This document shows positions 1 to 64,000 of a stretch of 64,000 nt of DNA, piece after piece (positions within the stretch are counted from its first letter, which is position 1; each line of letters starts with the position of its first letter). The stretch is from Bdellovibrio bacteriovorus str. Tiberius (GTDB lineage Bacteria > Bdellovibrionota > Bdellovibrionia > Bdellovibrionales > Bdellovibrionaceae), in NCBI RefSeq assembly GCF_000317895.1, contig NC_019567.1, positions 1,798,001 to 1,862,000 of the forward strand, given 5' to 3'. The position numbers and the translations under genes were made by a program. Under the pieces are notes generated by a model. The model ran no database searches. It had not been told where the DNA came from and was given only the letters and a program-made list of their open reading frames with translations.

Positions 1-1233
1 AAGCAACATGTTGGAGTGCTGCTGAAAAAGCCTGATGACACTTTGGGTTTTTCATATTCAGAAAAATGGATTTCTGGGAAAGATTCTTTTGTTCTGTCGC
101 CAGCCTTGCCATTGCAAAAGGACGAGTTTAACAATCGCCTGACCAAGGCGTATTTCGACAATCTTCTTCCTGAAGGTGACACTCTAAAGCTGTTTGAACA
201 AATTCTGAAAAAAAGCTTCGAGGATCCCTACCAACTTTTGGAAAGCTACGGTCTTGACTGTGCGGGAGCCCTTGAAATTACGCCGTTGGACGAGGCGCCA
301 GAGACGGTATTAAAAGGGGATCTGGAAGAGATTTCATTTGAGGAAATAGACCGGGTTATCAATAACAAAGAAAGCCTGTATGTGCACAGCCTTGTGAGCC
401 ATAAAGGGCGTTTTTCATTGGCCGGGGCTCAGGATAAAATTCCGGTGATTTTTCAGAGCGGGAAGATTTTTTTGCCGGCGGATGCAAGACCCACAACTCA
501 TATTCTAAAGCCACCCACTCGGATATCGGGAGTTCTAAATTCGGTGCAAAATGAGTATCTGTGCATGAGGCTTGCGGGACTTTGCGGACTGAGTATCCCG
601 GCTATTCAGTTGGTCGGGGAAGAGCATTTATTATTCTTAGTAGAGCGTTACGATCGTAAAATCGAAAAAAATGGAACGGTTGAGCGCCTTCATCAGTTCG
701 ACTTGTGTCAGGCCCAAGGGGTCCCTTCTGCAGAAAAGTACGAGGAAGGTGGTGGGCCGTCATTTGCGCAGAATTATAAGGTCGTAGGGGATATTTCGGA
801 CAATAAGATTCAGGATCTCGAGGCCATCTTGAAGTGGCTGGCCTTTAATTTGTTGGTTGGAAACAACGATTCCCATTCTAAGAATCTGTCTTTTTTATAC
901 GTAGATGGCCATACTCAATTGGCACCTATGTATGATTTGCTTTCTACTAGCATCTATAAAAATATGTCGTCGGCATTTGCGTTCTCGGTCGGAGGGCAGC
1001 GACAGCCAGCGAAAATGAAAAAGAAAAATTTTGAGATGTTGGCTGAAGAATTGGGTTTCTCTAAGAAGAAAGACATCTTTGTGAAAACTCTGAAGGAGAT
1101 GTCCGTATTAGTGGAAGAAAAAGTGGAAACGCTATGGTCAGAAATCGCGGATGATGATCGCTTTAAGTATATTAAAGGTAATCTTCGCGGCGAAATTCAA
1201 AGCCGTTTGAACCTCTATAAATCCGTGCGATGA
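1..1233 (+). CDS. hipA: HipA-family serine/threonine kinase toxin (5' end outside window)
   Basis: HipA toxins are kinases that, in E. coli, phosphorylate glutamyl-tRNA synthetase and induce dormancy. Seen here: the N-terminal DNLLPEG region; a SLAGAQDK motif, matching the E. coli segment with the autophosphorylated serine; an NNDSHSKN catalytic loop; and a MYDLLS metal-binding aspartate. All key kinase residues are present, so the kinase looks intact. The frame stays open to base 1 and residues before the GTG at 16 (KQHVGV) continue the HipA N-terminus, so roughly ten residues are probably missing at the edge rather than GTG being the start. No HipB is visible downstream; if there is one it lies upstream, outside the window. 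Family call is confident; the target is unknown. Confidence 0.9.
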   Translation, partial: KQHVGVLLKKPDDTLGFSYSEKWISGKDSFVLSPALPLQKDEFNNRLTKAYFDNLLPEGDTLKLFEQILKKSFEDPYQLLESYGLDCAGALEITPLDEAPETVLKGDLEEISFEEIDRVINNKESLYVHSLVSHKGRFSLAGAQDKIPVIFQSGKIFLPADARPTTHILKPPTRISGVLNSVQNEYLCMRLAGLCGLSIPAIQLVGEEHLLFLVERYDRKIEKNGTVERLHQFDLCQAQGVPSAEKYEEGGGPSFAQNYKVVGDISDNKIQDLEAILKWLAFNLLVGNNDSHSKNLSFLYVDGHTQLAPMYDLLSTSIYKNMSSAFAFSVGGQRQPAKMKKKNFEMLAEELGFSKKKDIFVKTLKEMSVLVEEKVETLWSEIADDDRFKYIKGNLRGEIQSRLNLYKSVR

Positions 1234-1261
1234 CGCGAACTAAGACTTAAGAAAAACTTGA

Positions 1262-1283
1262 TATTTACATATAATTTACATAT
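1262..1283. repeat. 22-bp direct repeat, copy 1 (tandem ATTTACATAT)
   Basis: Two head-to-tail copies of ATTTACATAT separated by one A. The identical 22-bp string occurs again at 4548-4569. It lies just after hipA and upstream of the mqsR promoter. It could be a binding site for a shared regulator or a trace of recombination; the sequence does not say which. Confidence 0.7.
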
Positions 1284-1340
1284 ACAATATCTTTTTGTAG
1301 AATATGGCTTATTTAACTATTTGAAAATACAGGCTTAGTA

Positions 1341-1369
1341 TTGACTTAAACTGAGTTTAAGTGTTTATT
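1341..1369 (+). promoter_or_regulatory. Predicted mqsR promoter with embedded operator palindrome
   Basis: A -35-like TTGACT (1341-1346) is followed after 17 bp by a weak -10-like TTTATT (1364-1369). The spacer holds a perfect inverted repeat, ACTTAAAC-TGA-GTTTAAGT (1344-1362). In E. coli the MqsA antitoxin binds a palindrome in its own promoter, so this is the likely autoregulatory operator (inference). A second palindrome, AAAGAG-A-CTCTTT (1397-1409), sits just before the toxin start codon and covers its ribosome-binding region. Confidence 0.55.
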
Positions 1370-1412
1370 GATTTGGTCCGATAACCTGTTATGATGAAAG
1401 AGACTCTTTGTT

Positions 1413-1826
1413 ATGCCAGCACATTATCCCCTTATAGATGTGAAAAAGCTGGTAGAGGAGGAACTGAATGACTCATCTGCAGGGAAAGTTATTTTTTCGG
1501 CCAAATCTAGATCGATTAATGCGGTTATTGCTGTGCATAAAAATCTTAAGGGGCACCGAATGACTTCGGAAAAAGCGGCCCAGTTTATTTTGTACAGGCT
1601 GTTGGAGATTCAGGAGAGAGATTTCTGTAAAACTAAAGTCGGGCAGTGGGATGATCCACACTTTATTGTGGATCAATATGGGTTTTCCTACGAAGGCGTA
1701 TCGTATTTTATTAAGTTCAGAATTGATTCTCAATCTGGAGAGCTTGACGAGATTTCTTTTCATCCATTGGAAAAAGATATGATTTTAGAAAGTGGTGTAA
1801 CTTTAAAGGCACAAGGTGGTGTGTGA
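1413..1826 (+). CDS. MqsR-like mRNA interferase toxin of a TAC operon
   Basis: Product of 137 residues. The core around residues 65-120 follows the MqsR pattern: a leucine-rich helix, ERDFCK (MqsR has ESDFYK), then a D-x-Y segment, YFIKF (MqsR VYLKI) and EISFH near the end (MqsR IVSFK). MqsR is a ribosome-independent endoribonuclease of the RelE fold that cuts mRNA at GC-rich triplets. At 98 residues the E. coli protein is shorter; the extra length here is a 45-residue N-terminal stretch. The stop overlaps the next start (TGATG), the usual toxin-first order of mqsRA. No in-frame start lies upstream. Family call by motif only; another RelE-fold toxin is possible. Confidence 0.65.
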   Translation: MPAHYPLIDVKKLVEEELNDSSAGKVIFSAKSRSINAVIAVHKNLKGHRMTSEKAAQFILYRLLEIQERDFCKTKVGQWDDPHFIVDQYGFSYEGVSYFIKFRIDSQSGELDEISFHPLEKDMILESGVTLKAQGGV

Positions 1827-2437
1827 TGAGGCGCTGTGGAGAGTGCGGTAGCACATACTTGAGTAAGAAAAACATTAAAGGTTCTTTGCACCCATGGAAA
1901 GATTATTCTCAGGTGGAGCTTTTGTTGGATCAAGAGGTCTTGACCTGCGAAAAGTGTGGAAATCAGATTATGACAGTGCAGGATCTGAGGAATTTGGATG
2001 AGAATATTGCACAGTCTTTGTTGCTGAAAATCAATAATGCGATTACCTATCTTACGACGAAATACAAAGTAACCCAGGAGGACTTGGCGATAGCTTTGGG
2101 GCGGACACCTGAATACATATCAATGATTAAAAATGGCAAGAAAAAGCCAAGTTTCGGTACTTTTAATCTTTTGATGAGCTACCAGTTGAATCCTCAGATG
2201 CTTACGTCTTTAGCCGGGGTAAAAATTGTTGAGCCAGTTCAATTGTGGGAGGGGCCTCGTCTTTTAAAAGTTTACGTTGGGGGGGCGTTGCCGATACGCA
2301 GATGGCGGACTCTCGTTTGGCAAAACAGTATTCTGAAATGTATCGTCGGCAATGGAGTGAGGCTGAGTCGGTCGGAGCTGGCCCTGAGAATGTTGAGATC
2401 GGCGCGTATCCAGTTTATCATCCAATCAGCAGATTGA
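1826..2437 (+). CDS. MqsA/HigA-like antitoxin with C-terminal extension; probable frame break
   Basis: Two CxxC pairs (CGEC near residue 4, CEKC near residue 41) form an MqsA-type zinc finger. An Xre helix-turn-helix follows at about residues 70-120, with TQEDLAIALG and YISMIKNG. MqsA (131 residues) ends near here, but this protein carries about 80 further residues. In toxin-antitoxin-chaperone systems such an extension is the chaperone-addiction (ChAD) segment that binds the SecB-like partner. Within it, at a seven-G run (2279-2285), the natural-looking frame jumps by -1: the frame ending at 2442 has normal codon use and a plausible tail (AYPVYHPISRLN), while the frame ending at 2437 turns into an Arg/Leu-rich tail. 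Start ATG 1826 overlaps the toxin stop. Confidence 0.75.
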   Translation: MRRCGECGSTYLSKKNIKGSLHPWKDYSQVELLLDQEVLTCEKCGNQIMTVQDLRNLDENIAQSLLLKINNAITYLTTKYKVTQEDLAIALGRTPEYISMIKNGKKKPSFGTFNLLMSYQLNPQMLTSLAGVKIVEPVQLWEGPRLLKVYVGGALPIRRWRTLVWQNSILKCIVGNGVRLSRSELALRMLRSARIQFIIQSAD

Positions 2438-2448
2438 ATTAACGGAAG

Positions 2449-2943
2449 ATGAGTATGGAAGAGCAAAATGTAGAGAAAGATGAAGGAGTTTTGGCGGGGC
2501 TTGTGAAGCAGCTTGAAATGCAATCCGTAAGTCTTGTAGGTGTTGATTTGCATATTTCTTTGCCCGCGGATGTGGTGGATTTTGGGAAGGTCCGGTGGGA
2601 AGTGAGTCATGATTACAAATGGCAGCAGCTTCCGTCAGATAGTGGAGACAAAAGTGAAGTATTTTGTTTTGTCTCTACGGATGTACTAGGAAAGTACATG
2701 GCGGGCACACAGGAGTACAATTATCTTGTCGACGGAAAAGTATTGTACGGAGGATGCATGTTTGTTGTTCGCTACAAGATTCCATCTTCTGTTGTTCTTA
2801 ATGATGAGACATTGATGCTGATTGCAGGGAAGTGCGCAAGTATTCATGCTGCACCATATGTGAAGAGTTATTTGGACGCTCAACTAAGTCAGATGGGTGT
2901 TAAAGGAGTCACTCTTCCTTTATCTCTGATAAGCGGTGTTTAG
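2449..2943 (+). CDS. SecB-like chaperone of the TAC operon
   Basis: Product of 164 residues, near the usual SecB length of about 155. The C-terminal half resembles SecB: a strand-rich middle, then a helix beginning near HAAPYVKSYLDAQL, the GVKGVTLPL segment matching SecB F-P-x-L-x-L-x-P, and a short tail. SecB tetramers hold unfolded proteins; solitary SecB-like proteins next to an antitoxin with a long C-terminus protect that antitoxin from proteolysis. Its position six bases after the longer antitoxin frame, on the same strand, fits a three-gene operon. ATG 2455 may be the true start because GGAAG at 2444-2448 is too close to ATG 2449. Similarity is weak by eye; operon context carries much of the call. 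Confidence 0.6.
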   Translation: MSMEEQNVEKDEGVLAGLVKQLEMQSVSLVGVDLHISLPADVVDFGKVRWEVSHDYKWQQLPSDSGDKSEVFCFVSTDVLGKYMAGTQEYNYLVDGKVLYGGCMFVVRYKIPSSVVLNDETLMLIAGKCASIHAAPYVKSYLDAQLSQMGVKGVTLPLSLISGV

Positions 2944-2971
2944 AGAAAAAGGGGATCCCCCTTTTTTCTCT
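2942..2971. terminator. Bidirectional terminator between TAC operon and nitronate monooxygenase
   Basis: A long inverted repeat: AGAGAAAAAGGGG, a short loop, then CCCCTTTTTTCTCT. The T-run on one strand and A-run on the other suit two convergent transcription units. It begins next to the chaperone stop and ends at the first base of the convergent gene's stop codon. Confidence 0.75.
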
Positions 2972-4446
2972 CAAATTAAAGATAGTTGGGCTTCTACTGT
3001 TGTTTGGGCACTTTCCTCCAAGCCCAGCAGATAAGCCACAACGTCTTTAGCGCTGTAGGAACTTTTCCCACGAAGCATACGAGCAACATTATTCAAGTCA
3101 TCCCCCGCAGTCAGCAAAGGCTGCTCTTCCACGCCACCGGCCTGGATTTGGCCCATGCCCACGTCAGCCATCAAAGCATTGCACAGACATTTACGTCCCA
3201 CTGTGTCTTCTTCCAAGCCGCCTTTTTTAACATAATCATTCACCGGTTCAGCAGGGCAGCGTTGGCCCACACTGCCGTCAGGTTTCTGATAAGCATGGCG
3301 CAAGTAACCCAGATCGCAAATGCGTTTGCGGGAAAGGTACAAAGCCTCTTCAGAAATAGTTCCAGAAAGGCGCACGGCCTTAAATGGAAAACCTGTCGGC
3401 GAAGAGCGTGGATCCGTAAAGATCCAGCCACCTTCAGGAGCTGTTTCAGTCGTGATTTTTTTCAAAGCCTGGGCTTTGTGTTCTTCCTTCACGCCGGATT
3501 CTTCCGAGAAGGCAAACAAAGTTCCCACCTGAACACCGTGCGCACCTTGAGCACGAACTTCAGCCAGCTTTTCCGGAGTCGCATAATAGCCCGCCATCCA
3601 GAACGGCAGCTCTAGTGCCGCCATTTCTTTCAAGCACACTTCATCGCGAGTTCCATAAACCGGCTCACCACGCTCGTTCAGTTTCATCGGACCACGCGGA
3701 GGCGCATTGTGGCCGCCAGCCAAAGGACCTTCTACGATGAAGCCATCCACGCGACCCGTGGATTTCTTTTTCAGATTCGCGGCTAAAATTGCAGACGAAA
3801 CAATCGGGAAGAAGTAAGGGCGTTTTAATGGAACAAGCTCAGTGCCTTCCATCACAGATTGCGGATCAAAAGAAGTGATCCCGTCTTCGGAAGCTCCAGC
3901 CACCGGAACCTTCAAAGTCGCTTTCAGATTTTGAGAAAGCAAATCCAAGGCACCCGGGATTTCCCGCGGAATACCCGCACCCATAATAACGTAATCCACA
4001 CCCGCCAGCAGGCCGCCGTAAAGGCAGGCAAGGTTTGGCAGAACGACTTTTTCCAAAAGATTCAGCCCGATCACGCCATTGTGCCCCTCGCGCGCCAGCC
4101 ACACTTCAACGAAGCTTGCCGCCACAGTCAGTTGCAACAAAGCTTTCGGGGATTCCAGATTGAACATCGGAGGACGTTTGTAGGCTTGAGTCGCAGGACG
4201 GCCGCCTTCAATAAAATAAGTATCCAGAATCTTTTGAGCGATTTCCTGGGAAGGGAAGGCTTTCAAAGCACGGCGGCAGTCACCGGCAATATCACCATCT
4301 TGCAGACGACGAACCAGAACTGAATTGATCGCAGTTCCAGAAACAACGCCCAACTGGCCTGTTTGAGAAACTGTTTTTGCCAAACGCCAGTCAGAGACTG
4401 CGATCCCCATGCCACCTTGAATTACGATCGGATGATTAAATTGCAT
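2971..4446 (-). CDS. Nitronate monooxygenase / 2-nitropropane dioxygenase family FMN enzyme
   Basis: Product of 491 residues. The start IVIQGGMGIAVSDWRLA and the central GPLAGGHNAPP, with its likely catalytic histidine, are typical of the FMN-binding TIM barrel of the nitronate monooxygenase family. GAHGVQVGTLFAF near residue 310 matches the phosphate-binding end. The protein is longer than the class I enzymes (about 350 residues) and resembles the long form with a Cys-containing C-terminal part (PVNDYVKKGG, KCLCNALMADVG). Such enzymes oxidise alkyl nitronates, but related members have other flavin roles, so the substrate is uncertain. It lies alone, convergent with the TAC operon. Confidence 0.85.
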   Translation of the reverse strand: MQFNHPIVIQGGMGIAVSDWRLAKTVSQTGQLGVVSGTAINSVLVRRLQDGDIAGDCRRALKAFPSQEIAQKILDTYFIEGGRPATQAYKRPPMFNLESPKALLQLTVAASFVEVWLAREGHNGVIGLNLLEKVVLPNLACLYGGLLAGVDYVIMGAGIPREIPGALDLLSQNLKATLKVPVAGASEDGITSFDPQSVMEGTELVPLKRPYFFPIVSSAILAANLKKKSTGRVDGFIVEGPLAGGHNAPPRGPMKLNERGEPVYGTRDEVCLKEMAALELPFWMAGYYATPEKLAEVRAQGAHGVQVGTLFAFSEESGVKEEHKAQALKKITTETAPEGGWIFTDPRSSPTGFPFKAVRLSGTISEEALYLSRKRICDLGYLRHAYQKPDGSVGQRCPAEPVNDYVKKGGLEEDTVGRKCLCNALMADVGMGQIQAGGVEEQPLLTAGDDLNNVARMLRGKSSYSAKDVVAYLLGLEESAQTTVEAQLSLI

Positions 4447-4547
4447 CCGAGCAATCTATCGGGGGCCGAAGTAGGGTTGCAAACATATAAGATATCTCGG
4501 GTTGCTTTTTTGATTGCACCGCATCGTGGTTAGCCCAAAAGGTCCAG

Positions 4548-4569
4548 TATTTACATATAATTTACATAT
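4548..4569. repeat. 22-bp direct repeat, copy 2 (tandem ATTTACATAT)
   Basis: Exact second copy of the string at 1262-1283, in the intergenic region between the nitronate monooxygenase start and the Xre-Fic operators. Each copy lies upstream of a toxin-antitoxin-type operon, which favours a regulatory role, though flanking-repeat origin cannot be excluded. Confidence 0.7.
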
Positions 4570-4645
4570 CTATTGACCAGGGTCGGGCTCTGAAAATAGA
4601 GTCGAAGAGTCCAGTGGCTGTTGGTCACTCTAAAACCACACAAAA

Positions 4646-4733
4646 CGTCTATCTATAAGTAGATAATTTATATCTATAGGTCTATCTATAAATAGACGAT
4701 AAGATGTATTATATCTATCTATAGATAGACGAT
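4646..4733 (+). promoter_or_regulatory. Triplicated operator array upstream of xre-fic
   Basis: Three related palindromes: TATCTA-TAAG-TAGATA (4650-4665), GTCTAT-CTATAA-ATAGAC (4680-4697) and the perfect 16-mer TCTATCTATAGATAGA (4714-4729). Their centres are 31 and 33 bp apart, about three helical turns, so repressor dimers would sit on one face of the DNA. An extra half-site TATCTATAGG lies at 4671. The obvious binder is the Xre protein encoded directly downstream (inference). Confidence 0.75.
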
Positions 4734-4743
4734 TGGGGGTTTT

Positions 4744-5214
4744 GTGAAATCTAAAACGGCCAAACTTCGACGGGCGCAGTTGGATCAACAGTTTATGACA
4801 GCACATGGAATCAGCTCGGTGAAAACCCCCAAGACGGGGTGGGTTCGCGAAGTGCGTACCGCTCTGGGGATGTCGATGAGTGATTTGGCCGCGCGCCTTG
4901 GGGTGATCAAACAGCGTATTGAAGGGCTTGAAAAAAATGAAGTGGCTGGAACGGTCACGATCGAATCCTTAAGAAAGGCGGCAGAGGCTATGAACTGTGA
5001 TTTCGTTTATCACTTTGTCCCAAAGCAGGGGTTGCAAAAAACCTTAGAATCCCAAGCCAGCAAAGTCGCCGAAGAGATCGTCAGATCCAGCGAGCATTCC
5101 ATGAGCCTTGAATTGCAAAGCACTTCCAAATCCGCACAGAAAGCTCTTGTCGAAGAAATCGCGCTTGAACTTTTGCGCAACGAAGACCGCCGTATCTGGA
5201 GTTTGAAAAAATGA
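4744..5214 (+). CDS. Xre-family regulator, mobile mystery protein A type
   Basis: Product of 156 residues starting at GTG 4744, with a GGGGG ribosome-binding run five bases upstream. The helix-turn-helix spans about residues 33-75 (REVRTALGMSMSDLAARLGV, then QRIEGLEKNE). The N-terminal KLRRAQLDQQF and the NCDFVYHFVPK strand after the HTH are characteristic of the family named mobile mystery protein A, always paired with a Fic-domain partner B. It probably represses its own operon through the palindromes at 4646-4733 and acts as antitoxin or control factor for the Fic protein. Its stop overlaps the next start by four bases. Confidence 0.85.
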   Translation: MKSKTAKLRRAQLDQQFMTAHGISSVKTPKTGWVREVRTALGMSMSDLAARLGVIKQRIEGLEKNEVAGTVTIESLRKAAEAMNCDFVYHFVPKQGLQKTLESQASKVAEEIVRSSEHSMSLELQSTSKSAQKALVEEIALELLRNEDRRIWSLKK

Positions 5215-5798
5215 AGATCCCGTCCATTCCCGGAGCCACACCTTTGGATGATGAGACCTTGCGCGGTCTGATCCCGGGTTTAACGACTCACGGGGAGCTG
5301 GATGAATTCGAAGCCGCCAATATTGCGCGTGCCATGTTGTGGGCTGAATCCAGCCGGTCCTTGAAAAAAGACCTGCTCAGTATGTCGGGACTTAAGCGCC
5401 TGCATCAGAAGATGTTTGAAGACACCTGGATTTGGGCCGGTGACTTAAGAATCCGTCAAACCAACATCGGCGTGTCGCCGCAGACGATTCAGAGTGATAT
5501 GGCTATTTTGCTGGGTGATATCAGCTACTGGTTGAAAAATCAGACTTTCCCGCTTGAGGAAATTGCCATCCGTTTCCATCATCGTCTGGTTTATATTCAT
5601 CCCTTTCCCAATGGAAACGGGCGTTGCGCGCGATTGGCAACAGATCTGTTTTTGAAGCAGCAGGGGGTTGCAGGTTTCACGTGGGGGCTTGGCAGTTTGG
5701 CGCAGTTGGGAAAAGCCCGCGAAGAATACATTCGCTGTCTAAGAAAAGCCGATCAAGAAGGGGACTATGGCCCCCTTTTGAAATTTGCGAAAAGTTAG
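5211..5798 (+). CDS. Fic-domain protein, mobile mystery protein B type
   Basis: Product of 195 residues. The Fic motif HPFPNGNGRCAR lies at about residues 130-141, with the catalytic histidine. The usual acidic residue before GNGR is asparagine here, which weakens metal binding in classical AMPylating Fic proteins; this appears typical of this subfamily. The N-terminal GATPLDDETLRGLIP and the WIWAGDLR segment (residues 75-82) also match mobile mystery protein B. Fic proteins transfer AMP or other nucleotide parts to target proteins. ATGA overlap with the Xre gene indicates translational coupling. The target is unknown, and whether it acts as a toxin is inferred only from the pairing. Confidence 0.88.
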   Translation: MKIPSIPGATPLDDETLRGLIPGLTTHGELDEFEAANIARAMLWAESSRSLKKDLLSMSGLKRLHQKMFEDTWIWAGDLRIRQTNIGVSPQTIQSDMAILLGDISYWLKNQTFPLEEIAIRFHHRLVYIHPFPNGNGRCARLATDLFLKQQGVAGFTWGLGSLAQLGKAREEYIRCLRKADQEGDYGPLLKFAKS

Positions 5799-5806
5799 CA
5801 GCTGCT

Positions 5807-6229
5807 TTACCGCTTCTTTATCACCAGTTCTTTGTACTGAGTGTGACCATCCACTTCCCGGTGGAATACCAGCTCATGATTTTCCAAAAGCACGATTTCA
5901 GCGGTTGTATGAATTAACGATCCGTCCATCAGATGACCGCCAATGACTTGGCCTTCAAAGTTGCTGATGGACATGTGCAAGTGCGCCCCATCGGGCCCCA
6001 AAGTTCCAGACAGGGACACAATCTCAAACGGCCCTTGAAACTCCACCACGTCCTTGCCGCCGGACATGCGCAGATGGGCTTTATCAACGCTGCCAACGGC
6101 GCTTACGACGCAGGCCGCCTGAAGGTGATACTTCTGGCAATAGAACAAGAGCTCTTTTTTAAGGTCCTGCCCCGGTCTCAAACGGAAACAATAACTGGTG
6201 TTCGAGCTGGAAAAAGGTTCAGTTGCCAT
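5807..6229 (-). CDS. PPC (DUF296) domain protein
   Basis: A compact protein of about 140 residues, almost entirely one PPC domain: an RLRPGQDLKKEL start, AACVVSAVGSVDKAHLR, then FEIVSLSGTLGPDGAHLHMSISN and VIGGHLM. The same domain occurs in plant AT-hook proteins and in bacterial proteins thought to bind DNA or form trimers with a metal site at the conserved histidines. ATG 6229 is preferred: AAGGGG lies nine bases upstream, while the longer frame (to 6295) adds an unrelated Phe-rich leader reaching into the divergent promoter. It converges on the fic gene with eight bases between stops. Exact role unknown. Confidence 0.8.
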   Translation of the reverse strand: MATEPFSSSNTSYCFRLRPGQDLKKELLFYCQKYHLQAACVVSAVGSVDKAHLRMSGGKDVVEFQGPFEIVSLSGTLGPDGAHLHMSISNFEGQVIGGHLMDGSLIHTTAEIVLLENHELVFHREVDGHTQYKELVIKKR

Positions 6230-6330
6230 CAGATTTCCCCTTATTAACGAAATGAAAAAAAATTTTATAAACTTCATCTTTGTCCGGTCCCGCAACGGGA
6301 GTACTATTGAAGAACGGAGATCGGCATCTT

Positions 6331-7320
6331 ATGAAAATATATTCTGATATCACAAAAACCATTGGTCAAACCCCCTTAATTGAAATGCAAAGAATCGGCA
6401 AAGACTTGCCGGGGCGTTTGTTGTTGAAACTTGAATTTTTCAATCCCCTGGGATCCGTCAAGGACCGCATTGGCCTGGCGATGATCGAAGACGCTGAGCG
6501 CTCAGGTCAGCTTAAGACCGGAATGAAAATCATTGAACCGACAAGTGGCAATACAGGGATTGCGTTGGCCTTTGTGGCAGCAGCCAAGGGTTATGACATC
6601 ACACTGACCATGCCAGAAACCATGTCCCAAGAGCGTCGTACATTGTTGTTGATGTTGGGGGCGAAAATCATTCTGACTCCAGGTCCATTGGGTATGAAAG
6701 GCGCCATCGCCAAAGCCATGGAGCTTCTTGAAAACACTCCGAATGCGTGGATGCCTCGTCAGTTTGACAATCCTGCAAATCCGGCGATTCATAAAGCAAC
6801 CACGGCGCTTGAGATCTGGAACGACACCGACGGTAAAGTCGACATGGTCATCAGCGGAGTTGGAACATCCGGCACGATCACCGGCGTGGGCACCGTTCTG
6901 AAAGAAAAAAACAAAAACATCAAAATCATCGCAGTCGAGCCTGCAGAAAGCCCGGTGCTTTCCGGCGGCAAGCCAGGTCCGCATAAAATCCAGGGCTTGG
7001 GCGCAGGCTTTATTCCTAGCGTGATGGACAGATCCGTTGTTGATGGGGTCGAGCAAGTGTCATCTGAAGAGTCCATGAAAGTGGCTCGCGAAGTGATTAA
7101 AAAAGAAGGCATTCCGGTGGGGATTTCATCGGGTGCAGCGATCAGCGCAGGTCTTCGTCAGGCGGCGAAAGAGGAAAATCGCGGGAAAAATATTGTCGTG
7201 ATCATTCCAAGCACCACCGAACGTTATCTGTCGACGCTGCTGGCAGAGCAGGAAAGAGCGGAAGCCCAAAGTCTTCCGGTTGCCACCGTGGATGAAAATT
7301 ATCTGAGTAAAGTGAAGTAA
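6331..7320 (+). CDS. cysK: Cysteine synthase (O-acetylserine sulfhydrylase), CysK type
   Basis: Fold type II PLP enzyme of 329 residues. PLP lysine in PLGSVKDRIG (about residue 42), substrate-binding TSGNTGIA (about 70), phosphate-binding GVGTSGTITG (about 175), and the C-terminal SSGAA. It joins O-acetylserine with sulfide to make cysteine. ATG 6331 is chosen because AACGGAGA lies upstream and the family begins with a short segment before IGQTPL; the longer frame from 6280 adds unrelated residues. It is followed after three bases by the EEP-hydrolase gene. A second, CysM-like paralogue is at 30347. Confidence 0.92.
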   Translation: MKIYSDITKTIGQTPLIEMQRIGKDLPGRLLLKLEFFNPLGSVKDRIGLAMIEDAERSGQLKTGMKIIEPTSGNTGIALAFVAAAKGYDITLTMPETMSQERRTLLLMLGAKIILTPGPLGMKGAIAKAMELLENTPNAWMPRQFDNPANPAIHKATTALEIWNDTDGKVDMVISGVGTSGTITGVGTVLKEKNKNIKIIAVEPAESPVLSGGKPGPHKIQGLGAGFIPSVMDRSVVDGVEQVSSEESMKVAREVIKKEGIPVGISSGAAISAGLRQAAKEENRGKNIVVIIPSTTERYLSTLLAEQERAEAQSLPVATVDENYLSKVK

Positions 7321-7323
7321 AAA

Positions 7324-8070
7324 ATGGTTCCCTTTATCGTTCCGGCCAAAGAAAAAGTACTGCTGAAGATCGGAGAAGCCCCTAAGCTTCCCGAAGCGCC
7401 TTCGCAGTTTGATATCTTTGTCTGGAACGTTTACAAGGGGCAAAAGGCTCATTTGTTTGAACAGGATTTCAAGCGCCTGGGTGAAAACAAGGACTTTATC
7501 TTCCTGCAGGAAGCCTTGCTGGATCAACGCATGCCCGCGATGTGGAGATCCGATTTTTCAGCCTACGAATGGCACCTGGCTCAGAGCTTTCATTATAAGA
7601 AAGACCTTTCCAGCACCGGGGTGGCGATTGGCTCAAGACTGACGCCTCAGTCAGTTGATTTTATTCGCGCCAAAACCCGCGAGCTGTTCTGGCTGACGCC
7701 GAAATTAACTTTATTCAGTGAATACAGCTTCGGAGACAAGAAGGCTCTGTTTGTGTGCACGCATGTGCTGAACTTTGTGACCTTGAAAGCGTTCACATCC
7801 TCACTTTATGAAATCGCTGAAAAGATCTCGCGCTTTGACGGGCCGGTGGTATTGGCAGGGGACTTCAACACCTGGAACTTTAAGCGTTATATGATCATGA
7901 AATCCATCTTCCGTGATCTGGGTCTTGAGCATTTGGATTTAGAAGACGATGGTCGTATTCTAAAGCTCGATCATGTCTTTGTGCGAGGCTTTGATGTGGT
8001 GAAAGCCAAAGTCCACCACACCATCGTAAGTTCCGATCATTTCCCTCTGGAAATCACCCTAAAACTCTAA
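7324..8070 (+). CDS. Endonuclease/exonuclease/phosphatase (EEP) family protein
   Basis: Product of 248 residues carrying the EEP superfamily signatures in order: a WNVYKG strand (about 37), a FLQEAL glutamate (about 60), a central THVLNF histidine, GDFNTW (about 178) and the C-terminal SSDHFPL (about 240). These form the metal and catalytic centre that hydrolyses phosphodiesters or phosphomonoesters. No signal peptide is evident, so it is probably cytoplasmic. It is likely co-transcribed with the cysteine synthase gene. The substrate (DNA, lipid or small phosphate ester) cannot be told from sequence. Confidence 0.85.
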   Translation: MVPFIVPAKEKVLLKIGEAPKLPEAPSQFDIFVWNVYKGQKAHLFEQDFKRLGENKDFIFLQEALLDQRMPAMWRSDFSAYEWHLAQSFHYKKDLSSTGVAIGSRLTPQSVDFIRAKTRELFWLTPKLTLFSEYSFGDKKALFVCTHVLNFVTLKAFTSSLYEIAEKISRFDGPVVLAGDFNTWNFKRYMIMKSIFRDLGLEHLDLEDDGRILKLDHVFVRGFDVVKAKVHHTIVSSDHFPLEITLKL

Positions 8071-8150
8071 AAAGTTCCTGGTTCTTTTTCGGGTCTACAC
8101 TGCGTTACCTTGTGGGGGCGTATGGGGAGTCTCTCAAAAATTGACTTTTG

Positions 8151-8194
8151 AATATGACCATGATATTATGACCATAAGTTACAAAGAGGTCATA
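8151..8194 (+). promoter_or_regulatory. Operator region of the phd-vapC operon
   Basis: Two copies of TATGACCAT lie close together (about 8152-8160 and 8167-8175). The second also forms an inverted repeat with GGTCATA (8188-8194), which abuts the antitoxin ATG. Phd/YefM antitoxins bind such repeats in their own promoters, so autoregulation is likely. AAAGAGGT inside the right arm doubles as the ribosome-binding site. Confidence 0.55.
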
Positions 8195-8437
8195 ATGGCT
8201 GAAAAATACCCCGCTGGCCAGTTTAAGGCTCAATGTCTGATGCTGATGGATAAAGTTAAAAAATATGGTCAGAGTGTCACCATTACAAAGCACGGCAAGC
8301 CCGTGGCGAAATTGGTTCCTGTTGTTGACGATGCTGAGGGCGTGGAAAGCCCATTCGGTTCAATGTCCGGCACCGGCGAGATCAAAGGCGACATAGTAAA
8401 ATCCACAGGCGAAAAGTGGAGTGCCGATGAAAAGTAA
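8195..8437 (+). CDS. Phd/YefM-family antitoxin
   Basis: Product of 80 residues. The N-terminal half is a typical Phd/YefM DNA-binding fold: AGQFKAQCLMLMDKV, then VTITKHGKPVAKLVPV. The C-terminal half is polar and probably disordered until it wraps the toxin. Start ATG 8195 has AAAGAGGT five bases upstream; the longer frame from 8141 would run through the operator. The stop lies inside the start of the PIN-domain gene, so the two are translationally coupled. Confidence 0.88.
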   Translation: MAEKYPAGQFKAQCLMLMDKVKKYGQSVTITKHGKPVAKLVPVVDDAEGVESPFGSMSGTGEIKGDIVKSTGEKWSADEK

Positions 8438-8852
8438 TGGCTTGCTATTGGATACCCACGCCTGGATTTGGGTGGCGTTGGGGCATGAGCGCATGGCTAA
8501 AAGCAGTGGCCGAAAAACGGTTGAGAAAGCGTTTAAAGAGAAAGCTCTTTTCTTGTCGGCAATTTCATTATGGGAGCTTTCGATGCTAGAGTCCAAAGGG
8601 CGTATTGCCCTGACAGAGCCATGTTTGGATTGGATTCAGACATCCCTGGCGCGGTTACAGATTGAAGTCTTACCGTTGTCGGCAGAGGTGGCGGTAGAGT
8701 CCTCAAGACTTCCCGGGGGCTTTCATGGCGACCCTGCGGATAGAATTATAGTGGCCACGGCCAGAAAAGAGCGCCTGCAGTTGATGACTCAGGATGAGCT
8801 GATCCTGAGCTATGGTAAGCAAGGCCTGATAAAGACGATTACTTGCTATTGA
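8427..8852 (+). CDS. VapC-like PIN-domain toxin
   Basis: Product of about 141 residues. PIN nuclease acidic residues are visible: LLLDTHAWIW at the start, SLWEL (about 50) and GDPADRIIVATA (about 96). VapC toxins are magnesium-dependent RNases that cut tRNA or rRNA; this DTHAWIW subgroup is normally paired with Phd-type antitoxins, as here. ATG 8427 is preferred over GTG 8421 because AAGTGGAG gives proper spacing. Its end overlaps the 3' end of the convergent fibre gene by 14 bases. Confidence 0.88.
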   Translation: MKSNGLLLDTHAWIWVALGHERMAKSSGRKTVEKAFKEKALFLSAISLWELSMLESKGRIALTEPCLDWIQTSLARLQIEVLPLSAEVAVESSRLPGGFHGDPADRIIVATARKERLQLMTQDELILSYGKQGLIKTITCY

Positions 8853-11800
8853 GAACCGCTTTTTCCAGCCTGTCCATGCGGGCCTTTAATTCTGCCAGCT
8901 CTTTGTCTTTCTGGGCCTTGTCCTGCTCCAGAGCCAGAATCCGCTGATCCTTGTCGGTAAGGGAGCCTTTCAGGGCACTGATTTCTTCATACAGAGCCTT
9001 GATGGCCTCTACCAACGGCGACACCAAGTGCGAATAGTTCACAGACTTCATGCCCTGGGAATCGGTCTCTACCAGCTCTGGATAAATTTTTTCAAGTTCC
9101 TGGGCGATAAAGCCCAGTTGAGGGCGTTTGCCGTGCTCTGGATTTTTCCAGTTGTAACTGACACCCTGAATTTGCAAGACCCGCTGTAAAGCCTCGGAAG
9201 AAGACAGCGAGGCTATGTCGCGCTTCAAGCGGATATCTGAAGAATCCGTGATTCCAAATCCGCGCAAAGTTCCATTCACATCCAGTTTGTATCCCGGGGT
9301 TGTGGTTCCAATCCCCACGTTGCCATTGATGGCAAAATGCATGCGCGGGGAATTGTTGGAATAGATCTGCAAAACCCCGTCAGACACCCACTCAAGTCCG
9401 GTGTCCTGATCCCCGATAGCCAAGGCAATACCCGGGGTCACAGATCCCCAGCCCGAGTTGTTATAAACATACAACTTGTCTTTGACGAAGGTGTTTCCTT
9501 CGACATGCAGCTTGGTGTTGGGCGAATTGGTCCCGATACCCGTATTACCCGTGAAGACATTCGTTGAAGCGGTGTCTTCCTGATAAATTCCATATTTCGT
9601 GGTTCCTGCGACCGATCCGATATGCAATCCATAACCCGTATCGATAGTTCCGCCCCCGGTATTGGACACTGTCAGATAGGCCGCTTTGGCCAGGGTGACC
9701 GTGCCGGTAGAGGTGTTCTGCACGTTCGCCTGAAGGCCTGTCGCATTGGACATCGTGGAAGCTGATTTGTGGTGAACGTCATTGACTGAGCCAATAGCAT
9801 TGCCAATGTTCCCGGTTTGCCCGGCAGAGTCTTCGATTCGATTTACGGCCCCGTAAAGTGCGCCGGTGAAGGACTGCGCCGAACCGACCAGGATTGTATT
9901 CCAAACCGCGTGCAAGTTCTGAGTCACGGTCGCCGTCGGAGCCGGAGACAAAGAGTTACGAACGAGCACAGCCGGCGGTGACGCGGCCGAAGTCGTCACA
10001 TGTAACAGGGAGGACGGGGAGGTCGTACCGATGCCGACATTCCCGACGTTATCGATGCGCATTCTTTCGTTGGAGCCAGCACTGGTGTTGGTTGCAAAGG
10101 TAATGGCGGTGTTGGAGTAAGTGTTGATTTTGAAATTCCAGCTGGAATTCGATTCGATGTAAGTCAGGGCACTTCCGCTGCCTTGGCCCCAAGTGCCGAG
10201 GCTGAGGCTGTTGGTTCCGGCTTTGGCGTTGATGTAAGCGCCCCCGGTGTTGTTTGTATTGTTGATTTGGATGCCTTTGCTGGTGGTGGCAGATGCCTGA
10301 ACTTCCAATGGGAATGTGGGGATGGTTGTGCCAATACCCACTTCCCCTGTACTAAGCACCGTCATCCGCGTCGTACTATTGGTTTCAAGATTCAACGCCT
10401 GAGCATCATTTGTCCCGAGAGTCGCCGCCGCGCCAAAGCTGTTCCCGCCATTGGCAAAAAGGCCCGAAGAAGCGTAACTCGTGCAGCCCATCACTCCCGC
10501 AGCATCAAAGGTCACCAGTTGCCCTACAGCGCACGTAAAGGCGGTCACGGTGGCTCCGGTGCCGTCACTTGCCAGCAGGCGATTGGCGGTCAATGAACTT
10601 GTCCCAGTCCCACCTTTGGAAACGGGCACCACCGGCAATTGAGATGTCGTAAGCGTGCCGCTGATATCTGCAAAGCCCAATAAGGCGTTCACCCAGTCCG
10701 TACCGTTATAGCGCAAAGTTTGGCCTGTTGCATAGGCGGCAGGCGATACCGTCTTGCCTTTGATTTTATCAACGCTGGTCGAGCCGGAAGTCCCACTCAC
10801 ATCACCAGAGAACGTCGAGGCAGTGCCCAGTTTGTTGTTAAACGTGTTCCAGTCTGTCGAGCTTAAATACCCATTGGTTGTCGTGTTGGCCTGACTGATC
10901 GTGATATTCGGTGTGGCGCCACCGCTGGAAGCCAAAGGGGCACTTGCCGTGACACTGGTCACACCGTTAGATCCGGCGCCATCGCCGACCTTCACCCATG
11001 TGCTTCCAGTATCGCGGTAAAGAGAGTTGTCGTCCGTGCCAATATAAAGTCTGCCCGCCGTGGCTGCCGCCGGACGGCTGGCGACGGTCCCGGATTGCAC
11101 ACTCGGTGTGCCGCCGGCATTTTGGATAGAATCGGTGATGCCATAACCTGTCAATGTCGTGGGCTTGCCCGTTGTGATTTTTGACCAATCCAGAGAAGGC
11201 ACATCAGACGCAGCCAAGGTCGTTCCCGAAGTCACGCGACCTTGCGCATCGGTTGTGATCTTCGTGTAAGTCCCTGCCGTGCCGGTGTTCTTTAATGTCA
11301 CCACACCTGTGGCAGACATCGTGGAATCGCCGCTGATTGAAGACGGGGAATACTGGGTGCCATTGTAAATCAGAATCTGCGCGGAAGTCGGTGCAGTGGC
11401 ACTGACGGCCGTGCCTTTGATTTTATCAACGCTTATTGCTGCAGAAGTCCCGCTGACATCGCCAGCAAACGTCGAAGCCGTGCCCAGTTTGTTGTTAAAG
11501 CTAGTCCAGTCGGTTGAAGTTAAAAGACCTGTTGTGGAACCACTGGCTGTCGGGATGGAAACATTGCCAGCCGCCGTCAAGCGACCTTGCACATCCACGG
11601 TGAAGCTTGGCACCTGAGTGCCGGAACCGTAGGATCCCGCAGTGACCGAAGTGTTCGCCAAAGAAATGGTTCCAGTGGAAGTAATCGGTCCGCCAGAAAG
11701 ACCTGTTCCCGTGGCGATATTTGTAACCGTGCCACCGGCATTGCTGTCGTTGGCCGGGGCCCACTTCGTGCCATCATATTTCAGAATTTGCCCGGAGGTC

Positions 11801-12936
11801 AGGCCGGTGGTGTCCACATTCACACCTTTGATTTTATTGACCGTCACCGCTCCAATGCTGCCGCTGACGTCACCCGCAACAGAAACATTGATCGCCTGAC
11901 ACTGGAATGATCCTGCCACAGAACTCCAGTACGGAGTTTCATAAGCCGCGCAATTTCCACTTCCCACCGCCGCATTAAAGGCCGTGGTCGTGTGATAGCT
12001 TGCTAGACTGGTGGAAAGATTGTTCACATCAGTGATCTCAATAGACGATGGCAACCACTGTGCACCATCGTGTTTAAAGAACTTTCCGTTGCTGGGGGCC
12101 GTGTTTGAAACGGCCACGCCCTGAATTTTTACCACCGATGGACTTGGGTAAGAACCGCCCAGATCTCCGCCCGCAGAACCGGTCGGCGTGCGTGAGTCGG
12201 TAAAGCGCGGATCATTGCCGGCGGCCACAGTGCCAGCCGCAGTGCCCACATTCAAAGTCAGAGCTGGAGTCGAAGTTGAATTCACCACAGTGATATAGGA
12301 ATTGCTGGAAGTCACCTCCGTAACGGTGCCGCCCGAGGCCCCCGTCACCGGAGCACACACCATCGCCGTGCCATTCCAGGAGAGGAATTCGTTGGGAGAA
12401 CAGGTTGGTACGGCAGCTTTCAAAACAAAATCAGCTTCGACTTTGCTTCCCAGTTTTTCTGCTGACAGGGCATAGGCCGAGTAGGGAACTGAGCGGATTT
12501 CATTGGCCGGAGAAATCACCTTCCAGCCTGAGCCGTCATGGAATTGAACCTTCAGCAGGCGCACGTCGCCAGTGCCGGCGGTGTACGTCGCACCACCATA
12601 ACAGTTGTGCTCCAAAGAGTTATTGAAGGAATCCAAAAGAGTGAACAAAGGATCGGTCGGGAAAAGCTTGGTGCCTGATCCGATCGGCACATCAAACACA
12701 CCCTTGGAGTTGACCATACTGACGCCATCACGCTGCTCGCGATAGATCACACAATTGCCGTTGGGGCTGGTGATTTCAAACAGGAAGCTGGTGTTGCCGT
12801 ACTCCAATGGAGTCCCGTCGGCTTTAATAATTCGCCCTTGATAAGTCAGATTTGCAGGCGCAGCGTAGCCCAACTCAGACAGGAAAGTACAGACAGAGAG
12901 GATCAGACCGAGCACCATTAACGTTCGTTTGCTCAT
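8839..12936 (-). CDS. Giant secreted fibre with S74 chaperone, mosaic adhesive trimer (MAT) type
   Basis: Product of 1365 residues with a signal peptide (residues 1-25, ending GYA-AP). Order: a strand-rich N-terminal domain (about 28-160, LTYQGRI... VPYSAYAL); a long Gly/Ser/Thr-rich region with about four repeats of GDVSG...KIKG...L-Y-G-T-W; four GIGTTxP...LxV repeats (about 870-1220); then a peptidase S74 intramolecular chaperone with SDIRLK (Ser1233, Lys1238, the self-cleavage dyad) and GFIAQELEKIYPELV, ending in a coiled coil. This build matches the Bdellovibrio MAT fibres that bind prey surfaces; trimeric assembly followed by chaperone release is known for S74 fibres. Third gene after a sigma factor and membrane protein on the same strand. 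Its ligand is unknown. Confidence 0.85.
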   Translation of the reverse strand: MSKRTLMVLGLILSVCTFLSELGYAAPANLTYQGRIIKADGTPLEYGNTSFLFEITSPNGNCVIYREQRDGVSMVNSKGVFDVPIGSGTKLFPTDPLFTLLDSFNNSLEHNCYGGATYTAGTGDVRLLKVQFHDGSGWKVISPANEIRSVPYSAYALSAEKLGSKVEADFVLKAAVPTCSPNEFLSWNGTAMVCAPVTGASGGTVTEVTSSNSYITVVNSTSTPALTLNVGTAAGTVAAGNDPRFTDSRTPTGSAGGDLGGSYPSPSVVKIQGVAVSNTAPSNGKFFKHDGAQWLPSSIEITDVNNLSTSLASYHTTTAFNAAVGSGNCAAYETPYWSSVAGSFQCQAINVSVAGDVSGSIGAVTVNKIKGVNVDTTGLTSGQILKYDGTKWAPANDSNAGGTVTNIATGTGLSGGPITSTGTISLANTSVTAGSYGSGTQVPSFTVDVQGRLTAAGNVSIPTASGSTTGLLTSTDWTSFNNKLGTASTFAGDVSGTSAAISVDKIKGTAVSATAPTSAQILIYNGTQYSPSSISGDSTMSATGVVTLKNTGTAGTYTKITTDAQGRVTSGTTLAASDVPSLDWSKITTGKPTTLTGYGITDSIQNAGGTPSVQSGTVASRPAAATAGRLYIGTDDNSLYRDTGSTWVKVGDGAGSNGVTSVTASAPLASSGGATPNITISQANTTTNGYLSSTDWNTFNNKLGTASTFSGDVSGTSGSTSVDKIKGKTVSPAAYATGQTLRYNGTDWVNALLGFADISGTLTTSQLPVVPVSKGGTGTSSLTANRLLASDGTGATVTAFTCAVGQLVTFDAAGVMGCTSYASSGLFANGGNSFGAAATLGTNDAQALNLETNSTTRMTVLSTGEVGIGTTIPTFPLEVQASATTSKGIQINNTNNTGGAYINAKAGTNSLSLGTWGQGSGSALTYIESNSSWNFKINTYSNTAITFATNTSAGSNERMRIDNVGNVGIGTTSPSSLLHVTTSAASPPAVLVRNSLSPAPTATVTQNLHAVWNTILVGSAQSFTGALYGAVNRIEDSAGQTGNIGNAIGSVNDVHHKSASTMSNATGLQANVQNTSTGTVTLAKAAYLTVSNTGGGTIDTGYGLHIGSVAGTTKYGIYQEDTASTNVFTGNTGIGTNSPNTKLHVEGNTFVKDKLYVYNNSGWGSVTPGIALAIGDQDTGLEWVSDGVLQIYSNNSPRMHFAINGNVGIGTTTPGYKLDVNGTLRGFGITDSSDIRLKRDIASLSSSEALQRVLQIQGVSYNWKNPEHGKRPQLGFIAQELEKIYPELVETDSQGMKSVNYSHLVSPLVEAIKALYEEISALKGSLTDKDQRILALEQDKAQKDKELAELKARMDRLEKAVLNSK

Positions 12937-13039
12937 GTCCTTCTTATCGGCTTTTTAACCGGAAGTTTTTAATGATTTCATAATTTTAAGAATGATGCTC
13001 GACTATGAGACGGTTTTCTCCCCCTGCTGGGGGAGCCAA

Positions 13040-13561
13040 TCAAATACTTTTCAGGAAAGCTCGGAAGCTGCGTTTGCTGATGGTGACCAGTTCAGCACCC
13101 ACGGAAGCACCGAACAACCACAGCACAGCACTTTCCCAGGTGACCTCGTGACTGATGGCCGAAAACACACCCAAAGAAACCAATGCCAAAGAGGCAATGC
13201 TCAAAGCGCGCGAACGCAAAAGCACCAACCACTCTTCACGATTTAAGATTAAGCGAGCCAACAGGAACGTCGCCGCCAGATAGTAGGCGCCACACAAAGA
13301 ATGACAGAACGTCTCACTGAGACCCATAAAGGAATGCATCAGATCATGCCCGGTGTTAAACAGGGTCACACCAAACTGTGAACAAGACGCCAGTGTCAGG
13401 GTGGTCGCCACCGTGTGGGCAATACCCAGTTTGCCAGCCACCTTCCATGGTGAAGGAAGCTCTGTCTGCAAAGTGCTGTTGATTTTATTCAAAACAAAAG
13501 AGGATCCCGCCGGGGAGCCGTCATCAGCAAATGATTCGAAGTCTTTTTTGATATCTGTCAT
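13040..13561 (-). CDS. Multi-pass membrane protein, probable anti-sigma factor
   Basis: Product of 173 residues. A soluble N-terminus of about 45 residues precedes roughly four hydrophobic segments (about 48-68, 85-110, 118-140, 143-160). The segment HTVATTLTLASCSQFGVTLF and the GHDLMH and CHSLCGAYY histidine/cysteine patches are distinctive, but no zinc-binding ZAS anti-sigma motif is seen. Its start overlaps the ECF sigma stop by four bases, the usual arrangement of sigma and anti-sigma genes, which is the main reason for the call. Function otherwise unrecognised. Confidence 0.65.
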   Translation of the reverse strand: MTDIKKDFESFADDGSPAGSSFVLNKINSTLQTELPSPWKVAGKLGIAHTVATTLTLASCSQFGVTLFNTGHDLMHSFMGLSETFCHSLCGAYYLAATFLLARLILNREEWLVLLRSRALSIASLALVSLGVFSAISHEVTWESAVLWLFGASVGAELVTISKRSFRAFLKSI

Positions 13562-14088
13562 TTCGATGCTCCTTTCGGTTTCTGGCCTCTTAAAAATTTC
13601 AGGCTGCGCGAAACAATCTGACGGATGTTGCTTTCAGACTCTTGCAGCAGGGCCGCAATTTCGTTGTACTCCATCTCGTCCAGATAGCGCAGACGCAGGA
13701 CTTCCTGCTCCCGGGGCTTCAGGTCCTTCAACAGGGCGTCGGCCTCGTCCTTCTCTTCGATTATAGGAGCAGACTCGTCAGTTTGTGACAGGGAATCGTC
13801 CCACTCGAGGAAATCTTTGATTTCGCGATTTCTATAGTCTTTTAGCTCACTTCGGGTGATGACATAGATCCAGGCCAGGGCCGAGTGTTTGGGGTCGTAA
13901 AGGTGTTTCTTACGGTAAATCTGCAAAAACACGATCTGCAGCAGGTCCTCAGCGCGTTCCTGAGACAGGCGTCTTTTTAAGGCATAGCTCAGGACCCGGC
14001 CGGAATGTCTTAGATAGAGGATATCCAGGGCTTTTCGTTCGCCCTCAGAAAGTTTTATTAATAGATCCTCGTCGCTTAAGTCATTCAT
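13558..14088 (-). CDS. ECF-type RNA polymerase sigma factor
   Basis: Product of 176 residues. Region 2 at about 10-80 (RAEDLLQIVFLQIYRK, then ALAWIYVITRSELKDY, the core- and -10-binding helices) and region 4 at about 112-165 (LKPREQEVLRLRYLDEMEYN, EIAALL, then the recognition helix SNIRQIVSRSLKFLR). No region 1 or 3, as in extracytoplasmic-function sigmas. ATG 14088 is preferred: CAGGGAA lies just upstream and the longer N-terminus (to 14130) does not resemble the family. It overlaps the membrane protein gene and is followed by the fibre gene, its most likely target. Confidence 0.9.
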   Translation of the reverse strand: MNDLSDEDLLIKLSEGERKALDILYLRHSGRVLSYALKRRLSQERAEDLLQIVFLQIYRKKHLYDPKHSALAWIYVITRSELKDYRNREIKDFLEWDDSLSQTDESAPIIEEKDEADALLKDLKPREQEVLRLRYLDEMEYNEIAALLQESESNIRQIVSRSLKFLRGQKPKGASK

Positions 14089-14154
14089 GTTCCCTGAAGG
14101 TACGCTGAGCTTTTTAGGAAAGCAACGCATCGTTAAAAGGGCGGCGGAGGTGAT

Positions 14155-14177
14155 TTATGCCCAATCGTTGGGCATAA
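14155..14177. promoter_or_regulatory. Perfect palindrome between divergent sigma and pyrophosphatase genes
   Basis: TTATGCCCAA-TCG-TTGGGCATAA has ten-base arms. It sits 67 bp upstream of the sigma gene start and 112 bp upstream of hppA, with no T-run after it, so it looks like a regulator-binding site rather than a terminator. Which gene it controls is unknown. Confidence 0.6.
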
Positions 14178-14214
14178 TGCGGTGCAAATTCATATGCTAC
14201 GGCCCCCTCCCAGA

Positions 14215-14244
14215 TTGACTCGGTGTAATGAGACGCGGTAACTC
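14215..14244 (+). promoter_or_regulatory. Possible hppA promoter
   Basis: TTGACT (14215-14220) and TAACTC (14239-14244) separated by 18 bp, about 45 bp before the start codon. The -10 match is weak. Confidence 0.35.
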
Positions 14245-14288
14245 TAAGCCTTCGTAATTAAAACGAGAAATCATAAACGGAGTGCAAC

Positions 14289-16355
14289 ATGTTTAGTGAA
14301 TCTTTGCTGATCTCTCCTGCAATTGCAGGGGTCGTTGGTTTGATCGTTGCTTTGGCTCTGTACCTTCGCGTGAAGGCACAACCAGCGGGCAATGAGACAA
14401 TGAATCGTATCGCGTCCTACGTGCGCGAAGGTTCTATGGCGTTCCTTGTGCGTGAGTACAAGGTACTTTTCGTCTACGCAATCGTCGTAGGCTTGGCTCT
14501 TTGGTTCGCCTTGGGCGGTATCGCAGCAGGATCCTTCATCCTGGGTGCTTTCCTGTCTTTGCTTGCGGGCTTCTTCGGTATGAAGGCGGCAACTTATGCC
14601 AACGTTCGTACCTCTCAAGCCGCAGCTGGCGGTTCTAAAGCGGCGGCTTTGCTGGTTGCTTTGGACGGCGGCGCTGTAATGGGTCTTTCCGTTGCAGGTC
14701 TTGGTTTGATCGGTCTTGGTGGTTTGTATGTTTGCTTCCAGGGTGATGCTCACCTTGGCACAATCCTTCACTCGTTCGCCGTGGGCGCTTCTTCTATCGC
14801 TCTATTCGCGCGTATCGGTGGTGGTATCTACACTAAAGCGGCAGACGTTGGTGCTGACATCGCTGGTAAAGTTGTAGAAAACATCCCTGAAGACGACCCT
14901 CGTAATCCTGGTGTTATTGCCGATAACGTTGGTGACAACGTCGGTGACGTTGCTGGTATGGGCGCAGACATCTATGAGTCCATGGTTGCTGCGATCGTAT
15001 CTGCTATGGCGATTGCTTTGACAATCCCTGCAGAAGGTCTGTCTGCTTTGATGACGGGTGCGGATGCTGAAACTGTGCGTATTGCCGGTGTTGCATTGCC
15101 AATCTTGTTGTCCACTTTGGGTCTGGTTATTTCTATCATCGTGATCTTTGCTGCTCGCGCGTTCAAAAACGGCAAGCCTGCAACTGTATTGCGTAATGCT
15201 TTGATCTTCCCTCCAATTCTTTTGACTATCGCTGCTTACATCATCCTTCCGATGTTCGGTATCAATCAGAGCGTGACTGTGGCATTGGCTGCGGGTGCGT
15301 TCGGTGGTGCTTTGATCGGCCTGATCACTGAGTACTACACAGCGGCTCGTCCAATCCGTCTGGTTGCTGAAGCAGCTTTGACTGGTGCGGGTACTGGTGT
15401 GATCCGTGGTTTGGCAGTGGGTATGGAATCCACAGCGATTCCAATGATCATCGTGGTTATTGCGGCTTACGTTGCTGACCAGGCTTTGGGTCTGTACGGT
15501 ATCGCAATGGCGGCAGTGGGTATGTTGGCTGGTACTGCAGTTGTAATGACTGTGGATGCTTACGGTCCAATCGCTGACAACGCGGGTGGTATCTCTGAAA
15601 TGTCGGGCTTGGGCAAAGAAGTTCGTGCGATCACTGACGAATTGGATGCTGTTGGTAATACAACTGCAGCTATCGGTAAAGGTTTCGCGATCGGTTCTGC
15701 GATCCTGACAGTTGTGGCGCTATTCTCTGCATTCAACATGGAAGTAAACCACGTTCGTGAGGGCGCGGGTCTTGCTAAAATGTCTTTGGATCTGACTTCT
15801 TCCGGCGTTCTGATCGGTATCTTGTTGGGCTCTATCCTGCCATTCCTGGTTGGTGCGACAACAATGACTGCGGTTGGTAAAGCGGCTCAGAAAATCGTTC
15901 AAGAGATCGCTCGTCAGTTCAAAGAAATCCCAGGTCTTCGTGAAGGTAAAGCGGAACCACAACCGGCTAAGATCGTGGACATTGCAACTCAGGCTGCATT
16001 GTTCGAAATGATCCTGCCAGGTATGATCGCGATCCTTGCTCCAGTGGCAGTTGGTTTCTTGTTGGGGCCTCAGGCTTTGGCAGGTCTTCTTGCTGGTGGT
16101 TTGGCTGTCGGTGCAACTATGTCCCTGTTCATGGCGAACGCGGGTGGTGCATGGGATAACGCTAAGAAATACATCGAAAAAGGCGGCCTTCCAGGTCATC
16201 CAAAAGGTTCCGATGCCCACAAAGCAGCGGTTGTTGGTGACACTGTCGGTGACCCGTTCAAAGACACTTCCGGTCCAGGTGTTGCGATTTTGATCAAAGT
16301 TATGTCCGTCGTATCTTTGTTGATCGCTCAACTGATCGCCACTATCGGCGGCTAA
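14289..16355 (+). CDS. hppA: Membrane-bound proton/sodium-translocating pyrophosphatase
   Basis: Product of 688 residues with about 16 membrane segments. It hydrolyses pyrophosphate and pumps H+ (or Na+) across the inner membrane. Catalytic motifs are intact: [10 protein letters not shown] (about 196-205), the [16 protein letters not shown] cluster (about 212-227) and the C-terminal [23 protein letters not shown] places Ala at residue 460, equivalent to the residue that is Ala in K+-dependent and Lys in K+-independent enzymes; this one is therefore predicted to need K+, and K+-dependent members include both Na+ and H+ pumps. Codon use is strongly biased, suggesting high expression. Single gene with its own terminator. 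Confidence 0.96.
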
Positions 16356-16425
16356 TCGGCCCCGGCCGAGGAGGCTGAAAGCGCCAACGGCGCTGTAAGC
16401 TGGACTTCATTCGAAGTTAAAATTC

Positions 16426-16464
16426 AAACCCCGCAAGCTAACACTTGTGGGGTTTTCTTTTTTT
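16426..16464 (+). terminator. Rho-independent terminator after hppA
   Basis: AAACCCCGCAAG, loop, CTTGTGGGGTTTT, then a T-rich run. A small extra hairpin, AGCGCC-AAC-GGCGCT (16380-16394), precedes it. Confidence 0.85.
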
Positions 16465-16535
16465 GTCCACAGGACCTCGGACCATTCTGATATCAAACTT
16501 GTGACAAGCCTGCTTTGTAAACCGTATAAACAAGT

Positions 16536-17075
16536 ATGCGTAAACCACAGCTTGCACTTACTGGATCGTTATTGGTTTTATTGCTTTCTTCCTGCGGCGG
16601 CATCGAATCGGTGATCGGTCCGTCTGAGATTCTTCACGAAATTCCCTCTGAAATGTTTTATCAGACCAAGGGTGACTGCGCTCAGGGTGATTTATCATTC
16701 AGTTTGCTGGTCGCAGCGGGCACACAGATGTGGACGGATCCTTCTGCAGTACTGCATTCTCAGCAGGAGCTTTACCTGCATTCCAATCACACTTTTGATA
16801 TGCGTTATCGTGAATTCACTTTGGATGATGTGGCGTTTGATACAAGATTGCAGGCGCGCTTCAGTGTTGACGGTCACAGTGGGCTGGTGAAGCTGAATGG
16901 AGTCGGTGAGGGATTTGTTGTTCAGGACAACGGACGCCGTTATCTGCAACTGCAATTCACTCAGGCGGTGAATTCCCCGGCACTAGTCGGCAAAACGGCG
17001 CGTTTCAGAATCATGAATTCATTCAATGGACTCGACACGGATCGTGCCGAGTACTGTGGTTATACGCTGTTCTAG
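16536..17075 (+). CDS. Predicted lipoprotein of unknown function
   Basis: Product of 179 residues with a lipoprotein signal: a hydrophobic stretch then LLLSSC-G, lipidated Cys at residue 20. The mature part is strand-rich (FDMRYREFTLDDV, LQARFSVDG) with two further cysteines (GDCAQGD, EYCGYTLF) that could pair. No recognised family. It sits between two terminators' worth of space and converges by four bases with the GDT1-like gene. Confidence 0.75.
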   Translation: MRKPQLALTGSLLVLLLSSCGGIESVIGPSEILHEIPSEMFYQTKGDCAQGDLSFSLLVAAGTQMWTDPSAVLHSQQELYLHSNHTFDMRYREFTLDDVAFDTRLQARFSVDGHSGLVKLNGVGEGFVVQDNGRRYLQLQFTQAVNSPALVGKTARFRIMNSFNGLDTDRAEYCGYTLF

Positions 17076-17344
17076 GATTTAGCTGCCAGAACCCAGATTC
17101 CGACCAGAATAAACAAACTGCCAGAAACGTATTTCATGATTTGGGGGCTTAACATAGTCCCCAGGAACTTTCCAAAGATCACTCCCAGTGCTCCGGCAAG
17201 ACCCAAGGCCAATACAACGGCCAGCATCACAGTCATCGTCGACTTTGTTTGTGAAGATGCAGCCAACGCAGCAAATTGGGTCTTGTCTCCCATTTCAGCC
17301 AAAAATATAGTGATAAAGGTGCTGGCAAAAATCTTCCAATCCAT
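17072..17344 (-). CDS. TMEM165/GDT1 (UPF0016) family cation transporter, single-repeat form
   Basis: Product of 90 residues holding one UPF0016 repeat with the signature EMGDKTQFAALA (about 17-28) in the first of three membrane helices. Family members move Mn2+ or Ca2+ against protons and normally have two repeats in about 200 residues; bacterial half-size proteins exist and presumably dimerise. A single copy is seen here and no second half lies nearby. ATG 17344 is chosen because AAAGGAC lies about eight bases upstream; the longer frame to 17467 runs into the opposite gene. Confidence 0.85.
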   Translation of the reverse strand: MDWKIFASTFITIFLAEMGDKTQFAALAASSQTKSTMTVMLAVVLALGLAGALGVIFGKFLGTMLSPQIMKYVSGSLFILVGIWVLAAKS

Positions 17345-17407
17345 CATGGGTCCTTTGTTCAAGAAATGAAAACCTAGTGATAAAAGGATAGGTGAGGGAA
17401 GGCAAGT

Positions 17408-17995
17408 TTGAAAAGTCGATTTATTACCGCCATGGATCTTTTGCAGGAAGAAGCTTCCAAAGGACACCTCACTTTGCGAAGAGTCTTCGAATTACTCGGA
17501 GAAGAAGGCCACGCCATGTTGGTGTTGTTCTTCTGTCTGCCGTTCATGCAGCCTGTTCCGATTCCTGGGCTTTCAACACCGTTGGGGATGATGATCTCGG
17601 TGGTGGCATTTTTCCTGTATCTGCAAAGACCTCCTTGGCTTCCCAAACGTTTTGAAAATGTGAAGCTGTCGTCTGAGGTGGTGATCAAGGTCTCGGAAGT
17701 CGCCGAACGGATCTGGACCTATGTTTCGCGGATTGTTAAAGAACGTCTGACCTTCTTCCACGATGTGTGGTTTTTCCGCATCCTGAATCTGATTGTATTT
17801 GTGGGAAATGCGGTGCTTTTATCCCTGCCATTGCCGATTCCTTTTTCCAACACCGTGCCTGCGGTAGGGATCATTCTTTGCGCCATCGGCCATATGGAAA
17901 AAGACGGTATTTTTATCCTTTTCAGCTACCTGTGGTGTCTTATTGTTGCATCGTTCTTTGCAACACTGGCCATGGGAGCCATCAAGCTGGTTTAG
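17408..17995 (+). CDS. ExoD-family membrane protein
   Basis: Product of 195 residues. The N-terminal LTLRRVFELLGEEGHAMLVLFFCLPFM and PIPGLSTPLG match the ExoD family, named for a Rhizobium protein affecting exopolysaccharide synthesis and alkali tolerance. Helices at about 30-75 and 120-190 suggest three or four membrane passes. Start is TTG 17408 after GGGAAGG. It diverges from the GDT1-like gene with 63 bases between starts, so their promoters overlap. The biochemical role of ExoD is not established. Confidence 0.8.
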   Translation: MKSRFITAMDLLQEEASKGHLTLRRVFELLGEEGHAMLVLFFCLPFMQPVPIPGLSTPLGMMISVVAFFLYLQRPPWLPKRFENVKLSSEVVIKVSEVAERIWTYVSRIVKERLTFFHDVWFFRILNLIVFVGNAVLLSLPLPIPFSNTVPAVGIILCAIGHMEKDGIFILFSYLWCLIVASFFATLAMGAIKLV

Positions 17996-18096
17996 CTTCC
18001 CTTAGGTCTAGTCACACAGAAAGGACCAACAAGACCAAAAGATCTTTGTGAGCCTTTCCCAGCTGCTCTAACATGAGTATCTGGGGGGATACTTGT

Positions 18097-18483
18097 ATGG
18101 GAAAATGGATTGCAGCAGTTTTGATTCTTTGTTTTGCCAATGTATCAATGGCGAAGGGCCCGAATGACGTTTGCGCGAAAGATCGCGAAACACTGTGCGG
18201 AACTATCCAGCCTGGTGAAGGGCGCGTTTTGAAGTGCATGATGGAAAATACCGACAAACTTTCCGCTGATTGCAAAGCAAAGTACGAAAAAATGAAAGAT
18301 CACGCAGGCGAGATGAAAGATGCCTGTCACGAGGACTATGAAAAGTTCTGCGCGAACGTACCGGCAGGCAAGGGGCGCAAAATCAAGTGCATGATGGACC
18401 GTAAAGATGAACTGACCGCAGATTGCCGTGCACAAATGGATAATGCCAAAGATGCACACAAGAAAATGAGAAAGGGTAAATAA
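18097..18483 (+). CDS. Secreted cysteine-rich-repeat (GLG1-type) protein
   Basis: Product of about 128 residues with a signal peptide (ending SMA-KG). The mature part has two copies of a 45-55 residue repeat: D-xxx-C...LCGTIQPGEGRVLKCM...LSADC and CHEDYEKFCANVPAGKGRKIKCM...LTADC. This pattern matches the cysteine-rich repeat of the Golgi GLG1 family, found in small exported bacterial proteins of unknown function. Eight conserved cysteines should form disulfides outside the cytoplasm. ATG 18097 follows GGGGGGAT and places the signal peptide properly; the longer frame from 18073 does not. Confidence 0.8.
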   Translation: MGKWIAAVLILCFANVSMAKGPNDVCAKDRETLCGTIQPGEGRVLKCMMENTDKLSADCKAKYEKMKDHAGEMKDACHEDYEKFCANVPAGKGRKIKCMMDRKDELTADCRAQMDNAKDAHKKMRKGK

Positions 18484-18491
18484 AGAAATCT

Positions 18492-19748
18492 ATGCGCGAA
18501 AAAAGTCTTAGGCTTAGTCTTTTCGACGCTTTTCTTTGTTCACTGATGATTGGAGCCGGCGAAACGTATTTGCCGGCTTATTCTTTATCTATCGGCATGG
18601 GCGAAATCTTCGCCGGTATTCTTTCCACGCTTCCCATTGTCAGTGGAGCGTTCCTGCAGCTGATCACGCCGCGCGGACTTCAGCGCATTCGATCTCACAA
18701 AAACTGGGTGGTGGCTTCGGCCACGTTACAGGCTTTGACCTTCATTCCTTTGATTTATTTTTCGGCCACCAAGGCGCCGAATTTCTGGATGCTGTTTTTG
18801 ATTTTATCCCTGTACTGGGGTTCTGGCTTTGCTGCGGGACCGGCCTGGAATTACTGGATGGGTCGTCTGGTGCAAGTGGAAGAGGGCAGTCGCTATTTTG
18901 CCAAGCGCGCCCGGGTTTCGCAGATCGGTATTTTGCTGGGGTTGATTGGCGGTGGCGTGGCCCTGCACAACAAAGTGGAGATCGGACCGTTTTCGTCCGT
19001 TTTCACAATGCTCTTTGTTTTTGCTTTTGCCTGTCGTCTGGTTTCATCCTTCATTCTTTCATCCCAGTATTTTGATCCGGCCTGGAATAAAGAGCCAAAA
19101 CTGGGTTTCCGCGCTTCGTGGAAAGTCTTTTGGGCTAATAAACCCAAGCGGCAGTTTTTCTTCTATCTGGCGCCATTCCAGGCGGCCGTCTTCGTGTCTT
19201 CCCCTTTCGTGACTCCGTACATGCTGGCGCAGGTAAAAATGGACTATGGCGCCTATATGACGGCCATCGGGGTTTTATTCATTGGTAAGATTCTGACTCT
19301 GACTTTGATTGATCGTTTCCGTCAAAGTGCTTCCGGCTTCAATTTATTGGTATTTGGCGCTGGTGCCATTGTGCCGCTGCCGGCGATGTGGGCGGTCAGC
19401 AGTGACATGTACTTCATTTTCTTCCTGCAATTCATCAGCGGCATGGCCTGGGCCTTTGTGGAAGTGGGGCTGTCACTGATCTTCTTTAAAGACATCAAGC
19501 AAGACGAAAAAGTTCCGATGCTGACGGTTTATAATCTTCTGAATTCGCTGGCGATCATCTTTGGCACTTATATTGGTGGCAAAGCGCTGTGGATGATGGG
19601 TGAAAAAGTCAGCAGCTATTATGCCGTCTTCGTGCTGGGAACTTTGACCCGGGCCTTCGGGTTCTATCCGCTTTACCGCTATGTGAAGAATCACCTGGGT
19701 GTGGTCGATAAAAACACCGAAGTCACTTCAACGGAAAGAGCTTCTTAA
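18492..19748 (+). CDS. Major facilitator superfamily transporter
   Basis: Product of 418 residues with about twelve hydrophobic segments and a central cytoplasmic loop near residues 195-220. The MFS fold is evident from hydrophobicity, from basic loops between segments, and from motifs such as the acidic/basic loop before the third helix. It starts nine bases after the cysteine-rich gene and may share its transcript. Substrate cannot be assigned. Its last 26 bases overlap the convergent trmO gene. Confidence 0.82.
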   Translation: MREKSLRLSLFDAFLCSLMIGAGETYLPAYSLSIGMGEIFAGILSTLPIVSGAFLQLITPRGLQRIRSHKNWVVASATLQALTFIPLIYFSATKAPNFWMLFLILSLYWGSGFAAGPAWNYWMGRLVQVEEGSRYFAKRARVSQIGILLGLIGGGVALHNKVEIGPFSSVFTMLFVFAFACRLVSSFILSSQYFDPAWNKEPKLGFRASWKVFWANKPKRQFFFYLAPFQAAVFVSSPFVTPYMLAQVKMDYGAYMTAIGVLFIGKILTLTLIDRFRQSASGFNLLVFGAGAIVPLPAMWAVSSDMYFIFFLQFISGMAWAFVEVGLSLIFFKDIKQDEKVPMLTVYNLLNSLAIIFGTYIGGKALWMMGEKVSSYYAVFVLGTLTRAFGFYPLYRYVKNHLGVVDKNTEVTSTERAS

Positions 19749-20496
19749 ATTCCCGGTGCAGTTGTTTGTCATGATAGGTGTCTTCTTCCGAAGACAGATC
19801 CGCATCTGAATAGCCCGAGAAAATCTTAATCACACTGACGTGAGAACCTTGAATTTCAAAATGCGCGCGCCACGTGCGATAAGCTATCACAAACCCCGAG
19901 CCTTCGGGCTTCACGCGTTTCTTGCGGGAATTATCCGGTTCAAATTCCAGTTGATGCTGCAAGAATCCACGCAGTTGATGTATCTGGTGAAGCTCCAGCC
20001 ACTCCAGTTCCTGTTTGGCCTCGACTGAATAATCAATCATAAAGCGCTCAGCGTTTTTCAGCCACGCCGGTTCCACGCCGGGGAATGAATCCGCATAGGC
20101 CACATAGGGTTTGATATCCAGAATCGGACTGCCGTGCAAAAGGTCAGCGCCTTCCACATGGATCTTCAGTTTGTCGATGGATTTGACCTTTACGCAGCTG
20201 ATGCCCACTGGATTGGGGCGGTAAGGGGATCTGGTGGCAAAAACGCCTTGTTTGGTGTTGCCGCCACGCGGGGGCAGCACCATCGGGCTCCAGTGGTCAT
20301 TATGATGAAACAAGAACACCACCCAGATGCGTTCACAACCTTCAAGACCCGTCAGAGCCTGTTCAAAGTTGTGACCGGCTTCAAGCTCAATCACACCTTG
20401 CGAGTGAAACTCATCAGGCTGGCGTCCGGCTTCGTAAGGGTGCACCTGTGGGCTTTTGAAAGTGCCAATGGCTGTAAACTTTATTTCAGTCGCCAT
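19723..20496 (-). CDS. trmO: tRNA (N6-threonylcarbamoyladenosine37-N6)-methyltransferase
   Basis: Product of about 257 residues, slightly longer than E. coli TrmO (235). The TrmO barrel is recognisable: FTAIGTFKSP start, ERIWVVFLFH, GVFATRSPYRPNPVGIS (the SAM-binding signature) and GSPILDIKPYVAYAD. It methylates t6A37 in ANN-decoding tRNAs using S-adenosylmethionine. The gene overlaps the end of the upstream TrmH-family gene by 16 bases (28 if ATG 20508 is used) and is the last of a four-gene minus-strand operon rich in tRNA functions. Confidence 0.9.
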   Translation of the reverse strand: MATEIKFTAIGTFKSPQVHPYEAGRQPDEFHSQGVIELEAGHNFEQALTGLEGCERIWVVFLFHHNDHWSPMVLPPRGGNTKQGVFATRSPYRPNPVGISCVKVKSIDKLKIHVEGADLLHGSPILDIKPYVAYADSFPGVEPAWLKNAERFMIDYSVEAKQELEWLELHQIHQLRGFLQHQLEFEPDNSRKKRVKPEGSGFVIAYRTWRAHFEIQGSHVSVIKIFSGYSDADLSSEEDTYHDKQLHREFKKLFPLK

Positions 20497-21257
20497 TGTC
20501 TCATCCATTCAAATCCGGCAACCGCAGCAGTGACGCCGACATTCAGGGAATTTTTGCGCCCACGCAAAGGAATGATACGGACTTCATCAATGATCTTTAA
20601 AACCTCAGGATCAAGGCCGAAGCGTTCATTCCCCAAAACAAAAGCAGTGGGTTCAAATTCAAACTTTTCAAACAGATCTGAAGCGCTGGCCGCTGTTTCC
20701 AGGGCGACGATGCGATAACCTTCGTCTTTCAGTTCTTCCAGACACTCTAAAAGTTTCGGAGCTTCTTCCCAGGTAAGATATTCCTGAGTTCCCATGGCGG
20801 TCTTTTCAACCTTCCATTGGGTCGGAAGCGGGGTGTAACCGCACAGATAAATCTTTTCAGCGCCCAGGCACTCGGCCGTGCGGAAGATGGATCCTACATT
20901 GAAGGCCGAGCGGATGTTATCCAGAACAAATACCAACGGCAATTTGCTTTCAGCCTGCTCGCGGTCGTTTTCAACCACCAGGAATTCATCGTCCTGCAGA
21001 TTTTTATGCAAAAGTCGTTCAAAAGGAATGGCATAGCTGACGAAATGTTTCAGTGTCATGCCGGGGGTCAGATGCTTTTCCAAAGGAGCCAGACGGGCAA
21101 CATCAGGATTCTCGCAAGCAGACAAGGCAGAAATCAGAGATTTCAGTTTTTTAAGTTCTGCTTCTGCAAAAGAAAAATCCCCGGAGGATTTCTCCAGCTT
21201 CAAGAAAAGCTGATGGATTTCTTCGAGGGATTTTTTATCCTGAATCGAAAGATTCAT
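20481..21257 (-). CDS. SpoU/TrmH-family RNA 2'-O-methyltransferase
   Basis: Product of 258 residues. An N-terminal helical part of about 100 residues is followed by the SPOUT knot with its three motifs: NIRSAFNVGSIFRTAE, FVLGNERFGL and IPLRGRKNSLNVGVTAAVAG. These give the SAM-binding trefoil and the catalytic arginine/asparagine. It methylates ribose in tRNA or rRNA; the exact site is unclear. Start ATG shares one base with the metG stop (TAATG). Confidence 0.88.
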   Translation of the reverse strand: MNLSIQDKKSLEEIHQLFLKLEKSSGDFSFAEAELKKLKSLISALSACENPDVARLAPLEKHLTPGMTLKHFVSYAIPFERLLHKNLQDDEFLVVENDREQAESKLPLVFVLDNIRSAFNVGSIFRTAECLGAEKIYLCGYTPLPTQWKVEKTAMGTQEYLTWEEAPKLLECLEELKDEGYRIVALETAASASDLFEKFEFEPTAFVLGNERFGLDPEVLKIIDEVRIIPLRGRKNSLNVGVTAAVAGFEWMRQWRLK

Positions 21258-23323
21258 TATTTCACTCTCTGGCCGACCTGGGCACCGTCATCCGCAGAAA
21301 GTACAAACAGATCGCTGCCACCAGTTCCTGCCGCCAGCACCATGCCTTCAGACATGCCGAATTTCATTTTGCGTGGTTTCAAATTCACACAAACCAGCAC
21401 TTTGCGACCCACCAGTTGTTCTGGTTTGTAAGCCGCTTTGATACCAGAAATGATCTGACGGATCTGGCCTTCACCGATGTCGATTTTAAGACGCAAAAGT
21501 TTGTCCGCTTCTTTGATCTCTTCAGCTTCGATGACCTGACCAATACGCAGATCCACTTTGTCGAAATCAGCAAATTCGATTTCAGCCGGGCGGTCGCCCA
21601 CTGTCGCCGTTGCAGCAGGGGCCGCCGCCGCCGCCGCTGGTTTTGCGGTGGAAGCCGCTTTTTTCGCCGCTTGAATTTCTTCGTTGATCTTGCGACCTTC
21701 CTCGATCATGGCTTTGACTTTGTCAGCTTCAATGCGAGTTGCGAGATGTTCATAGTCGTTGATTTCACGGTTGGTAAGAACTGTGTTCAGATCAGACCAC
21801 ACATAGTCATTTTCACCCAAAAGTTTGGCAACCTTCTGGCTATAGAACGGCAGCACCGGTTTCAGGTAAATCGCAAGCATTCGGAACATGTTCAAAGTGG
21901 TGGTGATAACCTGCTTGGTACCTTCTGGATCCGCTTCCAGAGTTTTCCAAGGGGCTTTTTCGTCAAAGTATTTGTTGGCGTCATCAGCAAGTCCACGAAT
22001 TTCACCCAATGCTTTAGCAAAGTCGCGCGCCTCGTAGTGGGCCGCGATGGATTCTGCGGTTTTTTGACCGTGTTCGATCAGCTTTTTGCCTTCCGCATCC
22101 GGCACGCTCATTTTGCCGTCCATTTTCTTTTTCAGCATCTGGCCGCCACGGGATCCCAGGTTTGTGATTTTACCCACAAGCTCGGAATTCACACGATTGG
22201 TGAAATCTTCCAGATTCAAATCGATATCGTCCACAGAACTCGACAGTTTCGTGGAATAGTAATAACGAAGATACTCGGGGTTCAAATGGTTCAGATAAGT
22301 TCTTGCCGCGATGAAAGTCCCTTTGGACTTGGACATTTTCTCGCCGTTGACCATCAAGTGACCATGCACGAACACCTGATTAGGCGAGCGGAATTCCGCA
22401 GCCTTCAGGAATGCCGGCCAGAAGATCGTATGGAATCTTGCGATGTCTTTACCGATGAAATGGTAAATTTCACGGTTTGGATCCTGCCAGATGTCTTTAA
22501 GGGTTTTACCCTGGGATTTCGCCCATTGCTCGGTGGTGGACATATAGCCCATCGGAGCATCCACCCATACATAGAAGAATTTTTTATTGTTGGTGCCCGG
22601 AATCGCAAAACCGAAGTACGGTTCATCACGGGAAATATCCAGATCTTTCAGGTCCTCGTTGAACCACTCCAGCATCTTTTTGGAAATCTCAGAAGAGCAG
22701 TGTTTTGGGATCCATTCTTCAAGGTACTGTTTGAAGTCATTCAGTTTGAAGAAAATGCTCTCGGAATCTTTCATCACCGGAGCTGTGCCACACAAAGAAC
22801 AGTGCACATCTTTCATGTCACTCGGGGAATAAGTCGAAGCACAGACGTCACAGGAATCTCCATACTGTTCCTTGGCGCCGCACTTTGGACAGGTGCCCTT
22901 TACGAAGCGGTCCGGCAGGAACATTTTGTCGTGATTGCAGTACATCTGCTGAATCGGCTGGCTGCGGGTGTGATTGCCTTCCTGCATTTTTTTATAGAAG
23001 TACTCACAAAGCAGACGGTTTTCTTCTGAGTTGGTGGAGCCAAAGTGTGAGAACTGCACCTGGAAATCAGCAAAGTCCTGCGTGTGCTCTTTATAGCTTT
23101 GGGCAATCAAAGCTTCCGGAGTGATGCCCAGTTCGCGGGCTTTCACCATGATCGGGGTGCCGTGAGTGTCGTCTGCACAAATGAAGACGCATTCATTGCC
23201 ACGCATATTCTGAAAACGGGCCCAGAAGTCGGCCTGAAGATACTCCACTAGGTGACCCAGGTGAATGTATCCGTTTGCATAGGGAAGAGCACAGGTGATC
23301 AGAATCTTGCGTTTGTCGTTCAT
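21257..23323 (-). CDS. metG: Methionyl-tRNA synthetase
   Basis: Product of 688 residues. HIGH-type motif YIHLGHLVEY (about 18-27), a zinc knuckle with four CxxC-type pairs (CPKCGAK, CDVC, CSLC; about 140-180), KMSKSKG (about 328) and an anticodon domain, then an Ala/Lys linker (about 550-575) and a C-terminal tRNA-binding OB domain (DLRIGQVIEAEEI...). It charges initiator and elongator tRNA-Met. It starts directly after the stop of the carbonic-anhydrase-like gene, so both lie in one operon. Confidence 0.97.
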   Translation of the reverse strand: MNDKRKILITCALPYANGYIHLGHLVEYLQADFWARFQNMRGNECVFICADDTHGTPIMVKARELGITPEALIAQSYKEHTQDFADFQVQFSHFGSTNSEENRLLCEYFYKKMQEGNHTRSQPIQQMYCNHDKMFLPDRFVKGTCPKCGAKEQYGDSCDVCASTYSPSDMKDVHCSLCGTAPVMKDSESIFFKLNDFKQYLEEWIPKHCSSEISKKMLEWFNEDLKDLDISRDEPYFGFAIPGTNNKKFFYVWVDAPMGYMSTTEQWAKSQGKTLKDIWQDPNREIYHFIGKDIARFHTIFWPAFLKAAEFRSPNQVFVHGHLMVNGEKMSKSKGTFIAARTYLNHLNPEYLRYYYSTKLSSSVDDIDLNLEDFTNRVNSELVGKITNLGSRGGQMLKKKMDGKMSVPDAEGKKLIEHGQKTAESIAAHYEARDFAKALGEIRGLADDANKYFDEKAPWKTLEADPEGTKQVITTTLNMFRMLAIYLKPVLPFYSQKVAKLLGENDYVWSDLNTVLTNREINDYEHLATRIEADKVKAMIEEGRKINEEIQAAKKAASTAKPAAAAAAPAATATVGDRPAEIEFADFDKVDLRIGQVIEAEEIKEADKLLRLKIDIGEGQIRQIISGIKAAYKPEQLVGRKVLVCVNLKPRKMKFGMSEGMVLAAGTGGSDLFVLSADDGAQVGQRVK

Positions 23324-24073
23324 TTATCGAAACTCCACATTTCCAGCTTCAAGACTGTAGGCAGCCTTCACTATCTTTACATCACCCGAGGCTACAGCGT
23401 CACGCAGGATTGCGGAGCGTTCTAGCAGTTCATTGGCAAGGCCTTCCGCCGCCGTCAGGTCACCGCAAGAGTCCGAACCCATGATCACCACCAGATTGGT
23501 GCCCAGAGTGCCCACAGAATACTCAAGACTTTCCTGAACGTTTTTGTCCAGGATCAGCTCGCCGGTGCGGACCACATAGATTTCACCCAGTTTTTGGTCA
23601 AATACGATTTCTGGAGAAACACGAGAATCGCTGCAAGTGTAAACGGCCGAATGCGGGCGCTGCAAAGCGCTTACGCGACGGCGGTCGGCAGCCGAGGCGC
23701 CATCATTACGGAAAGTGCCGCGCACAAAACGGGTGTTGCCGTTCTTAAGCCAGCCAAATGCTTTTTCTGCAGGCACCGGTCCGGCTTCACGGGGAGCTTT
23801 GCCATGAGTGTCTTGAATATGTTGAGCAGCAGCGGCAACGGCTTCTTTTACTTCCGTAGCGTGAGCTTGTGCTTCAGCATCGCTGCCAACCTCAACCCGG
23901 GTCATTTCTTTTTCACCGCCCGTGCTGGTGGCTTGGGCAGGGGCTTCTTTAACGCCGCCTTTGCCGTCTTTCAGGGTCACTTTCGTTTCCTGATTCGGTT
24001 CGCGATGGCTGGTAAAAGATGCGCAGGCTGTAAGGTTCAGAGCAAGAAGCCCGATAATGAGATTGGTTTGCAT
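23324..24073 (-). CDS. Beta-carbonic-anhydrase-like lipoprotein lacking a zinc-ligand histidine
   Basis: Product of 249 residues. Lipoprotein signal ending LTAC-ASF (Cys about 15), then an Ala/Glu-rich linker to about 95, then a beta-class carbonic anhydrase domain with FVRG, YTCSDSRVSPE and SVGTLGTNLVVIMGSDSCG. The classical zinc set is Cys and Asp of CSDSR plus His and Cys of GHxxCG. Here the histidine position is Ser (GSDSCG), so one ligand is lost. If active it would interconvert CO2 and bicarbonate in the periplasm; it may instead be a non-enzymatic relative. ATG 24073 has a strong GGAGGA six bases upstream; the longer frame to 24214 crosses the divergent gene start. Confidence 0.82.
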   Translation of the reverse strand: MQTNLIIGLLALNLTACASFTSHREPNQETKVTLKDGKGGVKEAPAQATSTGGEKEMTRVEVGSDAEAQAHATEVKEAVAAAAQHIQDTHGKAPREAGPVPAEKAFGWLKNGNTRFVRGTFRNDGASAADRRRVSALQRPHSAVYTCSDSRVSPEIVFDQKLGEIYVVRTGELILDKNVQESLEYSVGTLGTNLVVIMGSDSCGDLTAAEGLANELLERSAILRDAVASGDVKIVKAAYSLEAGNVEFR

Positions 24074-24200
24074 TGACGTCCTCCGTGATGTCTTATTGTC
24101 AGGACCTCCATAAGGGATGGTCAAATTAAAAACAAAAAAAACTTCACGCCGAACCGACGTGAATCTAGAATGAAACCGTGATTTTTTAATAAGGACGTTT

Positions 24201-25175
24201 ATGAATCTACCCATTCTTTCTTCCGCGGATGTTCAGGCCCAACTTTTAAAGCGACAATACCAGGCTCAAGGCAGCTATCTGGCGATGTACAGCAGCTGGT
24301 ATGGCGGGGTGATTAAAGACCCGGGGTTGATGATGGTGCCAGTGGATGATCACCTTGTGCACCGCGGGGATGGCGTCTTTGAAGCCATCAAAGTCGTGGA
24401 TGGTCAGGTGTTTTTGATGCAAGAGCATCTGGAACGGCTGCAGTCTTCCGCCCAGCAGATTGGTATCAGCCTGCCGCACAGTCTGGAAGATATGAAAAAG
24501 ATCATTCTGGAAACCACACGCATTGCCGCAGCCCCTTATGCGGTTTTGCGCCTGTATATTTCCCGTGGTCCTGGGTATTTTACGACAAATCCTTACGATT
24601 CCATCAGCTCTCAAATGTATTTGATCGTGACGTCGTTCACGCCGTTCACTGATGAAAAATACCTGAAGGGCGTGAAGATCGGACGCAGCCAAGTCATTCC
24701 AAAGGACCCGTGGCTGGCTCGGATTAAAACCTGCAATTATCTTCCGAATGTGATGATGAAAAAAGAAAGCGTGGATCGCAAGATTGATTTCACCATCGGT
24801 ATTGATCCACAAGGGTTTATCACCGAAGGCAGCACCGAAAACATCGTTCTGATCGACAAGGACAAGAATCTGCTTCGTCCAAAGCTTCGCCAGATTCTGA
24901 AGGGCACAACCATGATGCGCACCTTTGATCTGGCTGAAAGCCTGATGGCGTCAGGGGAATTAAAATCCATCCAGGAAAAAGATCTGACCGAACAGGATAT
25001 CCTGAGCGCTTCAGAAGCCATGATGATCGGAACAACTCTGGATGTTCTGCCAGTGACCGAATACGAAGGTCAGCAGATCGGCGAGGGCAAGCAAGGACCG
25101 CTCGCATTTAAGCTTTTGCAGCTTTTGCGCGAGGATATGAAAAAGGGGCCGAAAACGACCCCTGTAAAGTTCTAA
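24201..25175 (+). CDS. Class IV PLP aminotransferase (branched-chain/D-amino-acid type)
   Basis: Product of 324 residues. Class IV features: DDHLVHRGDGVFEAIKVVDG (about 50-68), HLERL, the PLP lysine in RIKTCNYLPNVM (about 178), and ITEGSTENIVLI (about 213). The fold is shared by IlvE, D-amino-acid transaminase and aminodeoxychorismate lyase, which cannot be told apart safely by eye. D-amino-acid formation would suit a cell-wall-degrading predator, but this is only inference. Diverges from the carbonic-anhydrase-like gene; converges with mreB with a four-base overlap. Confidence 0.82.
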   Translation: MNLPILSSADVQAQLLKRQYQAQGSYLAMYSSWYGGVIKDPGLMMVPVDDHLVHRGDGVFEAIKVVDGQVFLMQEHLERLQSSAQQIGISLPHSLEDMKKIILETTRIAAAPYAVLRLYISRGPGYFTTNPYDSISSQMYLIVTSFTPFTDEKYLKGVKIGRSQVIPKDPWLARIKTCNYLPNVMMKKESVDRKIDFTIGIDPQGFITEGSTENIVLIDKDKNLLRPKLRQILKGTTMMRTFDLAESLMASGELKSIQEKDLTEQDILSASEAMMIGTTLDVLPVTEYEGQQIGEGKQGPLAFKLLQLLREDMKKGPKTTPVKF

Positions 25176-26215
25176 ACTTCCAACTGAATCTTATCGAGCA
25201 GTTCTGGATCACTCAGGACTGCTTCGCCGCCCTTGGCGATCGCTGTCAGCGGATCTTCCGCGATGCGAACCTGCAGGCGAACTTCATTCTGAATGCGCAG
25301 ATCAAAGTCGCGAATCAGAGCGCCACCACCAGCCAAAGTGATACCTCTTTCGATAATATCAGAAACCAGTTCTGGTGGAGTGTGTTCCAGCGCGCGGTGA
25401 ATCGCATTGATGACTTCCTGAATACAACCGTTCATTGCCAGACCCACGTCTTCGGAGCTGACTTCCATTGTGCGGTTCATTCCGGTATCAGCATCGCGAC
25501 CGGTGATCGAGACACTGCGAATGTCTTTTTTCGGAACCGCAGTTCCGACAGTGACCTTAAGGTATTCCGCCGTGGTGTCAGAAATGATCAGTTTTTTGTA
25601 TTTTTTGAAGTAGTCAATGATCGCATCATCCAGACGGTGACCACCCACGCGGGCGGCTTCGCAGTAAACGATGTCAGCCAGAGCGATAACCGCCACTTCC
25701 GTGGTTCCGCCGCCGATATCGATGATCATGTTGCCTTCTGCCGATTTTACATTCAGGCCGGATCCAATGGCAGCGGCCATCGGTTCATCGATCAGATAAA
25801 CTTCTTTTGCGCCCGCTGCTTTGCAGGACTCAATCACGGCTTTCTTTTCAACCTCAGTCACCCCGTAAGGAAGCGACACCACCACGCGCGGACGGGAAAA
25901 AGCACCCTTAACGCCTGGTTGGCTTAAGAAGTGCTTTAGCATCACTTCAGAGGTTTCAAAGTCCGCAATCACGCCATCGCGAATTGGTTTTTGCGCAAAG
26001 ATGCTGCCTGGGTTGTTTGCCAGTTTTTCTTTGGCGTCGTTCCCCACGGCGATCACGCGTTTTTTACCGGGGCTGGTCTGCTGATAAGCGATCAGCGAGG
26101 GTTCATTCAGGATGATCCCTTTGCCACGAGCTGCGATAAGAGTATTGGCTGTCCCCAAATCTACGTATAGATCTGCAGCTGTTCCGGTTTCGTCCTTAAA
26201 GAACCATGAAAACAT
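25172..26215 (-). CDS. mreB: Rod-shape-determining protein MreB
   Basis: Product of about 347 residues with the actin-fold motifs: phosphate 1 (YVDLGTANTLI, about 15), phosphate 2 (MIIDIGGGTTEVAVI, about 160), the adenosine motif (ITLAGGGALIRDFD, about 290) and YGVTEVEKKAV. MreB filaments under the inner membrane direct peptidoglycan insertion. mreC and mreD do not follow. B. bacteriovorus is known to carry two mreB genes; which one this is cannot be decided here. ATG 26215 (MFSWFF, with GGGAAG upstream) is preferred over the longer frame, which overlaps the preceding gene. Confidence 0.95.
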   Translation of the reverse strand: MFSWFFKDETGTAADLYVDLGTANTLIAARGKGIILNEPSLIAYQQTSPGKKRVIAVGNDAKEKLANNPGSIFAQKPIRDGVIADFETSEVMLKHFLSQPGVKGAFSRPRVVVSLPYGVTEVEKKAVIESCKAAGAKEVYLIDEPMAAAIGSGLNVKSAEGNMIIDIGGGTTEVAVIALADIVYCEAARVGGHRLDDAIIDYFKKYKKLIISDTTAEYLKVTVGTAVPKKDIRSVSITGRDADTGMNRTMEVSSEDVGLAMNGCIQEVINAIHRALEHTPPELVSDIIERGITLAGGGALIRDFDLRIQNEVRLQVRIAEDPLTAIAKGGEAVLSDPELLDKIQLEV

Positions 26216-26216
26216 A

Positions 26217-26831
26217 TTACTTCCCGAATCCTTTGTGGCTTTCAAATGGGAATGTCAGATAAAGGGAGATGTAGGAATAAGACTTGTTCAGGTCAATGCC
26301 CACTTCCGCGCCCATATTTACTTCTTTCCAGTCAACATAGTGGAATTCGCTTCCCAACGCCAGGTTGGAGGCAACGAAGTTTTCGTCTTTGGTGTTCAGG
26401 AATGTAAACGGCACCGCAAGGTAAGGCACGGTCAATCCATATTCTGTGTCAAAACGTTTGCTGACCAGTGGGGCGAACTGGAACTGGATCAGGTTTTCGT
26501 CCTCATCGCGGGCAATGCCCGCACCGGCACGAAGGCCCATCGCTGGCTGGTTGTCCACGTCAGGGATTGGAATCCACTTAACGCTGGCAAAAGTGTTAAA
26601 GTCCACAGCACCTGCGCCCATGCTGATGCGCGCGCTGGAGGAATCTCCCAAAGCGGTATCAAAGAACACGTTGAAGTTGGCACCGTTGCCTTTGTTGGTC
26701 AAAAGCTGAGGCTCAACACCCACTTGATATTTGCCCGGAGCCAAAAGCTCGCCGGATTCTGCGATGCTCAGGTAAGCATGCGCTTGAGAAGTTAGAAACA
26801 GTCCGAAAACGAAGTATTTAGCAAAATTCAT
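26217..26831 (-). CDS. Predicted outer-membrane beta-barrel protein
   Basis: Product of 204 residues with a signal peptide (ending AHA-YLS). The rest alternates polar and hydrophobic residues in strands such as GKYQVGVEPQLL and ARISMGAGAVDF and ends near SYISLYLTFPF, as in small barrels. No family name recognised. Its stop is one base before the mreB start, so the two probably form an operon. Confidence 0.75.
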   Translation of the reverse strand: MNFAKYFVFGLFLTSQAHAYLSIAESGELLAPGKYQVGVEPQLLTNKGNGANFNVFFDTALGDSSSARISMGAGAVDFNTFASVKWIPIPDVDNQPAMGLRAGAGIARDEDENLIQFQFAPLVSKRFDTEYGLTVPYLAVPFTFLNTKDENFVASNLALGSEFHYVDWKEVNMGAEVGIDLNKSYSYISLYLTFPFESHKGFGK

Positions 26832-26913
26832 GGATAAAAGCCTTTCGATTCAAAAAATGGTATCGAGTCGTGAATCGTTTGACAAGACCTTGATCCAAAG
26901 AGAATCTGATTCC

Positions 26914-27678
26914 GTGACGAAACTTCCCATTTCCCTTGTGATCATTACCTTGAACGAAGAGGCGCACATTGAGCGCTGCATTCGTTCCGCCCCCTTTGTA
27001 GACGATGTTGTCGTGGTCGACAGCTTTTCGACGGATCGCACCGTTGAGATTGCTGAAAAGTGCGGCGCCCGCGTGTTCCAGGAAAAATGGAAGGGTTTCG
27101 GACCCCAGAAGGCCTTTGCGACGGCTCAGGCGAAAAATGCCTGGGTTCTGTCTTTGGACGCCGACGAGGCACTCAGCCCTGAACTTGCATCAGAGCTTTA
27201 CGAAAGCTTTCATGCGTTGGATCCGGAGGCAGGGTACCTGTTTCCGCGCAAATCCTACCATCTGGGACGCTGGATCGAATTCGGCGGGTGGTATCCGGAC
27301 TATCAACTAAGACTGTTTAATAAATCCCGTTCCCAGTGGAATTCCGCAGACGTACACGAAAAAGTGGAAGTCAAACGCATGCTCAAAATGAAGCGGGATC
27401 TGCTGCACTGGGTGTTTGATGGTCTGAGCGATCAGGTTATCACCAACGACCGCTATTCCACGCTGGGAGCCAAACAGCTGATGGCTGCGGGCAAGAAATT
27501 TTCTTACTTCAAGTTGATCTTTAAGCCCTGGGGCAAATTTATTGAGACCTATTTTGTAAAGCGCGGCTTTATGGATGGGATGCCGGGCTTTGTGATCGCC
27601 GTCGGAGCAGCCTATTCCCTGTTTTTAAAGTTCGCCAAGCAGTGGGAGATGGAACGTGTTCACAAAAAGTCTGAATAG
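26914..27678 (+). CDS. Family 2 glycosyltransferase, LPS-core (WaaE/KdtX) type
   Basis: About 254 residues from GTG 26914. GT-A motifs: ISLVIITLNEEAHIERCI at the start, VVVVDSFSTDRTVEIA, the metal-binding SLDADEAL (about 80) and GWYPDYQLRLFNK (about 130). The pattern resembles WaaE-type enzymes that add glucose to the inner core of lipopolysaccharide. The frame extends to ATG 26830, but that codon overlaps the start of the divergent barrel gene and has no ribosome-binding site; GTG 26914 begins just before the domain. ATG 26857 is another option. The next gene overlaps its end by 23 bases. Confidence 0.85.
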   Translation: MTKLPISLVIITLNEEAHIERCIRSAPFVDDVVVVDSFSTDRTVEIAEKCGARVFQEKWKGFGPQKAFATAQAKNAWVLSLDADEALSPELASELYESFHALDPEAGYLFPRKSYHLGRWIEFGGWYPDYQLRLFNKSRSQWNSADVHEKVEVKRMLKMKRDLLHWVFDGLSDQVITNDRYSTLGAKQLMAAGKKFSYFKLIFKPWGKFIETYFVKRGFMDGMPGFVIAVGAAYSLFLKFAKQWEMERVHKKSE

Positions 27679-28639
27679 TCTTCTTTCTGTTCTTTTGCTG
27701 GCGGGGATCACTTTGGTGGATTCCCATGTTTTTGCGACTGCTCCCAAGTATCCGGCGGTTCGTGAGGTTCGCGGGCAGGCGTGGTTGACGGGGAAGGACG
27801 GCAAGCGCCTGTCTCTTCGCGGTACGACCACTTTGCGAGAAAAAGCGACGCTGGAAACATCTCTGGATTCAGAAGTTAAAGTACAACTTGATGAAAAGCG
27901 CAGCTTCACCGTTCTGGGGGGCAGCGAGCTGATCATCCCGGTGATTAGCTGGGAGGGCGGAGAAGCCCCCGTGCTGAATCTGAAATCCGGTCATCTTCAT
28001 TGGAGTCAGTCCCTTAAAGACAAGGGCGCTTACAATGTGGCTGTGCGTTCGGATCTTTTCGAGTTTATTGCTCCGGCCGGGGATTATGTCCTTAGCATGG
28101 ATCCGGCCAAAGCGTTTGCCGGGGTGAAGATGTTTGAAGGCTCGATGGAGTTTTCCGCCCTCAACGGCGAAGATTCGGCGAAGGTTCAAAGCGGGCAGCA
28201 AGTCGGCTTTCAAGGGGTGATCGAAGGTGGTGAAATCGCCTATGACATCCTTTTGCAGGGACGAAAGATCCCTCGCGGGCGCCTGACCTCGGTGACCGCC
28301 CTTGACCTGAAAGAGCTGTCCATTGCCAGTGAAGCTGAAAAAATGCGCCGTAAAAAACAGGCCACCGATCAAGCCCGGGCTGCCAAAGCCAAAGCGGATA
28401 GCAAAAGATCCGGGTCCATCTGTGAAAAGCCGGCCGGGCGCTTTAATGAGTGTTCATGGACATGCTTAAACAACCCCAAGAAAGAAAAGAAAGCCTGCCT
28501 GGTTGCCGCAGAAGGCGTTTCCTGTGTTCGTCACCGTTGCAACGCCAATGGGGATTGGGCGGAAGAAACGGTCCTTGATGCCGAAAAAGGGGGCAGTGCC
28601 TGTAAGGCGCAGGTGGTCGTAGGTTCTTGTGATTACTAG
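27656..28639 (+). CDS. FecR-domain exported protein with cysteine-rich tail
   Basis: Product of 327 residues with a signal peptide (to about 28). A FecR-like strand-rich domain covers about 35-190 (VREVRGQAWLTGKDG, FIAPAGDYVLS, VKMFEGSMEF, VQSGQQVGF). A Lys/Ala-rich linker (225-250) leads to a tail of about 75 residues with eight cysteines in pairs (ECSWTCL, CVRHRC), probably a disulfide-bonded knob. FecR domains occur in sigma regulators and in cell-surface proteins; with no sigma partner nearby the second is more likely. Start is GTG 27656 inside the glycosyltransferase gene. Confidence 0.75.
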   Translation: MFTKSLNSLLSVLLLAGITLVDSHVFATAPKYPAVREVRGQAWLTGKDGKRLSLRGTTTLREKATLETSLDSEVKVQLDEKRSFTVLGGSELIIPVISWEGGEAPVLNLKSGHLHWSQSLKDKGAYNVAVRSDLFEFIAPAGDYVLSMDPAKAFAGVKMFEGSMEFSALNGEDSAKVQSGQQVGFQGVIEGGEIAYDILLQGRKIPRGRLTSVTALDLKELSIASEAEKMRRKKQATDQARAAKAKADSKRSGSICEKPAGRFNECSWTCLNNPKKEKKACLVAAEGVSCVRHRCNANGDWAEETVLDAEKGGSACKAQVVVGSCDY

Positions 28640-28677
28640 GGCTTTTTAAAATCTGCGTTCCGGGGTCATTTTCGTGC

Positions 28678-28706
28678 TTGCACTTTCTTTGGCAAGGCCC
28701 TATAAA
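28678..28706 (+). promoter_or_regulatory. Promoter of tRNA-His
   Basis: -35 TTGCAC (28678-28683), 17-bp spacer, -10 TATAAA (28701-28706). The expected start point lies about eight bases before the tRNA. Confidence 0.75.
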
Positions 28707-28720
28707 AGATCTTCCTTTGT

Positions 28721-28797
28721 GGTGGGTATAGCTCAGTTGGTAGAGCATCGGATTGTGATTCCGAGTGTCGCGGGTTCAAGCCCCGTTACTCACCCCA
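28721..28797 (+). tRNA. tRNA-His (GTG anticodon)
   Basis: Cloverleaf with anticodon GTG at 28755-28757. It carries the extra 5' G (28721, position -1) diagnostic of tRNA-His, pairing against the discriminator C. The D-arm GCTCAGTTGGTAGAGC, the T-arm GGTTCAAGCC and an encoded CCA (28795-28797) are present. A T-rich stretch follows and may terminate transcription. Confidence 0.97.
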
Positions 28798-28968
28798 ATT
28801 TTTCCCTTTTTTATTCCCGTCATATTAAACACATCCCTGTATGCTGACGCGTTTTGGAACCGATTGTCTAGGTTCTACGCTCCGGGCACAGGCCTCGGCC
28901 AATCTATCGCACTCAAGGCAGGCGAATACCTTGCATCGCTCTTATGGATTAGGTCAGGCAGGTGTTGA

Positions 28969-29658
28969 TTGAAAACTAGAGTTTTGCTTGTATTCCTTAT
29001 TCTAACTTCCGCTATGCAGGCAAAGGCTGGCATGTTTACTTGGCGTCGCTGGCGTCCTGAAGCTGTGAAAGTCTGCTTTGCCAACCCAGTGCAAAACTCG
29101 AAAGAAAAATACCGTCGATCGGTCTGGAGCTCCCATGATAAAGATCAAGTTCGTCGCTGGCTCGAGGATGAGTTCACTCCATCCCGCACGGGAATACATT
29201 TTGTCGGGTTTGAAAACTGTATTCTGGGTGACCAAAGTAAAGTCGTCATCAACTATCGCCCGAAAAATGCTTTGAAATGGTTGGGCGGCACGCTGGCCTC
29301 CGCATCGGTTGGGGTTCAGCTTGTTTATCCTGCCAAGGACTTTCCGGGTGCGACGGGCGTGGTGCACTTCTTCGCCGGAGGCCTGACTAAATCCACGGTC
29401 GTGCACGAGTTTGGTCATATAGCAGGTCTGTATCACGAACACGATCATCCTCATTCCACCTGCACCATAGGTGGCAAAACGAAAGAGGGTATGAAGTGGG
29501 GCTTCGGCTATACAGAATACGATGCAGACTCGATCATGAGTTATTGTGTCACTCGCAAATGGGACGACCGCGGTTTAAGTGCCGGAGATCTGTTCACCCT
29601 CCGACTGATGTACATTGATAAAATTGAGTCAATGACCTCAACGGGTATTTTGAGATAA
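28969..29658 (+). CDS. Secreted metzincin-type zinc metalloprotease
   Basis: Product of 229 residues with a signal peptide (to about 20, AKA-GMF). The long zinc motif HEFGHIAGLYHEHDHP (about 144-159) is of the metzincin/astacin kind, HExxHxxGxxHE, and SIMSYC downstream is the Met-turn. The N-terminal part (VKVCFANP, ...VRRWLEDEF) matches small astacin-like peptidases with no further domain. Exported proteases are plausible prey-degrading enzymes; the substrate is unknown. The start is TTG 28969; no ATG upstream fits. Confidence 0.85.
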   Translation: MKTRVLLVFLILTSAMQAKAGMFTWRRWRPEAVKVCFANPVQNSKEKYRRSVWSSHDKDQVRRWLEDEFTPSRTGIHFVGFENCILGDQSKVVINYRPKNALKWLGGTLASASVGVQLVYPAKDFPGATGVVHFFAGGLTKSTVVHEFGHIAGLYHEHDHPHSTCTIGGKTKEGMKWGFGYTEYDADSIMSYCVTRKWDDRGLSAGDLFTLRLMYIDKIESMTSTGILR

Positions 29659-29766
29659 CACCCGAATCTGCCATCAGGCTCTGGCTTGCAGTTCAGCAAA
29701 TTTGTGATTTGTGCGACCTCGAAATGGCTATATGTGAGGGCGCCGCATTCGCGATAAGATGATTTG

Positions 29767-30306
29767 ATGAAATTAACTTTGCTGCTGGCAGTTTTCTTAT
29801 TTTGTGGATGTCAAACCCGGCCGGGTCCTATTCAGATAGATCTGCCGCAGTTGAAATCTTATTTGTCCCAGAAAAACGAAGTCGCCCAGTGGAGCAGTAA
29901 AGCGCGCATGGCTTCATTGGGCGGACGTGCACCCACTCAGCAGCTGGCGCCGACCTTCGCCATGCCTTTTAGTCAGGCCAAGCTCAAAGCCCATGTGTTG
30001 GACGTGCGCAGTGAAGCAGACTTCGCGCAGTTTAACATGAGCATGGACCCCATCACAAAAATGCCGGTCAGTAATATTCCGGCTTCCGTATTAAGTCCCC
30101 TGGCTGCAGGTGATGCTGTCCAAGTTATGGGAGCCAAAGGCATGACCCCTGATTCCATCATCATCGTCGTTTGCAGCAAAGGGGCAGGTTCTCCGGACTT
30201 GGCCCAGCAAATCTTCGCTTGGGGGTTCCCAAGGGTGCTCAATTATCCCGGTGACTATTCGGGATTGCAGGGCTGTCACGACGAAGTAAAGCCTTTGAAT
30301 CAATAG
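29767..30306 (+). CDS. Rhodanese-domain lipoprotein
   Basis: Product of 179 residues. The lipobox LFCG-C puts the lipidated Cys at about residue 15. The C-terminal half is rhodanese-like: HVLDVRSEADFAQFNM (about 78), IPASVL, then the active-site loop IIVVCSKGAGSPDLAQQIF with the catalytic Cys (about 137) and GFPRVLNYPGDYSG. Rhodaneses move sulfane sulfur. It sits just upstream of a CysM-like cysteine synthase, hinting at a shared sulfur role, though the protein itself would be periplasmic. Confidence 0.78.
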   Translation: MKLTLLLAVFLFCGCQTRPGPIQIDLPQLKSYLSQKNEVAQWSSKARMASLGGRAPTQQLAPTFAMPFSQAKLKAHVLDVRSEADFAQFNMSMDPITKMPVSNIPASVLSPLAAGDAVQVMGAKGMTPDSIIIVVCSKGAGSPDLAQQIFAWGFPRVLNYPGDYSGLQGCHDEVKPLNQ

Positions 30307-30346
30307 GCTTCGGGATATATAGTTCTGGCTGGATTGCGAGGTGCTT

Positions 30347-31336
30347 ATGCAGGCAGGTTCAGTATCAGACGTTGTTGGTCACACACCCTTAATCAAGCTT
30401 CAGTCTCTTTCAAAAATCACCGGATGTGAGATCTTCGCCAAGGCTGAATATCTGAACCCAGGTGGCAGTGTGAAAGATCGCACGGCCCTGGGGATCATTC
30501 AAAGCGCTGAAAAACAGGGGCTGCTGAAACCTGGATACACGATTGTCGAAGGCACTGCTGGTAACACGGGGATTGGTCTTGCCACCTTGGCCGCTCAGCG
30601 CGGATATCGCTGCGTGATCGTAATGCCAGACAATCAAGCCAAAGAAAAATACGATGCGCTTCATGCTTTGGGAGTGGAGCTTGTGAAAGTGGCTCCTTGT
30701 CCGTTTGCCAATCCCAATCACTTTTACCACACAGCTCGCACTTTGGCTGAATCTCGTCCCAATGCATTTTGGGCCAATCAGTTTGAAAACACCGCCAACT
30801 TCGAAATTCACTATAAAACAACCGGCCCTGAGGTGTGGGCGCAGATGGACCAAAAGGTGGATGCCTTTGTTTCTTCTGTAGGCACAGGGGGGACGCTGGC
30901 CGGGGTGTCTGCCTATTTGAAAGAGCAGGATTCAAAAGTGCATACTCTTCTGGCTGATCCCATGGGTTCAGGCCTTTATTCTTTTGTTAAAACCGGAAAA
31001 TTTGAATCTCAAGGCAGTTCCATCACCGAGGGCATCGGAATCATGCGTCTGACCGAAAACTTTAAAAAAGCCCGTGTCGATGAGGCAGTTCAGATCCACG
31101 ATGAACAAATGCTCTCAATGCTTTATTATCTGGCTCAGCACGAAGGCCTTCTGGTGGGGACTTCCGCAGCGCTGAATATCTTCGCGGCTTATCAATATGC
31201 TTTGCAGAATCAGGGAAAGGGTTTGCGTATCGCGACTGTGATGGGGGATTCAGCACTTCGCTATCAGTCCAAGGTGTTCAACCCGGATTTCCTGAAAGAA
31301 AAGAACCTGCAAATCAAGCCATTGATTCCTGCTTAA
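30347..31336 (+). CDS. Cysteine synthase family PLP enzyme, CysM-like
   Basis: Product of 329 residues, fold type II. PLP lysine in NPGGSVKDRTAL (about 42), EGTAGNTGIGL (about 69), SSVGTGGTLAG (about 183) and GTSAALNIFAA near the C-terminus. It differs from the cysK product at 6331 by an insertion around PCPFANPNHFYHTA, typical of the CysM/CBS-like branch, so thiosulfate or another sulfur donor is possible. ATG 30347 has GAGG five bases upstream. Confidence 0.88.
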   Translation: MQAGSVSDVVGHTPLIKLQSLSKITGCEIFAKAEYLNPGGSVKDRTALGIIQSAEKQGLLKPGYTIVEGTAGNTGIGLATLAAQRGYRCVIVMPDNQAKEKYDALHALGVELVKVAPCPFANPNHFYHTARTLAESRPNAFWANQFENTANFEIHYKTTGPEVWAQMDQKVDAFVSSVGTGGTLAGVSAYLKEQDSKVHTLLADPMGSGLYSFVKTGKFESQGSSITEGIGIMRLTENFKKARVDEAVQIHDEQMLSMLYYLAQHEGLLVGTSAALNIFAAYQYALQNQGKGLRIATVMGDSALRYQSKVFNPDFLKEKNLQIKPLIPA

Positions 31337-31348
31337 GGCAGAAAAACG

Positions 31349-32635
31349 TTATAGGCCCGACGGGAAGGTTTCCGGTATTTCACTCCGGTCAATTTCCTGT
31401 CGCAGCGGACTTAAAGCGCGCGATTCATCAAAAAACAGAAAGCTGTCATAGCGTTCCGCGATTTTGGTCGAAACATAGTTGGCGCGTTCATGGTGGGGGT
31501 TATAGACAACGCCCACCGCACGATGGCCCCGTGACTGGGCCCAAGATTTGGTCCGATCCTCTTTAGTAAAGTTCAAAGAAAAATTTTTGAATCCTGAGGC
31601 ATAGGCCACTTGGTGAAAAAGATCCTCATAGCTTCCACTCTGTGCCTGGGGCAGATTCATCACCCGCACCGGACCCGCCCAAGCCGGGGAGGCAATCACG
31701 CTTCCCTGATAGCTGCCAAAACCCACCAAGGCCACATTGTTTTCACCGAAGATCTCTCGAGCCAGGCCTCCGATGTTGACGCTGCCTTCGATCACCATGT
31801 CTGTGGCCCGGTAGTCACCGATGTGGGTGTTGTGAGCCCAGACAATGGCTTTTGCGTCGGTGCCATAGTGCTGAAGCAAGGCCTCCAAGGACTCCAGCAT
31901 ATGCCGGTCACGCACGTTCCACGAGCTGTCTTCAAAAGCAGTCATAGCCTGATAATATTTTTCAGCATTTTTGATCACACGGGCGTTTTGAATGGCATCA
32001 AAGAGGGCGTTGTCGGCGCGGGTCATGTTTTTTTCAAGCAGATCTTCCAGGGCAGACACAGCCTCTTCGCGGCAGCCTTTGGAGTTTCGCATAAGATCTC
32101 TGACGTACTTTTTTTCGTCATGCCGGTAAGAGGCAAAGCAGCTGTAGTACTCCTTTAACGGAGCCACCAGATCAGGTTCGATACCACCCACGGTTTTGAC
32201 AATGGCATCGATGGATTCAAACAGCGAGTAAACATCCAGTCCATGAAAACCGACCGGTTTCTTATTTTGCAGATGATTGTGCGAGCGCAGCCAGGTTGTG
32301 AAATCACGGACTTCTTCGTTGGCCCACATCCATCCTGGCCACCGGGAAAAATGCGCAAAAGGAAGTTTGTCCAGATTGCTGGAACGAACATAGCGATCCA
32401 GATACTGACACGAGGGCCAGTCTCCTTCCACGGCGACAAAGCTGAAGCCGTGTTTGCTGACGAGCTCCTGGGTTATTTGGGCACGCCAGTGATAGTACTC
32501 ATGCGTTCCATGCGATGCTTCTCCCAGCATGACCACTTTGCGGTCCTTGATATGGGAAATCACATCCTGCAGGTCTTGATGACGTAGCAGGGGTGTCTGG
32601 CGCTTTTTCAGTTCTTCAATTTGCTCAGGGATCAT
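31349..32635 (-). CDS. Erythromycin-esterase-family protein
   Basis: Product of 428 residues. The family signature VVMLGEASHGTHEYYHWR (about 35-52), FVAVEGDWPSC, and the central IVWAHNTHIGDYRAT (about 268) with paired histidines are present. Named members hydrolyse the macrolactone of erythromycin, but most relatives are uncharacterised and often lie beside stress genes. ATG 32635 with AGGGG six bases upstream is preferred to GTG 32641. The small hydrophilic gene lies just upstream on the same strand. Confidence 0.85.
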   Translation of the reverse strand: MIPEQIEELKKRQTPLLRHQDLQDVISHIKDRKVVMLGEASHGTHEYYHWRAQITQELVSKHGFSFVAVEGDWPSCQYLDRYVRSSNLDKLPFAHFSRWPGWMWANEEVRDFTTWLRSHNHLQNKKPVGFHGLDVYSLFESIDAIVKTVGGIEPDLVAPLKEYYSCFASYRHDEKKYVRDLMRNSKGCREEAVSALEDLLEKNMTRADNALFDAIQNARVIKNAEKYYQAMTAFEDSSWNVRDRHMLESLEALLQHYGTDAKAIVWAHNTHIGDYRATDMVIEGSVNIGGLAREIFGENNVALVGFGSYQGSVIASPAWAGPVRVMNLPQAQSGSYEDLFHQVAYASGFKNFSLNFTKEDRTKSWAQSRGHRAVGVVYNPHHERANYVSTKIAERYDSFLFFDESRALSPLRQEIDRSEIPETFPSGL

Positions 32636-32647
32636 AGGCACCCCTGA

Positions 32648-32833
32648 TTATTTTTTAGAGCTGTGCTCGCTGGAACTGCGATTGCGGGTCGTTTGATCTT
32701 CGTGCACGGTGTTCGTGTCGATAAGATCCGTGCCCTGGTGCTCAGAACGATAGTTCTCGCCCTTTTCCTGAGAGTCGATGATTTTCTTTCTTAGATCCGC
32801 TCCTCGTACTGCCTCATTTTTTTTCTCAGCCAT
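32648..32833 (-). CDS. Small hydrophilic protein, unknown function
   Basis: 61 residues, almost all charged or polar (Lys, Glu, Asp, Ser, Arg), with no hydrophobic core, so probably disordered. ATG 32833 is chosen because GGAGGAACCT lies just upstream, a clearly good ribosome-binding site that supports a real gene. It precedes the erythromycin-esterase-like gene by 13 bases and may share its transcript. No family recognised. Confidence 0.6.
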   Translation of the reverse strand: MAEKKNEAVRGADLRKKIIDSQEKGENYRSEHQGTDLIDTNTVHEDQTTRNRSSSEHSSKK

Positions 32834-32936
32834 AGGTTCCTCCCGCATTCAGGGATATTTTCCGCCGCCCTTGCAGGAACGGAAATTAAAACCCCCGGTT
32901 GCTGATTTAAAACAAGCTTCAGGATTGGCTAAGGTC

Positions 32937-33803
32937 CTAGCTCTGCCAGTCCGGGACCCACGCAGTGGTGCGTCCGGCAATGTCCTCATGTTTTATTTTG
33001 TGTCCCTTGTGGGTTTTGGCAGTTTTTGACTTGCCCCAGCGTTCGTGGAAAAGCCACGTCTTGGGAAAGCGCTCATAGTCCGCATCCACGGCAATGGCTT
33101 TTCTCACGACTGACAAAGTCACTCTGCGTATGGTGGTCACTTCAGCCAGCGTCAGATCCGAGGCCAGACGATGGGGCGAGATGCGCGCCTGAAACAAAAT
33201 TTCATCTCCCAGCCAGTTGCCAATCCCCGCGAATAGCCCCTGATCCAGCATCAGTCCTTTGATGGATTTCTTTCGCTTGTGCAGACGTTCATACAACGCT
33301 TTGGCTGTCGGGAAATCCAACAGAGGGTCAAAGCCCAGCTTGGCAATGCGTGGATGTTGCCACGGATCGTCCGTCAGCCACATCCGGCCAAAGCGGCGCG
33401 GGTCACTGAAAGCCATTTCGATTTTTTTATCCAGTCGAAGCAGCAACCGGCAAAACCAAATCATGCTGTGTTCGCTTTCATCTTCAAGACTCCACAGTTT
33501 TTTGCCGCCCCAGATATTGCGGTGTCTGGCGTCTGAGGGATCCGTCAGCAGCGAGATGTTTCCGCTCATGCCCAGGTGAAACAATGGCCAGGGCTTACGA
33601 TCCAGCTCCAGCCAGAAATACTTTCCTTTCCTGCCGGTGCCGGTGATGCGGGCTCCTTCCAGGGCCTTTTTCACTTCTTTGGCTGGGGCAAAGGCGAAAA
33701 GGTGTCTGTCTTTGTCTTCATAAATGACTTCTTTGATCCTTTTGCCGCGCAGAGCTTTGTCAAGATGACGGCGCACGGTTTCGACTTCGGCAATCTCTGG
33801 CAT
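32937..33803 (-). CDS. Fpg/Nei-family DNA glycosylase with zincless finger
   Basis: Product of 288 residues. MPEIAEVET gives the catalytic Pro2 and Glu3; GRKGKYFWLEL holds the beta-hairpin lysine (about 59); GLFAGIGNWLGDEILF (about 188) is the helix-two-turn-helix. The C-terminal finger keeps GRTTAWVP, with the DNA-phosphate arginine, but the four zinc cysteines of bacterial Fpg are absent (histidine, lysine and tryptophan appear instead), as in the zincless finger of NEIL1. It removes oxidised bases and cuts at the lesion. Start is ATG 33803 with GGAGGTCC upstream. Confidence 0.87.
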   Translation of the reverse strand: MPEIAEVETVRRHLDKALRGKRIKEVIYEDKDRHLFAFAPAKEVKKALEGARITGTGRKGKYFWLELDRKPWPLFHLGMSGNISLLTDPSDARHRNIWGGKKLWSLEDESEHSMIWFCRLLLRLDKKIEMAFSDPRRFGRMWLTDDPWQHPRIAKLGFDPLLDFPTAKALYERLHKRKKSIKGLMLDQGLFAGIGNWLGDEILFQARISPHRLASDLTLAEVTTIRRVTLSVVRKAIAVDADYERFPKTWLFHERWGKSKTAKTHKGHKIKHEDIAGRTTAWVPDWQS

Positions 33804-33911
33804 GGGGACCTCCGTAAGATGCCATTATCCTTGTGCGCACAGACAAGGGACAGGGAAAACTGGTTGCGATGGCAGCAGTCAAGAGCGAGCCTGAATCAAA
33901 CGAGGTGGCGG

Positions 33912-34421
33912 ATGTGGGAAATGACGAACCCCTGGTGGGAACTGATACTTCGTGCAGTTATCGTATACTTTTTCGTATTCGTGCTGTTGCGGGTGATTGG
34001 TAAAAAGCAAATCGGCGAGTTCGCTCCGTTTGATTTTGTTCTGCTGCTGATTATCAGTGAAGCCGTCAGTAATGGATTGATATCGGATGAATACTCCGTC
34101 ACCGGGGCCTTGATTCTGGCAGCCACCCTGGTGGCGGTGAACTCTTTTGTGGACTATCTTAGTTATAAGTTCAAAAAAGTCGAAGAAGTCGTTGAGGGCG
34201 AACCCCGGGTGATTATTCAAAACGGGCAGGTCATTGAAAAAGTGCGCACTTCCGAAGGAATCACTCAATCCGAACTTGAAGCCACGCTGCGGGAGCATGG
34301 CCTGAAGTCGTTTTCAGATGTTCTGCTGGGGGTTCTTGAAACCAATGGTAAAATCAGCATCGTACCAGTGTCTTCGATACCACCGCGGCCTAAGGCGGAT
34401 GAGTCGCCCCGGCCCTTTTAA
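33912..34421 (+). CDS. DUF421 (YetF/YcaP-like) membrane protein
   Basis: Product of 169 residues. Three membrane segments (about 10-30, 38-55, 62-82) with VLLRVIGKKQIGEFAPFDFVLLLIISEAVSNGLI, which is the DUF421 core, then a soluble domain with EPRVIIQNGQVIEKV. Function is unknown; Bacillus relatives affect membrane or spore traits. ATG 33912 has GAGGTGG upstream; the longer open frame from 33576 overlaps the opposite glycosylase gene and is spurious. It converges by four bases with the Xre gene. Confidence 0.85.
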   Translation: MWEMTNPWWELILRAVIVYFFVFVLLRVIGKKQIGEFAPFDFVLLLIISEAVSNGLISDEYSVTGALILAATLVAVNSFVDYLSYKFKKVEEVVEGEPRVIIQNGQVIEKVRTSEGITQSELEATLREHGLKSFSDVLLGVLETNGKISIVPVSSIPPRPKADESPRPF

Positions 34422-35227
34422 AAGTTGGTGATTTCGCCAAAAGTGGAACTGAACTTTTTCAATCCCTCATAGTCGTGCTTCAGAATGGTGTGGGCTGAAA
34501 CAATCACGGCCGACATAAGTTCCTCAGGGGCTTTGGTTTTTTCTTCGTAGGTCGCGAGCTTTTCAAAACTGCGCAGGGACTTGTTCTGTTCTTCAACCCA
34601 CGCCTGATAGCTGGCTTTAGAGATTTTGACCACCTGAGTGGAAAAACTCGCCTGATTGCGCTCTTCTTTTTTCTTTTGGGAATAAAGCCCTTCGCGAACC
34701 AGATCGATAAAGAAATACGCCACGCCTTTGATGAAGGATTCAGAATGAGCCCGCGCCAAGGCCGCATTTCCGAGGTTTGGAATGGTCTTGAAGGCGGGTT
34801 TAACCTTTTGTTTTCCGGTGACACGGATCAGGTCATGCTTTTCCAGGCCGATCAGATATTTGTCCGTGCTTCTTGCGGTCAGTTGATACTCGTCAGCAAT
34901 CTGTTTTGGAGTCATTCCATCAAAAAGCTTCATCAGATAAGCAAAGTAGTTCTTGTTCTTTGCCAGGAAGGCATCCTGTTCTTCGGTGAATGAAGGACTT
35001 CCGGTTTCTTCCTCGGCCGTCAGGGTTTCAATTTCAGCAAGGTTGGTGTCTAAAATATCACACAGATGCAAAAGGCGATTTAGAGTCAGTTCTTCGGGCC
35101 CCAGAATTCTTTTGATCGTCGGAACAGAGCATTCCATCTGTTCTGCAAGGGCGTCATAAGTCAGTCCTTTCTTTTTCAGAAGAACTTTAAGAACTGCTTT
35201 TATTTTCTGGGACTTAAACTCTTTCAC
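34418..35227 (-). CDS. Xre-family transcriptional regulator with long C-terminal domain
   Basis: Product of 269 residues. The HTH is at about 20-65 (LTYDALAEQMECSVPTIKRILG). A linker precedes a second DNA-binding-like region (MTPKQIADEYQLTARSTDKYLIGL, about 105-130) and a helical C-terminal part resembling the DUF4423/TIGR02147 regulators found in Bdellovibrio and Fibrobacter. A possible 35-residue peptide gene lies seven bases upstream on the same strand and a double palindrome lies upstream of that, as in peptide-controlled or autoregulated loci (inference). Confidence 0.75.
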   Translation of the reverse strand: MKEFKSQKIKAVLKVLLKKKGLTYDALAEQMECSVPTIKRILGPEELTLNRLLHLCDILDTNLAEIETLTAEEETGSPSFTEEQDAFLAKNKNYFAYLMKLFDGMTPKQIADEYQLTARSTDKYLIGLEKHDLIRVTGKQKVKPAFKTIPNLGNAALARAHSESFIKGVAYFFIDLVREGLYSQKKKEERNQASFSTQVVKISKASYQAWVEEQNKSLRSFEKLATYEEKTKAPEELMSAVIVSAHTILKHDYEGLKKFSSTFGEITNF

Positions 35228-35233
35228 GGGATC

Positions 35234-35341
35234 CTACCTTTTGAAGTTCTTGCGAAATTCGCGTTCCAGAATGTGACTGCAATCCACCTCCAGACTGTCG
35301 AAACCAAGCAGCGAACACAGAATATAAAAAACTTTTTTCAT
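35234..35341 (-). CDS. Possible 35-residue peptide gene upstream of the Xre regulator
   Basis: The frame reads MKKVFYILCSLLGFDS then a charged tail ending FRKNFKR. A Lys-Lys start and hydrophobic core make it look like a short leader or exported peptide. GCAGG lies about eight bases before the ATG. Its stop is six bases before the regulator start, so both would be on one transcript. No homology was judged; it may not be translated. Confidence 0.4.
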   Translation of the reverse strand: MKKVFYILCSLLGFDSLEVDCSHILEREFRKNFKR

Positions 35342-35354
35342 TTGAGACCTGCCT

Positions 35355-35383
35355 CTTTCAGAAAGCCTCATCGCTTTCTGAAA
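35355..35383. promoter_or_regulatory. Nested palindromic operator upstream of the Xre regulator
   Basis: TTTCAGAAAG (35356-35365) and CTTTCTGAAA (35374-35383) are perfect reverse complements, and each half is itself near-palindromic (CTTTC-A-GAAAG; CTTTC-T-GAAA). That gives two similar sites about 18 bp centre to centre, fit for a dimeric repressor binding side by side. The rest of 35384-35573 shows no clear feature. Confidence 0.5.
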
Positions 35384-35573
35384 CCAGATTGCAGCATTTG
35401 GTTTGGAGTCTCAATCATCATCCTGAGGGTATCAAAAAACGAGCTAAAAAGCCATAAAATGGCTCAAAAATAGGTCGTGGTATCGAAAATAGATCCCACC
35501 TGCGGGACTGCTTCGGTCCTCGAATATCTCTCCAGTTGTCCGCACTCATCCTTGCTGCTAATTTCCCGCCACT

Positions 35574-38500
35574 ATGTCACCAGCTTTATTATCAGTACGC
35601 CAACCCGTTCTTATCATGTCTCTTGTCATCCTTATGCTGACTCTTGGAGGCATCTCTTTAAAAAACCTTCCCATCGATTTGTATCCGGATGTCACGCTTC
35701 CCACTGTCGTGGTTGTGACTTCGTATGCGGGTGCCGGTCCTCAGGAAGTTGAAACCGAAATCACCAAGGTATTGGAAGATCAGGTTTCAACCATTTCCGG
35801 AGTGCAGAAGGTCTCTTCGCAGAATATGGAAGGGGTCAGTATTCTTAGTATCGAGTTCTCTTTGAAAACCAATCTGAACTTCGCCGAGCAGGAAGTCCGC
35901 GCCAAAGTGCAAAACTCCATGCGTGAACTTCCCGATGACGTCGATGAACCCGTGATCCGTAAGGTGGGTCCGTCGGATGCGCCGATCATGTATATCTCAC
36001 TCCAAGCCGACATGGAGGACGGAAAGCTTTACGATCTGGCCAAAGAGATCATTTCCCCGCAGTTTGAGCAGGTCTATCAGGTCGGCCAGGTGGAAATCCT
36101 GGGGGGCCGCAAGCGTGAAATTCACGTCAGTTTGAATCGGGACCGTTTGAACGGCACGGATATCTCAGCCAGCACAGTGGCCGAAGCTCTGCGCAGCGGG
36201 GGGCGCAATATCCCTGCCGGTAAAATTGATGTCGGAGAAACTCAGTTTTCTTTCCGCACCCTGGGACAGTATCAGTCCGTGCATGAAATCGGGTCCACCG
36301 TGCTTCGTCTGGCGGATGTCTATCATCCGATCACCATCGGCACGGTGGCCAGGATCGAAGACACTTTGCAGGACGAAAGCTCGCGCAGCCGTTTGAATGG
36401 CAAGAAAGCCATCAACTTCAGCATCTATCGCCAGTCCGGAGCCAATTCGGTCAAAGTTGCTGACGATATCGCCAAGAAGGTAACCAAGATCAACGAGGAC
36501 TTCAAAGCCCAAGGGGTGGAAGCCCAGATGAAGATCGTTCAGGACACCAGTAACAAGATTCGCGCGAACGTTTATGACGTTTATGAATCCATTATATTCG
36601 GGGTGATCCTGACGATTCTGGTGGTTTATTTCTTCCTGGGCAGCATGAAATCCACTCTGATTACGGGCTTTGCACTTCCCAACTCGCTGCTGGGGGCGTG
36701 TATTATGATGGGGATCTTCGGGTTCTCTATCAACATCATGAGCCTGCTGGCGATGAGTTTGGTCGTGGGTCTTTTGGTGGATGACGCCATCGTCGTTCGT
36801 GAAAACATCTTCCGTAAGCTTGAAATCGGCATGTCGCCGAAGAAAGCCGCCGTGGTTGGTACCAATGAAGTGACTCTGGCCGTTGTTGCGACCACTTTGA
36901 CGATTCTTGCGGTGTTTGGCCCGATCGGAAATCTGCAGGGGATTGTGGGGCAGTTCTTCAAACAGTTTGGTTTGACGATCTGTTTTGCCATGATCGTCAG
37001 TTTGTTCGACGGTCTGTTTGTGGCGCCGACTTTGTCAGCATACGTGGCGGGGGAGCATTCTCACAAACCTCCAACATCCAGGTTCGGCATCTGGAATCAA
37101 AAAGCTCTGAAGGCCTTTGATCGCTTCCAGACGCGCATGGAGCAGGGGTATGTGAAAACTCTGGGCTGGGCTCTGGCGCATCCGGCGAAAACCATCCTGG
37201 CCTCTGTCGGGATCTTTGTGTTTTCGCTCTTTATTGCCACACGCGTGCCATTCACATTCCTGCCCGCGCAGGACAATGGTGAATTCTACGTGCAGTTTGA
37301 GCTTTCTCCGGGGGCCAGTCTTGATGGCACGGATGTCATTGCCAAAGAAATCGAAAGCCGCACCCGCAAGTTCCCAGAGATCGAGGACATTTTGACCTTC
37401 GTGGGTACCGGCAACGGGGAGCCTCACAAGGGAAGTCTTTATATCCGTCTTGTGCCGTCTAAAAAACGCAGCATGAATACCACGCAGACCAAAGCGGCTT
37501 TGCGTGAAGCGTATAAGGGCCTGGAGAAATACAACATCATCGTGACGGATAACCCCGGTCAGCAGAACAGCCGTCAGTTCAACTTGAATATCGTGGGTCA
37601 GAATATGAACGATCTGATTCAGTATTCTGAAAAGGTGCTGGCGAAGCTGAAGGCCGAGCCGGGTCTTTCCCAGCCGGATACAAGCTATCGCGCCGGTAAG
37701 CCCGAGTTCCAGGTGCAGCTGAAGCGTGAAAACGCCCAAGCTTCGGGGGTTTCCCTGATCGGTGTTGGTATGGAGCTTCGTACTTTGATCGAAGGCCAGA
37801 CGCCGGCCATCTACCGTGAAAATGGTGTGAATTATGATGTGCGTGTGCGCCTGCAGCCGGATCAGCGTGACTTGCGTGAACAGTATCCAAGTCTGAAGGT
37901 TCCAAATCTCAGTCAGCGGCTGGTGCCTTTGGCGAACGTCGCCCACTTGAAAGAAGCGCAGGGGCCGTCGGTGATCTTGCGTGAAAACCGCAACCGTTAC
38001 ATCCAGCTTTCTGCAGATATCACTCCAGGCGGGAAAGGCCTTGGGGGTGTGATCACTGAAATCAACAGTCTGTCGAAGACAGAACTGAAGCCCCCTCCGG
38101 GTGTGACTTTCAGCTTCGTGGGTGAAGCCGAACGCTTTGCCGAGCTGATGACGAACATCCTGGTTTCCTTGGGCTTGGGTGTGATGTTTATTTATCTGGT
38201 GCTGGCTAGTTTGTATGGTTCTTTCATCACCCCGGTGACAATCATGTCTGTGATTCCGCTGGCTGCCTGCGGAGCTTTCCTGTCGTTATTCATCACCCGT
38301 TCCAGCTTTGATTTGTTCTCGATGATTGGGTGTGTGATGCTGATGGGTCTTGCGACGAAGAACTCTATCTTGTTGATCGACTCTGCAGCTGAACAGCAAA
38401 AGCATGGTATTTCTCCGAAAGAAGCTTTGCTGAAAGCGGGCGAAACCCGTCTTCGTCCGATCATTATGACGAGTCTTGCGCTGATTGCCGGAATGGTGCC

Positions 38501-38693
38501 TGTGGCGATTGGTTTGAATGAAGCTTCGAAATCCCGTACAAGTCTTGGGATTGTCGTTATCGGTGGTACTATCAGTTCCACCTTGCTGACACTATATGTG
38601 ATTCCGGCCGTTCACTTATATGTGGACCGATTCCAGAACTGGTTCATGGCGAAATACCGCAAAGTCTTCGGACACGACGAAACAGTGATCTAG
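35574..38693 (+). CDS. RND-family (HAE1/AcrB-type) efflux pump
   Basis: Product of 1039 residues with the RND layout: one N-terminal membrane helix, a large periplasmic loop, helices around 340-470, a second loop, and helices from about 865 to the end. The proton-relay aspartates are in VGLLVDDAIVVREN (about 402-403). FTFLPAQDNGEFYV starts the second loop. These pumps export drugs or lipids and normally work with a membrane-fusion protein and an outer-membrane channel; neither is encoded next to it. ATG 35574 lacks an obvious ribosome-binding site. Confidence 0.93.
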   Translation: MSPALLSVRQPVLIMSLVILMLTLGGISLKNLPIDLYPDVTLPTVVVVTSYAGAGPQEVETEITKVLEDQVSTISGVQKVSSQNMEGVSILSIEFSLKTNLNFAEQEVRAKVQNSMRELPDDVDEPVIRKVGPSDAPIMYISLQADMEDGKLYDLAKEIISPQFEQVYQVGQVEILGGRKREIHVSLNRDRLNGTDISASTVAEALRSGGRNIPAGKIDVGETQFSFRTLGQYQSVHEIGSTVLRLADVYHPITIGTVARIEDTLQDESSRSRLNGKKAINFSIYRQSGANSVKVADDIAKKVTKINEDFKAQGVEAQMKIVQDTSNKIRANVYDVYESIIFGVILTILVVYFFLGSMKSTLITGFALPNSLLGACIMMGIFGFSINIMSLLAMSLVVGLLVDDAIVVRENIFRKLEIGMSPKKAAVVGTNEVTLAVVATTLTILAVFGPIGNLQGIVGQFFKQFGLTICFAMIVSLFDGLFVAPTLSAYVAGEHSHKPPTSRFGIWNQKALKAFDRFQTRMEQGYVKTLGWALAHPAKTILASVGIFVFSLFIATRVPFTFLPAQDNGEFYVQFELSPGASLDGTDVIAKEIESRTRKFPEIEDILTFVGTGNGEPHKGSLYIRLVPSKKRSMNTTQTKAALREAYKGLEKYNIIVTDNPGQQNSRQFNLNIVGQNMNDLIQYSEKVLAKLKAEPGLSQPDTSYRAGKPEFQVQLKRENAQASGVSLIGVGMELRTLIEGQTPAIYRENGVNYDVRVRLQPDQRDLREQYPSLKVPNLSQRLVPLANVAHLKEAQGPSVILRENRNRYIQLSADITPGGKGLGGVITEINSLSKTELKPPPGVTFSFVGEAERFAELMTNILVSLGLGVMFIYLVLASLYGSFITPVTIMSVIPLAACGAFLSLFITRSSFDLFSMIGCVMLMGLATKNSILLIDSAAEQQKHGISPKEALLKAGETRLRPIIMTSLALIAGMVPVAIGLNEASKSRTSLGIVVIGGTISSTLLTLYVIPAVHLYVDRFQNWFMAKYRKVFGHDETVI

Positions 38694-38700
38694 ATATAGA

Positions 38701-38727
38701 AGCCGTCCCTTGGGGTGGCTTTTTTTA
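38701..38727 (+). terminator. Terminator after the RND pump
   Basis: AGCCGTCCC-TTG-GGGTGGCT hairpin (two G-T pairs) followed by seven T. Confidence 0.8.
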
Positions 38728-38853
38728 TGTCTAAATTCAATCGCCTCTGCACCAAAGTGATGGATCGTGACTGTAAACTGGCACTGTTGATGGATTCTTC
38801 CTGGGACGGTTTTATTCAGTAATAGAATAGAACAAACGAACCAGGAGGTTTTT

Positions 38854-39024
38854 ATGGCTTCGAAATACAACGATAAAGAAAGCCTCTCCCATAAAGTGGG
38901 GGATAAAATCGAAAAGGTTGGACAGAAGATCTCTGAGAAGGCCCCTAAAACAGGTCAGGCCATCCATGATCTGGGGGATAAGATTGAACACATGAACGAC
39001 AATAAGAAATCCCGCCGTACTTAA
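38854..39024 (+). CDS. 56-residue charged helical protein, unknown function
   Basis: Too short for most gene finders but well supported: CCAGGAGG lies six bases before the ATG and a hairpin follows the stop. The product holds an internal repeat: HKVGDKIEKVGQKI and, 20 residues later, IHDLGDKIEHMN. Both halves would form amphipathic helices. No family recognised. Perhaps a membrane-surface or stress protein (guess). It lies between the RND pump and the rRNA operon. Confidence 0.7.
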   Translation: MASKYNDKESLSHKVGDKIEKVGQKISEKAPKTGQAIHDLGDKIEHMNDNKKSRRT

Positions 39025-39039
39025 TGAGCGGTTTTGAAG

Positions 39040-39069
39040 GCCCCTTTCTTATATAGAAGGGGCTTTCTG
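39040..39069 (+). terminator. Terminator-like hairpin after the 56-residue protein
   Basis: GCCCCTTTCT-TATAT-AGAAGGGGC with a short T-rich tail. From here to 39448 the sequence is A/T-rich and shows no gene; it may hold upstream activating elements for the rRNA promoter. Confidence 0.55.
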
Positions 39070-39448
39070 CATTTTCTGATCCCTATTAATAAGGGAAATG
39101 GCCCCTCTATCTAGAGATTTCCTCTGAAATGCGGGATAAATGGGCTCCTCTTTTATAGGCATGAAGCGCTGCAGAGTCGCTTTGTGCCTATTAAGGCGGC
39201 ATAAAGCGCAATTTTTGCCCTATTTTTCTACACTTTTATTTATTTAAAAAAGGCCTTGCCTGGAAAGGGCATTAGGCCTATAAATCAGGACCTCACCGAC
39301 GTTATGTTTGATTCCAAACACAGACAGGGTTCATAAGTAATTGATTTGAATTCAATTATTTGCGACACGTTTGAACGTTGATTGAGGATCAAATATTTTT
39401 TCGAAAAAGTTCTTTTTGAAAATTTTCGAAAAAATGTTTGGGAGGGTG

Positions 39449-39477
39449 TTGACAAGAGCTTAGCTCTTCGATAAAAC
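39449..39477 (+). promoter_or_regulatory. rRNA operon promoter
   Basis: -35 TTGACA (39449-39454), 17-bp spacer, -10-like TAAAAC (39472-39477). The spacer contains a perfect palindrome AGAGCT-T-AGCTCT (39455-39467). The A/T-rich run before it fits an UP element. A hairpin CTCGCCG...CGGCGAG lies in the leader at 39485-39512. Confidence 0.65.
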
Positions 39478-39520
39478 TCTCTACCTCGCCGCTAAGTAAG
39501 ATTAACGGCGAGCAAGATTC

Positions 39521-39540
39521 GCTCTTTGAAAACTGAATAG
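39521..39540 (+). promoter_or_regulatory. boxA-like antitermination element before 16S
   Basis: GCTCTTTGAAAACTGAATAG. A near copy (GTTCTTTGACAATTGAATAG) lies before the 23S gene at 41434-41453. Both match the boxA pattern bound by Nus factors. Confidence 0.6.
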
Positions 39541-39562
39541 CTAGATAAAATAGATTTTTGGG
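39540..39562 (+). other. 16S rRNA processing stem, 5' strand
   Basis: GCTAGAT(AAA)ATAGATTTTTGGG pairs with 41258-41275 downstream of 16S (CCCAAAAATCTATCTAGC), apart from a short bulge. This would form the long stem cut by RNase III. Confidence 0.75.
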
Positions 39563-39657
39563 CTCTTTGAATACCGAGTAATTGGTATTCACAATTTCAA
39601 AAAATATTCGAACAAACAATAGCGTAAAAGCTAGCTGTTTGCTTCTAAACAGAATTT

Positions 39658-41170
<1,513 letters not shown>

Positions 41171-41257
41171 TATCCGGTCAATCTTCATCAAGACTTGTTC
41201 TTGATAAGTTAAAATGACCCAATCTTAGGTCAACTTACTCTTCCCGAGTAAGTGAGT

Positions 41258-41275
41258 CCCAAAAATCTATCTAGC
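41258..41275 (+). other. 16S rRNA processing stem, 3' strand
   Basis: Reverse complement partner of 39540-39562, in the spacer between 16S and tRNA-Ile. Confidence 0.75.
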
Positions 41276-41304
41276 TGTTTAGTTTTGAGAGAGTGAAGCC
41301 TAAC

Positions 41305-41381
<77 letters not shown>

Positions 41382-41433
41382 AGTTCTAATAACTGGAATG
41401 CGGTGTAAGTTAGAGTTTTGCTGAACGGTTTTC

Positions 41434-41453
41434 GTTCTTTGACAATTGAATAG
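41434..41453 (+). promoter_or_regulatory. boxA-like element before 23S
   Basis: GTTCTTTGACAATTGAATAG, close to the boxA consensus and to the copy at 39521-39540. Confidence 0.6.
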
Positions 41454-41488
41454 ATTGATTTAGTTGATTTTTAGCGAGGTTAGTTCCA
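41447..41488 (+). other. 23S rRNA processing stem, 5' strand
   Basis: Pairs with 44533-44578 downstream of 23S over about 40 positions with one bulge and one mismatch (shared segments GATTGATTTA, TTGATTTTTAGCGAG, GTTAGTTCCA). Confidence 0.8.
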
Positions 41489-41491
41489 TTT

Positions 41492-44433
<2,942 letters not shown>

Positions 44434-44532
44434 AAACATTCTTCTTAGATTTATCTAACGAAGATTTCGTCTCAGAGACTTCCTTAATTGGAACGAGAGA
44501 CTAGCTCTCTGAATAAGTAAGAGAGTGAAATG

Positions 44533-44578
44533 TGGAACTAACAGCGACTCGCTAAAAATCAATTAAATCAATCATTCA
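44533..44578 (+). other. 23S rRNA processing stem, 3' strand
   Basis: Reverse complement partner of 41447-41488, between 23S and 5S. Confidence 0.8.
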
Positions 44579-44683
44579 GTTGTAATGATAAAAAGAAAGT
44601 AACTTCTCCATTTGGATTGGAAGTAAGTTGCAAAGAACGAAAAGGTTAGTGTAAGAAGCTAACCACTTTGATTAATAAACGCT

Positions 44684-44803
44684 TTGCTGGTGTTTATAGC
44701 AGAGGGGCCACACCTGATCCCATTCCGAACTCAGAAGTTAAGTCCTCTTGCGGCGATGGTATTGCATTGGTGACAATGTGGGAGAGTAGCACGACGCCAG
44801 CTC
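44684..44803 (+). rRNA. 5S ribosomal RNA
   Basis: About 120 nt. The conserved CCGAACTCAGAAGTTAAG and GGGAGAGTAG segments are present; GCTGG (44686-44690) pairs with CCAGC (44797-44801) to close the terminal stem. Confidence 0.95.
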
Positions 44804-44814
44804 TATTTTACTTG

Positions 44815-44848
44815 AACCCGGGTTACGAAAGTAATCCGGGTTTTTTTA
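44815..44848 (+). terminator. rRNA operon terminator
   Basis: AACCCGGGTTAC-GAAA-GTAATCCGGGTT followed by a T-run. From 44864 to about 45218 no gene, RNA or clear repeat was seen. Confidence 0.9.
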
Positions 44849-45218
44849 TGCCCGAAATCTGACGATAGACTTTTTCCTGCCTGAAACTTTCGTGCTGACG
44901 TCGCAGACGGCCCGGATTCGGCTTTATCGCCTCAATCAGAAGCAGAAGTTTATCAACGAGAGTTCTTGCCTGGGTTGGTGAGTGCGCTCGCTGGCGAGGC
45001 AACTCGGATCTTTTCTTTCATTTTCACTTCATTCAGAGACGGCGAACTTGCCCTTTGGAGGTCCTTTTTTGTTTCAAAAGGGGAATATCTATAAACACAG
45101 AAATGTGTAATCAAACAAAATTTGGACTAAAAATATTCGCTGTGTCTCACCACTAAAGCTATGAAATGACTGCATAATCTCATTGGAGTCGAGTCGTGAG
45201 AGCTTTTTTTAAAGGGCT

Positions 45219-45377
45219 GTGGTATTCTAGTTATATCAAATACAGGAGCTTTCTCCTGTTCGCTTTTTAAGTCTTTTTTGTCGACTGGTTCAAAAAAAGA
45301 TCTCTCGGAGGTTCATCCGAGACACGGGGTAAACACAATTTAATACGATAGAAAGGGTCGAGATGCGACAGGGTGTC
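45219..45377 (+). promoter_or_regulatory. Structured 5' leader of the SMR transporter gene
   Basis: An extended -10-like TGTGGTATTCT lies near 45216-45226. Downstream are hairpin ACAGGAG/CTCCTGT (45242-45259), stem TCTTTTTTG/CAAAAAAAGA (45272-45300), hairpin TCTCGGA/TCCGAGA (45303-45322) and a small GACA-GGG-TGTC hairpin (45367-45377) that holds the ribosome-binding AGGG in its loop. This suggests leader-mediated control. The core motifs of the known guanidine riboswitches, which often control SMR genes, were not recognised. Confidence 0.4.
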
Positions 45378-45379
45378 TT

Positions 45380-45817
45380 ATGGCATACGTGTATCTTGCA
45401 GCAGCAATTATATTCGAGGTTTTCGGTACGATCACAATGAAGTACTCAGAGGGGTTTACAAAGGTGCTCCCATCCGTGCTCACAGTAGCATGTCATGGAA
45501 TCTGCTTTATAAGCCTCACTGTGGCGCTTAAATATCTTCCCGTCAGTAACGTGTATGCGATCTGGGCGGGAGTGGGAACAGCCTTGATGGCTTTCCTGGG
45601 ACTGGTTATTTTCAATGAGCCTTTACCGCTGCAGAAAGTGGTGGCGACGACGTTGATTATTGCCGGCGTGGTCATTCTGAATTTGGGCGAAGGCAAAAAA
45701 GCCGAAGAACAAGTGGCGAAAGTTGAAACCACACACATTGAGCCGATTCCATCGGCCGTGGTAGTGCCGGTTCCAGCCGCTCCTGTGGTCTCGGCGGCGC
45801 CGCGCAACGCGGGTTGA
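45380..45817 (+). CDS. Small multidrug resistance (SMR) family transporter with C-terminal extension
   Basis: Product of 145 residues. Four membrane helices in the first 105 residues with the essential glutamate in AIIFEVFGTITMKYSEGF (Glu13) and YAIWAGVGTALMA in helix 3, as in EmrE and its relatives. SMR proteins exchange protons for cationic drugs or guanidinium. Unusual: after the last helix comes a tail of about 40 residues rich in Pro, Val and Ala, while normal members end near 110. Start ATG is preceded by AGGG six bases upstream. Confidence 0.9.
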   Translation: MAYVYLAAAIIFEVFGTITMKYSEGFTKVLPSVLTVACHGICFISLTVALKYLPVSNVYAIWAGVGTALMAFLGLVIFNEPLPLQKVVATTLIIAGVVILNLGEGKKAEEQVAKVETTHIEPIPSAVVVPVPAAPVVSAAPRNAG

Positions 45818-45862
45818 AGGCTTTTCTCGACGCTGAAATTTAAAAACATTTTAAAAGAAATC

Positions 45863-45892
45863 AAAAGAGTGGTGAACAACCACTCTTTTTTT
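45863..45892. terminator. Terminator after the SMR gene
   Basis: AAAAGAGTGGT-GAACA-ACCACTCTTTTTTT; A-run and T-run on either side make it work in both directions. From 45893 to 46150 no convincing gene was seen; the open frame there is only an upstream extension of the next gene. Confidence 0.85.
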
Positions 45893-46163
45893 ATTTCTAC
45901 AACCCGTCTTTTCAACTTTAAATCAGGTTCATCTTAAGATCAGATGTTTGGCGATCGCGAGTATAAATGGGCCGCAACAGGTTCGGATTAAATTAAAAAG
46001 AACTGACGGTTGTTCGGCAGGTGCTGGGACGTCGGCGTATTGGATTGTCGGAAAGTCGGCAGGGCGGCCCTCAAGGCGACGGTGGTGGATTTGGACCTGG
46101 ATTTTGGATGGCATTGGCTATGCAATTCAGTTAGACATAACCAATCATCACAAAGGTGTGTTT

Positions 46164-46928
46164 ATGAAAAAGAAATTTATGACGGTCTCTGCACTTCTTC
46201 TTCTGCAACTGGTGTCCACGGTTTGTCTGGCCTGGGACGACCCTTTCCGCAATGAATGTGACCTGGGGGAAGTGAAGGCGTTTGTGGCCACCGTACAGCC
46301 GAATTCAGAAAAATGGGCGAAGGCCGACGGTCGGGTTATTGATTTGATGAGTAACGTCACGTTGTTCTCGATTTACGGAAATAAATTTGGCGGGGATGGA
46401 ATCAGAACTTTTGCATATCCATTTATTAAGGATGTCACTGCCGATGCTTTGACCTTTTCATATTACGTTTGCACCAAGGGGATTTTTCCAACCACGACTG
46501 GCGGCTCCAGCTCTGTTTCCTTTATCAAGCAATACCCGCTGAGCATGCGTTATGATTTGAGTAACTTCAGCAGGCTGGATGATCATAGTGCTCTGGCTGA
46601 GAGTTCTGGAGCCTATAGCCTGGCTGTTTTTGATGATTTGAAGTTTACCAATCATAGGGCAGATGACCTGGTTCGTTTTCCGAATGTGATTCTGCCGGGT
46701 GGAATTGAGAATAACGATGATGGACACTCGAAGCTATACAACTATGTGGTTGTGAATGGGGAATGGCCTTCCGGTGGTGCCAACTGCGAAAAAGGGGAAG
46801 TGTTGTTTGGTTTATGGAAGCACGATGCTCCGGCTAACACCAAAGAATTTGTGCCTTCGTCTCCGATCACAGCATCACTGGCTGATGGCCAGCTGAGAAC
46901 GGCTCCACGCATCTTTGTTTGTCAGTAA
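46164..46928 (+). CDS. Exported protein with phage tail-collar-like domain
   Basis: Product of about 254 residues with a clear signal peptide (ending CLA-WDD). Residues about 30-80 follow the tail-collar pattern: GEVKAFVATVQPNSEKWAKADGR..., then LFSIYGNKFGGDGIRTFAYPFI. This domain is found in phage short-tail fibres and in microcystin-dependent-protein-like bacterial proteins. The rest, strand-rich with several cysteines, is unrecognised. ATG 46164 has AAAGGTG five bases upstream; the longer frame from 45948 has no support. Export of a phage-fibre-like domain suggests a surface binding role (inference). Confidence 0.75.
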   Translation: MKKKFMTVSALLLLQLVSTVCLAWDDPFRNECDLGEVKAFVATVQPNSEKWAKADGRVIDLMSNVTLFSIYGNKFGGDGIRTFAYPFIKDVTADALTFSYYVCTKGIFPTTTGGSSSVSFIKQYPLSMRYDLSNFSRLDDHSALAESSGAYSLAVFDDLKFTNHRADDLVRFPNVILPGGIENNDDGHSKLYNYVVVNGEWPSGGANCEKGEVLFGLWKHDAPANTKEFVPSSPITASLADGQLRTAPRIFVCQ

Positions 46929-46963
46929 ACTCAGTGAATTATTAACAACGGTGATTCAGAAAT

Positions 46964-46998
46964 ATAAAAGGGGATGAGTAAATCATCCCCTTTTATAG
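46964..46998. terminator. Bidirectional terminator
   Basis: ATAAAAGGGGATGA-GTAAA-TCATCCCCTTTTAT, between the tail-collar gene and the convergent FMN reductase gene. Confidence 0.9.
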
Positions 46999-47056
46999 TT
47001 TTGCAGGCAGTGCAGGGATTAGATCCCGGGGATGTGGTCCGTCTTGCGCGAGCGCT

Positions 47057-47668
47057 CTAGTTGTGTTGTTGGTGGATCTTTTCATCCACAAATTCTGTGA
47101 GCTTTTCAAATGGCGTCTCTTTTCTGGAGGCAAAGTGGATAAAATCCGCAATCATGGCCTGCAGCTTTTCAATCTGCTTTTCGTCTTTGAGCTTTCCATC
47201 TTTGTCAAAAGCGTCGTCGGCTTTCGCCACGCCAAAATATTCTGGATACACATAGGATTTTAGAACATGCAAGGGCACACGTGCGTGCAAGTTTCCCCGC
47301 ACGGCACCTAGTGCCCCAGGAGAAGCGCCCAGCAGCAGGATGTGCTTCTTTTCAATGGGTACCGGTTTTAAGCGAGACAGCCAGTCAATGGCATTCTTGA
47401 ATGTACCAGGAATGCTTCCGTTGTATTCAGGACTTGAAATGATAATGGCGTCGGCCTCGGTAAATTTCTTTCCCAGGTCCTTGGCACCTTGAGGAATGCC
47501 CTTGGAGTTTTCCAGGTCAGCGTCATACATCGGCAGGGGAAATTCGTTGAATTCGCAAAGATCCACCTCGCAAAAAGGCAGATCTTGCACCATTTCTGCG
47601 GCGACCCGGATCAGTTTTTTGTTGTAAGAACCGTGGCGCAAAGACGCCGCAAACATAAAGACTTTCAT
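47057..47668 (-). CDS. NADPH-dependent FMN reductase family protein
   Basis: Product of about 203 residues with a flavodoxin-like fold: FMFAASLRHGSYNKKL (phosphate loop), then AIIISSPEYNGSIPGTFKNAIDWLSR, the family signature, and LLLGASPGALGAVRG. Relatives reduce quinones, chromate or azo dyes using NAD(P)H. ATG 47668 has GAGGTG upstream; GTG 47674 is the longer option. No operon partner. Confidence 0.9.
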   Translation of the reverse strand: MKVFMFAASLRHGSYNKKLIRVAAEMVQDLPFCEVDLCEFNEFPLPMYDADLENSKGIPQGAKDLGKKFTEADAIIISSPEYNGSIPGTFKNAIDWLSRLKPVPIEKKHILLLGASPGALGAVRGNLHARVPLHVLKSYVYPEYFGVAKADDAFDKDGKLKDEKQIEKLQAMIADFIHFASRKETPFEKLTEFVDEKIHQQHN

Positions 47669-47889
47669 GCGCACCTCACTGTCGTGGACAGTGTCTCACT
47701 GTGGGTCTGTTAGGCCGATGAAATAGCGGGGAATATTCCAAAATACAAATTGGCCCGGGGGATTTTCGGGAGGAACTTTAGTGATCTTGTAATTTACAGG
47801 AGAGCGTATTTTGGGCGAGGCTTCGCGTGGAAAGATCTTTGATGTGGAGATTGAAGCCGACCTGCGTGATCGGCCTCAAAAAGATGGAA

Positions 47890-48531
47890 CTATTTTTTCA
47901 GGATGGATTTTTTCAAAGTGGCTACACCATCATCAGATGGTTTGCCCAGCCAGATAGAGAACACCTTTTCGATAAATCCTGCAGGGCCTTTGATTTCAGA
48001 AACATTGCCGGAAGTTGTTTCGTAAAGAACAGCTTCAGACCCGTCTTTCAATTTAGCACCCAATACAGTCAGCGCTTTGCCTTCTTTGGCTTCGCCACCT
48101 TTTGCCACAGAGTCCAGGAATTGTTTCACGGACGCTTCGTCAGAACTCACGCCATTGGCTTTAAGTGCTTCTTTGAAAGACTTTTGCACGTTATCGGCAT
48201 CCACACCACGCAGGAAGTGCATTTGGATGGCAACGGCTTGCTGATCCTTCAGTGAAGTCAGGGCTTCAGCATCGGTTTTCTTGAAGGTTTCTGGATTGCT
48301 GACGAAAAGCTGGCCCACATAAACTTTCACGTTCACGAAAACCACTTTCTTGGCGCGCAGGCCTGCGCCCACTGAAGTCAGTTTCAGGGATTCGCTTTCA
48401 ACATTGGCAGTCGCGGAAGTGGACAGGGTCACTTTTTCCACTTTTTCGCCGGTTCCTTCCGGAGTCAGCAGGGCTGCCATGGAGTTTACAGACAAAAGAA
48501 CGGTCGCAAGGGCTGCGATAAGGTGTTTCAT
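47890..48531 (-). CDS. Exported chalcone-isomerase-like protein
   Basis: Product of 213 residues with a signal peptide (ending MAA-LLT). The mature part fits the chalcone-isomerase-like fold: SVGAGLRAKKVVFVNVKVYVGQLFV, then VAIQMHFLRGVDADNVQKSF and a C-terminal VSEIKGPAGFIEKVFSIWLG. In bacteria these proteins are usually periplasmic and of unknown role. ATG 48531 follows AGGACC. The frame upstream to 48588 overlaps the divergent gene and is not used. Confidence 0.82.
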   Translation of the reverse strand: MKHLIAALATVLLSVNSMAALLTPEGTGEKVEKVTLSTSATANVESESLKLTSVGAGLRAKKVVFVNVKVYVGQLFVSNPETFKKTDAEALTSLKDQQAVAIQMHFLRGVDADNVQKSFKEALKANGVSSDEASVKQFLDSVAKGGEAKEGKALTVLGAKLKDGSEAVLYETTSGNVSEIKGPAGFIEKVFSIWLGKPSDDGVATLKKSILKK

Positions 48532-48642
48532 ACAGGTCCTTTCTCGAATTGGTCCAGATAGGATTGGTTGAGGGGGATTAATTGTCAACCCGGAAAAGTT
48601 TTGTTGGCAGCTCCCGTGCGGAAGTTTAGAATTTTTAAAGCA

Positions 48643-50016
48643 ATGACTGACACCCGGACGCTGACCTTATTCAGACAAAAATTGGAACTTCTGATCCTGT
48701 CCGAGGATGAGGCGATTTTAAACCGCGCCAAGGAAGTGATTTCCCGTCACTATCTGACCTTCAAACAAATGCGTTATTCTGAACTGGATGCGGCTTCGCG
48801 CTCGGAACTGATGCGCGCACAAATGGTTTTGATGGTGCAGGAGCAGAATGAGGATCTGTCCGCATTTGCGGCGCGAGTGGATCAGGTTTTGAATCTGTTC
48901 CCGCGATCCCGGATTGTGACCGTCATGGCGGCTTCCCTGTCGCGCGAGAATCTGGAAGGAACCCAGAATCCGCGCGTGACCCCACTTTCGCAAAGTGAAT
49001 TCAACCGCACCCTGAAGTTTGAGTATATCTGTCTGTATCGTTGCCGGGCCCAGTATTTTGAAATTCAAATCGGTGACTTGTTCCCGATGACCACCATGAC
49101 ATTCCCGGTGTTTGTACGCATGCCGCTGAATCAGCGTTATCTGGCGGTCGTTTACAGCAATTCAGTTCTCAGTGATGAACGCTTCCAGCGGGTCGGGAAA
49201 GCCGACAACACCTTTATTCAAAATCGCGACAGTGAAAAGTATCTGGATTACATCACGAATTACTATGACACCTCCGGGCATGGTTTGAAAAAGCGCGCAC
49301 GTGCGCTGTTTCTGTCCCTGTGCCATGGGGCTTTGTATTTGAATGAAATTCTTCTTTTTGATTTCAAATCACCAGGGCCTGGGACATTCCGTTCCCGTTA
49401 TGAAGCTCTTCTTAAAACGGCTTCGGATCTTTTGCAGCTGCTGGGAACTGAAGAGGACCTGTGGGATCTTTTCCGGGAAGTGCTGGAAGGAGAGTTCTAC
49501 GAGATTTGGCGCGCGCCGTGGATTGCGGTGTACGGGGCTATCATCTCGAGGAAAAGCGGACAGGGGGATCCCCTGACGGTGCTGATAGCCGGCCTGCTGA
49601 CGGATGTGGGGCTGTTTGATATCGACGACAGGATCAGCCGCGAGTTTTTAACTTCCGAAGGCAGAACTGTTTTGGAAGAGCAGCAGCGTGAATTTAACAA
49701 TCATCCGATTCTGTCCATGAATCGCTGCCTTATCAAAGGCTTGCCGTTGACTGAAGAAGTCAAGGCCGTGATGGTTTGCACCCACGAGCGTTTTGACGAA
49801 AAGGGATTTCCGAATCAGGTTCCAGCAGACAAGATTCCGGTGGAAGCCCTTATCCTTCAGTTTGCAGAAAAGATCGATCAGGGTGTTTTGACGACAATGA
49901 AAAAGAACGGCGTGGGCTTTCGCTTCTTGAAAGAGAAAATCTGGGAAGCCGAGAATAACTCCGGCGTGGCATTCCCGCCAGCGTTCCTGGCAGCCATTGC
50001 CGATTCTTTGCTTTAA
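48643..50016 (+). CDS. Degenerate HD-GYP domain protein
   Basis: Product of about 457 residues. The N-terminal 270 residues are unrecognised (possibly receiver- or PilZ-like sensory parts: ELLILSEDEAILNRAKEVI; FPVFVRMPLNQRYLAVVYS). The C-terminal part is HD-GYP-like but altered: AGLLTDVGLFDID (the HD pair is TD), NNHPILSMNRCL, and CTHERFDEKGFPNQVPADKIPVEALI, where GYP reads GFP. HD-GYP enzymes degrade cyclic di-GMP; loss of the first histidine makes activity doubtful. It may bind the nucleotide without hydrolysis. Bdellovibrio relies heavily on cyclic di-GMP. Diverges from the chalcone-isomerase-like gene. Confidence 0.78.
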   Translation: MTDTRTLTLFRQKLELLILSEDEAILNRAKEVISRHYLTFKQMRYSELDAASRSELMRAQMVLMVQEQNEDLSAFAARVDQVLNLFPRSRIVTVMAASLSRENLEGTQNPRVTPLSQSEFNRTLKFEYICLYRCRAQYFEIQIGDLFPMTTMTFPVFVRMPLNQRYLAVVYSNSVLSDERFQRVGKADNTFIQNRDSEKYLDYITNYYDTSGHGLKKRARALFLSLCHGALYLNEILLFDFKSPGPGTFRSRYEALLKTASDLLQLLGTEEDLWDLFREVLEGEFYEIWRAPWIAVYGAIISRKSGQGDPLTVLIAGLLTDVGLFDIDDRISREFLTSEGRTVLEEQQREFNNHPILSMNRCLIKGLPLTEEVKAVMVCTHERFDEKGFPNQVPADKIPVEALILQFAEKIDQGVLTTMKKNGVGFRFLKEKIWEAENNSGVAFPPAFLAAIADSLL

Positions 50017-50642
50017 GGGCAGATTTCGATCATTCCGCCCAAATCCATGTTTGCGTAAATTTCTTCAATTTCATAATCACGAACAGCCATGCATCCCTTG
50101 GTCCAATCGCGGGGATGGCGGATGACTTTGCGTTTGACCCAGCTGTTGGGCAGACCGTGAATCAAAATACTGTCGCCCGGATTTTTGATGCCGTTCTTTT
50201 TGGCTTCCGCAAGATCTTTGGCATTGGGATAATTGATACGAAGGCCCAGATGATATTCGCTCTTTTCTTTTTTCAGATCAAAGAAGTAACGGCCTTCCGG
50301 AGTGCGCTGGTCGCCTTCGTTTTTCTTGTGGCCTTGCGGGTTTCCGCCAAGAGCGACAGCATATGTTGCCAGTACTTGCCCGTGGCGCATCACATGCAGC
50401 AGACGGCGTTTTTTATCGACCAGCACGAGATCCAATTTTTGCGAAATGGGGGAGTGATCCCAGCGGGCATTATCAGCGAACTCTTTGGCGCGCGGGCACA
50501 GGCTGGGAAGCTCTGAAGATTCCAAGCCCACTTCCAGCATGCGGCTTTCATCAGGGCTGAGCATTTCAAAGCCATCGCCCTTGATGATGGCAAAAGAAGT
50601 CGTGGGGGCAAGAATCAGAAGTGCGAACCAAAGGGATTTCAT
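50013..50642 (-). CDS. L,D-transpeptidase (YkuD domain), exported
   Basis: Product of 209 residues with a signal peptide (ending SFA-IIK). The YkuD domain starts near residue 68 (LDLVLVDKKRRLLHVMRHG) and holds ILIHGLPNSW and WTKGCMAVRDYEIEEIY with the catalytic Cys. These enzymes form 3-3 crosslinks or attach proteins in peptidoglycan; Bdellovibrio uses several on its own or prey walls. ATG 50642 with CAGGGA upstream is preferred to the longer frame. It overlaps the end of the HD-GYP gene by four bases. Confidence 0.9.
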   Translation of the reverse strand: MKSLWFALLILAPTTSFAIIKGDGFEMLSPDESRMLEVGLESSELPSLCPRAKEFADNARWDHSPISQKLDLVLVDKKRRLLHVMRHGQVLATYAVALGGNPQGHKKNEGDQRTPEGRYFFDLKKEKSEYHLGLRINYPNAKDLAEAKKNGIKNPGDSILIHGLPNSWVKRKVIRHPRDWTKGCMAVRDYEIEEIYANMDLGGMIEICP

Positions 50643-50789
50643 GTCCCTGATTTCCCACGAAGTGGGGGCTTTGCGCAAGGGGGCTTTTGGCAGCTTTGAC
50701 ACTGTCCGTAAGAAGGAAAATCCTTTGCGCCAGCTCGTGGTTTTGCCTTTAATAAGAGGGCTTAAAAATTCGATCACAAGGAGATCAAA

Positions 50790-51278
50790 GTGCTTAAAAA
50801 AGTGGCGTTGGCGCTATGTTTGGTAACAGTTGTTTTTGCAGCTCAAGGGGAGGCCAAGGAATTGACCAACCGTTTGGGTGTGGGTGTTAAAAGTCACTCT
50901 GCTTTGGATCTGGCTCAGTTGGCAGCGGTTTATTATATTGCTCCGGATGTTTCCATCGCGGGTGGTTTGGGTATCGATACTCAGGAAGATTATTCCAAAT
51001 TTGCTTTCAATGCGGGGATTCGCCGTATCGTTTTCAAAGAAGACAACATGAACTTCTATATGGGTGGTACTTTGGGCATCCTGAACAATGAAGTGGCCGG
51101 CGATAAAGAATCCGGTTTCGAACTGAATGCATTGTTCGGTGGTGAGTTCTTCTTCACCGGCCTTGATTCCCTGGCATTCACCTTTGAAGGTGGTGTGGGT
51201 GTGATCTCTGGCGACAACGTGCGTTTCAGAACCATCGGCGACGGTCCGTTCAGCGCCGGAATCATCTTCTATTTCTAA
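50790..51278 (+). CDS. Small outer-membrane beta-barrel protein
   Basis: Product of 162 residues with a GTG start and a signal peptide (about 22 residues, GEA-KEL). The remainder alternates as in an eight-strand barrel and ends in aromatic FYF, the typical outer-membrane insertion signal. Gly-rich strands (NRLGVGVKSHS, YMGGTLGIL, FTFEGGVGVIS). No family name. Followed after 37 bases by ridA. Confidence 0.78.
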   Translation: MLKKVALALCLVTVVFAAQGEAKELTNRLGVGVKSHSALDLAQLAAVYYIAPDVSIAGGLGIDTQEDYSKFAFNAGIRRIVFKEDNMNFYMGGTLGILNNEVAGDKESGFELNALFGGEFFFTGLDSLAFTFEGGVGVISGDNVRFRTIGDGPFSAGIIFYF

Positions 51279-51315
51279 TCCTCAACCAAATTTCCAATCT
51301 TGAAAAAGGATATTT

Positions 51316-51693
51316 ATGAAAAAAGTTATTCACACAGACAACGCACCTAAAGCTGTTGGTCCTTATTCTCAGGCGATTCAGATCGGCGACATGTTGTTCT
51401 GCTCCGGTCAGATTTCCATCGATCCAAAAACCAACGAAGTTTTCACTGGCGACATCAAAACCCAGACGGAAATGGTTTTGAAAAACATCGAAGCGGTTCT
51501 GGCAGCCTCCAACATGGAATACAGCAACATCGTGAAAACCACGATCTTCCTGACCAGCATGTCGGACTTTGCAACTGTGAACGAGATCTACGCAAAAGCA
51601 TTCACGGACGCTCCTCCGGCGCGTTCCACTGTTGCGGTTGCAGGTTTGCCTAAAGGCGTGAACGTGGAGATCGAAGTCATTGCGCATCGCTAA
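51316..51693 (+). CDS. ridA: RidA-family reactive intermediate deaminase
   Basis: Product of 125 residues, the usual RidA size. Motifs: AVGPYSQAIQIGDMLFCSGQI, the active-site arginine and glutamate in PPARSTVAVAGLPKGVNVEIEVIA. RidA hydrolyses reactive enamine/imine intermediates made by PLP enzymes such as threonine dehydratase, protecting other PLP enzymes. Overlaps the next gene by 14 bases. Confidence 0.95.
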   Translation: MKKVIHTDNAPKAVGPYSQAIQIGDMLFCSGQISIDPKTNEVFTGDIKTQTEMVLKNIEAVLAASNMEYSNIVKTTIFLTSMSDFATVNEIYAKAFTDAPPARSTVAVAGLPKGVNVEIEVIAHR

Positions 51694-52255
51694 GTCCCTG
51701 TTGAAATCCCGTTCATTCTGGGCTCTGGCATTCCTGAGCGCAGTGGTGCTATACCGCTTCGTCGACGAATATCAGAAGGTGCAGAGTGAGCGGATTCAAT
51801 CCTGGACGAAAACTCCTTCCGCTGACTGCGCGGTGGTCCTGACGGGCGGCGCAGGCAGGGTGAGGGAGGGGTTTGACCTTCTGGCGAATCAGAATGTCAA
51901 AAAGCTCGTTATTTCGGGCGTGTATTCCAATGCGCGTCTGCGCGAGATCATGCCGGTGTGGCCCTTTTATGGGAACCTGAGCGAAAACGATGTGGTCTTG
52001 GACCGCCGTTCAGAAACCACTTATGGAAATGCCCAGCAAAGCCTGCCGATTGTGGAGGCGCTGAAGTGCCGGGACATCCTGCTGGTGACATCACGTCTGC
52101 ATATGTACCGTTCTTACCGGACGTTCCGGGCCACGTTTCCTGAAAACATCTACATCGAAAAGCATGCGATTATTGGCGGCCGCTTTGAGTCTTCCGTCTG
52201 GGAGTCGGGGTTTGAGGCTCTGAAATCGCTGTTTTACTCTATCTGGGCCTACTAA
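51680..52255 (+). CDS. DUF218 (YdcF/SanA-like) membrane-anchored protein
   Basis: Product of 191 residues. One N-terminal membrane helix (about 12-28), then the DUF218 domain: CAVVLTGGAGRVREGFDLL, KKLVISGVYS, VVLDRRSETTYGNAQ and ILLVTSRLHMYRSYRTF. E. coli relatives (ElyC, SanA, YdcF) affect envelope integrity. The ATG lies inside ridA, so the two genes are coupled. Confidence 0.85.
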   Translation: MRIAKSLLKSRSFWALAFLSAVVLYRFVDEYQKVQSERIQSWTKTPSADCAVVLTGGAGRVREGFDLLANQNVKKLVISGVYSNARLREIMPVWPFYGNLSENDVVLDRRSETTYGNAQQSLPIVEALKCRDILLVTSRLHMYRSYRTFRATFPENIYIEKHAIIGGRFESSVWESGFEALKSLFYSIWAY

Positions 52256-52326
52256 AACCAGACCTTTGACCAAGACATCTTTTATCCAAATGAACCGATA
52301 AATCCTTGAGAAATCGAGGGTGAATC

Positions 52327-53151
52327 ATGACTTCTTTACTGGCGCAAATAGACTCGCTAGGAAGATCAGTAACAAAGAATGTGGAGTACACGGCACGTGT
52401 TCTCCTGATGGTTTATCTTTCTCTGCGTGCCACGGTTTTAGATCGTGCCCAGGGCTTCCGCCAGATCGTCGGCGTTATTTCAGCACAAATCTATTTCACC
52501 GGCTGGCAGGCGCTGCCACTGATTTCGGTTCTCGCTTTGGGAACCGGGTCTATCATTTTGCTTCAGTCCCTGTCCAATCTGTCACTGCTGGGCGGCACCC
52601 AGATGATCGGAAACTTCCTGATCGTCATGATCGTCCGTGAGGCCGGTCCCTTGCTGGTGGCTTTGGTGGTGATCGCGCGCTCGGGTACAGCCGTGGCTTC
52701 GGAAGTCGGGAACATGCGCGCCAATCGCGAGATTGAAGCGCTGGAAAGCATGGGTATCAACCCGCTGAGTTTTATTGTGTTCCCGCGTGTGCTGGGTGGA
52801 ATCATCAGCGTGCTGGGACTGGCATTTTATTTCAATTTTATCGCTTTGATTGGCGGATTCCTGGTCACGAAATTCGTGCAGGATCTGCCCCTGGCTTTTT
52901 ATACGGATTCATTGATGCGTGCCTTTGCCAAAGAGGACGTGCTGATCTTCCTGCTGAAGAACGGTTTCAGCGGGATGATTATTTTTGTGGTGTGCTGCTA
53001 TCAGGGGCTTTCTGTGAAGCGCAGTCCGCATGAGGTTCCACAGGTCACGACCCAGGCCGTGGTGAACAGTATCATCTTTGTGGTCGTGTTTAATCTGATT
53101 GTGACAGCTTTGTTTTATCTAAATCAACTTCGTAGTTTAGGGGTGGTGTGA
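52327..53151 (+). CDS. MlaE-family ABC permease
   Basis: Product of 274 residues with about five membrane helices. The family signature is present: LIVMIVREAGPLLVALVVIARSGTAVASEVGNMRANREIEALESMG (about 98-143), then FPRVLGG. MlaE forms the membrane part of a phospholipid (Mla) transporter between inner and outer membrane. It overlaps the ATPase gene by four bases. Start has AGGGTG upstream. Confidence 0.93.
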   Translation: MTSLLAQIDSLGRSVTKNVEYTARVLLMVYLSLRATVLDRAQGFRQIVGVISAQIYFTGWQALPLISVLALGTGSIILLQSLSNLSLLGGTQMIGNFLIVMIVREAGPLLVALVVIARSGTAVASEVGNMRANREIEALESMGINPLSFIVFPRVLGGIISVLGLAFYFNFIALIGGFLVTKFVQDLPLAFYTDSLMRAFAKEDVLIFLLKNGFSGMIIFVVCCYQGLSVKRSPHEVPQVTTQAVVNSIIFVVVFNLIVTALFYLNQLRSLGVV

Positions 53152-53861
53152 TGAAAATCGAAAATCTAAAATTTGAAGGCGTGTCTTTCACTCATGAAGG
53201 GCAGGAGCCAATTGTTCAGAATGTGGAGTTTGATTTTCCAATGAACGAAATTCTGTGGGTGAAAGCCGATGAAGGTGCGGGGAAGAGCTCTCTGTTGCAG
53301 ATTCTGGCAGGCCTGCAGATCCCCCAGTCCGGGAAATATCTGATCAACGGTGAAAACGTGGTGGATATGTCCTTTGAAGAGTTTTTGCCATTCCGTCTGA
53401 AGATCGGCTATTCCTTCGATTACGGCGGTCTGATCAACAATCGTACTTTGTATGACAATCTGATGCTGCCTCTTTTGTATCATAAGGTTTTGACGCCGGA
53501 AGAATGCAAAGCCCGCGTCGAAGCGATGATCAAGGAATTTGGCATCGAGAAATTTGCCCACGAAAGACCGGCCCATGTCCCGGGTCGTATTCGCAAGCTG
53601 ACGTGCCTGATGCGCGCAGTGGTGATGCAGCCGGAAATGCTGCTGTTGGATGATCCAAGCGTGGGACTGGGGCAGGACAGTGTCTATATCTTTGCTGATC
53701 ACGTGCACCGTCTGCGCAAAGAGGGGCACCTGAAACATATCTTTATCAGTTCCTATGATGAAAAGTTCATGAATCTTTTCAATTATCAGATCATTCACCT
53801 GGATGACGGACAGATTTACTTCCAGGCTGTGGATCCCGAGAAAAGAGTTGTTCACCTATGA
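53148..53861 (+). CDS. MlaF-like ABC ATPase with degenerate signature motifs
   Basis: Product of 237 residues, ABC fold. Walker A is DEGAGKSSLLQILAGL (about 43-58). The C-loop, normally LSGG, reads VPGRIRKL. Walker B reads LLLDDPSVGL, with Asp where the catalytic Glu is expected. No clear H-loop histidine is seen (ISSYDEKF). So ATP binding is likely but hydrolysis may be weak or partner-assisted. Its place between MlaE- and MlaD-like genes defines it as the ATPase of that transporter. ATGA overlaps on both sides. Confidence 0.88.
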   Translation: MMKIENLKFEGVSFTHEGQEPIVQNVEFDFPMNEILWVKADEGAGKSSLLQILAGLQIPQSGKYLINGENVVDMSFEEFLPFRLKIGYSFDYGGLINNRTLYDNLMLPLLYHKVLTPEECKARVEAMIKEFGIEKFAHERPAHVPGRIRKLTCLMRAVVMQPEMLLLDDPSVGLGQDSVYIFADHVHRLRKEGHLKHIFISSYDEKFMNLFNYQIIHLDDGQIYFQAVDPEKRVVHL

Positions 53862-54808
53862 AGGTAAAATTCAACAAGTTTGAAAGAGTCGCCGGCCTTT
53901 TTGTTGTTCTGGCCATTGTGGGTGTGATTGTCACAGCCATCAGTGCGGCAGTAAAACAGGGCTGGTTTGAGCCGAAGGTGCGCTTCACCACGACCTTTGA
54001 GAATGCCGACGGTATTCATCAGGGCACACTGGTGCAGATGGCAGGTCTTCGTGCCGGTGCCGTTGAAACCGTGGAACTGGAAAGTGACAACCGCATTCGT
54101 GTTGGCTTCTATGTTCTGGGAAAATTCCAGAATCGCATTCGTGAAAACAGCACGGTGCAGTTGATTCGTCCGTTCATCATCGGTGAGCGGGTGCTGGAGC
54201 TGACGGTGGGGAACGAAGAGTTTGAAATGATCCCGGATCACAGTGCAGTGAAGTCCATCGAAACGGTGGATCTGATGACATTGATGAGCGGTAAACACCT
54301 GAATTCTTACCTGAGCAAGTTGGGCGGGATTTTAGAGAGTGTGCAGGTCCTTGTGGATGCGTTTGCGGATAAAAGCCGCGCGGAAAGCCTGGTTCGTGTG
54401 ATTGACCGTTTGGATCCTTTGGTGAAAAACCTGAACACGATGTCAGTGGAAGTGATTAAACTTTCCAAACAGGCCACGCATGATGATGGCGTGCAAAAAC
54501 TGGTGGGAAATCTTGCCGTGACCACGCGTGAGATTAACAAAATCCTTCCTGAACTGAACGAACAGAATCCGGAAATGGCCAAAGACCTTGCCGTGATGAC
54601 CCAGAACCTGGCAGTAATGACCAAGGCGCTGGGACCCGCGGTGAAACAAGTCGAAGGCGAGCTTCCAGGGGCCAGTGTGCGTTTGGTACAGGCATTGGAC
54701 GAAACAGTTGTTGTATTAAAGGCCATGCAAAAAAGCTTCTTCATGAGAAGCAGTGTTAAAGAAGTCAAAGACGAGGAAACTCAAGATCGTCTTCCAGCCG
54801 GTAAATAG
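53858..54808 (+). CDS. MlaD-like MCE-domain lipid-transport protein
   Basis: Product of 316 residues. One N-terminal membrane helix (about 10-30), then a single MCE domain (about 42-120: FTTTFENADGIHQGTLVQMAGLRAG, VELTVGN), then a helical tail (about 150-300). MCE proteins form a hexameric ring in the periplasm through which lipids pass. Last gene of the three-gene operon; no MlaB or MlaC is seen beside it. Confidence 0.92.
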   Translation: MKVKFNKFERVAGLFVVLAIVGVIVTAISAAVKQGWFEPKVRFTTTFENADGIHQGTLVQMAGLRAGAVETVELESDNRIRVGFYVLGKFQNRIRENSTVQLIRPFIIGERVLELTVGNEEFEMIPDHSAVKSIETVDLMTLMSGKHLNSYLSKLGGILESVQVLVDAFADKSRAESLVRVIDRLDPLVKNLNTMSVEVIKLSKQATHDDGVQKLVGNLAVTTREINKILPELNEQNPEMAKDLAVMTQNLAVMTKALGPAVKQVEGELPGASVRLVQALDETVVVLKAMQKSFFMRSSVKEVKDEETQDRLPAGK

Positions 54809-54942
54809 ATCTGAATCGTTGTGATGTGTCTCGCTTTGGGGCACATTACAACATATCAAAAATTCTTTATTACTCTTCAGTAATACTCCGATTCGCACGA
54901 TAATACTTCAGCTCACAATGTTGAGCATGGGGATGGTTGATC

Positions 54943-55728
54943 ATGCGAAATGTTTTTCGCTTCCTGACAATCTTACTTCTGAACGTATTACCGGTACAAA
55001 TGGACGCCAAAACCTTGAAGGTTGCTTTTGGAAAAAGCAAGCCGCCTTATATCTATGAGGAAAACGGCGTGGTCCACGGTATCGAAGTGGATCTGGTGCG
55101 GGAAATTTTAAAATCCCTGCAGGCTCCGCATGAATTCAAAAGCCTGTCCTATTTGCGTTTGGAAACTGAAGCCACTCATGGCGACACCTTTGATATGATT
55201 GTGGGTGTGCGCAATCGTGAGGGCGGCCGCTATTATTCCCAGGCCTTCATGGATCATGAGGTTTGCGCTTTCAGTCTGAAATCCCGGAAGATCACGATCA
55301 AAAGTGCCAAGGATCTGCAGTCTTTGAAGGTCGCCGTGTGGCGCGGGGCCTGGAAAGATCTGGGAGCGGATTTTAAAAGAATCTTTGAGCCCGGATTCAA
55401 CGGGAAAGTTCCAGTGAATCTTGTCGAGTATCCGCAGACCAAAGATCGTTTTGCCAGTCTGTACAAAGGCGAAGTGGATGTGCTGATTATGGATCGCTAT
55501 ATCTTTGAGTGGTATCGTCTGACGCCGCAAGAGGGGGGCACCTTCACGCAAGATGTGAAGGTGCATGAGATCTTCCCTGAAAACACGCCAGCTTATGTGT
55601 CCTTCCGTGAAGAAAAGACCCGTGATGCTTTCAATCGTGAGCTGAAACGTTTGCGCGACAGCGGGGACTATGCCCGCATGGTGAAAGCCTATACGGGTGA
55701 GCGCCTGGCAGGATTGGGTAAAAAATGA
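54943..55728 (+). CDS. Periplasmic solute-binding protein family 3, copy 1
   Basis: Product of about 261 residues with a signal peptide. The SBP family 3 fold is evident: LKVAFGKSKPPYIYEENGVVHGIEVDL at the start, FDMIVGV and YYSQAF, a hinge with LKVAVWRGAW, and VDVLIMDRYIFEWY. Such domains bind amino acids or act as sensors. It is followed, with a four-base overlap, by a close paralogue, and no transporter permease lies nearby. Confidence 0.87.
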   Translation: MRNVFRFLTILLLNVLPVQMDAKTLKVAFGKSKPPYIYEENGVVHGIEVDLVREILKSLQAPHEFKSLSYLRLETEATHGDTFDMIVGVRNREGGRYYSQAFMDHEVCAFSLKSRKITIKSAKDLQSLKVAVWRGAWKDLGADFKRIFEPGFNGKVPVNLVEYPQTKDRFASLYKGEVDVLIMDRYIFEWYRLTPQEGGTFTQDVKVHEIFPENTPAYVSFREEKTRDAFNRELKRLRDSGDYARMVKAYTGERLAGLGKK

Positions 55729-56522
55729 AATTGATTCTGGCACTTTTGTTTTTCTGTTCAGGTGTTCAGGCGGAAGAGGCTAAATCTTTGTCCGTGGCCT
55801 TTGGCAAAGGCCGCCCGCCTTATTCCTTTTCAGAGCGCGGGAACACCCGTGGCATTGAAGTGGATCTGGCGATGGAGATCCTGAAGCGTCTGGGTTACAA
55901 GGTCCGCCAGCAGGTGATGTCGCCATATCGTATCGAAGCTGAGGCCAAACACGGCAACACATTTGATGTGGTGGTCGGGGTTCCGCAAAACGGGGATGGT
56001 GCTGGTCACTATTACTCCAAACCCTTTGTCGCTTATGAAAATTATCTGATCGCTTTAAGATCCCGCAAGCTGAGTGCCAAGAAGGTCTCGGATCTGTCGG
56101 GTGTGCGTGTTGGGGCCTGGCATAATGCCTGGAAAGACCTGGGGAAGGATTTTGCCCGGGTGTTTTCGCCTAAAGCCAACGGCCGGTTGCCTGACAACTA
56201 TCGTGAGTTTGTTCGTCAGGAAGATCAGGTCAAAGCCCTGTGGGCTGGGGACATTGATGCGTTGGTGATGGATCGGTATATCTTTGGCTGGTTCAGAATG
56301 ACCATGGCTTCTCAGGTGAACACCGGAGCGGATGTGGATGTTTTTGATCTGTTCCCAGTGGTAAATCACAGCCATGTGGCCTTTCGGGATGCTAAATTAC
56401 GATCGGCTTTCGATAAGGAACTCGAGCGCATGCGCCAAAGCGGCGAATACGACAATATCGTGCGAATTTACGTGGGCGAGCGCCTTGCCGCCATGCTTAA
56501 AAGTGGTCCGAAGCCCCATTGA
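55725..56522 (+). CDS. Periplasmic solute-binding protein family 3, copy 2
   Basis: Product of 265 residues with a signal peptide (ending VQA-EEA). Same architecture as copy 1: SVAFGKGRPPYSFSERGNTRGIEVDL, FDVVVGVPQ, VRVGAWHNAWKDLGKDF, IDALVMDRYIFGWF, GEYDNIVRIYVGERL. The pair clearly arose by tandem duplication but has since diverged. Ligand unknown. Confidence 0.87.
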   Translation: MKLILALLFFCSGVQAEEAKSLSVAFGKGRPPYSFSERGNTRGIEVDLAMEILKRLGYKVRQQVMSPYRIEAEAKHGNTFDVVVGVPQNGDGAGHYYSKPFVAYENYLIALRSRKLSAKKVSDLSGVRVGAWHNAWKDLGKDFARVFSPKANGRLPDNYREFVRQEDQVKALWAGDIDALVMDRYIFGWFRMTMASQVNTGADVDVFDLFPVVNHSHVAFRDAKLRSAFDKELERMRQSGEYDNIVRIYVGERLAAMLKSGPKPH

Positions 56523-56559
56523 GGCTTGAATCCAGGTCCCCAGGCTCTATTATGGGGGG

Positions 56560-57810
56560 ATGTTGGTAGGCCACCTTTTCCGTCATTTTATATTTTCTCC
56601 GCGAGCGGGTTCTTTGGTGAAACGGATCGCCTGGTTGTCCATGGTTGGGATCACAATCAGTGTGACGGCGTTCCTGGTGGTTTTGTTTGTCATGAACGGA
56701 ATGAATGCCAGCATTCATAAGCGCATTCTGGGGCTGGAGCCGCATCTGTATGTGCAGGTGGCCGGAGCCGACACCGCACAAAGCCTTGAATCCAGTCCTG
56801 CGTTTCAACGTCTGCAGGAAGATCCGGCCAATCGTGCCTATGTCTATGAAACCATGGATATCATCATCCGCAGTCAGGATGGACAGTTCCGTGGTGGCAT
56901 CGCGCGCGGTGTGACCCGGGAAAGTCTTGAACACTTCATTGAACAGCTTCAGCGCATTGATCGCAAAGCCACGGACCGGGATTCTCAAGCCTACTTCTGG
57001 GATCCGCAGGATGTTCCGGGGCGCGGGGAAGTGGTGATGGGCGTGGATCTGGCCCAGTCCCTGGGTGTTTTTGAAGGGGACTTCCTGACTGTGGTGTCGC
57101 CTTCAGGATTATTGCTGCCTCCGGGGGAAACCCCGAAGTTTGAACGCGTGCGTATCAAGCGCATTGTCACCACCAGTTTGCCGGATCTGGATGGGCAGTA
57201 TCTTTTCTATCAGCGCGGTGAGGCTTTGAATGCGCTGGTGAATGAGGGCCTGCGCAAAAACGGAATTGAAGTGTGGCTGCCGGATGAGGGGCGCATTGAA
57301 TCCGTGAAAGAGGATCTGTTGAAGTTTGAAGGCGTCAGTGTTGAAACCTGGATGGATCGCAATTCGGCGTTGTTGTATGCGCTAAAGCTTGAAAAGCTGA
57401 CCATTGGGATTTTTCTGGGGCTTGCCGGCATGATCGCGGGCAGTTCGATTCTGACCGTGTTGGCGTTGCTGTTGTCGCAGAAAAAACGCGATATCGCGAT
57501 CTTGCGCACGATCGGTTTTTCTTCGCGTCAGACGGTTCGCACGTTCACGCAGATCGGCTTTTTCCTGGCCGGTATCGGTGTTGTGGGGGGCGTGGTTCTG
57601 GGAACAGGTTTGAGTCTTTACATTCAAGCCAATCCGATTCAGTTTTTGCCGTCGGATGTTTACTATGATTCTTCCATCCCGGCTTTGGTCAACTATGGCC
57701 TGGTCTTTGGGGTCTTGATTGTCAGTGGATTGATTGCTTTGCTGGGCTCTTATATTCCAGCAAGAACGGCTGCAGAAGTGCAGCCGTCCGATGCTTTAAG
57801 AATGAAATAA
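56560..57810 (+). CDS. LolC/LolE-type ABC permease
   Basis: Product of 416 residues with the FtsX/MacB layout: an N-terminal helix (about 22-48), a large periplasmic domain (about 50-265), then three helices (about 275-300, 322-355, 375-400). The N-terminus (FRHFIFSPRAGSLVKRIAWLSMVGI) is LolC/E-like. LolCDE extracts lipoproteins from the inner membrane. No LolD ATPase is adjacent. The end SYIPARTAAEVQPSDALR is typical of the family. Confidence 0.88.
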   Translation: MLVGHLFRHFIFSPRAGSLVKRIAWLSMVGITISVTAFLVVLFVMNGMNASIHKRILGLEPHLYVQVAGADTAQSLESSPAFQRLQEDPANRAYVYETMDIIIRSQDGQFRGGIARGVTRESLEHFIEQLQRIDRKATDRDSQAYFWDPQDVPGRGEVVMGVDLAQSLGVFEGDFLTVVSPSGLLLPPGETPKFERVRIKRIVTTSLPDLDGQYLFYQRGEALNALVNEGLRKNGIEVWLPDEGRIESVKEDLLKFEGVSVETWMDRNSALLYALKLEKLTIGIFLGLAGMIAGSSILTVLALLLSQKKRDIAILRTIGFSSRQTVRTFTQIGFFLAGIGVVGGVVLGTGLSLYIQANPIQFLPSDVYYDSSIPALVNYGLVFGVLIVSGLIALLGSYIPARTAAEVQPSDALRMK

Positions 57811-57819
57811 TACTAAAAA

Positions 57820-58641
57820 TTAAACACTCACCTGATGGTCGCGAAGGGCGTCGGTCAGGGAAGTTTTCAGGTCTGTGCTGGCTTTGCGTTTGCCGATGAT
57901 CAGTGCGCAAGGGACGCCATAGGTGCCTGCCGCGAAGTCCTTCATCTGTGTGCCCGGAATCACCACGGAATTGGCAGGCACGCGGCCTTTGTATTCAACA
58001 GGGGATGAGCCCGTCACATCGATGATTTTGGTGCTGGCCGTGATGGTCACACCCGCACCCAGAACCGCACCTTCTTCAATCACAGCACCTTCTACCACGA
58101 TGCAGCGGCTGCCGATGAAGGCATTGTCTTCCACGATCACCGGAGAGGCCTGAATTGGTTCTAGAACGCCGCCGATACCCACGCCGCCGGACAAGTGCAC
58201 GTTCTTGCCGATTTGAGCGCAAGAGCCCACTGTAGCCCAAGTGTCGACCATAGTGCCGGAACCGACGTAAGCTCCGATGTTCACATAAGATGGCATCAGG
58301 ATCGCGCCTTTTTCAATGAAGCAGCCTTTGCGGGCCACGGCTGGTGGAACGACGCGCACGCCGTCTTCTTCAGACCAGCGTTTCAATGGGATTTTGTCGA
58401 AGAAGGCGATGTCGCCTGCATTCATTGGTTCCATTTTTTGAATACGGAAATAAAGCAGGATGGCTTTTTTGATCCATTCGTTGGTGATCCATTTGCCATC
58501 TTGTTTTTGGCAAACGCGCAAAGTGCCGGAATCCAGGCCTTCGATGGTTTCAAAAACGGCTTTCAATTCAGTAGTTGAAAGTTGATCGATCGTTTTTCCG
58601 CCTTGAATTTCGGTCCAAAGTTTTGAGACTTGTTCTTGCAT
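57820..58641 (-). CDS. dapD: Tetrahydrodipicolinate N-succinyltransferase
   Basis: Product of 273 residues, close to E. coli DapD (274). A helical N-domain, then a left-handed beta-helix of hexapeptide repeats (GCFIEKGAILMPSYVNIGAYVGSGTMVDTWATVGSCAQIG), and the conserved LSGGVGIGGVLEPIQA. It makes N-succinyl-2-amino-6-oxopimelate in the succinylase route to lysine and meso-diaminopimelate. Followed upstream on the same strand by the M14 amidase gene. Confidence 0.97.
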   Translation of the reverse strand: MQEQVSKLWTEIQGGKTIDQLSTTELKAVFETIEGLDSGTLRVCQKQDGKWITNEWIKKAILLYFRIQKMEPMNAGDIAFFDKIPLKRWSEEDGVRVVPPAVARKGCFIEKGAILMPSYVNIGAYVGSGTMVDTWATVGSCAQIGKNVHLSGGVGIGGVLEPIQASPVIVEDNAFIGSRCIVVEGAVIEEGAVLGAGVTITASTKIIDVTGSSPVEYKGRVPANSVVIPGTQMKDFAAGTYGVPCALIIGKRKASTDLKTSLTDALRDHQVSV

Positions 58642-58653
58642 GGTGTTCCTTCC

Positions 58654-59301
58654 TTATTCCAGTACTTTCAAAGATTCGAGGATTGCCGGGACGTGGACTT
58701 CGATGATTTTTTCAGCTGAAAGACCGCGTTCGATTTCGTAAGTCAGTGTCGGGCAGTTTCTTTCAAGGCCCGCATAGGTGCCCAGACAGCCCGGAGTTGG
58801 GTATCCGATGTCGTCGTCAATTTTGTAACCCGTCAGGCGGGACAAAACTTCCGCCACCGGACGACAGTCGCCGTTGACATTCAAAACCGGATGCCAGGAG
58901 TGCAGTGATAAAACATAGACAGGCTTTTTTTTATCCAGATAAGTCATTAGCCCGTGATTTTCTTTTTCGCTGCCCGCAGCCGGTCCCGGGTGATAGCGCG
59001 GAGTTTTTACTTCCGGAGACCAGTCCTTGGTTGGCAGGTTGCGGTTCAGATCCACGCCGTTGCCGTTGCCGCGGGTTTTGAAGATCACACCTTCAAGATT
59101 GAATTGCGGCACCAGGGTGATGTTAAGTTTGTAGGGGTTGGAGTTCATGAAGTGCTTCAGCAGCTCTTGGGCTGCGATAACACCTTCGACCTCGTCACCA
59201 TGAACGCCGCCCAGGATCAGAACTTCAGGGCCGTTGTTGTTGAAGTGCCAGGCCGGTACCGGCAAACCTTTGGAAGTGTAAGTAAAAATAGAAGTTTTCA
59301 T
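58654..59301 (-). CDS. M14-family zinc peptidase, MpaA-like murein peptide amidase
   Basis: Product of 215 residues, about the size of E. coli MpaA. Zinc and catalytic motifs: GGVHGDEVEG (His, Glu ligands), GVDLNRN, LSLHSW (His ligand) and TYEIERG with the catalytic Glu. MpaA removes meso-diaminopimelate from murein peptides (gamma-D-Glu-mDAP bond). Its place between dapD and lysA, both acting on mDAP, supports this substrate. No signal peptide, so cytoplasmic recycling is likely. Confidence 0.87.
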   Translation of the reverse strand: MKTSIFTYTSKGLPVPAWHFNNNGPEVLILGGVHGDEVEGVIAAQELLKHFMNSNPYKLNITLVPQFNLEGVIFKTRGNGNGVDLNRNLPTKDWSPEVKTPRYHPGPAAGSEKENHGLMTYLDKKKPVYVLSLHSWHPVLNVNGDCRPVAEVLSRLTGYKIDDDIGYPTPGCLGTYAGLERNCPTLTYEIERGLSAEKIIEVHVPAILESLKVLE

Positions 59302-59345
59302 GACAAATCATCCTTCATGGGCCATCATACTAGCACGAGGTTTTC

Positions 59346-60521
59346 GTGGAATACATCAATAATGAATTGTGTCTTGGTCCGTTAAAAAAGCCACTTTTGC
59401 CCCTGGTGGCCAATTACATGCGCCCCATTTATGTCTACGATCTTGATTCTGTCGCCCAAAGGTATCAGGCGATGTCTCAGGCCTTGAAGGGGACTCGTCT
59501 TTTTTTCGCGGTGAAATCCAATCCCAATCCTGGTGTTCTGCAAAAACTAAAAAGCCTCGGCGCCGGGGCGGACGTGGTTTCTTTGGGAGAAATCAAGCGC
59601 GCCCTGGAATGTGGTTTTTCCCCGCAGGACATTGTCTATAGCGGCGTGGGTAAAACCAAATTTGAAGTGACTGAAGCCCTGAAGCTCGGCATTTATCAAA
59701 TCAACGTGGAAAGTCTGCCGGAACTTGAACGCATCGGCATGTTGGGTCGTGAACTGAAAAAGAAAGCCCAGGTGGCTTTGCGTCTGAATCCTGATGTGGA
59801 TATTAATACGCATCCCTACATTGCCACGGGTTTGAAGGACAACAAATTCGGCATGGAGCGTTCCATGGTTCCGGCTTTGGTGAAATGTCTTAAAAACTAT
59901 TCTGATTCTATCGATCTGGTGGGTGTCAGTCTGCATCTGGGATCCCAAATGTTGGAGTTCTCTGGATACGACGAAGCATTGAAAAGGCTTAAGACCGTTT
60001 ATCTGGAACTGCAGGCTGAATTCCCGACGCTGAAAAAGTTCGACTTTGGCGGAGGCTTGGGGATTTTCTATGACCGTGTGGATCTTCAGCTGGAAGAGTC
60101 CCTGTTACAGAAATACGCGCAAATCACTATGGAAAATCTGTCAGATCTAAACTGCGAACTGCAGGCCGAACCCGGCCGCTGGCTGGTGGCCCATTGCGGG
60201 GCTTTGATCACGCAGGTGCAGTACATCAAAGAAACCAGCGCGAAAACTTTTGTAATCGTGGATGCGGGGATGAATCACCTGATTCGACCGTCGTTGTATG
60301 AAGCCACTCATCGCATTGAGCCGCTGAAAAGAAAAGATGCGGCTTTTGTGGTGGATGTAGTGGGCCCGATTTGTGAGTCTTCGGATTTCTTTGCCAAAGA
60401 GATTTCACTGACGAAAGTTCAAGAGGGCGACTTTGTGGCGATTATGGATTCCGGGGCCTATGGGTATTCCATGGCCAGTGTCTATAATCTGCAGGAACTG
60501 CCTTTGGAGATTTGTATCTAA
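59346..60521 (+). CDS. lysA: Diaminopimelate decarboxylase
   Basis: Product of 391 residues, fold type III PLP enzyme. PLP lysine in LFFAVKSNPNPGVL (about 58), GADVVSLGE, SLHLGSQ, FDFGGGLGI and the catalytic Cys in GPICESSDFF. It converts meso-diaminopimelate to lysine. Oddity: the C-terminus is GYSMASVYN then LQELPLEIC, whereas the usual ending is MASNYNxRPRPAEV; the substrate-side RPRP part is changed. GTG 59346 start. Overlaps the convergent murI stop by four bases. Confidence 0.93.
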   Translation: MEYINNELCLGPLKKPLLPLVANYMRPIYVYDLDSVAQRYQAMSQALKGTRLFFAVKSNPNPGVLQKLKSLGAGADVVSLGEIKRALECGFSPQDIVYSGVGKTKFEVTEALKLGIYQINVESLPELERIGMLGRELKKKAQVALRLNPDVDINTHPYIATGLKDNKFGMERSMVPALVKCLKNYSDSIDLVGVSLHLGSQMLEFSGYDEALKRLKTVYLELQAEFPTLKKFDFGGGLGIFYDRVDLQLEESLLQKYAQITMENLSDLNCELQAEPGRWLVAHCGALITQVQYIKETSAKTFVIVDAGMNHLIRPSLYEATHRIEPLKRKDAAFVVDVVGPICESSDFFAKEISLTKVQEGDFVAIMDSGAYGYSMASVYNLQELPLEICI

Positions 60522-61324
60522 ACGTCGACGACCGCGTATTGATCGGCTTTGGCGGGTTTTAAAATCCGCTGAGCCATTTCAGTGAAGTGCGCGGAAGAAT
60601 CCGTCGTCATTATATCAATGCGACGGGGTTCATTGCTTTTATTCGGGCCCAGTCGGCCGCTCTTGAAGTCGCGCGACAACCATTGTGCAATCGCTTCGCC
60701 GGAATCCACCAGTTCAATCGAGCTTCCAGTCACCCGGGCAATGGAATTTTTCAGAATCGGATAATGAGTACAGCCCAAAATCAAAGTGTCGATATGGTTC
60801 TGCAGCAGCGGGCTTAAATAACGGAACACAATCAGATTGGTTACAGGATCAGCGTCCCAGCCTTCTTCGGCCAGTGGAACAAACAATGGGCAGGCTTGAT
60901 CAAAAACCTGAGCCTGCGGATCCAGGGCGTGAATTTTGTGAGTGTAAGCCTGGCTGTTCACCGTGGCACGCGTGGCCAGTACGCCGATGCGTTTGCCGGA
61001 GGAAAGCTCCAGGGCACGTTGGGAACCAGGCTCAATCACGTTGTAAATCGGCAGGCCATCGATTTCGCGTTCGGACACCTGGCTTGAGGCCGTGTTACAC
61101 GCAATCACGATGGCTTTGACGTTTTGTTTTTCCAAAAACTGAATGATCTGTTCAGAGTACTTGCGAATGGTTTGCGGGGATTTCGAACCATAGGGAAGGC
61201 GAGCGGTGTCGCCTACATATAAGAAACTTTCATGAGGAAACTGCAGCGCCAGCTCTTTTAGAACTGTCAAGCCGCCGATACCTGAATCAAAGACGCCTAT
61301 GGGACGGGAATCCTGGTCTGCCAT
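60518..61324 (-). CDS. murI: Glutamate racemase
   Basis: Product of 268 residues. VFDSGIGGLTVLKEL, YVGDTARLPYGSKS, VIACNTASS (first catalytic Cys) and LILGCTHYPIL (second catalytic Cys). It makes D-glutamate for peptidoglycan. Follows the IMPDH/GMP reductase gene by two bases on the same strand, so probably one operon. Confidence 0.97.
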   Translation of the reverse strand: MADQDSRPIGVFDSGIGGLTVLKELALQFPHESFLYVGDTARLPYGSKSPQTIRKYSEQIIQFLEKQNVKAIVIACNTASSQVSEREIDGLPIYNVIEPGSQRALELSSGKRIGVLATRATVNSQAYTHKIHALDPQAQVFDQACPLFVPLAEEGWDADPVTNLIVFRYLSPLLQNHIDTLILGCTHYPILKNSIARVTGSSIELVDSGEAIAQWLSRDFKSGRLGPNKSNEPRRIDIMTTDSSAHFTEMAQRILKPAKADQYAVVDV

Positions 61325-61326
61325 TC

Positions 61327-62376
61327 TTAGTTTTTCACTCCGTGTGCGCGAGACTCAGCAATACCATTGGAAGACATTTCCATAAAGAGGGCTTTGTCTT
61401 TAATTTCGGCAATGCTTGTTGCATTGACGTAGCTCATGCCGCTGCGGATGCCGCCAGTGACTTCCAGGATCACGTCTTTAACGTGGCCCTTGACGCTGAC
61501 TTGGGTGGATTCCCCTTCGGGAGCCATACCCTCAGGCACGCCACCGCGCCATGAATCCTGAGCGGATCTGGAGGCCATGCCACGGTATTGTTTTTTACCG
61601 TTTTTGATTTCCCCTGGAGTTTCGATCGTGCCAGACAGCATGCTTCCAAGCATGACAGTGCTTGCGCCCGCAGCAAATGCTTTCACCATGTCGCCGGAAG
61701 TGCGGATACCACCGTCAGCGATCACAGGCACACCGTATGATTCACCGATCTCTGCGCACAGGCCGATTGCTGTCAGTTGCGGAACTCCGCAACCGGTGAT
61801 GATACGCGTGGTGCACATGGAACCAGGGCCGATGCCCACTTTGATTGCATCAGCGCCGGCTTCGATCAAATCGCGAGCCGCATCCGGGGTCGCCAGGTTT
61901 CCGGCAATCAGATCCACCTGCGGGTATTGGTCTTTCAACCACTTCATGGTTTCCATCATCTGAACAGAGTGGCCGTGAGCGATGTCGATCGTGATGATGT
62001 TCACTCCGGCTTCGACCAGTGCTTTTGCACGGGTTTTGAATTCTTCACCAACGCCCACGCTGCCAGAAATAACTTTTACGCCATTTTCTTTCAGGCGACG
62101 GGCCTGAGCGGCTTGTTCTTCAATATCCAGGAAGCGGTGAAGAATCCCCATGCCACCCAGTTGGTTCATCGCAAACGCCATGTCGTATTCAGTGACCATG
62201 TCCATGTTCGCACTGACGATCGGAGTTTCAATCGTGAAGTTCTTGGTCACTTTGGAAGTCAGACGCGGGTCACGGCGGGAACGTACGTCAGATCTTGCCG
62301 GGATGATCAGCACGTCATCGAAGGTCAGGCCTTTGCCGCGATTCTTGATATCTTTCCAGTTAAACATGAGCGTCAT
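61327..62376 (-). CDS. IMP dehydrogenase/GMP reductase family enzyme without CBS domains
   Basis: Product of 349 residues, a bare TIM barrel. [13 protein letters not shown] start, [15 protein letters not shown], and the catalytic loop [20 protein letters not shown] with its Cys (about 189), then [10 protein letters not shown]. The two CBS domains of most IMPDHs are missing, so length fits GMP reductase (GuaC, 347 residues); yet the N-terminus and GILHR look IMPDH-like. The reaction is thus uncertain: GMP to IMP, or IMP to XMP. ATG 62376 with GAGGT nine bases upstream. Confidence 0.9.
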
Positions 62377-63040
62377 GACGTCTTACCTCGCTTCTAAAAA
62401 TATTGAACAGAATGTGAGTTGAAACCAAAAGCAAATAAGTATCCAGGGCGGAAAGCAGCAGGCTTTGCACCGGAGTTTTCCAGATCAGGCGATAGGCATC
62501 AAAGACGGTGGTCAGGATGCCCGGAATGAAAAGGTGGAATAAAACCAAAATCGACAAAATCACAAACCAGCGGCGGCGCACGACTTGCGCGGAACCTTTC
62601 AGTGCATCGATCCTGCCTTCATCATAGACCTGGCTTGAGGTCACCACAAAAGGCACCATGGAAAGCTCTACGTACTTCCAGATCCCTGGCAGAATCAGCA
62701 GGATTGTCCACTGCAGGGTCTTTCCCCAGGCGCGCAGGGTTTCGATGTACATTTGATTCAGGTGCTTATCCCAGAAATCCTGAAGAGTTCGCGTCGTGGA
62801 ATCCAAGTTGTTCAAAGCATACAGGGCGATGCTGATCAGCAGAACCGGAAACAGAACGCTGCTTAAAATAGAAAAGAAGCCATAGTAAATCACCTGGGTT
62901 TGAACTCCCAAAGGGTCACGAAGGGCGGTTTCCATTTTAAGATTTAGGTACTGGTCTATGTTGCTCGACAGAACGACCAGCGCGAACAGGGGCAAGAAAA
63001 CTTTTTTAAAGACCTTCAGGTTCTCGGCAAAAAAATTCAC
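62360..63040 (-). CDS. Multi-pass membrane protein of unknown function
   Basis: Product of 226 residues with about five hydrophobic segments (13-30, 50-75, 108-122, 158-175, 190-210). No motif recognised. Its 3' end overlaps the start of the IMPDH/GMP reductase gene by 17 bases, so the two are probably co-transcribed with murI. Confidence 0.7.
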   Translation of the reverse strand: MNFFAENLKVFKKVFLPLFALVVLSSNIDQYLNLKMETALRDPLGVQTQVIYYGFFSILSSVLFPVLLISIALYALNNLDSTTRTLQDFWDKHLNQMYIETLRAWGKTLQWTILLILPGIWKYVELSMVPFVVTSSQVYDEGRIDALKGSAQVVRRRWFVILSILVLFHLFIPGILTTVFDAYRLIWKTPVQSLLLSALDTYLLLVSTHILFNIFRSEVRRHDAHV

Positions 63041-63148
63041 TTAAGTATTTACATCCCTAAAGCCTGTTTGAGTCAAGCGGACTCTTGCTAAGAAACAGAT
63101 GACGGTCCGAGCGAAGAATTTGTCATAATAAAGGCTCTGGGAGGCTTT

Positions 63149-64000
63149 ATGGAACTGCGAATTATGGTGACGGGCGCCACCGGAACCATGGGGTCGGAGT
63201 TGGTGCGCCAACTGCATTCAAAAGGCGCAGAAGTCGTGGCTATCAGCCGGGATTTGGAGCGCTTGCCAAAGGATATCAAGGGGATGCAGGTCCCACTTGA
63301 GAACCGCTATCTGTTGGAGCAGGCATTCCGGGATGTTGATGTTCTGGTTTTTATCCAGCCTCTTTGTGAAAATATGATTCAGCAGGCCGAAAACGTGATA
63401 GGCGCCGCCCGAGCTTCGGGGGTGCAGTTTGTCTTGAAAGTCTCAGGTTTAGGGGCGTCACCGATGTCTCGCTATTTATATCAACGGATACAAGGTGAGG
63501 CTGACGACATCTTGATGCAAAGTGGTCTGCGCTATTGCCTGCTGAAACCCAATATCTACATGCAATGCTTCTTAAAGTCGCATTATGAGTCCCTGATGGC
63601 CGGCACGCTGTATCTGCCTCAAGGGGAGGGGCGAACGTCTTTTGTGGATGCCCGGGACGTGGCCGACGTTGCAGCCCTTTTACTGCAAGACCCCTGGCGC
63701 TATCAAAAACGGGAACTGGTGCTGACCGGGGAAAGAGCCCTGTCCAATGCAGAAGCCGTGTCGATTATTTCTCATTATGCCCGAAGACGGGTTTCGTATG
63801 TGCCTGTGACCGAGGATGCGGCCCGGAAGACATTCAACCGGGAGCAGTCGCCGTGGATGATGGAGGCCCAGATGAGTCTGCACCGAGCGGCCCGGGAAGG
63901 GGCGGCGGCCGAAGTGTCGGGGGCCGTCGAAAAGATACTGGGTCGGGATCCTCGCAGCTTTGAAGAGTTCTGCGAGGATATGAAAAAGGCCTGGGTTTTA
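63149..64000 (+). CDS. NmrA-like NAD(P)-binding protein (3' end outside window)
   Basis: The open frame runs 284 codons from ATG 63149 to the window edge without a stop. GGGAGGC lies a few bases before the start. The N-terminus MELRIMVTGATGTMGSELV is a Rossmann GxxGxxG motif. Downstream parts (VLKVSGLGAS, GLRYCLLKPNIYMQ, GEGRTSFVDARDVADVAALLL) match the atypical short-chain dehydrogenase NmrA branch. Members act as redox sensors or as sugar or quinone reductases. Function here unknown. Confidence 0.85.
   Translation, partial: MELRIMVTGATGTMGSELVRQLHSKGAEVVAISRDLERLPKDIKGMQVPLENRYLLEQAFRDVDVLVFIQPLCENMIQQAENVIGAARASGVQFVLKVSGLGASPMSRYLYQRIQGEADDILMQSGLRYCLLKPNIYMQCFLKSHYESLMAGTLYLPQGEGRTSFVDARDVADVAALLLQDPWRYQKRELVLTGERALSNAEAVSIISHYARRRVSYVPVTEDAARKTFNREQSPWMMEAQMSLHRAAREGAAAEVSGAVEKILGRDPRSFEEFCEDMKKAWVL

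Follow-up and report, generated by a model that had tools for sequence, protein, structure and literature searches.

The window, by which we mean the whole 64,000-nucleotide stretch of DNA analysed, contains a three-gene operon that we read as a divergent toxin–antitoxin–chaperone (TAC) module of the MqsRAC type, carried as a small insert. We place the probability of this reading at about 0.8. Computational support comes from the gene order, the predicted folds of the toxin and the chaperone, the MqsA family of the antitoxin, an operator shared with relatives, the co-occurrence of long antitoxin tails with SecB-like genes among relatives, and the patchy presence of the module across genomes. 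By analogy with characterised systems, the module may be chaperone-addicted and may sense phage.

Operon layout and the three products

The initial annotation described three tight genes on one strand, and these are real. On the forward strand, a gene for an MqsR-like toxin of 137 aa (1413–1826) is followed by one for an MqsA-like antitoxin of 203 or 204 aa in the annotated frame (1826–2437, starting at GTG 1823 or ATG 1826) and by one for a SecB-like chaperone of 164 aa (2449–2943). The toxin stop and the antitoxin start share TGATG at 1824–1828. Codon log-odds from a model trained on 39 ORFs of the window are positive in the frames as read (17.4 bits for the toxin, 13.0 for the antitoxin up to a G7 tract and 9.9 for the third gene), whereas the other two forward frames of the three genes score −55 to −138 with stops penalised. 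An inverted repeat around GGGGATCCCC, followed by a T run (2943–2972, forward strand), was read by eye as a possible terminator; the terminator scan gave no call for it.

The annotated region began at 1341 and takes in a perfect palindrome at 1344–1362, ACTTAAACTGAGTTTAAGT, with the core TTAAACTGAGTTTAA at 1346–1360. This candidate operator is followed, before the toxin start, by a promoter-like site found by consensus scan, TTGATT-16-TATGAT (1368–1395, forward strand), which matches 9 of 12 consensus positions and has TG before the second hexamer. The promoter-like site is weak alone, because the scan finds seven sites in the stretch against 3.9 ± 2.1 in shuffles; a TCCGA-containing stretch at the promoter region recurs in aligned leaders. 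Allowing up to one mismatch, the 15-base operator core occurs once in the 3.99 Mb genome; allowing up to two, it occurs once in the window, against 0.12 times in shuffles. It lies upstream of all four triplets found in this study (the window's, L010, L011 and L023) and of one two-gene pair (L019). As a phylum-wide marker the exact core proved weak. Across 290 genomes it occurs at 11 sites in 10 genomes, with five sites at members of the toxin–antitoxin family (four triplets and one pair); the other six stand at unrelated genes. A reversed control pattern matches in 10 of the 290 genomes as well, and because of these unrelated sites and control matches the core is no marker by itself.

The first product had been called MqsR-like, which structure and profile comparisons bear out. 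Its AlphaFold model (pLDDT 91.8) superposes on MqsR (3HI2) with a VIA-align Z of 12.3 (1.4 Å and 21% identity over 89 residues); the second-best match has a Z of 5.2. MqsR 3HI2 is also ranked first by Foldseek (E 4.1e-3, probability 1.00), although no match there reaches E 0.001. At the sequence level, the toxin matches the Pfam MqsR family PF15723 with an E of 0.083 and 13.7 bits, below the 26.2-bit gathering cut-off; 8 of 11 members of the toxin family match PF15723 at E ≤ 0.1 (best 5.6e-6). A profile of the 11 relatives retrieves MqsR among PDB sequences (E 0.007), where phmmer with the single toxin sequence found nothing, and PADLOC gave no match for the window toxin.

Lys56 and Tyr81 are described as essential in E. 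coli MqsR (PMC9636575). We mapped these residues by profile alignment to the PDB chain, with the numbering taken as shifted by 3. Among the 11 toxins, the Lys56 column contains two Lys and two Arg (Lys73 in the window toxin), and the Tyr81 column is split between five Tyr and six Phe (Phe99 in the window toxin). Among the residues that are invariant in all 11 aligned toxins are Asp87, Tyr89, Lys101, Phe102, Phe116, His117 and Pro118. Judged from this alignment, the essential residues of MqsR are not conserved across the toxin family, which is a new point. Predicted fold and operon partner thus make the toxin an MqsR, one whose active site may have been re-tooled.

The antitoxin matches TIGR03830 with an E of 2.6e-10 and 40.2 bits, below the 61.8-bit cut-off, and 10 of 11 aligned antitoxins match this family at 1e-3. 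Its family profile aligns with almost the whole of E. coli MqsA (3GN5; profile positions 4–130, E 1.4e-6); in that PDB search MqsA came second, after an HTH-only match at 1e-6. Three PADLOC matches of the antitoxin (HTH_VI, NsnC and capH) are read as HTH-type. The initial annotation had proposed a CxxC zinc finger, an Xre domain and a C-terminal stretch of about 80 residues. The Cys pairs C5/C8 and C42/C45, invariant in the 11 aligned antitoxins, the Xre HTH that follows them and the roughly 80 residues after it all stand, but the last ~50 annotated residues are probably not the ancestral frame, as discussed below.

For the third product, the SecB-like fold is supported by the predicted structure and the family profile, but not by a family-database match of its own. 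The monomer model, built from a four-row alignment (pLDDT 85), has as its best PDB match Rv1957 (5MTW), with a Foldseek E of 3.2e-7 and a VIA-align Z of 13.8 (2.6 Å over 135 residues, 13% identity). E. coli SecB follows with a Z of 12.4, then two proteins of unknown function with 9.2 and 9.0, after which values fall to 5.7. Rv1957 (E 1e-4) is also the sole PDB sequence that the four-row profile retrieves below E 0.1; phmmer with the single protein found nothing in the PDB. The window's protein has no Pfam, NCBIfam or PADLOC match, and the SecB family PF02556 matches none of four members of the SecB-like family at E ≤ 1. Of three SecB-like proteins searched with PADLOC, the one from genome G207 matches PD-T4-9_C over residues 122–160 (E 7.9e-5), and those of the window and G162 have no match. 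Pro155-Pro156, described as part of the ChAD site of Rv1957 (PMC6377645), correspond to Lys-Gly in the window protein in the profile alignment.

PF02556 is above its cut-off in none of 357 genomes, which yield four weak partial matches (best 3.7e-4), and in none of a smaller set of 29; the window's own genome has no match. In 14 control genomes it matches five, four of them above the cut-off. As PF02556 also misses the SecB-like family that is present, this means that canonical SecB is not recognised in the Bdellovibrionota genomes scanned, and no more. As no other SecB is recognised in the host, the SecB-like chaperone may serve the module alone.

Proposed action and relation to known systems

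In the mechanism that we propose, the HTH of the antitoxin would bind the palindrome and repress the operon, and its zinc domain would block the toxin, a protein of predicted RNase fold expected to cleave mRNA and arrest growth. The antitoxin tail would act as a chaperone-addiction segment, so that the antitoxin would be stable only while its tail is held by the co-encoded SecB-like protein. Another client, most plausibly a newly synthesised phage structural protein, as in CmdTAC, could titrate the chaperone; a protease would then remove the antitoxin, the freed toxin would act and the infected cell would stop. In CmdTAC, a capsid protein is described as triggering the dissociation of CmdC (PMC11618068), and ChAD grafts have been described as turning two-component antitoxins chaperone-dependent (PMC5105189).

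MqsRA–SecB modules, and the anti-phage effect of one of them, are already published. A Vibrio cholerae RC385 MqsRA–SecB TAC is reported to function (PMC5105189), and the MqsRAC of E. coli C496_10 is reported to protect against T2 (PMC9519451). The window's operon shares with both the set of an MqsR-type, an MqsA-type and a SecB-like gene; it differs in that its toxin falls below the Pfam MqsR cut-off, and it is likened to them by description. In addition, the toxin family to which it belongs does not conserve Lys56 and Tyr81 of E. coli MqsR. The Mtb HigB1–HigA1–Rv1957 module (5MTW, PMC6377645) has the same chaperone fold and gene order and a Trp-bearing antitoxin tail. However, its toxin and antitoxin are HigBA rather than MqsRA, and its chaperone is only 13% identical to that of the window. 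PD-T4-9, reported to be the anti-phage CmdTAC (PMC9519451), shares a SecB-like third gene, to which the G207 homologue matches over 39 residues; unlike the window's toxin, CmdT is an ADP-ribosyltransferase, and the toxin and antitoxin of CmdTAC are reported as unrelated to MqsRA (PMC11618068, PMC9519451). Two-gene MqsRA pairs in Bdellovibrionota belong to the same toxin and antitoxin families, and several are preceded by related palindromes, but they have neither a SecB-like gene nor a long antitoxin tail.

In the part of the Bdellovibrio toxin–antitoxin literature that was covered, no publication joining Bdellovibrio, toxin–antitoxin systems and SecB was found. On the alignments and codon statistics used here, the new points are the non-conserved essential MqsR residues and a G7 tract at a frame change in the antitoxin tail. 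The module extends chaperone-bearing MqsRA systems to Bdellovibrionota, hosts without a recognised SecB, in which there may be no export work for the chaperone to take part in. Because members of one toxin family occur in this phylum both as plain pairs and as triplets, natural relatives, rather than tail grafts, could be used to study how chaperone addiction is gained. With several pairs and triplets under similar palindromes, this makes a useful natural comparison of TA and TAC modules, otherwise ordinary in kind.

The antitoxin tail and the G7 tract

That a long antitoxin tail goes with the SecB-like gene was confirmed among relatives. All four antitoxins beside a SecB-like gene are long-tailed (186, 193, 204 and 211 aa), whereas 15 of 16 without one measure 138–162 aa. 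The C-terminal extension is thus largely missing from the two-gene homologues (4/4 vs 1/16). The exception, L012 in genome G109, has 178 aa and is followed by a 568-aa ParA-like protein and no SecB-like gene. The 16 include three antitoxins beside broken or partial toxins (L003, L031/L042 and L032, the last from the genome contig collection, outside the loci of the 17 toxin-bearing genomes) and the 142-aa antitoxin of L007, which lies under a longer opposite-strand ORF. N-terminal ORF extensions of L013, L021 and L029 were trimmed (185, 157 and 150 aa untrimmed); left untrimmed, only L013 of these would pass 162 aa.

The proximal tail of the window's antitoxin (2189–2281, forward strand), which carries a Trp and ends in LWEGPRLLKVYVG before or at the G7 tract, is a putative chaperone-binding segment. 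All four antitoxins encoded next to a SecB-like gene have a Trp beyond residue 115, as does 1 of 12 others, and the Mtb ChAD, for comparison, is reported to contain WHRLSSYR (PMC5105189). The TAC antitoxins fail to align with one another over their tails; published ChADs are described as likewise variable (PMC5105189).

A tract of seven G (2279–2285, forward strand) coincides with an apparent change of coding frame, seen as a switch in codon log-odds. Past the tract, the −1 frame scores +5.1 bits and the annotated frame −5.5 bits over 48–49 codons; the alternative tail frame, ADTQMADSRLAKQYSEMYRRQWSEAESVGAGPENVEIGAYPVYHPISRLN, runs over 2290–2442 on the forward strand with its stop at 2440–2442. 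For comparison, the operon's own read frames score about 3–6 bits per 49 codons, and across the genome true frames score 17.9 ± 7.5 and wrong frames −24.6 ± 10.8 bits. Neither tail frame meets a stop until no more than 12 bases remain before the third gene. The extension has a net charge of +8 in the annotated frame and −1 in the other, against −8 to 0 in the three other TAC antitoxins. Compared with the other TAC tails, neither frame is clearly above shuffles, the best fraction being 0.078 (annotated frame, L011).

The tract is the sole G/C run of at least seven in the 64-kb window and one of 43 distinct runs in the genome, of which it and 40 others were read and two were left unread. Among the 40, a set that takes in non-coding runs, the best frame is the same before and after the run in 25, differs on the same strand in three and lies on opposite strands in 12. 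Of the 19 with at least 5 bits on both flanks, 16 keep their frame, one changes it on the same strand and two change strand; the assembly is therefore not generally broken at G/C runs. Because the G7 tract coincides with the change of coding frame, the annotated C-terminus of the antitoxin is doubtful, its last ~50 residues probably not being the ancestral frame by codon usage. At the tract, one base may truly have slipped, the sequence may be locally wrong, or slippage may act as a switch.

A one-base slip at the tract could also mean that the module is altered or decaying, a basic and hydrophobic distal tail having changed or abolished antitoxin control. This is possible, if somewhat doubtful. 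The shift of the coding-like frame speaks for it, as do the high charge of the annotated extension relative to the other three TAC antitoxins and the alternative frame, and the preserved frames at most well-flanked G/C runs, which argue against a general assembly fault. However, the toxin, the antitoxin core and the chaperone are intact, and the Trp-bearing proximal tail sits upstream of the tract. Moreover, the gap between the tail frames is only about 10 bits over 49 codons, with both values between the true-frame and wrong-frame means, and neither tail resembles those of relatives. It is quite unlikely that the tract is a switch, at which slippage, either from one generation to the next in the DNA or during transcription of a single template by RNA polymerase, would yield two antitoxins with a shared core and proximal segment and differing distal tails; in that case, a mix of strongly and weakly chaperone-addicted antitoxin could tune toxin release across a population or in a single cell.

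Relatives, insertion and selective role

A search for the triplet, suggested with the initial annotation, found the same gene order in three of 367 other Bdellovibrionota genomes. The toxin profile matches 17 of 368 genomes at 1e-6, 13 of them without a SecB-like match, and the SecB-like profile matches six at 1e-3. The triplet occurs in four of the 368: the window's genome, G207 (L023), G162 (L010) and G024 (L011). By sequence comparison, a toxin–antitoxin pair and a SecB homologue thus adjoin in an operon-like array whose order is kept in four genomes. Most toxin relatives are two-gene pairs (L004–L009, L013, L019–L021, L029 and L039, with trimmed antitoxins of 141–153 aa). A genome contig scan with the single toxin sequence found no relative, and one with a six-row toxin alignment found nine loci. 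The SecB-like protein has no match in plasmids or phages, the toxins of the window and L023 have none in plasmids, and neither has the antitoxin; pattern scans of viral contigs, which reach close or motif-bearing relatives, gave no toxin-alignment or SecB-like match.

The module is missing from corresponding sites of related genomes. G193 lacks window positions 1222–3007: its hipA homologue (72% identical) is directly succeeded by the downstream neighbour gene, the aligned parts of the two lying 195 bases apart. This site is not fully syntenic, as the gene at −1103 to −532 lies on the other side of the neighbour. G065 and G069 lack −517 to 3021, with flanks about 50 bases apart that are 94–97% and 86–88% identical; in G127, the fourth relative compared, only one flank aligned. 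Genes near the other triplets encode, in G024, an integrase (3.5e-22) and a TraG/D-like protein; in G207, an integrase-like protein at 5.4e-4, below the Pfam cut-off; and in G162, a Recombinase at 8.4e-10 about 5 kb away.

These distributions bear on what the module is for. That the SecB-like gene is a general export chaperone standing by chance after a toxin–antitoxin pair is very improbable. The host, in which no other SecB-like protein is recognised, could use the present one, but its profile finds such a gene in just six genomes: in four it is part of the operon, in one it lies at a contig edge (G093, L055), and in one it is a short frame that follows an Xre gene, with no toxin recognised (G065, L056/L057). 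In addition, the nearest fold is the TAC chaperone Rv1957. There is hardly any likelihood that the module is a sensor of disturbance during prey invasion and not of phage, as the initial annotation had also entertained. The presumed predatory life style alone favours this, whereas the triplet is present in 4 of 368 genomes and is therefore not part of a shared predation programme. A tentative alternative, which we think unlikely but worth keeping in view, is that the same anatomy is selected as mobile-DNA addiction and not as phage defence, the chaperone only making the antitoxin more labile. It would fit the recombinase-like or transfer genes that lie no more than about 5 kb from the other three triplets; the window's copy, a discrete insert, also has other TA-like genes nearby. 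However, no recombinase was noticed among the ORFs within about 10 kb upstream of the window start or up to 6 kb downstream, most of which had no family search; two-gene relatives would already provide addiction without a chaperone; and the tested E. coli MqsRAC is reported to protect against phage (PMC9519451).

In trees of 16 rows, from which L003, L007, L031/L042 and L032 were left out, the triplet and pair labels change three times for the toxin and twice for the antitoxin. The antitoxin tree groups the window, L023 and L010 together at 94/73, with L011 apart on a long branch.

Toxin-antitoxin-like genes around the TAC operon

The surroundings of the TAC operon contain further toxin-antitoxin-like genes, all inside about 7.5 kb. 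A HipA-domain gene (window 16-1233) is located just upstream of the operon, two genes downstream (window 4744-5798) encode mobile mystery protein A, an Xre protein, and mobile mystery protein B, a Fic protein, and a ParE-like toxin with its Xre partner is encoded at 1796315-1796900 of the same contig, C1 (L058:8316-8901).

SecB-like and ParA-like genes in other Bdellovibrionota

In genome G093, a SecB-like gene (L055:120-596) lies at the contig edge, placing any upstream partner genes beyond the contig. Its product contains LPPL at the stretch equivalent to the contact of Rv1957, the M. tuberculosis TAC chaperone, with the chaperone-addiction segment. At L057:3203-3909, G065, from the same genus, contains a 103-aa Xre gene and, immediately 3' of it, a short SecB-like frame that aligns to positions 96-165 of the SecB-like profile. 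No MqsR-like toxin was recognised with these two genes, which are perhaps left over from a larger module or belong to a TAC of another type.

G109, also of the same genus, has three successive genes at L117:2288-4925. The first two are an MqsRA-family pair whose antitoxin is 178 aa long; the third, which overlaps the end of the pair, encodes a 568-aa ParA-like protein that matches PDC-M28B, a PADLOC candidate model, at 1.1e-26. This protein may be an alternative third partner for the MqsRA toxin-antitoxin family.

Another G run with a frame difference

Near position 1135384 of C1 (L091), the best coding frame differs between the left and right of a G8 run. The best frames of the flanks scored 15 and 18 bits, with the second-best frame on the right also at 15. 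This locus is a possible second slippage-prone gene.
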